Shown here one piece after another: positions 1 through 35,025 of a DNA stretch of 35,025 bases. Below the pieces are notes generated by a model. It did no database searches. It was given only the letters and a program-made list of their open reading frames with translations, and was not told where the DNA came from. Origin of the DNA: a virus; IMG/VR virus record IMGVR_UViG_3300005264_000085, positions 1 to 35,025 of that record; one strand, 5' to 3'. Every line of letters begins with the position of its first letter. The first letter of the stretch is position 1. A program made the translations under genes and the position numbers.

Positions 1-21
1 ATATTTAATTTTAATTAAAAG

Positions 22-38
22 TTATATTTATAAGTAAA
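22..38 (+). promoter_or_regulatory. Putative phage late promoter
   Basis: TTATATTTATAAGTAAA begins 28 nt before the ATG at 50. The same 17-mer occurs at 3837 and 7218 ahead of other head-module genes, and near-matches lie at 2627, 11932 (minus) and 19344 (minus). The AT-rich core resembles the TATAAATA-type late promoters of T4-like phages read in inverse orientation. The late role is inferred from its repeated position before structural genes. Confidence 0.6.
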
Positions 39-49
39 ACACATAAATT

Positions 50-598
50 ATGGCATATAAATTATTTACAGATAAAACTAAATTATTTGAGTGTGATGTT
101 AAATTGGAGGGGGCATCACTAGAGGAAACACAGGCAAGACTTGTAATTGAATCAGATAACCATAATATTTTACTTTATGGTAAGATTGATGAAAGTGGAA
201 CTTGTACAATACCAATTACAAAAATGAAAAGATTATTACCCGAAAATTCTGTTGGTAATATGAAATTAGAAATCATTGCAGAAGATACTTATTTTATTCC
301 ATGGGAAGATGCTTATGAAGTTGATACAAGCAAAAAGGTAACAGTAGAAGTTAAAAACAACACACAGAAAAAAGTTGTTAGTGAAAAGGCTGTTAGTGTT
401 GTTAATATTAATAGTGAAAAAACATTAATTGCAAATCCATTATTGGAACAATTTGATTCAATGGATATAAATTATAAAAAATTGCTAGAAAACAAAAAAA
501 CTTTATTACCAATTATTAAAAATTATTTTATTAGTATAGGAAGTAGCTCATTGAAAAAAGATATTAATGAGTTTATCACAATTTTAAAACAAAAGTAA
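50..598 (+). CDS. Head-module protein, structural type (unknown)
   Basis: A 182-aa protein with a beta-rich N-terminal half (residues 1-100, beginning MAYKLFTDKTKLFECDVKLE) and a lysine-rich helical C-terminus (about 125-182). In my recollection, proteins starting with this kind of segment recur next to structural genes in T4-like phages of marine and Bacteroidota hosts, without an assigned function. It has an ATG start 28 nt after the late-promoter motif and is followed 9 nt later by the next structural-type gene. There is no signal peptide or membrane segment. A virion or assembly role is inferred from context only. Confidence 0.6.
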   Translation: MAYKLFTDKTKLFECDVKLEGASLEETQARLVIESDNHNILLYGKIDESGTCTIPITKMKRLLPENSVGNMKLEIIAEDTYFIPWEDAYEVDTSKKVTVEVKNNTQKKVVSEKAVSVVNINSEKTLIANPLLEQFDSMDINYKKLLENKKTLLPIIKNYFISIGSSSLKKDINEFITILKQK

Positions 599-607
599 TA
601 GAAAAAC

Positions 608-1522
608 GTGGGTGATTTTACTGACCAATTTATTTGCAAAACATTTCAGAAAGTATTACATATTAATGATGATAATTACTTAGAAAATGGTACTGGTTCA
701 TTGGTGCAACCCAATGGTCTGGGTATTGATGTGTATGGTGAAAATACAATTATAAATACATACACACAAGGTATAAACTTCATTGGTGATGGTGTAACTA
801 CTACTAATAGTGGTAGTATTGTTAATGTTCATATATCAAGTAGTATCGAACCATCAAGTAGTTTGTGGAAACAAGCCGAAGATTTTATTTATTATGATAG
901 TGGTAGTGTTTATGTTTATGAAGAAATGGGTTCAAATCAAACATCCATTAGAACACACAATGAAACAGGATTACAAATAATTCAAGAAAAAATAGTTAGG
1001 ATCAATGGCTACCACACCAACAACAATACACCAACAATATCATTAGTTGATAATTATAGTTACAAACCACTTGGTATATTAACAAAAAATATAAATGATG
1101 GTGTAACCGATTTCATTTTAACTCGTGGTACATTACAAACGTCATTTCCAACAAACACAGCGAACATTGGTGAAATAATCTACACTGATGATAATGGTAA
1201 TTTAACTCTTACACAAACAATATACCCAGTTGGCCAAGTTGCAAATAAAACAGGTGTTATATATTTTGATTTTAGTCTTAATAATTCTAATTCCATACAA
1301 ACATTAGAAGGACATGGAAACCCAAATGGGGTTATAACTGCAACACAACCAACCCAATTATATCTTAATTTAGATGGAACTGATGGTACGAATTATACGC
1401 TGTGGGGTTGGAGTGATAATGATTCTTCTAATATGTGGAAACCCATACATCTTGATTGTAGTACAGAACAATTGGACAAAACTATAAATAGTAGTGCTAC
1501 AAATGAAACAACTTTAAATTGA
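608..1522 (+). CDS. Virion structural / tail-fibre-like protein
   Basis: A 304-aa protein starting with GTG 9 nt after the preceding stop. It is rich in Asn, Thr, Ser and Gly with short repeats of beta type (for example GSIVNVHISSS at about 75-85 and the region 240-275), typical of fibre, adhesin or capsid-decoration proteins of tailed phages. The region around 98-230 resembles the collagen-free head domain seen in phage fibre-like proteins that carry short numbered strands and loops. There are no enzymatic motifs. It lies in the putative late transcription unit that starts at 22. The exact virion position cannot be told from the sequence. Confidence 0.6.
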   Translation: MGDFTDQFICKTFQKVLHINDDNYLENGTGSLVQPNGLGIDVYGENTIINTYTQGINFIGDGVTTTNSGSIVNVHISSSIEPSSSLWKQAEDFIYYDSGSVYVYEEMGSNQTSIRTHNETGLQIIQEKIVRINGYHTNNNTPTISLVDNYSYKPLGILTKNINDGVTDFILTRGTLQTSFPTNTANIGEIIYTDDNGNLTLTQTIYPVGQVANKTGVIYFDFSLNNSNSIQTLEGHGNPNGVITATQPTQLYLNLDGTDGTNYTLWGWSDNDSSNMWKPIHLDCSTEQLDKTINSSATNETTLN

Positions 1523-1525
1523 TAT

Positions 1526-1696
1526 ATGGATAAAATATGTAAAAACTGCAAATATTTCATTAAAGGAACAAAAAAAGATAAAGATTTACTTAGTTGTGTT
1601 AATCCACGATATGAAAATGTAACTAGATGCTCACAAACACATTACAAAATAACACCAAATACGATGTGTATCATTAATAAATTTAAACCAAAATAA
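1526..1696 (+). CDS. Small Cys-rich protein (putative zinc-binding)
   Basis: A 56-aa protein starting ATG, 3 nt after the stop of the previous gene. It reads MDKICKNCKYF... with four or five cysteines: C5 and C8 as a CxxC knuckle, then C24, C35 and C48. The spacing suggests a small zinc-binding protein, but no family is recognised. It is the last gene of the first plus-strand unit and faces the minus-strand gene at 1714-2211; no clear hairpin separates them. Confidence 0.6.
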   Translation: MDKICKNCKYFIKGTKKDKDLLSCVNPRYENVTRCSQTHYKITPNTMCIINKFKPK

Positions 1697-1713
1697 CATT
1701 ATATTTTCCGTAT

Positions 1714-2211
1714 TTATTTGTTGTTATTTCCAAACCCATGATATTTATTATTTAATTTAATTATATTTTTCTTTAATGTCAATATTCTCATAGTTCCCAA
1801 CTTAGCAAGTTTGAACATTAATTGTTCATCCCATTTAACACATTCTTTATTGTTTATTGGTTTTCTTACTTCTTTGATTTTAAACTTATCATTTATAACA
1901 TATAATCCAGCACGCGCTGGAATTTCGGTTAATGCAATTTCTTCTAATTTTTCGGGTACACAAAAATAAAAATATTTTATATGATTGTGTAAATGACTAT
2001 GTTTCTTATTTTTATCTGTGAGTAAGTCAGCCTTACTTATTTTGATTTCTATTTCAGTTGCATAACCAGTTGGTGTCAAAATTAATAAATCACACTCATG
2101 CAATCCTATACCTAGCCCCCAACTAACATTAGGTACTATTAGTTTTTTGTTAACTTTATAGTGCATCATTAATGCCACTTCTATGTCTATTGTTTTCAAT
2201 TTATTAATCAT
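1714..2211 (-). CDS. MmcB-like PD-(D/E)XK nuclease-fold protein
   Basis: A 165-aa protein. Residues about 37-58 show E-x-D followed by TEIEIKISKAD, a pattern of the PD-(D/E)XK nuclease fold (acidic residue, then E-x-K). The arrangement matches proteins annotated as MmcB-family DNA-repair nucleases, which phages and bacteria both carry. A histidine-rich stretch (KKHSHLHNHIKYF, about 70-82) follows the active-site region, as in that family. It is transcribed against the neighbouring structural genes and may be an inserted accessory gene. The fold call is reasonable; the substrate is unknown. Confidence 0.6.
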   Translation of the reverse strand: MINKLKTIDIEVALMMHYKVNKKLIVPNVSWGLGIGLHECDLLILTPTGYATEIEIKISKADLLTDKNKKHSHLHNHIKYFYFCVPEKLEEIALTEIPARAGLYVINDKFKIKEVRKPINNKECVKWDEQLMFKLAKLGTMRILTLKKNIIKLNNKYHGFGNNNK

Positions 2212-2232
2212 TTGTTTATTTGGTGGTTAATA

Positions 2233-2506
2233 TCACTTATCTAATTTACTTATGTTATATAAAATATATGTATCAAACATTGCTGTGTTTGTGTCGCCTT
2301 TTATTTTTGACTTCCAATTAGATATTTCTTCATTTGTTAAATGGTTCATCCACTCAAATGGTTGGTCTTTATTGACTTTTGGCTTATCTTTTAGGTGTTT
2401 CCAACCTTGATAAACATCTTGTTATTTTATATTACTTATTAATTATATTTAAATATTCTTCCGCTTTAGCTTGTGTGGTTGTATTAGTATTCCATTTTTG
2501 ATTGTG
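2233..2506 (-). pseudogene. Decayed gene remnant, two coding-like fragments
   Basis: This 440-bp gap between genes holds two minus-strand open stretches with no start codon at their beginning, in different frames. The upstream one (2506-2432) ends ...TTTQAKAEEYLNIINK-stop. The downstream one (2421-2233) runs DVYQGWKHLKDK... to ISKLDK-stop and has only an internal Met. Both read like genuine protein C-termini with normal codon use rather than random AT-rich sequence. They could be two halves of one frame-disrupted gene or two separate truncated genes. Nothing else is seen between 2212 and 2620. Confidence 0.4.
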
Positions 2507-2626
2507 TTATAAATGATTAATTATTTACAATAGTAATCATAATTTAGTTATAAACCAAATTTATTTTCATTTTATTTGTTAAATATTTGGGTTATAATTA
2601 ACAACACCAAATAAAAATATACAATA

Positions 2627-2643
2627 TTATATTTATATTAAAA
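2627..2643 (+). promoter_or_regulatory. Putative late promoter variant
   Basis: TTATATTTATATTAAAA matches the first 11 bases of the late motif and lies 24 nt before the ATG of the HD-domain gene at 2651. The match is weaker than at 22, 3837 and 7218. Confidence 0.45.
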
Positions 2644-2650
2644 ACAAATT

Positions 2651-3805
2651 ATGATTATTATACCAAAATCAAATTCATTCCAATTACACAAATCATTAAA
2701 TGAAAATCCAGATACTGTTTTTGATTATAGAACTATAAAGGCAAATGCAGAAGATAAAGATGCTTATGCTTTTTTCTTTTATCGTGGCTTATTTTATCCT
2801 GCACCTAGAGCTAGTATGTATCATTATGATATTGCACGAGATAACGGTATTCCCGAAAAGAAAACTGTTGATTTGGGTAGAATATGGACTGATAAGAAAA
2901 TCATTAGCTTGTGGAAAGACTTAGAAACTATAAAACAAATAAAGTCTTTAGCAAGTGAATTAGATGACAGTTATGGTGTTAACATATTATCATCAAATTG
3001 GAAATTTAATATCACAATCGGGACAGCAGAAGAATTGGAATATTATAATCAGTATTTTGGTAATAATGATTTACAGATTGATAGTGAGGTACTAGTACCA
3101 TTTAAGGATTTATATTTAGTAAGTGGGAAACACAAACAACGAATTGACCACATGATTTCACCAATGAAAAAAGAAAAGAGAAAAGTACCTGATGGTTGGG
3201 GTAGTAAATACAAAAAATCGTTAAAACAACGATTTCAACAAGAAAATAAACATACAATAAAACAAGTAATAAACGAAGAAGTAGAACAGTTATTATTTGA
3301 AAAAGCGATGTCTGAATTACCGTTATATCCACGAGCGTTAAAGTTTGCTGATTATATACATAGAAATCAAATTAGAAAATATAGTGGTGAAAAATATATA
3401 AATCATCCATTAGCAGTTTCATTTATACTTAATCAGTGGGGTTATAATACATGGTATCAAGCAATAGCATTACTCCATGATGTTGTGGAAGATGCAAATA
3501 ATGTACAAGCTACTATAAAATTAATTAAAAAATATTTTGGAAATAAAATATTAAAAATAGTGAAATCATTATCACACGATAAATCAAAAGTGAATTATCA
3601 AGAATATTTATTAAACCTTGCACAAACAGATAAAAATGCGTTTATTATCAAAACTGCTGATATGTGGAGTAACTTAAATGACAATGCAAGTGTGAAACAA
3701 ATACTAAAATATTCAAAGGCAATTAAATATTTGGTTGATAATAACATCAAAAACATACCAAAAAGATTACTTAATTTAAGCAACAAAGTACTAAGTAAAC
3801 TATAA
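2651..3805 (+). CDS. HD-domain (p)ppGpp hydrolase-like protein with unknown N-terminal domain
   Basis: A 384-aa protein. Residues about 225-350 match the RelA/SpoT/MESH1 hydrolase domain: an HRNQIRKYSGEKYINHP segment, LLHDVVED, a KYFGNKILKIVKSL helix, and IIKTADMWSNL. The metal and catalytic set is present: H252, H276, D277, E280, D281 and D337, with the same H-to-HD spacing (24) as in bacterial SpoT-type enzymes. There is no synthetase, TGS or ACT domain. The N-terminal 200 residues, aromatic-rich and then a basic stretch at 160-200, are not recognised. The gene sits directly before the portal gene behind a late-type promoter. It probably degrades (p)ppGpp or a related alarmone. An alternative is a structural protein that carries an HD passenger domain. 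Confidence 0.7.
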   Translation: MIIIPKSNSFQLHKSLNENPDTVFDYRTIKANAEDKDAYAFFFYRGLFYPAPRASMYHYDIARDNGIPEKKTVDLGRIWTDKKIISLWKDLETIKQIKSLASELDDSYGVNILSSNWKFNITIGTAEELEYYNQYFGNNDLQIDSEVLVPFKDLYLVSGKHKQRIDHMISPMKKEKRKVPDGWGSKYKKSLKQRFQQENKHTIKQVINEEVEQLLFEKAMSELPLYPRALKFADYIHRNQIRKYSGEKYINHPLAVSFILNQWGYNTWYQAIALLHDVVEDANNVQATIKLIKKYFGNKILKIVKSLSHDKSKVNYQEYLLNLAQTDKNAFIIKTADMWSNLNDNASVKQILKYSKAIKYLVDNNIKNIPKRLLNLSNKVLSKL

Positions 3806-3836
3806 TTAATTGGTTTTTTAATAATATTATTTTTTA

Positions 3837-3853
3837 TTATATTTATAAGTAAA
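3837..3853 (+). promoter_or_regulatory. Putative phage late promoter (portal gene)
   Basis: An exact copy of the 17-mer TTATATTTATAAGTAAA, again 28 nt before the start codon (ATG at 3865). Confidence 0.6.
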
Positions 3854-3864
3854 AATATAAATAC

Positions 3865-6800
3865 ATGGCTAATAATACTGATTTTTTTGGTAGATTACAA
3901 CGTTTGATTAGTAATAGTGTACTAATTAAAACTAAAGGACACTCAAAAATACGAAACTTTGATATAGATAAAATACAATCTCATATAGACTTAGCATCTA
4001 ATAAATTTGTTGATTCACAATTTTCACGTGCATATAGCAAAAGTGGTGTGGCAGATGACTATCTAAATGCGTATGGTATGTCAATTTCACGTAATGAGTT
4101 GTATGCTGATTATGAGTTAATGGATAGGGATGGTAGATTAGCATCAGCCTTAGATGTGTACGCAGAAGAATGTGTGGCAGGAACTACCACAATACCATTA
4201 TTGGATGGGTCAAAATTATCAATAAAAGAATTATATGATAAAAAATATACTGATTTTTGGGTATATTCAATTGATGAAAATAATAAATTTATACCACAAA
4301 AATGTGAGCGTGTTGCATATAATGGTAAACAGGGAATGTATCGCATTACATTAGATGACGGAACTATTATAAATGCAACTGCAAACCACTTGTGGGTTAA
4401 ACCAAATGGTGAATTAATAAATACAAAGGATTTACAAATAGATGATAGTTTAAGTGTATTTGCAACAACCACGTCTAATAATAAAACTATGCCTGGTTAT
4501 GAAAAAATTAAAAATAATGGTACATGGGATTACACACATAGATTAGTGGCGAATAATGATGTATCATTAAAATTAGACAAGCAAATCAAAAGAGATATTT
4601 CAGATGAAACATTATATATTCATCATGCATCATTTGACAAACGCAACAATTCACCAGAAAAATTGATATGGTTAAATAGGCGTGACCACATGTTAGAACA
4701 CGCAAAATTTAATAAGAATTTGTGGAGTGACCCAATTAGAGCTGAAATATATAAGGAGAAAAGTAGAATTGCACATAAAAACTATTGGACACCAGAGCTA
4801 CGTAAACAAGTATCAATTAGACAACGAAAATTCATGCAAGAACATACGGCGAACATGACACAACAAGAACGCAATGATACGTATGGATTAAAGGGTAATC
4901 TGAATGGTATGTTTGGTCGAAATAAAGCCACTGATAATGGTAATTATAATTTCAAAGTAAAACGCCCACATAAATTAACAGATGAAGAAATATCCAATAT
5001 TATAATAGATATTAAAACAAATAAACTCAATAAAAAAACAGTATCAAAAAAATATAATTTATTGTATCATGACATACCTAGATTATATGAAATAATTACT
5101 AACAAATTATCATTAAAATCTATACACGAATTAAAAAGCCCTAGTTATGAGTTAAAAACTAAATATTCATTAGGTGATGTTCGTACTAGATTATATTCAT
5201 TGATTGCAAATGGAGTAAAACAATCTAAATTATTAGAAGAGTTAAGTGTCAGTTTTAATACTGAAAAACGTAAGTTGCAACATTTTGTAAAACAATATGG
5301 CTATACAGTTACTGATTTGGTTCATAGTAATAACCATAAAGTAAAAAACATTGAAAAAATTGGTACAGAAGATGCTTATGATTTGGTGAATGTTGGTAAT
5401 AGTCATATATATGCAATTGAAACTAATGATGGTGGTAAACTATTTTGTCACAATTGTACAACAAAATCTGAATATGGAAAAGTTTTAACAATCAAAACTG
5501 ATAATGAAGAAATTAATGATTCATTGGAAAATTTATTTTACGACATATTAAATATTAATTTTAATCTATATTCTTGGGTTAGATTATTGGCAAAATATGG
5601 TGATATGTTTTTAAAATTAGACATTACCGAAAAAATAGGAATTGTTAATGCACAACCATTATCTGCATATGCTGTAAATAGAATTGAAACCAATGGCAGT
5701 AACGAAGAGGTAACATTTCAATATACGCCAGATAATGCAAATTCCAAACAAATAACAAATAACAAAGATAATATATTACAGAATTATGAAATGATTCACA
5801 TGCGGCTATTAGCAGATACAAACTTTTTACCTTTCGGGAAATCTATTTTGGAAAATGGTAGAAAGGAGTGGAAAAAACTAATATTGTTAGAAGATGCAAT
5901 GTTAATACAGCGTATTATGAGAGCACCTGAAAGACGGATTTTCAAAATTGATGTTGGTAACATCCCACCAAATGAGGTTGAGCCATATATGAATCAAATC
6001 ATTGCAAAGATGAAAAAGACACCGTTCATCGACCCAAAAACAGGTGATTATCAATTAAACTTTAACTTACAAAACTCACTAGAAGATTTCTTTATACCTG
6101 TTAGAGGTGGCAATAGTGGTACTGAAATTGATACGTTAAGTGGAATGGAGTGGAGTGGAATGGATGACATAGAATATGTTATGAATAATGTATTAGCATC
6201 ATTAAAAATCCCACGTTCATTTTTAACATTTGAAGACCAGATGAATGCTAAGGCAAATTTAGCAAGTGAAGATGTTAGATTTAGTCGGTCGGTTGAACGC
6301 ATACAAAGAGTGGTAGAAAGTGAGTTATCTAAAATAGCAATAATACACCTAGTAACACAAGGGTTTGATGATGTAGATTTAACTGAGTTTGAATTAAATC
6401 TGACAATATCATCAAAATTAGCAGAAGAAGAGCGTATTGACAATTGGAGTAATAAGTTAAGCCTAGCAACAGATTTCATAGATTCTAAATTGGTTAGTAG
6501 AGATTGGGTATATGAACACATATTAAATATGACTGATTTGGAATCCGATGAAGAAGAAGTTAAAATCATCAAAGATTTAAAATTGATGTTTAGATACCAA
6601 CAAATTGAAGATGAGGGCAATGACCCAGCAGAAACAAATGAAACAAGTGGTACAGATATAGATGAGCAATTGAATAAAGACACAAAAAGTAAAGGGTTAG
6701 ATGTAGAAGAAAAAAACGCAAAACGTAAAAGACTACAACAAATAACATTTGCAAAACAAATAGCAGATAATAAAATGACATCTAATAAAAAGCAAATAAT

Positions 6801-6882
6801 CAAGTACAATCGAAATAAATACAGATTAAATAAACTTAAAAAAACAAGCATACTAGATTTAAAAAATATATTAAAAGATTAA
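3865..6882 (+). CDS. Portal vertex protein (T4 gp20-like) interrupted by an intein
   Basis: A 1005-aa precursor. The exteins (residues 1-102 and 531-1005, 577 aa after splicing) match T4-type portal proteins: an N-terminal region ending YELMDRDGRLASALDVYAEE, then TTKSEYGKVL, VRLLAKYGDMFLKLD, the stretch around RRIFKIDVGNIPP and the stem/clip part up to about residue 860. The spliced length is close to the 524 aa of T4 gp20. The portal forms the dodecameric ring at one capsid vertex through which DNA is packaged. The intein lies within the conserved Asp/Glu-Glu-(Ser/Cys)-Thr-Thr-Lys segment. The C-terminal about 100 residues are highly charged. The next gene starts 3 nt after the stop. Confidence 0.9.
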   Translation: MANNTDFFGRLQRLISNSVLIKTKGHSKIRNFDIDKIQSHIDLASNKFVDSQFSRAYSKSGVADDYLNAYGMSISRNELYADYELMDRDGRLASALDVYAEECVAGTTTIPLLDGSKLSIKELYDKKYTDFWVYSIDENNKFIPQKCERVAYNGKQGMYRITLDDGTIINATANHLWVKPNGELINTKDLQIDDSLSVFATTTSNNKTMPGYEKIKNNGTWDYTHRLVANNDVSLKLDKQIKRDISDETLYIHHASFDKRNNSPEKLIWLNRRDHMLEHAKFNKNLWSDPIRAEIYKEKSRIAHKNYWTPELRKQVSIRQRKFMQEHTANMTQQERNDTYGLKGNLNGMFGRNKATDNGNYNFKVKRPHKLTDEEISNIIIDIKTNKLNKKTVSKKYNLLYHDIPRLYEIITNKLSLKSIHELKSPSYELKTKYSLGDVRTRLYSLIANGVKQSKLLEELSVSFNTEKRKLQHFVKQYGYTVTDLVHSNNHKVKNIEKIGTEDAYDLVNVGNSHIYAIETNDGGKLFCHNCTTKSEYGKVLTIKTDNEEINDSLENLFYDILNINFNLYSWVRLLAKYGDMFLKLDITEKIGIVNAQPLSAYAVNRIETNGSNEEVTFQYTPDNANSKQITNNKDNILQNYEMIHMRLLADTNFLPFGKSILENGRKEWKKLILLEDAMLIQRIMRAPERRIFKIDVGNIPPNEVEPYMNQIIAKMKKTPFIDPKTGDYQLNFNLQNSLEDFFIPVRGGNSGTEIDTLSGMEWSGMDDIEYVMNNVLASLKIPRSFLTFEDQMNAKANLASEDVRFSRSVERIQRVVESELSKIAIIHLVTQGFDDVDLTEFELNLTISSKLAEEERIDNWSNKLSLATDFIDSKLVSRDWVYEHILNMTDLESDEEEVKIIKDLKLMFRYQQIEDEGNDPAETNETSGTDIDEQLNKDTKSKGLDVEEKNAKRKRLQQITFAKQIADNKMTSNKKQIIKYNRNKYRLNKLKKTSILDLKNILKD
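4171..5454 (+). mobile_element. Intein (428 aa) with HNH homing endonuclease, in the portal gene
   Basis: Precursor residues C103-N530. Block A is CVAGTTTIPLLDG. Block B has the TANH histidine (172-175). Block F is YDLVNVGNSHIYAIE and block G ends LFCHN followed by the +1 residue Cys531. Between them lies an HNH nuclease: HRLVAN at about 225, IHHASFDKRNN at 252-262, then LIWLNRRDHMLEH. A NUMOD3-like GNLNGMFGRN (344-353) and helix-turn-helix-like segments (371-490) follow, as in phage homing nucleases. All residues for protein splicing (Cys1, block B His, terminal His-Asn, +1 Cys) are present, so it should be active. Confidence 0.9.
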
Positions 6883-6885
6883 ACC

Positions 6886-7197
6886 ATGTTAAAGAAAAAT
6901 ACACACCAAGAACAATTTAAAACTAATGATAATACAAATAACACAATCATTAATGATACACAAATTGACCCATCACTATTAAAAGAATTAACTTCATTAC
7001 AAAATGATTATGATGAATTAGTAGTCCAATTTGGTAGTGTTCAAATGCGACAATTGTTGTTAGATGAAGAAACAGCAACATTAAATTTACAATATAATAA
7101 AACAAGAGCAACCGAAACCAGAATAATGGAAACAATTAAATCTAAATATGGCGATGTTAATATTGATATGGGAAAAGGTATGTTTATTGCGAAATAA
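6886..7197 (+). CDS. Small coiled-coil head-module protein
   Basis: A 103-aa protein with a polar Asn/Thr-rich N-terminus (1-28) followed by one long predicted helix or coiled coil (about 30-92) with regular Leu, Ile and Met spacing. It starts 3 nt after the portal stop, so it is translationally linked. Small coiled-coil proteins are common beside portal genes in T4-like phages, but no specific family is recognised. Confidence 0.6.
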   Translation: MLKKNTHQEQFKTNDNTNNTIINDTQIDPSLLKELTSLQNDYDELVVQFGSVQMRQLLLDEETATLNLQYNKTRATETRIMETIKSKYGDVNIDMGKGMFIAK

Positions 7198-7217
7198 AAT
7201 ATTTTTTAATAATTTTT

Positions 7218-7234
7218 TTATATTTATAAGTAAA
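7218..7234 (+). promoter_or_regulatory. Putative phage late promoter
   Basis: A third exact copy of the 17-mer found at 22 and 3837. It predicts a transcript and a start codon near 7246-7256, which matches the upstream extension of the following reading frame rather than its first ATG at 7409. Confidence 0.6.
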
Positions 7235-7249
7235 CAAATATTGTAATAA

Positions 7250-8092
7250 AATAAATTAAAAAACACAGGGATTTTATTTGAATTACTCACAAAGCAAATA
7301 ACATCAGACATTTTATCTGAACAAGATACAAAATCAACTAATATATTACAGAAATATTTTAATATCAATACCGAATTAGGTAAGGAATTACATTTATATC
7401 AATCGTTGATGAATGATAAATTTAAAACCTATAAAGAATCCGAATTATTGGTTAGTACTGTATTAGAATCTGTTCGACAATTAGATAAAACTAAGTTAAA
7501 AACAGAAAAATATAATTTAGTTGGGATGCTAAAAGAACAATACTCGTTGAAAACATTCCTAAAAACGAAAATAACAAACTATACGTTATTGGCTTCGATT
7601 TATAAATTATTTGAACATAACAAAGGTAAAAATATTTCACCAAGTGAAATCGTTTCGTCAAAGACATTTTTAATTAATCATATCCTATCAAATACTAAAG
7701 TAAGCAAACAAGAAGAATTGCAGGAGTATAAGCAACTTGATGAAGATTTAAGAATGTTAACATATAAATTAATAGTTGAAAAATTTAATTCAAAGTATAT
7801 AAATTTAGAAGAAAATCAAAAAGACATATTAAAAAATTATATATACAACATATCTAATTCAGTCAAATTGAAAGAATATATTGATAAAAAAATATTAGAC
7901 ATAAGAGTGAAATTTTCTAATATAATACCTACATTAACAAATACACAATTAAAAGTTAAATTAGAACAATTAACTGAACAAATTCATAATAATTTTAAAG
8001 GTGCTACTTCAACAGAAACGCACATATTAAATATTATGAGATATTATCAAATTATTAACGACTTAAAAAAACTAAACAATGAAACAAAATAA
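7250..8092 (+). CDS. Head-module protein, non-canonical or lost start codon
   Basis: The first ATG in frame is at 7409 (227 aa), but the frame is open back to 7250 and the added residues look coding: KLKNTGILFELLTKQITSDI then a segment ending TELGKELHLYQSL. In my recollection, similar segments begin a protein near the portal gene in other T4-like phages. The late promoter at 7218-7234 also fits a start near 7250. No ATG, GTG or TTG lies between 7250 and 7405 in this frame. Initiation may use ATT (7271) or another rare codon, or the start may be lost through mutation or a read error. The protein is helical and charged throughout. The true length is about 273-280 aa. The function is unknown. 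Confidence 0.6.
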   Translation, partial: NKLKNTGILFELLTKQITSDILSEQDTKSTNILQKYFNINTELGKELHLYQSLMNDKFKTYKESELLVSTVLESVRQLDKTKLKTEKYNLVGMLKEQYSLKTFLKTKITNYTLLASIYKLFEHNKGKNISPSEIVSSKTFLINHILSNTKVSKQEELQEYKQLDEDLRMLTYKLIVEKFNSKYINLEENQKDILKNYIYNISNSVKLKEYIDKKILDIRVKFSNIIPTLTNTQLKVKLEQLTEQIHNNFKGATSTETHILNIMRYYQIINDLKKLNNETK

Positions 8093-8585
8093 TATATCAA
8101 AACTTAAAAAAATGATAATTGAAGCATTAGATGAAATGACAACAACTGGTGATGTTGGTGGTTATAATTCAGCGTATGCTTTTAGTAAAAATACAAAAAA
8201 AATGGGAGATTATTTTGAAAATCAAGGTTATGATGTTGTTGAAGATGATGCTGTTTCAAATGATGATGCACAAAAAAATAGAAAACAAAACGACAAATTA
8301 AACATGTTAGTTACTAATGTATTATCTAATATGCTAGGTGAATCAAATTATAAACAATTTAAAAATGATGAATCTACATCAAGCAAACAAAAAATAAATA
8401 GAACAATAAAAGAAATTAACTCTGATTTATTTAAACTTGAACGTTCACTTGACCAAGTAATAAAACTAAAAACCGAAGAACAAATTAACTCTGAAACTGG
8501 TTATTGGAAACCCACAAAATCAAATCTTAAAAAAATACAAGATAGATTAAATAGAATAACAATCAAAGTTAAGAAATTAAATTAA
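8079..8585 (+). CDS. Head-module protein (unknown, capsid-associated type)
   Basis: A 168-aa protein whose ATG lies 14 nt inside the end of the previous gene. It begins with a short amphipathic helix (KLKKMIIEALDEM), then TTTGDVGGYNSAYAFS, a Gly/Tyr/Ser segment that I associate with small proteins next to capsid genes in T4-like phages, and ends with a basic helical region (about 100-168). It is the last gene of the left plus-strand unit and is followed by a strong terminator. A virion role is inferred from location. Confidence 0.55.
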   Translation: MKQNNISKLKKMIIEALDEMTTTGDVGGYNSAYAFSKNTKKMGDYFENQGYDVVEDDAVSNDDAQKNRKQNDKLNMLVTNVLSNMLGESNYKQFKNDESTSSKQKINRTIKEINSDLFKLERSLDQVIKLKTEEQINSETGYWKPTKSNLKKIQDRLNRITIKVKKLN

Positions 8586-8601
8586 CAAAAAACCAAATCA
8601 T

Positions 8602-8634
8602 AAAAAGGATGTAATTTTTAATTACATCCTTTTT
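8602..8634. terminator. Bidirectional intrinsic terminator
   Basis: A perfect 15-bp inverted repeat with a 3-nt loop, AAAAAGGATGTAATT / AATTACATCCTTTTT. It lies between the convergent genes ending at 8585 and 8637 and has A/T tracts on both sides, so it can stop transcription from either direction. Confidence 0.85.
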
Positions 8635-8636
8635 GT

Positions 8637-10226
8637 TTAAAACTTTATCGTGGTAAAACCCATATTTCCCTTTTTGTCGGGAATGCAATTTATGTGTTGT
8701 GCTTTTTTATTTTTGTGTATAATAACATGTGATTGTAGCCAACTACTTGGTCCTTGATTGTAACCAATACGCAATTTAGTTGATGTACCAACTGACAGAG
8801 TACCATCTTTGCGACTAGGTGAATGTGAATGTCCTATTATCATTTTAGTATTCAATTTTCTAAATTGATTAATATTACCTCTACTACCATTAGCACCAAC
8901 ATCACCATGTTGTCCAACTTCCCATCCTAACACCTTATAACTAGACATTCTATCAAGTGTAGTAAAATTTGGATATTCCAAATTAATTAAATATGGTATT
9001 ATACCTTGCTTTGCTTTACCACTTAATACATAGCTTGCATATTCCATATACTCTAATGAGTTTTTAATGGTTGACTCTTTTCGCCAGTCAACGTCTCTTA
9101 ACCACCTATCCACAAAATCATCGTGATTACTTCTAACAATTGCAACCTCCTCAAATATTGAAAATGGTTTTAACCCATCCATCATTTCGATGACTTCTTG
9201 TTTTAATGAATTTTTGTTGTTTACCTCTTTTTTATATTGGGCAAATGCATCTTTTCTATCATGGTGGCTAATTGAATGACCATTAAAAATGTCATGTAAT
9301 ACTACATGTTTTGGTTTTAGGTTTTTTAATAATTTAAACGTTGCATCTAATACTGGTTTGCTGTGGTCACCAAAATGAATATCACCAAAAACACATGTTG
9401 AAATTGAATCTATTTTATCTATTGTTGTGTTTTTATTTTTCTTGTTATATTTTACATCATAAAATAAATCAATAAAATCACCATTACTATCGGCTGTTAC
9501 TTGTCTTACATAAAATGTTTTATCGTCTTTTATTTCGACAATTGCAAATCCAAATGTATGATGAAATTCACCCTTTTTACCAGCCTTACTATCAGTATAA
9601 TTCTTTTGTGTGATAGCACCAGTGGTTAGCATCATTTTAGGCTTATTGCCTTGTAATACTGGTATGGTTTCTGATTGTATTTTTGGACTACCAAATATAC
9701 ATGAGTTCTCATTACTTAAACTATGTAACCCAGTCATGGGGTTAATTGCAGTTGGTTGTATTTTAATATCCGACATAATAGACATATACTTATGAATGTT
9801 ATGTCTATTAGCATCTAAATAAGGTGTTAATACTTCATCCCATGACTCATCTTCATTGTTAAACATGGATGTTGGGTTATGATACCTACCAGCAATTACA
9901 TGAATGCTTGCATCCCTAAAATCCGCATATTCTTTAATGTTATTAAATAAAGATTTATTTACTGGTGTGTTATTTTGTGCATAAGTTATTATAAACACAT
10001 TTTTGTCTTTATCAAAACCTTTAGTTTTTGCAATTTCAAAATCAATTGATGGTGCTTGTGTTTTTTTTGTTAGTTTTAACTTTACACTCCACTTCCGAAC
10101 TGTTCGTTCTGATTTTCCTGTTAAGTTCATTAACAATGACATTCGTTCATCCCATTTGAGACTTGTATTGTAATATATTTCAGAAAATTTTATAATGTCT
10201 TTTTCTGTTAACTCATTAAATTTCAT
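8637..10226 (-). CDS. T5 A1-like metallophosphoesterase (putative host-DNA degradation nuclease)
   Basis: A 529-aa protein. Residues 1-55 look like a helix-turn-helix (TGKSERTVRKWSVKLKL). The C-terminal half carries calcineurin-type metallophosphoesterase motifs in order: GDIHFGDH (about 287), HDIFNGHSISHHDRKD (about 313-328), VRSNHDDFVDRWL (about 366), GQHGDVGANGSRG (about 440) and GHSHSP (about 467). This set matches the A1 protein of phage T5, a pre-early protein needed for host DNA breakdown, and relatives in other large phages. It stands alone between two terminators. Nuclease activity on host DNA is inferred from the family. Confidence 0.75.
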   Translation of the reverse strand: MKFNELTEKDIIKFSEIYYNTSLKWDERMSLLMNLTGKSERTVRKWSVKLKLTKKTQAPSIDFEIAKTKGFDKDKNVFIITYAQNNTPVNKSLFNNIKEYADFRDASIHVIAGRYHNPTSMFNNEDESWDEVLTPYLDANRHNIHKYMSIMSDIKIQPTAINPMTGLHSLSNENSCIFGSPKIQSETIPVLQGNKPKMMLTTGAITQKNYTDSKAGKKGEFHHTFGFAIVEIKDDKTFYVRQVTADSNGDFIDLFYDVKYNKKNKNTTIDKIDSISTCVFGDIHFGDHSKPVLDATFKLLKNLKPKHVVLHDIFNGHSISHHDRKDAFAQYKKEVNNKNSLKQEVIEMMDGLKPFSIFEEVAIVRSNHDDFVDRWLRDVDWRKESTIKNSLEYMEYASYVLSGKAKQGIIPYLINLEYPNFTTLDRMSSYKVLGWEVGQHGDVGANGSRGNINQFRKLNTKMIIGHSHSPSRKDGTLSVGTSTKLRIGYNQGPSSWLQSHVIIHKNKKAQHINCIPDKKGNMGFTTIKF

Positions 10227-10282
10227 ATTCTTATTTTTTATATTTTGAATAATTATAATATAAAAAGTAATGAGTTACAAAT

Positions 10283-10318
10283 AAAAAACGTGTAATATTT
10301 ATATATCACACGTTTTTT
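10283..10318. terminator. Bidirectional intrinsic terminator
   Basis: An 11-bp perfect stem AAAAAACGTGT / ACACGTTTTTT with a 14-nt AT loop. It lies between the minus-strand genes 10323-10538 and 8637-10226. It ends transcription of the small upstream gene and isolates the A1-like gene. Confidence 0.75.
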
Positions 10319-10322
10319 ATTT

Positions 10323-10538
10323 TTATGCTATCCCTGAATCATACAACCATTTGTCGTATGGATCTCCAGAGCTATATGCATGTTTCTTTAATTCAGCATC
10401 AAATGCTTCATTAAACTCTGCACCATCTAATTTTTGTAATTTTTTTTGCAATTTTCTTATACGTATTGCATCAGTCTTAGAAACAGTTTTGTTATATTTC
10501 CGTATGTTTCGGTTTTGACGAAAATTGAATAATCCCAT
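10323..10538 (-). CDS. Small basic hypothetical protein
   Basis: A 71-aa protein starting MGLFNFRQNRNIRKYNK, with a basic helical centre (RIRKLQKKLQKLD, about 26-38) and an acidic-aromatic C-terminus (SSGDPYDKWLYDSG). It is followed by a terminator and has its own A-rich leader. No family is recognised; a small nucleic-acid-binding or virion protein is possible. Confidence 0.5.
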   Translation of the reverse strand: MGLFNFRQNRNIRKYNKTVSKTDAIRIRKLQKKLQKLDGAEFNEAFDAELKKHAYSSGDPYDKWLYDSGIA

Positions 10539-10560
10539 AATATTATATTTTAATTATTAA

Positions 10561-10833
10561 TTAAAACAAGGTTTAACACCAAATAGTAAAAATGACTTAT
10601 TAGATTACCCAACACGCATATATTTCTTTACTAATGAAAACCAACTCAAAGAATATGTAAAATTGTTTTATAATACATTACCAATAAAATCACAACAAAG
10701 AATAAATAGTTATGATGTATATAAAATAAATTCAAAGGATGTTGATATGATAAGATTTTTAAAATACCCAAATTTAGATGTTGGGAATATAAACATTATA
10801 AAATATACGACCATCATTATTACAATTGATTGA
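10561..10833 (+). pseudogene. 5'-truncated remnant related to the ART-like gene at 24366
   Basis: An open frame of 90 codons without a start. It reads LKQGLTPNSKNDLLDYPTRI then YFFTNENQLKEYVKLFYNTLP. The pattern G-L-x-P-x-S-x(4,5)-x-Y-P-[ST]-R-I-Y-x-F is shared with residues about 153-174 of the ART-like protein encoded at 24366-25176. The preceding part, which would hold the YHVSP motif, is missing; a stop lies directly upstream at 10558. Codon use is normal, so this is likely a recent 3' fragment of a gene lost by deletion. It fills most of the 359-bp gap between genes; the rest shows nothing else. Confidence 0.5.
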
Positions 10834-10897
10834 TACTGTTAAAATATAAAATGGTTATTAATTTCTATATCCTTTAATTTTTATTATATTTAATACT

Positions 10898-11344
10898 ATG
10901 ACAATAAAACGTAGAAGTGCAAAAAATAAAGGTTATAAATTTCAAAAAGACATAGCCAAATTAATATTAGAAAAATTCAATAAATTAAACCCAGAAGAAG
11001 TGGTTTCAACACCAAGCTCCATTAATGGTGAAGATTTGCTATTAAGTGATAATGCAAGAAAAACATTAAGTAATACTACATTTGAGCTGAAACGACATGA
11101 GAAAACGTCAATCTTCCAGTGGCTCGAACAAAATGAATTGGAAGCTGAAAGATTAAACGCTAACCCAATATTAATATTTAAGCGAAATAGAAGTAAAACT
11201 TATGCAACTGTCCAACTTGATTTTTTATTAGAGTTACTTTATAATAACATGAAATATTCAGAACTAAAGGAAACAAGTAAAATTGATGTAGATAAATTAA
11301 AAGAAATATTTAATGAAGATTTCTTAAAAACCGTATTAAAATAA
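10898..11344 (+). CDS. PD-(D/E)XK nuclease, Holliday-junction-resolvase type
   Basis: A 148-aa protein. It starts with a basic segment (IKRRSAKNKGYKFQKDIAKLI), has D46 and D51 in GEDLLLSDNAR, then FELKRHEKTSIFQWLEQ (E63-x-K65), and FKRNRSKTYATV near 95. An acidic residue, then E-x-K, then a Q two turns later is the PD-(D/E)XK pattern found in archaeal-type resolvases and small phage nucleases. It would cut branched DNA before packaging, or act in recombination. It has its own TTATATTTA element at 10884 and is closed by a terminator. The family call is by motif only. Confidence 0.65.
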   Translation: MTIKRRSAKNKGYKFQKDIAKLILEKFNKLNPEEVVSTPSSINGEDLLLSDNARKTLSNTTFELKRHEKTSIFQWLEQNELEAERLNANPILIFKRNRSKTYATVQLDFLLELLYNNMKYSELKETSKIDVDKLKEIFNEDFLKTVLK

Positions 11345-11363
11345 TTGTTAAACAACTATAACA

Positions 11364-11397
11364 AAAACCCAACATTAAACTAATAATGTTGGGTTTT
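11364..11397. terminator. Bidirectional intrinsic terminator
   Basis: A 14-bp perfect stem AAAACCCAACATTA / TAATGTTGGGTTTT with a 6-nt loop, between convergent genes ending at 11344 (plus) and 11403 (minus). Confidence 0.85.
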
Positions 11398-11402
11398 AAA
11401 AT

Positions 11403-11927
11403 TTATATTAAGCCCTTTTTCTTAAACAATTCTAAATGTTCGGGATGTATTTTATCTTTACTTTTCTTAACAACTGTTGGTAATTTCTTTGTAAAAAATG
11501 TAGTTAATGCTTTCATTATTTTATTCATATCACCTTTACCACCACGCATCCCAGTTTTAACACTGCCATACGCCATGTGTTTCTTTTCTGGTGCTATTCT
11601 CATATTTCCTTGACTCCATTCTAATTGTGTTGGTGTTTCATCTAACCAAATGTGAAATGTGTGTAGTAATGGGTCGTTATTATATATCCCATTAGCCCAT
11701 TCACTTTTATCTTTACCAAGCGTAAACACACCATAAATAGATTCACCTAAACCTTTACTACGTTTTACACGCACATACGATTTTGGAAATTGTTTTTTAA
11801 TCATATTTTCAATAGCAAATGCTTGTTCTTCGGGTGTTAAATTATTAATATCCATTGATTCGTTTAATTGTTTTCTTATTGATTCTCGGATTAATTTTCT
11901 TATTTTTAATTCTGTTCGTTTATTCAT
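11403..11927 (-). CDS. Hypothetical protein, possible virion or assembly component
   Basis: A 174-aa protein. It begins with an amphipathic basic helix, ELKIRKLIRESIRKQLNESM, of the sort that starts many head-core and tail proteins in T4-like phages. A mixed middle (50-125) follows with a GMRGGKGDMNKIMKAL segment, and it ends with a basic tail. It is the last gene of its minus-strand unit and is preceded by a late-type motif at 11932-11948, which supports late expression. No enzymatic motif is seen. Confidence 0.5.
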   Translation of the reverse strand: MNKRTELKIRKLIRESIRKQLNESMDINNLTPEEQAFAIENMIKKQFPKSYVRVKRSKGLGESIYGVFTLGKDKSEWANGIYNNDPLLHTFHIWLDETPTQLEWSQGNMRIAPEKKHMAYGSVKTGMRGGKGDMNKIMKALTTFFTKKLPTVVKKSKDKIHPEHLELFKKKGLI

Positions 11928-11931
11928 AGTG

Positions 11932-11948
11932 TTTATCTATAAATATAA
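11932..11948 (-). promoter_or_regulatory. Putative late promoter (minus strand)
   Basis: On the minus strand this reads TTATATTTATAGATAAA, 15 of 17 identical to the late motif at 22. It begins 21 nt before the ATG at 11927. Confidence 0.5.
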
Positions 11949-11960
11949 AAACATTATTTT

Positions 11961-12239
11961 CTATGTAGAAATACTTTTAATTACTAACTCATATATAAAA
12001 TGTTCTTTTGTAGTATTTTCTACTACATCACCATCAAGTACAATAAGGTTATAATCATTCCCCCACTTATCGCTTTCAGTTACTTTTGTAGTATTTTCAT
12101 TTAAAAACTTAATTAAAACTGTTTTGGTTAAATCTAACATAGATTCTTTTATTCGTGCCATATTATATTCGTGATTACCTAAACCACTATCAATAGCCAT
12201 GCCATCAGTTTCATTTTTTATTATTTCTTCTATATTCAT
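11961..12239 (-). CDS. Hypothetical protein (92 aa)
   Basis: A small acidic protein (MNIEEIIKNETDGMAIDS...) with a helical N-terminal half and a beta-type C-terminal segment (YNLIVLDGDVVENTTKEHFIYELVIKS). It follows a similar small gene by about 18 nt in a minus-strand cluster of unknown small genes. No recognisable family. Confidence 0.5.
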   Translation of the reverse strand: MNIEEIIKNETDGMAIDSGLGNHEYNMARIKESMLDLTKTVLIKFLNENTTKVTESDKWGNDYNLIVLDGDVVENTTKEHFIYELVIKSIST

Positions 12240-12257
12240 CTTGTTTTTTTAAGTTAC

Positions 12258-12485
12258 TTATTTCATTATTTCATCAATCATATCATTCACTCTGTTCTTA
12301 TACAAATCAAATTCAAGCGAAAAATCAGTTTTGTTATTATCTGAATATTTAGTTGTTAGTTTTTTCACATTAACCGCAATTTGCCTATATAGTCTTTTAT
12401 CATTAAACTGTAATGGTTCATTCATTAGTATATCATCTATCATATCAGATAATAAGAATAATTTTATTTTGTTATATTCTGTCAT
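12258..12485 (-). CDS. Hypothetical protein (75 aa)
   Basis: A small, mostly helical protein (MTEYNKIKLFLLSDMIDDILM...). Its ATG overlaps the stop of the upstream gene by one base (TAATG at 12487-12483), so it is probably translationally coupled. No family recognised. Confidence 0.5.
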   Translation of the reverse strand: MTEYNKIKLFLLSDMIDDILMNEPLQFNDKRLYRQIAVNVKKLTTKYSDNNKTDFSLEFDLYKNRVNDMIDEIMK

Positions 12486-12940
12486 TATTGTTGTATTTCA
12501 AAACTACCAAATAACTCAGCAATAGCATCCTCTCGATTATAACCTGGGTGATTTTTTATAATTTTATTTGTAGTGATATTTATGTTGCCTAATTCAAAAT
12601 CATTATATTTTGAACCCATATCAATAACATATTTAGAATTGTTGCTATCAATTTCAACTTCATATTCTTGCTCTGTTATTTGACCTTCAAGTAATTGCTG
12701 ATATAACTCACTTGCATGTCTTGCTTTGATTAGGTTATCTATAATAACGTACAATAAGTCATTTTCAGTTTTAGCTGAATTATTAATATCATCATAATCC
12801 TCACCAACAACAGGGGTTTCAACACTATTAGCATCAAATTCTAATCCCATTTCTTCAAGTTCTGTTATTACATCTACTGAACTCATGTTCTTTGTATTTT
12901 CTTCAAATTGCTTTATGAATGTTTCATATGTCATTCCCAT
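12485..12940 (-). CDS. Acidic hypothetical protein (151 aa)
   Basis: A strongly acidic protein (MGMTYETFIKQFEENTKNMS...) with a helical first half (1-35, 60-95) and a beta-type second half (KYVIDMGSKYNDFELGNINI). It is coupled to the next gene by a one-base stop/start overlap. The acidity would suit a nucleic-acid mimic or host-factor binder, but nothing specific is seen. Confidence 0.5.
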   Translation of the reverse strand: MGMTYETFIKQFEENTKNMSSVDVITELEEMGLEFDANSVETPVVGEDYDDINNSAKTENDLLYVIIDNLIKARHASELYQQLLEGQITEQEYEVEIDSNNSKYVIDMGSKYNDFELGNINITTNKIIKNHPGYNREDAIAELFGSFEIQQ

Positions 12941-12944
12941 AATA

Positions 12945-13190
12945 TTAAAATTTTATATGTTGTTTTTGAATTTCATCATCTATTAATTCGCCCAATTCAT
13001 CAATTTCTACTGTTATAATATTAATCAAAGACTTCAATGAAAAACTTTCATCAATCTGCGTTAATTCATCGGTGTCCAATGAATCAAGTTTTCCTTGTTT
13101 GTAATCTATCACAGTTTTTAGCTTAGTGATGATTGTATTTTTAATTTTATTTTTCATGTTTTTATTTTTATAAAAGTATTTGATAATCAA
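12945..13190 (-). CDS. Hypothetical protein (81 aa)
   Basis: A basic N-terminus (MIIKYFYKNKNMKNKIKNTI) followed by an acidic helical part (DSLDTDELTQIDESFSL, DELGELIDDEIQKQ). An in-frame internal Met at residue 12 (MKNKIKN...) follows an A/T-rich leader and could be the real start. It lies in the same minus-strand cluster; spacing to the next gene is 4 nt. No family recognised. Confidence 0.45.
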   Translation of the reverse strand: MIIKYFYKNKNMKNKIKNTIITKLKTVIDYKQGKLDSLDTDELTQIDESFSLKSLINIITVEIDELGELIDDEIQKQHIKF

Positions 13191-13196
13191 CTTTGA

Positions 13197-13412
13197 TTAC
13201 CCGTCATTTAATCTTTTTATGTTTCGTTCTAGTATTTTTAATAATATCTGAGTTTGTTCTTCATCACTTTTCTCTCTCAATTTATCATCAAGGTTTTTAT
13301 TAAAGATTACTGATTTGGTTCTGCTTTCGTTAACTTGTTACACGGTTAAACTACATTCCAAATCTTCAATGCTTTCTATTGTTTTTGTTAAATCTAATTT
13401 GTATTTTGACAT
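13197..13412 (-). pseudogene. Small gene interrupted by an in-frame TAA
   Basis: ATG at 13412 opens a frame of 24 codons (MSKYKLDLTKTIESIEDLEC then SLTV), then TAA at 13340-13338. The same frame continues for 46 codons (QVNESRTKSVIFNKNLDD... to NIKRLNDG) up to a second TAA at 13197. The downstream half looks coding, a charged helix in normal composition. It is either a fresh nonsense mutation, a read error, or a leaky stop; the next codon is CAA, a context known to favour readthrough in some systems. The neighbour upstream ends at 13423, so the gene fits the operon. Confidence 0.5.
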
Positions 13413-13422
13413 AATATGTTTT

Positions 13423-13929
13423 TTATGTTGTTGTGAATATTTCTTTTATTTCGGATTCAATTATATATTTACGGATGAATTGTTTAGCTTGTTGTTCATT
13501 AAAATTGTTAAATTTTATTTGTCGTTGTTCTGCATTCCGTGTTTCAACTTCAGTTAGATAACCAGCATCATCTTCTTGTATCGCATAATTTCCCACTTCA
13601 TCCAAAAACATATTTTGGGTACTACCAATGAACATGGATGATAACATGTTTTTAGCATAATTTGATTGTTTGTTTTTATATCGTTTTTGCTGCTTAGCAA
13701 TCACATCAGTTGATATGTCAGATAATACTGTTTCTATGTATATAGTATCGCAGACATCACATATCATATCATCATGTAACGTATAGGTTTTGCAAGTACT
13801 GCAATATTTCCGATATTTTGTTATTGTTGGTATATTATATTTGTTAGTTAAAGGTTTAAAAAACATTTTTGATTTTAAATCGTGTAAAACTTTAAGTTTA
13901 TTTTCTCGTAACATGATGATTTGTAGCAT
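13423..13929 (-). CDS. Zinc-ribbon-containing hypothetical protein
   Basis: A 168-aa protein with a four-cysteine zinc-ribbon pattern at about residues 43-60: CSTC ... CDVC. It has a basic N-terminus before the ribbon and long charged helices after it, with several Gln/Asn-rich stretches. A second Met at residue 6 is an equally good start. Zinc ribbons of this type bind nucleic acids or RNA polymerase in phages, but the rest of the protein matches nothing I recognise. Confidence 0.55.
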   Translation of the reverse strand: MLQIIMLRENKLKVLHDLKSKMFFKPLTNKYNIPTITKYRKYCSTCKTYTLHDDMICDVCDTIYIETVLSDISTDVIAKQQKRYKNKQSNYAKNMLSSMFIGSTQNMFLDEVGNYAIQEDDAGYLTEVETRNAEQRQIKFNNFNEQQAKQFIRKYIIESEIKEIFTTT

Positions 13930-13957
13930 TTTAATGATACTGCGTTATATATCATAG

Positions 13958-14188
13958 TTATGCGTAATTGCACAAGTCATTTACTGTATTCCAAAAATAT
14001 CTTAACCAAACAAAGTTTGTTATAAATTTCAATTTATGTGGGTATCTACTTGTGCAACTATACTCGCCCACTATTTGTGTGTCAACTTCAAGCACCCATT
14101 CTTTTGTACTACTTCTGTACCAATATTTTGTTTCTCGCATAACAAAGTATAAACGTAATGCTCTTAGGTATTTTAAAAATTTTTTCAT
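13958..14188 (-). CDS. Small aromatic-rich hypothetical protein
   Basis: A 76-aa protein rich in Tyr, Trp, Arg and Lys (MKKFLKYLRALRLYFVMRET then KYWYRSSTKEWVLEV). It has no clear membrane span. Its composition differs from the acidic neighbours downstream. An isolated gene with about 70 nt leader; no family recognised. Confidence 0.45.
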   Translation of the reverse strand: MKKFLKYLRALRLYFVMRETKYWYRSSTKEWVLEVDTQIVGEYSCTSRYPHKLKFITNFVWLRYFWNTVNDLCNYA

Positions 14189-14260
14189 TTTAATTTATCA
14201 TTTATGTATTTTAATTAAATTTAGTTGAAGCACTACGCTTACACAAATCGTTATGGGTAA

Positions 14261-14542
14261 TTAAGCCAACCCTCTACTATAGTCCGTAAGTAATAACTTA
14301 AACACTTCTTCGCTAGAAATATCCGAATGGTCAACAGAAACTCCTATCTTCCTTCCCATTTCAAAAAATCTAGTTATAGTCCATTTACCCATATCAGAGT
14401 GTAATACAATGTAAGCAACGTAATTATCACCGCTATCATGGTATGTGTTATGTATTAAAGAAACTCTTCCTGTTACCCAATTTTTAAACTCTTCGCTGCT
14501 TTTTAATTTATCCTCTGTAAACATTTTTTTAGTATTTTCCAT
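14261..14542 (-). CDS. Hypothetical protein (93 aa), promoter-proximal
   Basis: A small mixed alpha/beta protein (KNWVTGRVSLIHNTYHDSGD, then YVAYIVLHSDMGKWTITRFF). It is preceded by a strong host-type promoter at 14588-14619 and a roughly 40-nt A-rich leader, so it is probably early-expressed from its own transcript. No family is recognised. Confidence 0.55.
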   Translation of the reverse strand: MENTKKMFTEDKLKSSEEFKNWVTGRVSLIHNTYHDSGDNYVAYIVLHSDMGKWTITRFFEMGRKIGVSVDHSDISSEEVFKLLLTDYSRGLA

Positions 14543-14587
14543 TATTCTATTATTTTATTATTTTATTATTTTTTTGTTCCTACACTA

Positions 14588-14619
14588 CAAATATATGAAT
14601 TATTTTTTAATATACCAAA
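14588..14619 (-). promoter_or_regulatory. Host-type (Bacteroidota) promoter, minus strand
   Basis: On the minus strand TTTG (14619-14616), a 20-nt spacer, then TATATTTG (14595-14588). This fits the Bacteroidota -33/-7 consensus TTTG / TAnnTTTG with the same spacing as at 28280, 29755, 31260 and 20719. It drives the gene at 14261-14542. Confidence 0.7.
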
Positions 14620-14620
14620 A

Positions 14621-14983
14621 CTATTTACTAAAAACATAAACATTTTTATTATTTATGTCTGTGTATATACCATAGTTCTTCATTTTACTAATTGATTTAT
14701 TCATTGCAATGCTTTGATAACTAACACAGCTGATTAATCCTAACATGGGCGATTTTGATAAATCTAATAATATTTGAGTTATTATTTCTTGTATGTAATT
14801 TTGACCTCGATAATACTCATATATAAATACTTCTTCAATTTTATAATAATCCAACATATTAGGTAATTTATGTACAAACACAAAATTAGGAATTAATGTT
14901 AATGAACCAAACTCAACCCCATCATCTGTATTGCATGTAACCTTAATATAATCTATGTTGTATTTATTATATGTTAATATCAT
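14621..14983 (-). CDS. GNAT-like N-acetyltransferase-fold protein
   Basis: A 120-aa protein. Residues 50-90 read VFIYEYYRGQNYIQEIITQI then a LLDLSKSPMLGLISCVSYQS helix and strand, followed by AMNKSISKMKNYGIYTD. A beta-strand, then R-G, then a long helix, then a strand with Ser/Asn residues and a final G-[FY] segment is the acetyl-CoA-binding half of GNAT folds. The N-terminal strands are short, so the domain would be minimal. The substrate is unknown. The ATG directly follows the stop of the small gene at 14984. Confidence 0.45.
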   Translation of the reverse strand: MILTYNKYNIDYIKVTCNTDDGVEFGSLTLIPNFVFVHKLPNMLDYYKIEEVFIYEYYRGQNYIQEIITQILLDLSKSPMLGLISCVSYQSIAMNKSISKMKNYGIYTDINNKNVYVFSK

Positions 14984-15100
14984 TTATTTTACTTTTGTTT
15001 TTTTGTATAAATAATATAAATCTATTACCAACTTATCTAAATCATTATATTTATAATTTGTACGAAGTTGTGATATTATTGACAATATTTTTTTAATCAC
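14984..15100 (-). CDS. Small possibly leaderless ORF (38 aa)
   Basis: A GTG start (15100) only 4 nt after the -7 element of the promoter at 15105-15133, giving MIKKILSIISQLRTNYKYND and so on to KKTKVK. The stop TAA abuts the ATG of the GNAT-like gene (14983). The peptide is basic and helical. The tight junctions on both sides support a real gene; the start would be close to leaderless. Confidence 0.4.
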   Translation of the reverse strand: MIKKILSIISQLRTNYKYNDLDKLVIDLYYLYKKTKVK

Positions 15101-15104
15101 ACTA

Positions 15105-15133
15105 CAAATATATAAAAATCATTATAAACCAAA
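15105..15133 (-). promoter_or_regulatory. Host-type promoter, minus strand (short spacer)
   Basis: Minus-strand TTTG (15133-15130), 17-nt spacer, TATATTTG (15112-15105), then TAGTGT as at the promoter at 14588. The spacer is 3 nt shorter than the usual 20, so it may be weaker. Confidence 0.45.
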
Positions 15134-15162
15134 TGTACTTATTATTTTTTTATTATGTAACA

Positions 15163-15354
15163 TTAAATTCTTTTTGCGTAGTTATATAATGATTTACGTG
15201 CATTTTTTTTTGCTTTTTTTATTGTTTTCCCAACTCCAACTCTACAATCAGTACCAGCCGACACTTCTACAAATATGTCATCATTTTGTAATAATATTTT
15301 AGTAGTTGATTTATGATGACCCCTTTGTTTTAATAGTTTGTCTAATTTATTCAT
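15163..15354 (-). CDS. Small basic protein, possible dsRNA-binding-like half domain
   Basis: A 63-aa basic protein. Residues 24-60 read DDIFVEVSAGTDCRVGVGKT then IKKAKKNARKSLYNYAKRI. A short beta hairpin, G-x-G-K-T, then a helix with K-x-A-K-K-x-A resembles the second half of a double-stranded-RNA-binding motif, but it is too short for a whole domain. It lies 4 nt upstream of the nucleotidyltransferase start... that is, it is co-transcribed with the gene ending at 15359. Function unknown. Confidence 0.4.
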   Translation of the reverse strand: MNKLDKLLKQRGHHKSTTKILLQNDDIFVEVSAGTDCRVGVGKTIKKAKKNARKSLYNYAKRI

Positions 15355-15358
15355 AATA

Positions 15359-16129
15359 TCATTTATTTAGAGGTGCTAATAACCTAAAATCACTTCTTAA
15401 ATTATTAGCATATTGTTTATATTTATCGTTTAGTTCTTCCCAAGTTTCAAACTTCATTATTTCATCATACAATGTTATTGTATTATATTTTTCATCTAAA
15501 TTTATATAATCAATTATATAACCACATTTAGCAATTTGAATTCCATAGTGAGCAATCCTTAAACTATGAAACATTGATTTTTTGCCGATATAATGATGTT
15601 CATTTTTTATTTTTTTCTTTGCTTTTACAAATGAATTACTACACACACCAGAAATATAACGTCTTAATAAATCTAAATCCAAGTTAAAATGTTTTTTATA
15701 ATCAATAGTTTCTTTCAACTTATATTTATCATCTAAAAATATACATTCCAATACATCAATATTATGTAAATTTATTTTTTCGATAAATTCATGATGACTA
15801 TATATTGTTGCTTGTATTTTTAAAGTTTCATTACACACACCATCTGCTTGTTCGTTGTTTGCAACATCAACTTTGTTTCGATTATTAATATCTAATATTT
15901 CGTTATTATCATTTTTATATATAATAATATAATCATAATCTGAATTTCCATTATATGTTTGATATACACGTGAACCAAACATATAACAATTGATTATTTT
16001 ATCTTCATCTAATAACAATGATTTTGCCAATATGGATAAACGTACTGTTTTTATTGCATCTTTATATGTATTATTTTTTTGTCTCAATTTTGCATTTTCA
16101 TACCAACTTGATTTTGGATATTTTTTCAT
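15359..16129 (-). CDS. Nucleotidyltransferase (DNA polymerase beta superfamily)
   Basis: A 256-aa protein. FGSRVYQTYNGNSDYDYIII at residues 51-70 is the Pol-beta nucleotidyltransferase signature: G52-S53, then D64 and D66 as the metal-binding pair. The third acidic residue may be in KIQATIYS or nearby, not clearly seen. The C-terminal helices (150-240) are typical of the long phage members. Members transfer a nucleotide to tRNA, protein or small molecules; phage copies are mostly uncharacterised. It is one of four such folds in this window (with 31314, 32742, 33660). Confidence 0.75.
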   Translation of the reverse strand: MKKYPKSSWYENAKLRQKNNTYKDAIKTVRLSILAKSLLLDEDKIINCYMFGSRVYQTYNGNSDYDYIIIYKNDNNEILDINNRNKVDVANNEQADGVCNETLKIQATIYSHHEFIEKINLHNIDVLECIFLDDKYKLKETIDYKKHFNLDLDLLRRYISGVCSNSFVKAKKKIKNEHHYIGKKSMFHSLRIAHYGIQIAKCGYIIDYINLDEKYNTITLYDEIMKFETWEELNDKYKQYANNLRSDFRLLAPLNK

Positions 16130-16135
16130 AACTTA

Positions 16136-16147
16136 TTATATTTATAA
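16136..16147 (+). promoter_or_regulatory. Putative late-type promoter core
   Basis: TTATATTTATAA, identical to the first 12 bases of the late motif, ending 6 nt before the ATG of the plus-strand zinc-ribbon gene at 16154. The leader would be very short. Confidence 0.4.
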
Positions 16148-16153
16148 CAGAAA

Positions 16154-16300
16154 ATGTTTAAATTTATTTGTGCTGAATGTGGGTATGAATTTAATGGTGA
16201 TATTGGAGAAAAATGTCCTAATTGTAATTCAATTGATGTTGTAATTCAAGTATCATTTCTCAGAAATAATAAAGCTATTAAGAACATCTCTAATGATTGA
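16154..16300 (+). CDS. Small zinc-ribbon protein, overlapping the helicase gene end
   Basis: A 48-aa protein, MFKFICAECGYEFNGDIGEK then CPNCNSIDVVI..., a rubredoxin-like CxxC / CPxC zinc ribbon. It is the only plus-strand gene in this minus-strand region. Its last 48 nt overlap, antisense, the 3' end of the SNF2 helicase gene. The four cysteines, their spacing and the promoter-like motif ahead make it convincing despite the overlap. A role is unknown; small ribbons can bind RNA polymerase or nucleic acid. Confidence 0.65.
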   Translation: MFKFICAECGYEFNGDIGEKCPNCNSIDVVIQVSFLRNNKAIKNISND

Positions 16301-18040
16301 TTTAGATTGTATGTGTTCATCCCCAATATATTTTTGTTCGTATTCAACTCCTGCATTAACCTGCAATGCAACTTTACGCCTATCTTCTAGTATATTATAC
16401 ATTTTTATATCTATTGTATTGTGTCCCAATAAATAAAAAATATTACTAATATTTAATTGACCAATTCTGTCAATCCTAGCTTCCATTTGGTCCAAATCAT
16501 CTGGTCGCCAACTTAATTCTACAATTGCCATATTTGATGCTGATGTTAGTGTTAGACCAACACTACCACTCTTAATGTTTAATACAATTAATTTAGTGTT
16601 AGGGTTTGTTTGAAAGTCCTCAACATATTTTTGACGGTCTTCAACATCAGTATTACCATATATTTTATTACATTTAAAATGATCGGATATTGCTTCTACG
16701 ATTTCAACATGATATGCAAATAAAACTAACTTTTCACCAGTTTCTAAAAAATCAGTAACCCATTCTTTTATGGATTTTAATTTACCTTTAATACTTAATT
16801 GTCTTAAAATATTTATTTTCAGTAGTGCCTCATTTACTATTTTTTGTGATGGATTGTTTGATTCTACTTGTTGTTGTATCTTACCAAACATACTATCATC
16901 CACGTCTTTGATGATTTCCTCACCATTTTTTTCTTTTAAATAGTCAACTAAACTATTAACAGCCTTATTGTATGTTTTTCTATTCGTTATATCTAAGTAA
17001 ACAATAGATTGTATCTTTTCTGGTAGGTCTTTTAATACATCTTTTTTATTTCTTCTCACATAACAATTTTCACGTAGCTTAGTATGTAATTCTTCTAAAT
17101 TACTAGAACCTTTAAAATCCCAACTAGTTTTTGGTTCGTCAAACTCTTTATCCCAACCAATGGTTATTTCAGTTGCATCACAATATCTTGTTTTAAAATT
17201 CCATGTATCACCAAATACATTTACTGAATCTATTATTTTTAGTTGGTTTAATAATTCTATTGGTGCAATACCAATGGCTGTACCTGTTAATAGTAATCTA
17301 TAAGGGATTTTACGAGACAAAGAAAATACAGCTTTAGAACGCATTGATTTCCCATTTTTAACATAATGACTTTCATCTAAAATCATTAAATTAAACTTTT
17401 GTTTTTTTAACTCTTTTTCATATTTTTTAACTATATCATAATTAATCAATATGATTCGTTTAGAAAAATCTTCTTGTTTACTACTAACTATAACCGATAT
17501 ATCATCTTCTGTGATATTTGTCCATTTCAAAATTTCATAATACCATGTTAATTTTAATGTGTTTGGTGTTATTATAACTACTCGTTTTGAGTTTAAATGT
17601 ACAAATGTAGCAATTGCCTGTGGTGTTTTGCCAAGACCCATTTCATCACCAATTATAACCTTTTTATTTTTTAATATATAATCAACACCAGCTTTTTGGT
17701 ATGGGTATAATTCTAATTTTAGGTTTTTAATTGTAAACTCTGATGTATCTGCACTACTTAACTTCAAATTACGTTTAAATTTTGCTTTGTATTTTTTTAC
17801 AATTGCAATGAAATCATCTGGTTTTTCAAAATGAAAATAATCACACAATACATCAATATATTTATATGTAGTTTCATTTAATGGTGCGAACCATAACCAC
17901 GTATTACCATAGTCATATTTACGACCAGGTATTTGCTTTATACTTGATTTTATGTATTCTGAATGCTCATCATCCTTTATATGTTCATAATTAAATGAAA
18001 CATATTGTTTTTTTCTATTTATGTATAATTCAATATTCAT
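16253..18040 (-). CDS. SNF2-family helicase (SMARCAL1/HARP-like)
   Basis: A 595-aa protein with all SNF2 motifs: Walker A GDEMGLGKT (131-139), motif Ia VVIITPNTL, motif II DESH (222-225), motif III LLLTGTA, the second RecA domain from about 400, with LIVLNIKSGSVGLTLTSA and motif VI QMEARIDRIGQ (about 522-532). Residues 38-55 (PGRKYDYGNTWLWFAPL) resemble the HARP element of annealing helicases. These enzymes remodel or anneal DNA at forks. A T4 UvsW-like role in phage recombination or replication is a fair inference. The start overlaps the stop of the tiny upstream frame. Confidence 0.85.
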   Translation of the reverse strand: MNIELYINRKKQYVSFNYEHIKDDEHSEYIKSSIKQIPGRKYDYGNTWLWFAPLNETTYKYIDVLCDYFHFEKPDDFIAIVKKYKAKFKRNLKLSSADTSEFTIKNLKLELYPYQKAGVDYILKNKKVIIGDEMGLGKTPQAIATFVHLNSKRVVIITPNTLKLTWYYEILKWTNITEDDISVIVSSKQEDFSKRIILINYDIVKKYEKELKKQKFNLMILDESHYVKNGKSMRSKAVFSLSRKIPYRLLLTGTAIGIAPIELLNQLKIIDSVNVFGDTWNFKTRYCDATEITIGWDKEFDEPKTSWDFKGSSNLEELHTKLRENCYVRRNKKDVLKDLPEKIQSIVYLDITNRKTYNKAVNSLVDYLKEKNGEEIIKDVDDSMFGKIQQQVESNNPSQKIVNEALLKINILRQLSIKGKLKSIKEWVTDFLETGEKLVLFAYHVEIVEAISDHFKCNKIYGNTDVEDRQKYVEDFQTNPNTKLIVLNIKSGSVGLTLTSASNMAIVELSWRPDDLDQMEARIDRIGQLNISNIFYLLGHNTIDIKMYNILEDRRKVALQVNAGVEYEQKYIGDEHIQSKSIIRDVLNSFIISEK

Positions 18041-18102
18041 TATTCAGTTATTTTAAAATTGTCATGCCATCGTTTTGCATCATCATTATTTTTATTTTTC
18101 AT
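18040..18102 (-). CDS. Tiny coupled ORF (20 aa)
   Basis: Reads MKNKNNDDAKRWHDNFKITE. The ATG lies 11 nt inside the NADAR gene end and its TAA shares one base with the helicase ATG. The double overlap suggests translational coupling between NADAR and helicase; the peptide itself may be only a coupling device. Low support for a functional protein. Confidence 0.3.
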   Translation of the reverse strand: MKNKNNDDAKRWHDNFKITE

Positions 18103-18529
18103 CTCTAATTTTCATTAATAATTTACCCAAATGATTATGTTTAACTTTATTAACACACTTTTCACAACTGCAAGCACCCCAAAAATTATCATGCCAAGTA
18201 TTACCCTCTATTAATTCATATCCATTAGTTGATAGTAATAAGTTTTTTAATTTTATATTATTAAATTTAAGAATGAGTAAATATTCCATGATAGGTATTT
18301 TCACCTGTTCCCAATCTAGCCTAAGATTTAACCTCCTACCAAATTGTTTAGCTTTTGCTGGGTGTATGTTGATAGTTGATGATAAATGTTGTTTATGAAC
18401 TAAATTATTAGTTTTGGATGCTTGATAAGCATGTTCAACTGATGGATAGTATATTCCACCATTAAATATGTCACATTGACTAAAATTGGATAAAAACGAA
18501 AACTCATCTTTAAATGATGTTATTTTCAT
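18092..18529 (-). CDS. NADAR-domain protein (YbiA-like)
   Basis: A 145-aa protein that covers the entire NADAR domain: FLSNF (12-16), YYPSVEHAYQASK (27-39), AKQFGRRL, the W-x-x-x-K-x-x-x-M helix, LLILKF, and EGNTWHDNFWGAC (about 108-120), then NHLGKLLMKIR. NADAR proteins are known to hydrolyse an N-glycosidic bond in a riboflavin intermediate (YbiA) and to remove ADP-ribose from guanine in DNA placed there by DarT1-type toxins. In a phage, reversing DNA ADP-ribosylation or another NAD-linked defence is a reasonable guess. The CSCEKC insert near 120 is an odd extra Cys pair. Confidence 0.8.
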   Translation of the reverse strand: MKITSFKDEFSFLSNFSQCDIFNGGIYYPSVEHAYQASKTNNLVHKQHLSSTINIHPAKAKQFGRRLNLRLDWEQVKIPIMEYLLILKFNNIKLKNLLLSTNGYELIEGNTWHDNFWGACSCEKCVNKVKHNHLGKLLMKIRDEK

Positions 18530-18530
18530 C

Positions 18531-18707
18531 TTATTTATTTTTTATTTTTGATATGCTATTTGGACAATCCAAATTATCACATAATAATTTCCCGAACAAT
18601 CCTAAAAAACCATTCCTATTCATAGTTGAACCACAATCAACACAAGTATCAACCGAGCAATAGGCTATTACTCTACTTAGTGGTTTTGGTGGCATTTTAA
18701 TCTCCAT
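18531..18707 (-). CDS. Small Cys-rich protein (zinc-binding)
   Basis: A 58-aa protein, MEIKMPPKPLSRVIAYCSVD and on, with a CVDCG knuckle at 22-26 and a second Cys pair (CDNLDC, about 44-49). The spacing suggests a single zinc site. It starts directly after the stop of the gene at 18708 and ends one base before the NADAR ATG, so the four genes form a tight run. No family assigned. Confidence 0.6.
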   Translation of the reverse strand: MEIKMPPKPLSRVIAYCSVDTCVDCGSTMNRNGFLGLFGKLLCDNLDCPNSISKIKNK

Positions 18708-18869
18708 TTAATTTTTATTAATTCGATTTATATCAATTTCTTCAAAAATATTTTCAACATATAATTCATCATCAAGCACTAATGAAAATTCCTTTGTGTC
18801 TTCATTATAGAACCCAATTTCCCATGCACTACCATATTGTTTTAACCAATAATATCCTGTTTTTCTCAT
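18708..18869 (-). CDS. Small hypothetical protein (53 aa)
   Basis: Reads MRKTGYYWLKQYGSAWEIGF then YNEDTKEFSLVLDDE..., an aromatic-rich beta-type start and an acidic tail. Similar GxYWV...W.iG.Y small proteins are common in Bacteroidota phages in my recollection. Its stop abuts the next ATG (TAA-ATG). Upstream is the inverted repeat at 18900-18949. Confidence 0.55.
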   Translation of the reverse strand: MRKTGYYWLKQYGSAWEIGFYNEDTKEFSLVLDDELYVENIFEEIDINRINKN

Positions 18870-18899
18870 AATTAATATTGTTGTGTTTGTTAATAAATG

Positions 18900-18949
18900 T
18901 TATAAGTAGCCATTATCATGGTTTCTACCTAGTGTTTGGCTACTTATAA
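18900..18949. repeat. 13-bp perfect inverted repeat in the intergenic region
   Basis: TTATAAGTAGCCA (18900-18912) and TGGCTACTTATAA (18937-18949), with a 24-nt spacer. It lies downstream of the gene ending at 18956 and upstream of the gene starting at 18869 (both minus strand). No T tract follows on the minus strand, so a terminator is unlikely. The outer arm (ATTTATAAGTA on the minus strand) looks like the end of the late-promoter motif. Operator, RNA hairpin in the leader, or protein-binding site are possible. Confidence 0.6.
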
Positions 18950-18955
18950 ATGTAC

Positions 18956-19339
18956 TTAATATATTGTTATATTTTTATTGTTTGGTAATTTTATGAAATT
19001 ATTATAACTTTTATTAGTTACAATTAATACATTTCTACCAACTTTTAAATTCTCTATTACATCCTTATTTAATAATTTGTTCATTGTTACGTTGTTCTGA
19101 ATTGCCTTTAACCCTCTAGCTGAAAGTATCATTATCAATTCAGGTGCAGTATGTTTTGATTTTAATTTCTTAGCTTGATTATAAATCCTATTAATAGTAT
19201 CATCATCAAAATCAGTAGTTTTAGTGTTTTCGATTAAAAATATCAAATAAAATGGATTAGTTCTTGCCACTTCAAATACTTGAAAGTTTTTATATTTTTT
19301 TCCGAACTTAATGTAATCTGTTAGTTTTGTTAGTTTCAT
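18956..19339 (-). CDS. Hypothetical protein (127 aa)
   Basis: A basic protein of alternating strands and helices (KNFQVFEVARTNPFYLIFLI, then TAPELIMILSARGLKAIQNN, and NVLIVTNKSYNNFI). The pattern suggests a compact alpha/beta fold but no known motif. It has a late-type motif directly upstream (19344-19360), so it may be late-expressed. Function unknown. Confidence 0.5.
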   Translation of the reverse strand: MKLTKLTDYIKFGKKYKNFQVFEVARTNPFYLIFLIENTKTTDFDDDTINRIYNQAKKLKSKHTAPELIMILSARGLKAIQNNVTMNKLLNKDVIENLKVGRNVLIVTNKSYNNFIKLPNNKNITIY

Positions 19340-19343
19340 GTTT

Positions 19344-19360
19344 TTTAAATATAAATATAA
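19344..19360 (-). promoter_or_regulatory. Putative late promoter variant (minus strand)
   Basis: Minus-strand TTATATTTATATTTAAA, 21 nt before the ATG at 19339, the same distance as for the motif at 11932. The core TTATATTTATA is conserved. Confidence 0.45.
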
Positions 19361-19379
19361 AAATTAAAAAACTATAATT

Positions 19380-19691
19380 TTATTGCTTGTCTTTTAGTTC
19401 TTCGTATAATTCAACATATTCATCACGTTCACTAGCTAATTCATTTAACTGGTCTTCGGCTTGACTTCTCATATCTGAGTTTAATTGCCTTATATCTTCA
19501 TATTGCCCAACTATTACTTTATCATATAATGTAAATATAATTTCATTAATTAACTCTTGTTTTTTAACTGAATCAATATATGGACATACACCAGTTAATA
19601 ATACATCTAAATGTTCATCAATTTCCGTTTTTATATAATCTAACGCATCATCTATTGATGGGCACGTATTATTAAAGTTTAATGATTCCAT
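19380..19691 (-). CDS. Acidic coiled-coil hypothetical protein (103 aa)
   Basis: A very acidic, helical protein (SIDDALDYIKTEIDEHLDVL ... QLNELASERDEYVELYEELK). The last 35 residues have a heptad pattern consistent with a coiled coil. It lies 3 nt downstream of the lipoprotein-like gene. No family recognised. Confidence 0.5.
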   Translation of the reverse strand: MESLNFNNTCPSIDDALDYIKTEIDEHLDVLLTGVCPYIDSVKKQELINEIIFTLYDKVIVGQYEDIRQLNSDMRSQAEDQLNELASERDEYVELYEELKDKQ

Positions 19692-19694
19692 GTG

Positions 19695-19928
19695 TTAATT
19701 TGTTTTTGTGATACATTCATAACTATCTCTACCCATCCATTCTTTGTGATATAAAAACGTATCACCATTTAATTCAAATGTGTACCACGAATTACCAATT
19801 GAATTAAAATTGGTAATACTATCGGGCAAAAGAATAAAATTTGAATGATTTGTTTCTGTTTTTGATGGTTCGATATTACACATTGTAATTGTAAATATGG
19901 TAAATAAAACAATTAATATATATTTCAT
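19695..19928 (-). CDS. Putative small lipoprotein
   Basis: The best start is the ATG at 19928, which avoids overlap with the upstream gene (ends 19933); an in-frame Met further upstream gives 86 aa. The 77-aa product begins MKYILIVLFTIFTITMCNIE: a short positive start, a hydrophobic stretch and Cys17 as a lipobox-like site (ITMC). The mature part ends WYTFELNGDTFLYHKEWMGR, a small beta domain. A phage-encoded lipoprotein is often a superinfection-exclusion factor that blocks a receptor (as in T5 Llp); here that is only a suggestion. Confidence 0.5.
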   Translation of the reverse strand: MKYILIVLFTIFTITMCNIEPSKTETNHSNFILLPDSITNFNSIGNSWYTFELNGDTFLYHKEWMGRDSYECITKTN

Positions 19929-19932
19929 TGTT

Positions 19933-20340
19933 TTAATATTTAAAGACATTAACATTTCTACTTTTCATTCTCAATTTTAAGAACGAACCTAATTCAGTAT
20001 TTAATTCTGTGATTATATCTACATGTCTAACTTCGACTGCTTTATATACTTCTATGTTATCAGAAATTATACAATAACTAATCTTATTATTGTGAATTTC
20101 CAATGAAAATACATCGTAATCTTTTATCCATTCAACTACTAATGATTTTGTTATTGAATTAAATATATTATCAACATGCAACTCATTAATAAATTGTGGC
20201 TTAATTGCAGTTAATACAGTTAAAATATATTCTTTGTTATTGAATTTATCAATATGCTTTTTCAAATGTTTTTTTATTATCATAATATATTGCTGTTTAA
20301 ACTTGAGAATTTTTTTATATTTTTCTAAGGCTGTAATCAT
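19933..20340 (-). CDS. Hypothetical protein (135 aa)
   Basis: A basic helical N-terminus (LEKYKKILKFKQQYIMIIKK HLKKH, residues 5-29), then mixed alpha/beta with VEWIKDYDVFSLEIHNNKIS. It is co-directional with, and 4 nt from, the lipoprotein-like gene. No family recognised. Confidence 0.45.
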   Translation of the reverse strand: MITALEKYKKILKFKQQYIMIIKKHLKKHIDKFNNKEYILTVLTAIKPQFINELHVDNIFNSITKSLVVEWIKDYDVFSLEIHNNKISYCIISDNIEVYKAVEVRHVDIITELNTELGSFLKLRMKSRNVNVFKY

Positions 20341-20421
20341 AATACAATAGTAATTAGTTATTTATGTCCACTGATTTATATATCAACCATTTATAGATGT
20401 TATGTTGCATTCTTAGGTTTT

Positions 20422-20643
20422 TTAAATGTCAATCATAAGTAAGATTCTTCTACTTGTAGCAACGGGGTTTGTTGTTCCACTATTACTTTGAATTATTTTT
20501 TTATCTTTGTCACAAAACCCTTGCATTATTAAAGGATATATTATCAAACTAGGATGTACTAAACTATCCAAATACAAATCATTTTCCTTTATTGTTTTTG
20601 TTGTAGTTATATACAGCACTTTATTTATCCAATGTATTTTCAT
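20422..20643 (-). CDS. Hypothetical protein (73 aa)
   Basis: The start is taken at the ATG at 20643 (MKIHWINKVLYITTTKTIKE), 4 nt after the stop of the small upstream frame; a longer version starting at 20673 would overlap that frame. The C-terminus (SGTTNPVATSRRILLMIDI) is polar and basic. No known family. It is transcribed from the host-type promoter at 20719. Confidence 0.5.
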   Translation of the reverse strand: MKIHWINKVLYITTTKTIKENDLYLDSLVHPSLIIYPLIMQGFCDKDKKIIQSNSGTTNPVATSRRILLMIDI

Positions 20644-20647
20644 AATA

Positions 20648-20704
20648 TCATTTACTTTCAGCCACAAATTCAATATTACAATTTGAACATATAGTTTCGT
20701 TCAT
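20648..20704 (-). CDS. Tiny CxxC peptide ORF (18 aa)
   Basis: Reads MNETICSNCNIEFVAESK. The ATG is 14 nt after a strong host-type promoter and the stop is 4 nt before the next ATG. The CxxC and the ordered context suggest translation, but 18 aa could also be the remains of a longer zinc-ribbon gene or a leader peptide. Confidence 0.35.
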   Translation of the reverse strand: MNETICSNCNIEFVAESK

Positions 20705-20718
20705 AATTTATTTTTTTA

Positions 20719-20750
20719 CAAAGATAAATATTATTATGTTAATAAGCAAA
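20719..20750 (-). promoter_or_regulatory. Host-type (Bacteroidota) promoter, minus strand
   Basis: Minus-strand TTTG (20750-20747), 20-nt spacer, TATCTTTG (20726-20719), matching TTTG-N20-TAnnTTTG. The next ATG is at 20704. Confidence 0.65.
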
Positions 20751-20766
20751 TTTAAAACAAATTATT

Positions 20767-21273
20767 TTACCAGTTAACTTCATGAGTTATTTTACAATCA
20801 CCAGTATAACCTCGTTTATAATACAAACAACCAACAGGAAACCCAAAGGCAAAACCATGTTTACTACCACCACCCATATAAACAATCTCTTTTAACCCAC
20901 CATATTCCATTACCATTTTTTGTACTTTATTACTTTTAAATGCTTTGGCAATTGGCACGAAAAAAATAACATTATCTGCAATAGTAAATGCATGTTCTAA
21001 AAATAAATCATATATACTATATGGTGGATTAGTAATTATCCAATCTACTTGTTTATCCCAATCAAGAAAATCACTACCATCTGTAATTTCACATCTATAT
21101 TTTTCTTCATTGTCAAATAAATCATAAAATGCATTTTCACCTGCACTTGGTTCTAGTATTGAACCATTTGGGTTATAATAATCTACTATCCATTTTGCAG
21201 TTGAATGTTTAGTAAACACCACATCTGATGCCGTTGCTGTTTTTGTTTTATTTGCTTTTGTTGGTTTTCCCAT
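20767..21273 (-). CDS. N6-adenine DNA methyltransferase-like protein
   Basis: A 168-aa protein with a SAM-binding motif I (ILEPSAGENAF, 39-49) and the catalytic motif IV TNPPYS (81-86) of N6-adenine methyltransferases. It ends GFAFGFPVGCLYYKRGY..., a short C-terminal part. No target-recognition domain of normal size is visible, so it is a minimal methyltransferase like those phages use to protect or modify DNA, or a domain of a split enzyme. The gene at 21278 ends 4 nt upstream. Confidence 0.75.
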   Translation of the reverse strand: MGKPTKANKTKTATASDVVFTKHSTAKWIVDYYNPNGSILEPSAGENAFYDLFDNEEKYRCEITDGSDFLDWDKQVDWIITNPPYSIYDLFLEHAFTIADNVIFFVPIAKAFKSNKVQKMVMEYGGLKEIVYMGGGSKHGFAFGFPVGCLYYKRGYTGDCKITHEVNW

Positions 21274-21277
21274 TTTA

Positions 21278-21397
21278 TTATTTTATTATATCAAAATATT
21301 CATTAATTTTATTATCATCAACATAAACTGAATAATGATAATCTTTTGGTATTAACATAAATTTATTTTTAAGTTCTTTTATGTATTTTTTACCCAT
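21278..21397 (-). CDS. Small hypothetical protein (39 aa)
   Basis: Reads MGKKYIKELKNKFMLIPKDY then HYSVYVDDNKINEYFDIIK. The ATG is 8 nt inside the end of the 2H phosphoesterase gene and the stop is 4 nt before the methyltransferase ATG. The tight linkage on both sides supports a real small gene. Confidence 0.45.
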   Translation of the reverse strand: MGKKYIKELKNKFMLIPKDYHYSVYVDDNKINEYFDIIK

Positions 21398-21785
21398 TCC
21401 TTTTTACATAAGCAATCGTAACATGTGGGTTATAATCAGGGAAGTCAGTTTGATAATCAAACTCATTTGTTAGTGTTTTATTTATCTCATTTAATTGGTC
21501 ACTACTGACTGAGAATTTAACTACATCATAATTACCACTTTCAAAAATATCAATTGAATTAAAATTAACATTTATTTCTGATGTTGGTATTAATTGTTGT
21601 TGTAATAATTCTACGTTTGTATCATCATGCAACCCATATAAACACGTTACATGTACCTTTTCTTCAATCCCATAATCATTATTTTCATCATCATAAACAT
21701 CTTCTTCTGATATTAGTGTTGTTGTATATTCATTCCATTTTGGAATATCAAACCTAAGCATTAAGCATCCTTTGTAATTTTTCAT
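21390..21785 (-). CDS. 2H phosphoesterase (LigT-like)
   Basis: A 131-aa protein with two H-x-T motifs, VHVTCLYG (H45, T47) and PHVTIAYVK (H121, T123), the defining pair of the 2H phosphoesterase superfamily, at usual spacing for a single compact domain. Members cleave 2',3'-cyclic phosphates in RNA or cyclic nucleotides; the phage T4 anti-CBASS protein Acb1 belongs to this superfamily. The family assignment is firm; the substrate (cyclic oligonucleotide or RNA end) is open. Close neighbours include methyltransferases and NADAR. Confidence 0.8.
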   Translation of the reverse strand: MKNYKGCLMLRFDIPKWNEYTTTLISEEDVYDDENNDYGIEEKVHVTCLYGLHDDTNVELLQQQLIPTSEINVNFNSIDIFESGNYDVVKFSVSSDQLNEINKTLTNEFDYQTDFPDYNPHVTIAYVKRNG

Positions 21786-21797
21786 TTTTGTTTATAA

Positions 21798-22421
21798 CTA
21801 TATTTCTAAATAATTTTTATGCTCAATGTTAATATTATTAATTACTTCATTTCCAAGTTCCATCATTCTTACAATTGCATTATCAAAATTAGAAAATGTT
21901 TGTTTCTCACGAATTATAAATTGTTCTTGTGGAAATTCAAAGTATAATACATGTTTATTAAGTTTTTCTGATATTACCATCATATTCATTTGATAATTGT
22001 TATCATAAAAACCTAAATAATATCTGTTATTATTATTTCTAATTTTAAGTTCTAATGATTGAATTATATTAGTTAACATTGAATTGTATTTATCAAACGC
22101 TTGTTCATTTTCATTATATATAAATGTCTCTGTATTATCAGTTCCATGTGCACTATAATGAACCACATATATAAAATCATTTTCATCTTTTCCTATAATG
22201 TATTTTTTCACCAAATCATTAAATGGATAACATTTTATAGCATTTTTAACTGTTATTGATTCCTTAGTTAAAAAAATCCCACACATTAATAACGCTCTAT
22301 GTCTTATATATGTATCACCAGTATATTCATTGTATGTTACATTTTCATTATTCATATCTCGCATTAATAAGTTGTTATTATCTTCAAATAATGCTCTCTT
22401 TTTACTTCTTGCTGACATCAT
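21798..22421 (-). CDS. Hypothetical protein (207 aa)
   Basis: A 207-aa protein with a basic start (MMSARSKKRALFEDNNNLLM), a middle section DLVKKYIIGKDENDFIYVVH, and alternating strands and helices. The start overlaps the previous gene by 4 nt (ATGA). No motif of a known family found. Confidence 0.5.
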   Translation of the reverse strand: MMSARSKKRALFEDNNNLLMRDMNNENVTYNEYTGDTYIRHRALLMCGIFLTKESITVKNAIKCYPFNDLVKKYIIGKDENDFIYVVHYSAHGTDNTETFIYNENEQAFDKYNSMLTNIIQSLELKIRNNNNRYYLGFYDNNYQMNMMVISEKLNKHVLYFEFPQEQFIIREKQTFSNFDNAIVRMMELGNEVINNINIEHKNYLEI

Positions 22422-22606
22422 ATATTTTTATATTTTATTTTTAATTTTAATTTTCCTTGAATTATTTCACCATCTTTAACATTATTATAATCTATTTTTT
22501 CACCTTCTTTAAATGGGTCTAAACCCAATTTATATAATTTTTGAATTATAATACCCTCATTTAAAAGTTTGTTATGTGGGTTCAGTACTATTGTTGTTAT
22601 TTTCAT
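22418..22606 (-). CDS. Small hypothetical protein (62 aa)
   Basis: Reads MKITTIVLNPHNKLLNEGII and ends with a very basic stretch KLKLKIKYKNI. It overlaps the start of the next gene by 4 nt (ATGA), so they are coupled. No family recognised. Confidence 0.5.
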   Translation of the reverse strand: MKITTIVLNPHNKLLNEGIIIQKLYKLGLDPFKEGEKIDYNNVKDGEIIQGKLKLKIKYKNI

Positions 22607-22616
22607 TTTTAATATT

Positions 22617-23369
22617 TTATGTTATTATCATGTTGTTCAATCGTTCATTTATATCATTTATATATTCAAGTTCTTTTTCTATTAATATAAAATCTCTATT
22701 CAAATTGATACAAGCTACACCAGTTGTTCCACTGCCTGCGGTGTTATCAAGTACCATATCACCCTCATTTGTATGTGATTTTATTAACCATTCTATTAAT
22801 TTAACAGGTTTTTGTGTACTATGTAATTGGTCTTGTCGTCTCCATTTTTGTTGAAAAAACTGTACTGAACTTGGGTATCGAAAACCAGTATTTATTGTCT
22901 CACTTTCATTTACAACTCCCAATTTATGATTATTTTTCTTATCCCCTTTATTCGCTTTGCGTTTTCTATAATATGGTTCACCCTCTACTAGCTGAGGGTT
23001 ATACACTACTTTACCCTTACCAAAAATCAATATATTTTCATGTTTTGCTATTGGTCGATATTTTGCAGTAAATGCACTTTTACTCTTACTCCATATGATT
23101 TCATATTTATACATCTTTTCATTACTCAATGCTAATTTATATGCAAATAAACCAGTACCAAATAACGCAATCGCACCATCATCTTTAATTATTCGGTTAT
23201 AATGTTTCCATAAATCTGAAAAATTTATCACATCATCCCATTTGTTAGCTGTACTACCATAAGGTAAATCACAACATATAAAATCAATACTCTTATCTGG
23301 TATGTGTTGCATTTCTACCAAACAATCACCATGTATTACTTTACTTTTATCACTGTATTTAGTTATCAT
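22617..23369 (-). CDS. DNA methyltransferase (beta-type N4/N6)
   Basis: A 250-aa enzyme. The order is catalytic motif IV CDLPYGS (33-39) first, then a target-recognition part, then the C-terminal SAM-binding motif LDNTAGSGTTGVA (about 207-218). This is the beta arrangement (N4-cytosine or N6-adenine). STQKPVKLIEWLIK precedes the SAM motif as usual. Similar stand-alone phage enzymes give protection from host restriction. It shows close likeness to the frameshifted gene at 25179 (CDLPYG, HENILIFGKGK...). Confidence 0.85.
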   Translation of the reverse strand: MITKYSDKSKVIHGDCLVEMQHIPDKSIDFICCDLPYGSTANKWDDVINFSDLWKHYNRIIKDDGAIALFGTGLFAYKLALSNEKMYKYEIIWSKSKSAFTAKYRPIAKHENILIFGKGKVVYNPQLVEGEPYYRKRKANKGDKKNNHKLGVVNESETINTGFRYPSSVQFFQQKWRRQDQLHSTQKPVKLIEWLIKSHTNEGDMVLDNTAGSGTTGVACINLNRDFILIEKELEYINDINERLNNMIIT

Positions 23370-23499
23370 TTGTTAATTTTTCTATCAATTCTATGAAAAT
23401 GTTTTTTATCTCTGATTTGTTGCAGTTTGGTTATCGAAACATAATTCCGTCAACACTTATTAATAAAATATAATATTTTTTCATTATCAACAAAATATA

Positions 23500-23533
23500 T
23501 TTGGTAATTTAAAAAAAATGTTTTATATATTTG
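23500..23533 (+). promoter_or_regulatory. Host-type promoter, orphan
   Basis: TTTG (23500-23503), 22-nt spacer, TATATTTGTGGTAT from 23526. It faces the convergent methyltransferase gene ending at 23603. The only frame after it starts with ATT at 23538, 22 codons ending at 23606 (IGINYSLKHQKEFDTYWSNY then IN). That looks like the remains of a gene, so this is likely a promoter left behind after a deletion, or a source of a short or antisense RNA. The rest of 23370-23500 shows nothing clear. Confidence 0.5.
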
Positions 23534-23602
23534 TGGTATTGGAATTAATTACTCACTTAAACATCAAAAAGAATTTGACACATATTGGTCTAATTATATA
23601 AA

Positions 23603-24328
23603 TTAAATGTTCAATCGTTCATTGGTTATATCAATGTAATCTTGTTCTCTTTCAATTAATATGTATTGTCTATTTAATTCAATACATGCTATTGCCGTTG
23701 TACCACTACCACCAAAACAATCTAAAACTACATCATTCTCATTTGTAGTCATTTCAATCATGCGGTTTATTAATGCCTTTGGTTTTTGACTAGGATGTTT
23801 TACTCGTTCCTTTGAATTGTGTGATAATGCTGGAATATCAATCCACACATCCGATAAAGCTACACCTTGTTCTAGCATACCACCTTTTTTATATTCTTTT
23901 CTATTTCTAAGGTGTAGTTCAGGTTGTATCTTAATATTATTATATGTGAATTTATCTGATTTAGTGTAATAGCAAATTGGTTCATATCCACTAGCTAATG
24001 ATTTACCCCTTGTAGTTGATTTGTTCCTTTTTCGTTTCCATATGATTATTCGTTGTTCGGTAAAATACTTATCTAACATTAATGATATATATCTATTATA
24101 TTGCCTACCAGTAAACATCATAATAGTTCCTGTTGGTTTTAATACTCTAAATAATTCTATTATATGTTTTTCAATCCATTCCAAATAATCTTGTTCAGTT
24201 TTCCATTGGTTATCCCATTCATCTTTTAAAACTTGAAAATATGGTGGGTCAATTATTATTGAATCTATTACACACTGTTCTAATTCACGTAATTCTTCTA
24301 AACTATCTCCTGTTATTATTTTATTCAT
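23603..24328 (-). CDS. DNA methyltransferase (beta-type, DPPY)
   Basis: A 241-aa enzyme with IIIDPPYFQVL (25-35) as motif IV and LDCFGGSGTTAIA (about 205-217) as the C-terminal SAM motif; HPSQKPKALINRMIEM precedes it. The DPPY form and overall order suggest an N6-adenine or N4-cytosine methyltransferase different in sequence from its two neighbours. The central RGKSLASGYEPICYY segment is in the target-recognition area. No restriction partner is seen. Confidence 0.85.
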   Translation of the reverse strand: MNKIITGDSLEELRELEQCVIDSIIIDPPYFQVLKDEWDNQWKTEQDYLEWIEKHIIELFRVLKPTGTIMMFTGRQYNRYISLMLDKYFTEQRIIIWKRKRNKSTTRGKSLASGYEPICYYTKSDKFTYNNIKIQPELHLRNRKEYKKGGMLEQGVALSDVWIDIPALSHNSKERVKHPSQKPKALINRMIEMTTNENDVVLDCFGGSGTTAIACIELNRQYILIEREQDYIDITNERLNI

Positions 24329-24365
24329 GTTGAATTATAATATATTTTTGTTACTTATTACTATT

Positions 24366-25176
24366 TTAATTTATTTTTATGTCAAAACTATTAATTAATT
24401 TCATATTATGCTTACTAATATTTTCTAATGTGTAATAACTACCTTTTAAGTTAACGTCTTTTACCCACTTAATAACCATTTTATCGGTTTTTATTTCATA
24501 TAAATCATAAGTAAGTATGTCATTAATTAACAACATATCAATTCTTTCATCTGGTATTTGGTCAACTAACTTATTAGTTAAAATTAAATAGTATTTTTTA
24601 TCATCAAAACAATATATCCTACTTGGGTAGTTAAACATATTATTCATTGATTTTGGTATAAGACCACGTTTTAATATTTTGTTTCTATATAACTTTGGAC
24701 TTACATGATACAATTTATCTTTTATTGGTGAAAACAAATCAAACTTAGGTTCAAGTATCATTGTCAATTGCATTATATCATCCATTAAAGGTAACTCAGA
24801 AAAGTCAGTTATTATTTTAGGTTTAAAGTTATTTTTCTCTGTTATATAATGATAACCTGCGACATACCAACCAAACACAATTAAACTCTTTTTAAACTTC
24901 TTATCACTAACTAAACTTAATTCATTCTTATTAGGATGTAATCCATTTTTGATATTAATGACAATCTTATCAGTTCCAATAATGTTAAAATTATTTACAT
25001 GATATACACGTTTTAATTGTGATACAACTGTATTGATTCTATAACTAACAATCAAACCTTCATACAACATATCAATATGCTCTTTATGTGCCAAACTTAA
25101 TAATATGTCATCGCTGAATATATCCATATTAGGATTACGTTGTAAATATTCTTTTTTGCTTTGTTGTTTTAATCAT
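24366..25176 (-). CDS. ART-like protein (YHVSP...RIY motif family), start region frameshifted
   Basis: From ATG 25127 it gives 253 aa. Residues about 138-175 read KLYHVSPKLYRNKILKRGLI then PKSMNNMFNYPSRIYCF. A His in a short strand, then I-L-x-x-G-L and a second strand with Tyr recalls the ADP-ribosyltransferase/KptA fold (H...Y), though the third acidic residue is not certain. The coding frame seems to extend upstream (KKEYLQRNPN before the Met), and an ATG at 25176, 2 nt after the upstream stop, reaches it if one A is removed from the A6 run at 25157-25152. The N-terminal 120 aa is unrecognised. A remnant of the same family lies at 10561. Confidence 0.5.
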
Positions 25177-25178
25177 AA

Positions 25179-25918
25179 TTATTGTGTTGTTATAATATTA
25201 GACAATTTAGTACTAGCAATATCAAAATATTGAGCATCCATTTCAATGCCAATAAATTTACGGTTTAATTTCACACAAGCAACACCAGTTGTTCCAACAC
25301 CCATCGTATTATCTAATACAACATCACCTTCATTTGTATAAGTTTTTACTAAATATTCCATTAATTCTAATGGTTTTTCAGTTGGTGTTGTTTTGATTTT
25401 TGATTTGCATTACTTATTTCTATAATTGATGTTGGGTAATATTCATTATTAAAACTAACAGTTTCAGCATGTTTACCATAAGTACCCTTATTGCCACCAA
25501 CATACCCTCCTTTTTTACGTGGTTTCCCTCTTGTTACTTTTATTGGATTATATGTTATTTTACCTTTGCCGAAAATTAATATATCTTCATGTTGTCTTAA
25601 CGGCATAATCTTAGCATTCAAAAACCCAGTAGAGCTTTTTTTATTCCATATTAATTTATATTTAAACATTTTAGGATTACTCATCATCAAAGAACCTGTA
25701 AATATGCCATCTGAATGTAATACTATTGCACCACTTTTTTTAATTATTCGTTTATATTGCAACCACAGTTTATCTAAATCAATAACACTATCCCATTTAT
25801 TTTGGGTAGTACCATAAGGCAAATCACATATTATTGCATCAATACTATTATCAGCAATTTGTGGCATTATAACCAAACAATCATCATTATATATTTGTAT
25901 ATCTTTTAAATCACTCAT
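25179..25918 (-). pseudogene. DNA methyltransferase (beta-type), frameshifted
   Basis: Two frames together make one enzyme. The first (25918-25367) has CDLPYGTTQNKW (31-42) and HEDILIFGKGK, and ends wrongly with KQHQLKNH. The second (read from about 25400 to 25179) continues TTPTEKPLELMEYLVKTYTN and LDNTMGVGTTGVACVKLN. Adding one A to the A4 run (25394-25391) or the A5 run (25401-25397) restores a single frame of about 246 aa. The SAM motif has V where its paralogue at 22617 has S (GVGTT versus GSGTT). It may be inactive, a read error, or produced by slippage. Confidence 0.7.
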
Positions 25919-25920
25919 AA

Positions 25921-26466
25921 TTATTGTGTTGTAGTTAATATTATTTTACCATTATATGTCTCAGTTCTATCTGTAATATATTCAACATATAATTCATTGT
26001 TTTTATTCAATTGACTATAATTATCAAACCACACCAATTTAACATCTTGTTTATTTACATGATAACCACCACTTAAAATATCAACACCATTAAATGAAAT
26101 ACCTTGTTGTTTATTTGATGTATATTGTGGTTTTAAATATGATGGTAAAGCATCAATTGTAGTTCGTAATATCCGAAACAAACAATCAGTTCTAGGTGAT
26201 GAATTAATTATGATTTTATCATCTGGCTTACATACAAATAAAGCAAAATGTAATACATACAAAGCTGTAATAGTAGTTAATCCCACTTGTCTATCACCAT
26301 GTATAGTGGTAAACTCGTTAGTTTTAAATTTAGATAATACTTCTTTTTGAAAATCTCTTAATTGGATTAATTGTAATTCGTTTTTTCCAATTTGCCGTGA
26401 TACAACCATACAATATGTTTCTATAAAATATTGTATATCATTTTTACATTTATTATATTCTGTCAT
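25921..26466 (-). CDS. Stand-alone terminase-like ATPase domain with degenerate motifs
   Basis: A 181-aa protein that follows the N-terminal ATPase half of T4 gp17-type large terminases: IQYFIETYCMVV, LRDFQKEVLSKF, then GDRQVGLTTITALYVLHFAL (57-76), and IIINSSPR, LPSYLKPQ, SFNGVDILSGG, and LVWFDNYSQLN (144-154), ending at KIILTTTQ. Walker A has L63 where the lysine should be (RQ-x-G-K-T/S), and Walker B has D-N in place of D-E. The nuclease half is absent. Not a working packaging motor; it could be a dominant interfering subunit, a regulator, or a truncated relic. It lies 2 nt upstream of the frameshifted methyltransferase. Confidence 0.6.
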   Translation of the reverse strand: MTEYNKCKNDIQYFIETYCMVVSRQIGKNELQLIQLRDFQKEVLSKFKTNEFTTIHGDRQVGLTTITALYVLHFALFVCKPDDKIIINSSPRTDCLFRILRTTIDALPSYLKPQYTSNKQQGISFNGVDILSGGYHVNKQDVKLVWFDNYSQLNKNNELYVEYITDRTETYNGKIILTTTQ

Positions 26467-26485
26467 GTGTAGTTATTTATTATAC

Positions 26486-28069
26486 TTATTTTAATTTCAA
26501 TAATGGTATTTCTAGTTTTTCAAACACACCTTTATATATGCTTTCAAATAAAGGCAAATCACTTGGGTGCATAGCAAAGCTATCATGTACAGTATAAAAT
26601 GGGTGTTCACTTTGTTCAGCCATTCCTTTACCTACCATATCAATCATAACTCTACTTTCAAATCTTTGACACATTTTAGGTATCGTTTTTTTATCATAAC
26701 CATTTAATTTACCACAAATTTCAATTATATTTGGTATAACCTTATTATAATCGTCTTTATCAGGCTTAAATTCAAACCATTTGCTGAATAACATCTTGAA
26801 CATAAAGCTTTTAGCATCTTTCCGATTAACATTCATTTCACTACCTATCCATTCATATAATGTACCGTTTTCAGCTCGCTTGCAAAATTCAACTACATCT
26901 GGTTTATTCTTTATTTTTTGTAACTTTTTTATATCACCACTAAATTCAGGTAATATTCTAGTACTTTGTTCAGGATAACGTATAATAGTAGCCAATATAA
27001 CCATCTGACTATTAACTATATCACGTTCTACTGGTCTTTCACCTGCAATTAAAACATAATCCCTCATTTTCTTAGTAGTATTTGTAAATGGACTATGGAA
27101 ACGTTCACCAAACACATCTTTACCATTAAAATAATAACCACGTTCTTTATGATTTTTCATTACATCTACAAATTCACTTAAATTTAAAGTTTCTTTGTCA
27201 TTTTCTTTAGCAATTATTATTTCTTCTTTATCTTCCTTATCCTCAACATCATAGTACTCATCTAAATGGTCTTTAAAATACATTTCAAAAGCATGTAAGT
27301 CAACATTTGGCAAAAGTGTTACAACATGGTCAATCATTTTTTGTCTGTGTTCTGGTAAACCTTGTTTTGCTTTTTCTATTATCTTAATTTTATAATCTAA
27401 GAACCTTTTAATCAAGTACTTAGACTCTATCTTCTTTCTTGTGTAGTATTTTCCTTCTTCATTTTTAACCATGTATTTGTCGGCTATCTTAAATGACTTT
27501 GCTTTACTTCTACCAGTTTTAGTTCCATTGTCATAATTAAAATAAAAGTGATTATCAGTTTCAATAAAACCACTATCCAAAAAAGCAGTTAAAAGTGGTG
27601 CATATTTTTGATGTTGTATCCATGTTCGCCATTCAGTTGCAGGTATTTGAACCATGTGATTATCAGATACATACATCTTATATTTCTTCTTACCACCATA
27701 AGTCTTTTTATAATAACTGATTTTAGTCAAAATAATACTAAAAACCAATTTAGCTTCTTCCAAATTAATAAAATACGAAGGTTTATCATACTTAACAATA
27801 TAAGCATTAATAGAATCTAAAATCATTTGGTCTGAAATAGTATTTAAAACAAGAATATCACTATCAATAAAATCTTTAAATTGAATAGAAACAGTTTTAA
27901 TATAAGAATCAATAGTAGAATAAGCATTAGGATTAAGATAATTAGAATATTTATAATTAGTATTAGAATCATAATATTTATTTACATAAGTATCATATAA
28001 AACATTAGATTCAGATACTAAATCATTAGTAATTATATCATTATATTCAAGATTATTATAAATTATCAT
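26486..28069 (-). CDS. Single-subunit (family A-like) polymerase-motif protein, uncharacterised
   Basis: A 527-aa protein. The second half has an ordered set like family A DNA polymerases and T7-type RNA polymerases: GERFHSPFTNTTKKMRDYVL (321-340), motif A-like VERDIVNSQMVILATII (D350), a motif B-like helix RKDAKSFMFKMLFSKW (416-431), then CQRFESRVMIDMVG (467-480), and motif C-like YTVHDSFAMH (492-501) with H495-D496. I recall hypothetical proteins with the same R-x-H-S / D-I-x-N-S-Q / H-D-S signature in Bacteroidota mobile elements. The first 300 residues are charged, helical and unrecognised. The role (primer-extending polymerase, RNA polymerase or primase) is unknown. It starts with a 35-nt leader after a late-type motif. 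Confidence 0.6.
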   Translation of the reverse strand: MIIYNNLEYNDIITNDLVSESNVLYDTYVNKYYDSNTNYKYSNYLNPNAYSTIDSYIKTVSIQFKDFIDSDILVLNTISDQMILDSINAYIVKYDKPSYFINLEEAKLVFSIILTKISYYKKTYGGKKKYKMYVSDNHMVQIPATEWRTWIQHQKYAPLLTAFLDSGFIETDNHFYFNYDNGTKTGRSKAKSFKIADKYMVKNEEGKYYTRKKIESKYLIKRFLDYKIKIIEKAKQGLPEHRQKMIDHVVTLLPNVDLHAFEMYFKDHLDEYYDVEDKEDKEEIIIAKENDKETLNLSEFVDVMKNHKERGYYFNGKDVFGERFHSPFTNTTKKMRDYVLIAGERPVERDIVNSQMVILATIIRYPEQSTRILPEFSGDIKKLQKIKNKPDVVEFCKRAENGTLYEWIGSEMNVNRKDAKSFMFKMLFSKWFEFKPDKDDYNKVIPNIIEICGKLNGYDKKTIPKMCQRFESRVMIDMVGKGMAEQSEHPFYTVHDSFAMHPSDLPLFESIYKGVFEKLEIPLLKLK

Positions 28070-28103
28070 AGTTATTAAGTATTAATACGCCACTTTTTTA
28101 TTT

Positions 28104-28120
28104 CTTTGTTATAAATATAA
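28104..28120 (-). promoter_or_regulatory. Putative phage promoter (late-type core, minus strand)
   Basis: Minus-strand TTATATTTATAACAAAG. It shares the 12-base core TTATATTTATAA with the motifs at 22 and 16136. It lies 35 nt upstream of the polymerase-like gene start (28069), in the divergent region to the early genes. Confidence 0.45.
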
Positions 28121-28248
28121 TAAAAAATATTTTAAAATAAAAATTTAACGTTTTTTGAATAAATATAAATATATTACAAATGATTTTAAATGTGAATAAG
28201 TACATTATTAAATAACACATAAAATAATATGAATAACAAAACACCTAT

Positions 28249-28267
28249 ATTATCATTTAATGATAAT
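28249..28267. repeat. 9-bp palindrome next to an early promoter
   Basis: ATTATCATT-T-AATGATAAT, a perfect inverted repeat 12 nt upstream of the TTTG at 28280. Its place fits an operator or upstream activator site for the early promoter in the 246-bp divergent region 28070-28315. The region holds no other clear signals. Confidence 0.4.
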
Positions 28268-28279
28268 TAAAAAAATAAA

Positions 28280-28311
28280 TTTGGTTAGTTAAAATAAATT
28301 TAGTATATTTG
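28280..28311 (+). promoter_or_regulatory. Host-type (Bacteroidota) early promoter
   Basis: TTTG (28280-28283), 20-nt spacer, TATATTTG (28304-28311), then AGGT and ATG at 28316. The start codon would fall at or next to the transcription start, so the message is predicted to be leaderless. Confidence 0.75.
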
Positions 28312-28315
28312 AGGT

Positions 28316-29155
28316 ATGAAACACATATCAAATATACAAGGACAAAAATTTAACATTATAAATCAATTAGGATATAATGTTGAAAAGGCATTTTTTTTAG
28401 ATGGTACTACAATACAACAATTTGAAAATTATTTATTATTAGGTAGTTCGCATCATGATGTAAACACTATGACACAATTTAATTTTGTTGAATATTTGAT
28501 ATTCTGTGTTGAAAATAAAATTAATTCTTATGGACATGTTAAAAATGGACAGTTAACAGAAAAATCAAAAACAGAGTTAATAAATAATTATAAAAATTCA
28601 CTAACAATAATAAAAGAAGATTGGTGGAACGGAAAACAGTCGGGTGTAAATCTGACATTTCAAATAGATGGTTCTGATATAACGTTTATTACATCCGAAA
28701 TGGATTTGTCACACTTTAAACGACAGATAATGTCTTCAACCGATTTTTCAGATAATTCTGGTTATCAACTTAACTCAAATGGTATTGAATATGCAGAGGT
28801 TGGTTTTAATGGGCGTAATGGTGTAAAAACAACACAAACTTCAATTGAAACAATTGAAACAACACAACCAATAAAAACTAATGATGTGAAACAAATGGAA
28901 ACTAACAGTGATTTTTCACATCTAAAGTTTGGAATTGAATTTAGACGTGGTGAGGGTTTTTTCAAAACAGAAACTGATAATTTATATTTTTTCATGTGTT
29001 GGTTTGAAACTGAAATAGAACAAAAAACTGAGTTAAGTTTATTATGTTCATTATATTCTAAATATAAACATGAAAATAGTATTTCTAATGAATATGAAGA
29101 AGATGTTTGGAATAAGGTTTTTGGTGACATTGGACTTGATTATGATATGGTGTAA
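28316..29155 (+). CDS. Early hypothetical protein (279 aa)
   Basis: A 279-aa protein, first gene of the early-type plus-strand region. It reads MKHISNIQGQKFNIINQLGY and has a helical, aromatic middle (FVEYLIFCVENKI, about 58-70), a Thr-rich linker (TTQTSIETIETTQPIKTNDV, about 180-200) separating two domains, and an acidic C-terminus. The linker and the early promoter suggest a host-takeover protein, but no motif is recognised. The ATG is the only reasonable start and is 4 nt after the -7 box. Confidence 0.55.
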   Translation: MKHISNIQGQKFNIINQLGYNVEKAFFLDGTTIQQFENYLLLGSSHHDVNTMTQFNFVEYLIFCVENKINSYGHVKNGQLTEKSKTELINNYKNSLTIIKEDWWNGKQSGVNLTFQIDGSDITFITSEMDLSHFKRQIMSSTDFSDNSGYQLNSNGIEYAEVGFNGRNGVKTTQTSIETIETTQPIKTNDVKQMETNSDFSHLKFGIEFRRGEGFFKTETDNLYFFMCWFETEIEQKTELSLLCSLYSKYKHENSISNEYEEDVWNKVFGDIGLDYDMV

Positions 29156-29555
29156 ATTTATAAAAATAAAATTTATTAGTGTAAATTTCGAGATTTGTAA
29201 TTCAACTGATTTATTAAACACTAAATTACAGTTTTTATATGATAATAGAATAGCTTTTTATAACTATAAGATATTAAGAAGTTATCTTGGTTTAGCAAGA
29301 AGGGATTTAAAACATCTTGATAAAGCAACTAAAAATAAACCATCTACTAATAGAAATAAGAATAAGAAATTGATACATGCAATTAGAGGTTATTATACAG
29401 CTAAACAAATATTGGAAAGTTTGAGTACTGGTGGTTACGGTAATACACATTACAATAATAAACAACCAATTAATGTGTTTAATGAATTAATGTCTATTAA
29501 ATCAATAGAATCAGACAAAGACCGAAATATTATCAAAAAAAACATATCTGAATAA
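29142..29555 (+). CDS. Early hypothetical protein (137 aa), possibly frameshifted at its end
   Basis: The start is taken at the ATG at 29142, overlapping the previous stop by 14 nt; a longer version from 29070 would overlap far more. Basic, helical core (RIAFYNYKILRSYLGLARRD, then ATKNKPSTNRNKNKKLIHAI and STGGYGNTHYNN). The frame ends after an A8 tract at 29535-29542, and the +1 frame continues with coding-like sequence to 29745, so the two may be one protein of about 205 aa. No family found. Confidence 0.5.
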   Translation: MIWCKFIKIKFISVNFEICNSTDLLNTKLQFLYDNRIAFYNYKILRSYLGLARRDLKHLDKATKNKPSTNRNKNKKLIHAIRGYYTAKQILESLSTGGYGNTHYNNKQPINVFNELMSIKSIESDKDRNIIKKNISE

Positions 29556-29577
29556 AATAAGCGTATTAAGAAAACAA

Positions 29578-29745
29578 TTGAATTTAACTTATGACTTGGA
29601 AGATTATATTCCTACTTACATGTTACCTAAATACCAATATCTAATAGATGAAAACGTAAACTCATTAATAAATAATAATCAGAATAATGATATAATTGAT
29701 ATGTCGGATTTTTATGAAAGTAATGAGTTTGATGTAATGTATTAA
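29578..29745 (+). CDS. Coding-like continuation of the previous gene in the +1 frame
   Basis: The frame is open from 29503 to 29745 and reads KISVLRKQLNLTYDLEDYIP then YMLPKYQYLIDENVNSLINN and so on, with an acidic tail ending EFDVMY. It has no good start of its own (TTG at 29578 or ATG at 29620). Deleting one A from the A8 tract at 29535 joins it to the frame of the gene at 29142. Transcript slippage on A8, a real frameshift or a read error are all possible. Confidence 0.35.
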   Translation: MNLTYDLEDYIPTYMLPKYQYLIDENVNSLINNNQNNDIIDMSDFYESNEFDVMY

Positions 29746-29754
29746 AAAAATAAA

Positions 29755-29786
29755 TTTGGTTATTAAAAATAAGTTTTATATATTTG
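29755..29786 (+). promoter_or_regulatory. Host-type (Bacteroidota) early promoter
   Basis: TTTG (29755-29758), 20-nt spacer, TATATTTG (29779-29786), then TGGTAT as at 23526. About 40 nt of leader precede the ATG at 29826. Confidence 0.75.
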
Positions 29787-29825
29787 TGGTATAGAAAATA
29801 ACATACACAGTTAAAATATAAAATC

Positions 29826-30563
29826 ATGAATATAAATACTAAATTATTCCACACGAATACGGAACGTGTAAACATAAGATTAAACACCAATACAACCGAC
29901 ACATATAAAGTGTGTGTTGAGTTGGGAACAGATGATAATAATGTATCACATGTATTTGGTGGTATATTATGTTTCACTGAAACGTTTAATTTACAAGATT
30001 ATATAATCAATAATAATGTAGAAATACAAGGTAGAACATATCCAGTTAATAAATTCAATTTAGCTAAATTTAGAATTCAATATGGTTATATTGATAAGCA
30101 ACTTAGTTTATATGAATTACGTATTAATAAATTAGATAATATTAGTATGGGTTTTGATTCAATTGGTGTTATCAATTTTAATAATGGTTACATTGGTGTT
30201 GATGCTAAATCGTCATTTCATGGAAATTTTGAAATTGATGGTAATCAATATACACAAATTGAATATGGTAAAGATGAAGGTGATGATGGTATTATGGATT
30301 TTAGTGAGTTCATAAAACAAACTGATTTATCTGATAAAGATAAATATTTCAAATTAAAACAATACCAAACATATATTAGCAACAGTCTTTATGATGGCAT
30401 TTATAGACCATATTATGTAACTATTAGTGGAACAAATGATGATATGTATCAAAAATTCTTTTCTACTAAAGAACAGCTTGAAAACGAATTAGAATATTTA
30501 AAAATAGTTGAGCCGATTAATAGAGAAATTGACGTTATTAAACGAGATTATATAAATAGTTAA
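29826..30563 (+). CDS. Early hypothetical protein (245 aa)
   Basis: A 245-aa protein, mainly beta-type in the first 130 residues (VELGTDDNNVSHVFGGILCF, FAKFRIQYGYIDKQLSLYEL-like strands) and helical in the last 90 (STKEQLENELEYLKIVEP). First gene of an operon of three behind an early promoter. No recognisable motif; an early host-interacting protein is possible. Confidence 0.55.
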   Translation: MNINTKLFHTNTERVNIRLNTNTTDTYKVCVELGTDDNNVSHVFGGILCFTETFNLQDYIINNNVEIQGRTYPVNKFNLAKFRIQYGYIDKQLSLYELRINKLDNISMGFDSIGVINFNNGYIGVDAKSSFHGNFEIDGNQYTQIEYGKDEGDDGIMDFSEFIKQTDLSDKDKYFKLKQYQTYISNSLYDGIYRPYYVTISGTNDDMYQKFFSTKEQLENELEYLKIVEPINREIDVIKRDYINS

Positions 30564-30569
30564 AACATT

Positions 30570-30830
30570 ATGAATTATAAAATAGAATTCACACATAAAC
30601 AAGGATTAGCGGATTTCATTAAGAAATTTAAACAAGCTTATATCGAAGATGAAATTAAATTTAATGTTAGCTACAATGATACTAATATTATAGTAGATGA
30701 TGACTTCATTGTGTCGTGGTCAGAATATAAAATCCCTGAATTTGAGGATGTATTAAAACCATTTTTGGAATTAAATATTAGTAATGAAGGAATTGATGCC
30801 ACTTGTTTTATGTTGGATTTTTACAATTAA
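30570..30830 (+). CDS. Early hypothetical protein (86 aa)
   Basis: An acidic alpha/beta protein with a helical start (THKQGLADFIKKFKQAYIED) and acidic strands (NIIVDDDFIVSWSEYKIPEF). It is 6 nt after the previous gene and 10 nt before the next. No family recognised. Confidence 0.5.
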   Translation: MNYKIEFTHKQGLADFIKKFKQAYIEDEIKFNVSYNDTNIIVDDDFIVSWSEYKIPEFEDVLKPFLELNISNEGIDATCFMLDFYN

Positions 30831-30840
30831 AAATAAAAAA

Positions 30841-31176
30841 ATGAAATTAGTAAGTAATAAAACTGCAATATTAGCAGAACAAAAAAGATTTAATTATCAA
30901 TGTGATGATGTTGTAGTAATGGATGAAAAAAATAAGTTTTTAGATGTTAATCGACCAACACAATCAAAATTGCAAACGTGGCTTAGAAATGAACACGAAA
31001 TAATAGTTTTGGTAATACCAATTAACATATTAGTTGGTGGAATGAGATATTCAGTAGTTGTGCATAACCCACAATTTGAAACATTATTAGATGGTTTTAC
31101 TGTTTTTGAAAAATATGAAGATGCGTTAGAAGAAGGGTTGTATGAATCATTAAAATTAATTCGAGAATACATATAA
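30841..31176 (+). CDS. Phage-type hypothetical protein (111 aa)
   Basis: The start is taken at the ATG at 30841 after an A-rich leader; a longer version would overlap the previous gene. The pattern TQSKLQTWLRNEHEIIVLVI ... HNPQFETLLDGFTVFEKYED ... ALEEGLYESLKLI is one I recall from many small Bacteroidota-phage proteins (QxWLR-x-H and YE-x-ALE-x-GL). Function unknown. End of the three-gene early operon. Confidence 0.6.
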   Translation: MKLVSNKTAILAEQKRFNYQCDDVVVMDEKNKFLDVNRPTQSKLQTWLRNEHEIIVLVIPINILVGGMRYSVVVHNPQFETLLDGFTVFEKYEDALEEGLYESLKLIREYI

Positions 31177-31195
31177 ATAGTATTAATTCAACGCA

Positions 31196-31217
31196 GGTAG
31201 CATTATTTGCTGCTTTT
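31196..31217 (+). terminator. Weak hairpin with T tail (possible terminator)
   Basis: GGTAGCA (31196-31202) pairs with TGCTGCT (31208-31214) with two G-T pairs and a TTTT tail. It lies after the three-gene operon. The stem is weak, so low confidence. Confidence 0.3.
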
Positions 31218-31259
31218 GTAATATTGTTACTTAAACAATTATTGAAAGATGTTATTATG

Positions 31260-31291
31260 TTTGGTTAATTCAATTATTATGACTATTTTTG
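31260..31291 (+). promoter_or_regulatory. Host-type (Bacteroidota) early promoter
   Basis: TTTG (31260-31263), 20-nt spacer, TATTTTTG (31284-31291). It drives the gene at 31314 and probably the six-gene operon up to 34641. Confidence 0.7.
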
Positions 31292-31313
31292 TAAAATAAA
31301 TAAAACATATAAT

Positions 31314-32738
31314 ATGAAAATTAAGGACTTTGTTATAAAATATGATGTTACTATCAATGGTGATGAAGAATATTTAGATTATGATTTATTATTAGTAGCT
31401 GTTGTAGGCTCAGTATCGTATGGTACAAATACACCTACATCCGATATTGATTATAAAGGGATATTTATATCACCACACTCAAATTTAATGGGTTTAAACT
31501 CAAACTATATTCCTCAAATTAATTTTGAAAATAATGATATTGTATTTTATGAAATTGGTAGATTTATGGAATTATTGGCAATTAGTGATTTTGGTATGTT
31601 AGAACTCATACATGCTGATACTCACTTAATATATAGACATTCAATGTTAGATGAATTAATCAAAAATAGAAACAAATTTATCACTAAACAATGTAAAAAT
31701 CGTGTTGGTGGTTATGCAATTGGTCAGATTAATAAAGCAAAAGGTCAAGATAAATTTCAAAATTGGAATAAAAATAAAACCATAAGAAAGAGCCCATTAG
31801 ATTTTATTACTGTATATGAGGGTAAAACCAAGCAACCACTAACAACCTATCTATCAGAAAATAAAATAAATCAAAAAGATTGTGGATTAGTTCAAGTACC
31901 ACATACTTATGATAAATTAATTGATTTTATGACATACCATAACGAAGATAAAGGTAAATGGTATTCATTAAGTTTTCACATTAGTAAGTTATTACAAAGT
32001 TTAGCTAAATATGGTGTTATTAATTTAGATGCTACTCAGAACGCAGTTAACAATAAGCTATACCACATAGAAACGATTTTAACTACCATTAAAGCTAATA
32101 AAAATAACATTACATATAAACAAGTGAATGATTTAAGTAATGCCTATAAGCAGGTATTACAGCCTTTTTATAAAGCAAATAAAATAGATGATAAATATAA
32201 ATATTTAATGACTTATGCCTTGTTTTATGATAAAGAAGTAGTTGTTGGTAAATATAAAGGAATAGTCAAAGAATATGATGACGGAACATTTCCAAGTAAT
32301 GAATTAAGAATGAGTAATATATCAAAAACTGAACAATTTAAAAAGATTGTTAGTTATGATATGAATGCTTATTCAACACATTGTAAAGATTATGGTAATT
32401 ACCAAACATGGTTAAAAGAGAGAAATGAACAACGATGGGTAGATAATAACTCACATAAACAATTGTTGGACGGCAAAAATATGGGTCATTGTGTTAGGTT
32501 ATTAACAATAAGTAAAGAGATAGCACAAGGCAAAGGTTTGATTTTGCATAGACCAGATAGAGATTACTTATTAAGTATTAGGAGAGGTGAGGTTGATTTA
32601 CAAACTTTAATTGAAACAAGTAAAAAAGAAATTAAAGAAATTGACTTGCTATATAAAGACAGTAAAATCGCAGATGCAATTGATATAAATTATGTTAATG
32701 AATTATTAGTGAAAATTAGAAATAACTATTATATATAA
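31314..32738 (+). CDS. Large nucleotidyltransferase (Pol-beta superfamily)
   Basis: A 474-aa protein. VVGSVSYGTNTPTSDIDYKG (31-49) is the nucleotidyltransferase signature with G32-S33 and the acidic pair D44, D46. VGGYAIGQINKAKGQDKFQN (about 130-150) is a conserved helix of this phage-associated long form, and a helical C-terminal half follows. These predicted enzymes are common in large phages and in bacterial genomes; activity and target are not known. First gene of the last early operon. Confidence 0.75.
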   Translation: MKIKDFVIKYDVTINGDEEYLDYDLLLVAVVGSVSYGTNTPTSDIDYKGIFISPHSNLMGLNSNYIPQINFENNDIVFYEIGRFMELLAISDFGMLELIHADTHLIYRHSMLDELIKNRNKFITKQCKNRVGGYAIGQINKAKGQDKFQNWNKNKTIRKSPLDFITVYEGKTKQPLTTYLSENKINQKDCGLVQVPHTYDKLIDFMTYHNEDKGKWYSLSFHISKLLQSLAKYGVINLDATQNAVNNKLYHIETILTTIKANKNNITYKQVNDLSNAYKQVLQPFYKANKIDDKYKYLMTYALFYDKEVVVGKYKGIVKEYDDGTFPSNELRMSNISKTEQFKKIVSYDMNAYSTHCKDYGNYQTWLKERNEQRWVDNNSHKQLLDGKNMGHCVRLLTISKEIAQGKGLILHRPDRDYLLSIRRGEVDLQTLIETSKKEIKEIDLLYKDSKIADAIDINYVNELLVKIRNNYYI

Positions 32739-32741
32739 AAT

Positions 32742-33266
32742 ATGACAAAATCTGAATTTAAAACAACATTACAATCAGTAGGAAAATTCACTGGTAGTAG
32801 AAAATTTAAAGTAAATACACTTAATGGTGATTATGATTATATAATTAATCAAAAACATTTATCATTATTTAAAGAAATTATGTGGGATTATTATATGGGT
32901 TATAGTGACACAATATTTAGTACATATGCTTATTATATTGTTATGGACAACATTAAATATAATATAATAACTTATCCTGATAATTTTGATTTGTCGATTA
33001 TAGATGAAGTAAATGATGAAATAATGAAAAGTGATATTAATATACAAGATAAGGAAACACGAATAGCATTATTTGAACGGTTGGTTAAAACTAAATATGA
33101 AAAAAACATAATAACAAAGCCACCAATAGGTTTAACTCCAAAACACATAAAAGATACGGAACGTTTAACTGATATCTGTGATGCCATTGTTAGATATATT
33201 GATAAAAAAATGAAATTACCAATCGAATGGATTGAAGAATATAATGAATTAATATATAAAAACTAA
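32742..33266 (+). CDS. Nucleotidyltransferase-fold-like protein (possibly degenerate)
   Basis: A 174-aa protein with KFTGSRKFKVNTLNGDYDYI (15-34), which matches the G-S-x(10)-D-x-D pattern of nucleotidyltransferases (G18-S19, D30, D32). A third acidic residue in the following strand (YNIITYPDNFDLSII, about 70) is not clearly placed. It starts 3 nt after the previous gene. It may be a small active enzyme or an inactive partner. Confidence 0.55.
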   Translation: MTKSEFKTTLQSVGKFTGSRKFKVNTLNGDYDYIINQKHLSLFKEIMWDYYMGYSDTIFSTYAYYIVMDNIKYNIITYPDNFDLSIIDEVNDEIMKSDINIQDKETRIALFERLVKTKYEKNIITKPPIGLTPKHIKDTERLTDICDAIVRYIDKKMKLPIEWIEEYNELIYKN

Positions 33267-33279
33267 TACAAAATTTAAT

Positions 33280-33639
33280 ATGACAACAAACAAACAAACA
33301 CAATCAATAGTTAAAGTAGTATATAATAACATAGAAACTATTATTAACCCAACAAAAATAGCAACATCTGAATATAATGGTGTTACGGATATAGCTATAA
33401 CACTACCACCATCAGAATTAAATTTATTTAAAACAAAATTATACTTTAAGTCATTTGAACTCATTGTTTATCAAATAGAAGATAACATATTACTACAATA
33501 TATAGCAACATGTAATATTATGTCAGATTTAACTGGTGGTCAGTTCTACCTAAAATCAAAAGACTTTCAAGAGGTATATGACATAAAAGACGAAGAAGAA
33601 ATAAAAGATTTAATCGAAGTAACTTATTTAAGAAGATAA
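33280..33639 (+). CDS. Hypothetical protein (119 aa)
   Basis: A small alpha/beta protein (VVYNNIETIINPTKIATSEY, FKTKLYFKSFELIVYQIEDN) with an acidic end (YDIKDEEEIKDLIEV). It is in the early operon between two nucleotidyltransferase-type genes. No motif recognised. Confidence 0.5.
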   Translation: MTTNKQTQSIVKVVYNNIETIINPTKIATSEYNGVTDIAITLPPSELNLFKTKLYFKSFELIVYQIEDNILLQYIATCNIMSDLTGGQFYLKSKDFQEVYDIKDEEEIKDLIEVTYLRR

Positions 33640-33659
33640 AAATATAAAAATAAAAAACG

Positions 33660-34103
33660 ATGTTAAATAAAATTAAGTACATATATAATCTATTAAATTC
33701 TAATAATAATGTTATTATTGGTGGTAGTTATTCATTACTACTACATGGTTTAATTACACACGAAAAACCAAATGATATAGATTTAATCATTTATTCACCA
33801 ACACATGAACAAAAGAAATACTTAGAGTTTTTATCATTAATGACTATAAGTACACCGAAAAAAACAGAGTACGAAAGACGTAGTTATAAAATAAAGATAG
33901 ATGATATTTTAGTTGATATTCTAGTAAGTGAAGAAAAACTACCCGATAATTTACTATCTATTACTAAGTATGACACCACATTTAAAATACAAGATATTAA
34001 AGGTGTATTTAAAGCAAGGCAAGCATATAACAAGGTCAAAATTAGAAGAAAGGATGTTATAGCATCGAGCAAATTGAAAGAATTAAATTTTAATATATTT
34101 TAA
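33660..34103 (+). CDS. Small nucleotidyltransferase-like protein (MNT/AbiEii type)
   Basis: A 147-aa protein with VIIGGSYSLLLHGLITHEKP then NDIDLIIY (18-45): G22-S23 and acidic D39, D41, the minimal nucleotidyltransferase core, as in AbiEii/MNT-like enzymes. KIDDILVDILVSEEKLPDNL (about 85-104) gives a possible third acidic residue in IDDILVDI. The C-terminal helix region is short. It could modify tRNA or a protein, or be an anti-toxin-type protein; no partner toxin is identified. Confidence 0.65.
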   Translation: MLNKIKYIYNLLNSNNNVIIGGSYSLLLHGLITHEKPNDIDLIIYSPTHEQKKYLEFLSLMTISTPKKTEYERRSYKIKIDDILVDILVSEEKLPDNLLSITKYDTTFKIQDIKGVFKARQAYNKVKIRRKDVIASSKLKELNFNIF

Positions 34104-34104
34104 C

Positions 34105-34404
34105 ATGACACATAAATCATTTAGGAGAAAACTAGATTGGTTCAAAAGTAAGATGTCTCAAAATGATGAGTTTTGGGTGTTTTTTGGGTATTTAGATAAA
34201 AGTAATGAAGAACTATTAACACGTACCTTTAAATCGCTTAAACATCGTTATAAGCCTTATTTTAAGCGTAAAACTAAAGTAAAACTTGGTAGCTCTGAAT
34301 ATTTGTTGAGTTGGAGCTTTGAAACTGAATTTTATGATGTTGTGAATGAGAAATTAGCAAAACAATTAGTTTTTAGAGTTCAAAAAGGTTTAATGGTAAA
34401 TTAA
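34105..34404 (+). CDS. Small basic hypothetical protein (99 aa)
   Basis: A basic protein, MTHKSFRRKLDWFKSKMSQN, with many Arg, Lys and Phe and a YKPYFKRKTKVKLGSSEYLL segment. The start is 1 nt after the previous stop, so coupled. Composition suggests nucleic-acid binding; family unknown. Confidence 0.5.
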   Translation: MTHKSFRRKLDWFKSKMSQNDEFWVFFGYLDKSNEELLTRTFKSLKHRYKPYFKRKTKVKLGSSEYLLSWSFETEFYDVVNEKLAKQLVFRVQKGLMVN

Positions 34405-34440
34405 GAACATTGCACCGCTATCATATAAAATTATAAAAAT

Positions 34441-34641
34441 ATGAAAATATTTATATACGATAAAAAGTATGATGATATTATCAATTCAGCAATTAATAAT
34501 ACAACCGTAGTTTTTAAACATAAAGAACTTGATTTATATGTTGATTCATTAAAACAATGCATACCACTTTTTGAAATGACTTATACAGATTATAGAATAT
34601 ATGTATTAGAAAAAGGCATTAAGATTGCTATTCTATATTAA
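34441..34641 (+). CDS. Small hypothetical protein (66 aa)
   Basis: Reads MKIFIYDKKYDDIINSAINN then TTVVFKHKELDLYVDSLKQC and ends LEKGIKIAILY. A compact alpha/beta miniprotein, last gene of the early operon, followed by a terminator. No family recognised. Confidence 0.5.
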   Translation: MKIFIYDKKYDDIINSAINNTTVVFKHKELDLYVDSLKQCIPLFEMTYTDYRIYVLEKGIKIAILY

Positions 34642-34647
34642 AAGATA

Positions 34648-34679
34648 AAAGGAACAACTGATTAAATGGTTGTTCCTTT
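34648..34679. terminator. Bidirectional intrinsic terminator
   Basis: An 11-bp perfect stem AAAGGAACAAC / GTTGTTCCTTT with a 10-nt loop. It lies between the convergent genes ending at 34641 and 34694. Confidence 0.85.
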
Positions 34680-34693
34680 ATTATTAAAAAAAA

Positions 34694-34912
34694 TTAATAA
34701 TATGTTTTATCTTTAAACACATCTTTCAACCGTTGGTTTAATCCTTTGGTTGTGTTATAATTGGTGGAAAATTTATTACCATTTATTTTAAGTTTATAAT
34801 TCTTATAAAGATTTTCTAAACATTCGATTCCCCCATCACCAACCTCACCAGAAAAAAATGTTCTAGTGTTAATATTTGGAAATATTTCAATGTTACCTTT
34901 AAAAAAAACCAC
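34694..34912 (-). CDS. Small hypothetical protein (72 aa)
   Basis: The preferred start is GTG at 34912 (VVFFKGNIEIFPNINTRTFF and on); a TTG at 34921 is possible. A -7-like TATATTTG lies 6 nt upstream of the GTG, so the message may be leaderless. Sequence includes SGEVGDGGIECLENLYKNYK and ends LKDVFKDKTYY. No family recognised. The 25-bp repeat array begins directly upstream. Confidence 0.45.
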   Translation of the reverse strand: MVFFKGNIEIFPNINTRTFFSGEVGDGGIECLENLYKNYKLKINGNKFSTNYNTTKGLNQRLKDVFKDKTYY

Positions 34913-34922
34913 TATAAACAAA

Positions 34923-35025
34923 TATATTTATCATTTCATATTTAACATATATTTATCATTTCATATTTAACATATATTTATCATTTCATATTTAACATAT
35001 ATTTATCATTTCATATTTAACATAT
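34923..35025. repeat. 25-bp tandem repeat array, running off the window
   Basis: Four perfect direct copies of a 25-bp unit, TATATTTATCATTTCATATT then TAACA (starts at 34923, 34948, 34973, 34998), plus 3 bases of a fifth at the window end. The unit contains the core TATATTTAT of the putative phage promoter. It may mark an origin, a regulatory array for the gene at 34694, or a recombination or terminal region. Confidence 0.9.

Follow-up and report, generated by a model that had tools for sequence, protein, structure and literature searches.

The window analysed here is an IMG/VR viral contig of 35,025 bp. Its minus strand carries an open reading frame at positions 26486–28069 that encodes 527 amino acids and is unique within the contig. 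The product contains the motifs R323-F-H325-S326, D350-I-V-N-S-Q355 and V494-H-D-S497, and its helix 416–431 reads R416-x3-K420-x3-F424-x3-F428; all motif positions claimed in an earlier note on this DNA lie at the residues given there. The closest known kinds of protein are the TV-Pol (2008) and divPolA2 (2024) polymerases, after which the gene is named in the following list, where counts refer to an alignment of 40 relatives.

26486..28069, minus strand: probable TV-Pol/divPolA2-like palm polymerase gene, 527 aa (open reading frame, family alignment, AlphaFold2, Foldseek and profile–profile comparison)
27422..27835, minus strand: N-terminal part, residues ~79–216, with a winged-helix-like pattern (AlphaFold2 secondary structure, conserved columns)
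27062..27109, minus strand: G321-x-R323-x-H325-S region to R336 (R323 in 40/40, R336 in 39/40, alignment to the GR motif of PolA)
27005..27022, minus strand: motif A, D350-I-V-N-S-Q355, with the putative first catalytic Asp (D350 and Q355 in 40/40, register of the PolA profile)
26783..26824, minus strand: motif B (fingers), R416-x3-K420-x3-F424-x3-F428 (aligned to R-x3-K-x7-YG of PolA)
26657..26668, minus strand: Q468-x-x-E471 motif (invariant in the family, present in TV-Pol-type proteins)
26579..26590, minus strand: motif C, V494-H495-D496-S497, with the putative second catalytic Asp in a β-hairpin (conservation and predicted strands)
22617..25918, minus strand: block of genes downstream on the same strand, among them N4/N6 DNA methyltransferases
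28281–28311, 29756–29786 and 31261–31291, plus strand; 14588–14618 and 20719–20749, minus strand: promoter-like TTG-N20-TAnnTTTG sites

Directly downstream of the polymerase gene, at 25921–26466 on the minus strand, lies a 181-aa piece that matches phrog_5989 (E = 6e-27) and resembles the N-terminal ATPase part of a large terminase subunit; its Walker A motif is altered (GDRQVGLTT). Within the methyltransferase block, one DNA methyltransferase is split over two adjacent minus-strand frames (25367–25918 and 25179–25361), and two intact paralogues occupy 22617–23369 and 23603–24328. In the Pontibacter records L010 and L011, too, the polymerase gene is followed by a methyltransferase of this kind. 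Elsewhere in the window, an intein that includes an HNH endonuclease region (residues about 110–512) interrupts a T4-type portal protein gene (PF07230; 3865–6882, plus strand). An RNA repair set is suggested by two RlaP-like nucleotidyltransferases (phrog_388) together with an RNA ligase-like protein; the three genes lie at 31314–32738 (plus), 15359–16129 (minus) and 21390–21785 (minus).

A late-type motif had been claimed upstream of the gene in the earlier note, which did not name it. Tested as the T4-type TATAAATA, this claim found no support: the motif occurs at chance level in the AT-rich window (25 copies versus 19.8 expected, with 25 reached in 14 of 100 shuffles), and the gene's strand has no copy within the upstream intergenic region, 28070–28315. 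The hint drawn from such a motif, that the gene is not a standard early replication gene, falls with it. The sequence TTG-N20-TAnnTTTG, the promoter form of Bacteroidota, occurs 7 times in the window versus 1.6 expected, a count reached in none of 100 shuffles. Several of these sites lie just upstream of open reading frames, and the three on the plus strand begin with TTGGTTA. Since the nearest cellular relatives of the window protein belong to Bacteroidota and this promoter form is in excess, the phage host is likely a member of Bacteroidota.

Single-sequence searches with the window protein against Pfam, PHROGs, NCBIfam, PDB sequences and plasmids gave no useful match. Pfam PDZ_1 and NCBIfam MAD7 matches were both under the cut-off, and phmmer against the PDB yielded nothing beyond a carrier protein (E = 2) that is unrelated. 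Peptide-pattern scans from the window protein alone detected no relatives in viral contigs or genome contigs, and a 7-sequence alignment was too diverse for use as a search pattern. A single-sequence search of a phage collection yielded two matches, each in an uncultured phage (595 and 636 kb) and spanning residues 313–497. Alignment-based scans started from these two recovered relatives in viral contigs, in Pontibacter and Rufibacter genomes and in metagenome-assembled genomes (one Planctomycetales, one Pirellula and one Akkermansiaceae). Further relatives lie in phages of 634, 642 and 735 kb and on one Hymenobacter plasmid. In total, at least 63 distinct proteins were collected, the window protein included. 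The family thus extends from phages as large as 735 kb to Planctomycetota and to prophages and plasmids of Hymenobacteraceae.

The window protein shares at most 30% identity with any relative. In the phylogenetic tree it groups with the large-phage proteins L018, L021 and L084 (support 98/96) on a long branch of 1.42 changes per site, and this group joins the Hymenobacteraceae prophage proteins (support 100/100). The clade lacks a Pfam or NCBIfam model, and its link to a single PHROG is weak at best. Although described as uncharacterised in the earlier note, the protein is not isolated, being one of a family that profiles tie to TV-Pol and divPolA2.

An alignment of 40 diverse relatives, drawn from viral contigs, large phages and bacterial genomes, showed ten residues without variation (R323, D350, Q355, Y405, K420, P446, Q468, E471, H495 and D496), so the motif set is not a chance arrangement. 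Position 416 is R or K in all 40 proteins, position 428 is F in 36 and Y in four, and S497 is kept in 34. AlphaFold2, run with 39 sequences, gave a confident model (mean pLDDT 83, pTM 0.78) in which the palm, like most of residues 340–527, reaches pLDDT 90–98. In this model, strand 347–349 runs straight into D350, and D496 is placed between strands 492–494 and 497–500; this strand and hairpin setting is, as modelled, the layout of a palm domain. A predicted structure without a palm, which the earlier note had named as an outcome that would refute its reading, thus did not arise. Foldseek searches against the PDB agreed: the best matches were Pol theta, KlenTaq, POLRMT and the yeast mitochondrial RNA polymerase (probability 0.96–0.99 for the first three), and the first 19 rows were all family A or single-subunit RNA polymerases, with modest E-values (0.011 and up) and low TM-scores. 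In a viral structure library, a phage protein ranked first (E = 2e-15), ahead of a 'putative DNA polymerase I' (3e-11) and of divPolA2-type proteins.

The first 300 residues, described in the earlier note as not recognisable, are partly conserved in the family. This conservation begins at about residue 78, and the predicted elements (helices 103–124, 144–150 and 153–166, and a β-hairpin 169–171/191–195) form a helix-helix-helix-hairpin pattern that is winged-helix-like, while residues 1–66 are mostly of low confidence. Very weak winged-helix Pfam matches were found in two other family members. Helices are also predicted at 217–235 and 240–255; the TV-Pol thumb is a two-helix coiled coil. The window protein shows no sign of a nuclease domain.

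Profile–profile comparison with hhalign used the 40-member family profile as query and small profiles as targets, because single sequences (N4, T7 and MAP_030 alone) were uninformative. The family aligned to a set of seven divPolA2 proteins with 96.5% probability (E = 8e-10), or 98.2% (E = 2e-13, 365 columns) under other option settings, and to seven PolA proteins with 81.8% (E = 1e-5). The TV-Pol-type set gave 74.8% (E = 3e-5); it comprises MAP_030 of phage Ma-LMM01 and two plasmid proteins, and is taken to represent the TV-Pol family from the naming of that phage in the paper on the family (PMC2579912). The best of 54 unrelated neighbour-gene profiles reached 3.4% (E = 0.013). Because these profiles tie the family to divPolA2, PolA and TV-Pol, the reading of the protein as an orphan falls. 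The family A/T7-type palm core proposed in the earlier note is borne out by the model, by Foldseek and by these comparisons, all far above controls in the case of the profiles. Its view that the protein is neither a standard PolA nor a T7 RNA polymerase is equally sound, as no curated polymerase model matches the window protein.

The PolA register places R323 at the GR motif, D350 at the motif A Asp, R416 and K420 at the R and K of the O-helix, Q468 at the conserved Gln and H495-D496 at motif C. In the same alignment, Q355 falls at the steric-gate position E710 of Pol I, the Glu that shuts out NTPs, and F428 falls at Y766 of Pol I, the equivalent of Y639 of T7 RNA polymerase. From these two substitutions, weaker sugar discrimination would be predicted. 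If the palm is active, D350 and D496 would support two-metal catalysis, K420 and R416 would contact the incoming nucleotide and R323 the template, and the modelled winged-helix-like N-terminal domain would probably grip DNA.

The 2008 description of TV-Pols (Iyer, Abhiman and Aravind, PMC2579912) proposed that they are primase-polymerases and lie close to the root of family A DNA polymerases and T7-type RNA polymerases. The window family shares with them the β-hairpin Arg, with the G321–R336 region corresponding to the Arg-bearing hairpin of TV-Pols and to the motif around R668 of Pol I, and R323 aligned to the Arg of both the PolA and TV-Pol profiles. It also shares the two palm Asp residues, the fingers RxxxK motif (R/K416-x3-K420 in all 40 relatives) and a QxxE motif, which reads LLQRIE or LLQGVE in the TV-Pol-type proteins. 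Both families are stand-alone without a nuclease domain, and occur in the same kinds of host: Bacteroidota, Planctomycetota, Verrucomicrobiota and phages. TV-Pols also have a conserved Asp in the fingers; in the window family, the fingers columns examined showed no invariant Asp, position 418 being D in nine of the 40 relatives, and the plain family HMM had no match in the Ma-LMM01 genome at E ≤ 10. The D5 helicase, whose linkage to TV-Pols is common but not universal, was found neither near the window gene nor, as D5_N, in 15 related records; since stand-alone TV-Pols have been described (PMC2579912), membership is still allowed. The window family also differs in being an extra polymerase of very large phages, whereas TV-Pols are described mainly from small elements.

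The divPolA2 proteins (PHROG 4756; Vibrio phage ICP1 and Rheinheimera barbaviruses; PMC11348598) are likewise homologous at the profile level, with a palm core, no exonuclease, an unusual N-terminal domain in place of the standard thumb and a regular replicative polymerase alongside. They differ in their motif A, which is of the type D-[YF]-K without NSQ as against DIxNSQ in the window family, and identity in the profile alignment is only ~13%; the PHROG 4756 model had no match in the window protein and weak matches in five of 40 family members. CcPol of SCCmec, a PolA-type primase with an MP partner and the only member of the TV-Pol group for which DNA priming has been demonstrated (PMC7581432, PMC10061031), is also a small A-family polymerase of mobile elements that lacks proofreading. 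It is, however, recognised as PolA and retains the E710 and F762 equivalents (PMC7581432), whereas the E710 position of the window protein holds Gln, and no SSB-like protein was identified as its partner; this comparison was made by description.

DNA polymerase I shares the catalytic residues R, D, R-x3-K, Q and HD in register, but the window protein has Q355 for E710, F428 for Y766 and S497 for the motif C Glu. PF00476 had no match in the protein or elsewhere in the window, and the exonuclease is absent. With N4 RNAP2 and T7 RNA polymerase the likeness extends to the palm fold and the HDS motif C. Searched against PDB sequences at up to E = 10, the family profile had N4 RNAP2 as its sole match (E = 0.048), and this protein ranked second in a small control set. 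In contrast, the family profile did not match T7 RNA polymerase, the Pfam RNA_pol model did not match the window protein, and no T7-type promoter domain was detectable.

Each of the 15 related phage records carries one copy of the polymerase gene. PolB matches were found in 12 of them and a full PolC with a separate PolA in two, so that 14 of 15 have PolB or PolC, the remaining record being a 56.6-kb fragment. DnaB is present in 11 records, and DnaG-like proteins of ~330 aa are supported in at least seven. Given the separate PolB or PolC, the TV-Pol-like enzyme is accessory to the main replication polymerase in the related phages; the window itself covers only 35 kb. In one large-phage clade, a separate shortened PolA gene lies directly after the TV-Pol-like gene or within ~300 bases of it, giving two neighbouring family A-type polymerases (L002:6621–7907, L006:9928–11217 and L076:9261–10565).

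Taken together, the gene very probably encodes a stand-alone, accessory nucleic acid polymerase with an RRM-fold palm, of superfamily A type and belonging to the TV-Pol/divPolA2 group. Its role is assigned more tentatively. A primase-polymerase, or a priming or gap-filling enzyme, possibly with loose sugar selection, is the reading we favour, with somewhat less than even weight. This reading is weakened by the DnaG-like proteins of the related records and by the missing D5 helicase; the former also tell against the enzyme being the only primase of the phage. A polymerase for repair or lesion bypass, which would need a primer to extend and would not initiate, is less probable, though a real possibility. 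Related phages already possess a replicative polymerase, DnaB and often a DnaG-like primase, and in the three nearest relatives the gene is adjoined by genes for dihydrofolate reductase, ribonucleotide reductase, a nucleotidyltransferase and a DinG/XPD-like helicase. Repair is among the roles proposed for divPolA2 (PMC11348598), and CcPol without its partner performs primer extension only (PMC7581432). The same enzyme nevertheless becomes a primase with its partner, and TV-Pol-type relatives are carried by small mobile elements, for which a use in replication is more likely; no repair partner is conserved beside the gene across clades. A defence role was also considered, and no PADLOC model matched among the 40 family members.

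An unlikely alternative is a single-subunit RNA polymerase serving one class of phage genes, in the way of N4 RNAP2 or of what has been suggested for divPolA2. The N4 RNAP2 match, the RNA polymerases among the fold matches, the Gln in place of the steric-gate Glu of DNA polymerases and a motif C of HDS, the T7 RNA polymerase form, rather than HDE all point this way. However, profile similarity is clear to PolA and divPolA2, while T7 RNA polymerase was not matched, and no promoter-recognition domain was found. The Tyr of T7 RNA polymerase at Y639 helps select NTPs, and its replacement by F428 would predict poor NTP discrimination. Members in prophages and plasmids are also hard to account for as dedicated RNA polymerases. 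For divPolA2 itself, the role was left between repair polymerase and RNA polymerase (PMC11348598). It is very improbable that the protein is inactive or has some other function. Slightly less probable still is that the polymerase resemblance reflects a chance motif arrangement or a decayed, inactive copy, as the lack of any curated-model match and the long branch might suggest, given that the catalytic residues are all invariant across very divergent relatives, the AlphaFold2 model is confident and separate profile comparisons agree in pointing to family A polymerases.

What is new here is an unnamed clade with some distinctive active-site residues, within a kind of polymerase that was already known. 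The clade ties TV-Pol to divPolA2 at the profile level and is present in many very large phages, with one copy in each genome, in a group of which CcPol is the sole enzyme described as tested (PMC7581432). More speculatively, and with little weight attached, this widespread clade might constitute a second, self-priming polymerase system of very large phages that runs parallel to PolB or PolC with DnaG and has a relaxed choice between dNTPs and NTPs. Q355, F428 and S497 are concrete residues that would bear on whether such an enzyme with a palm core synthesises DNA, RNA or mixed primers.
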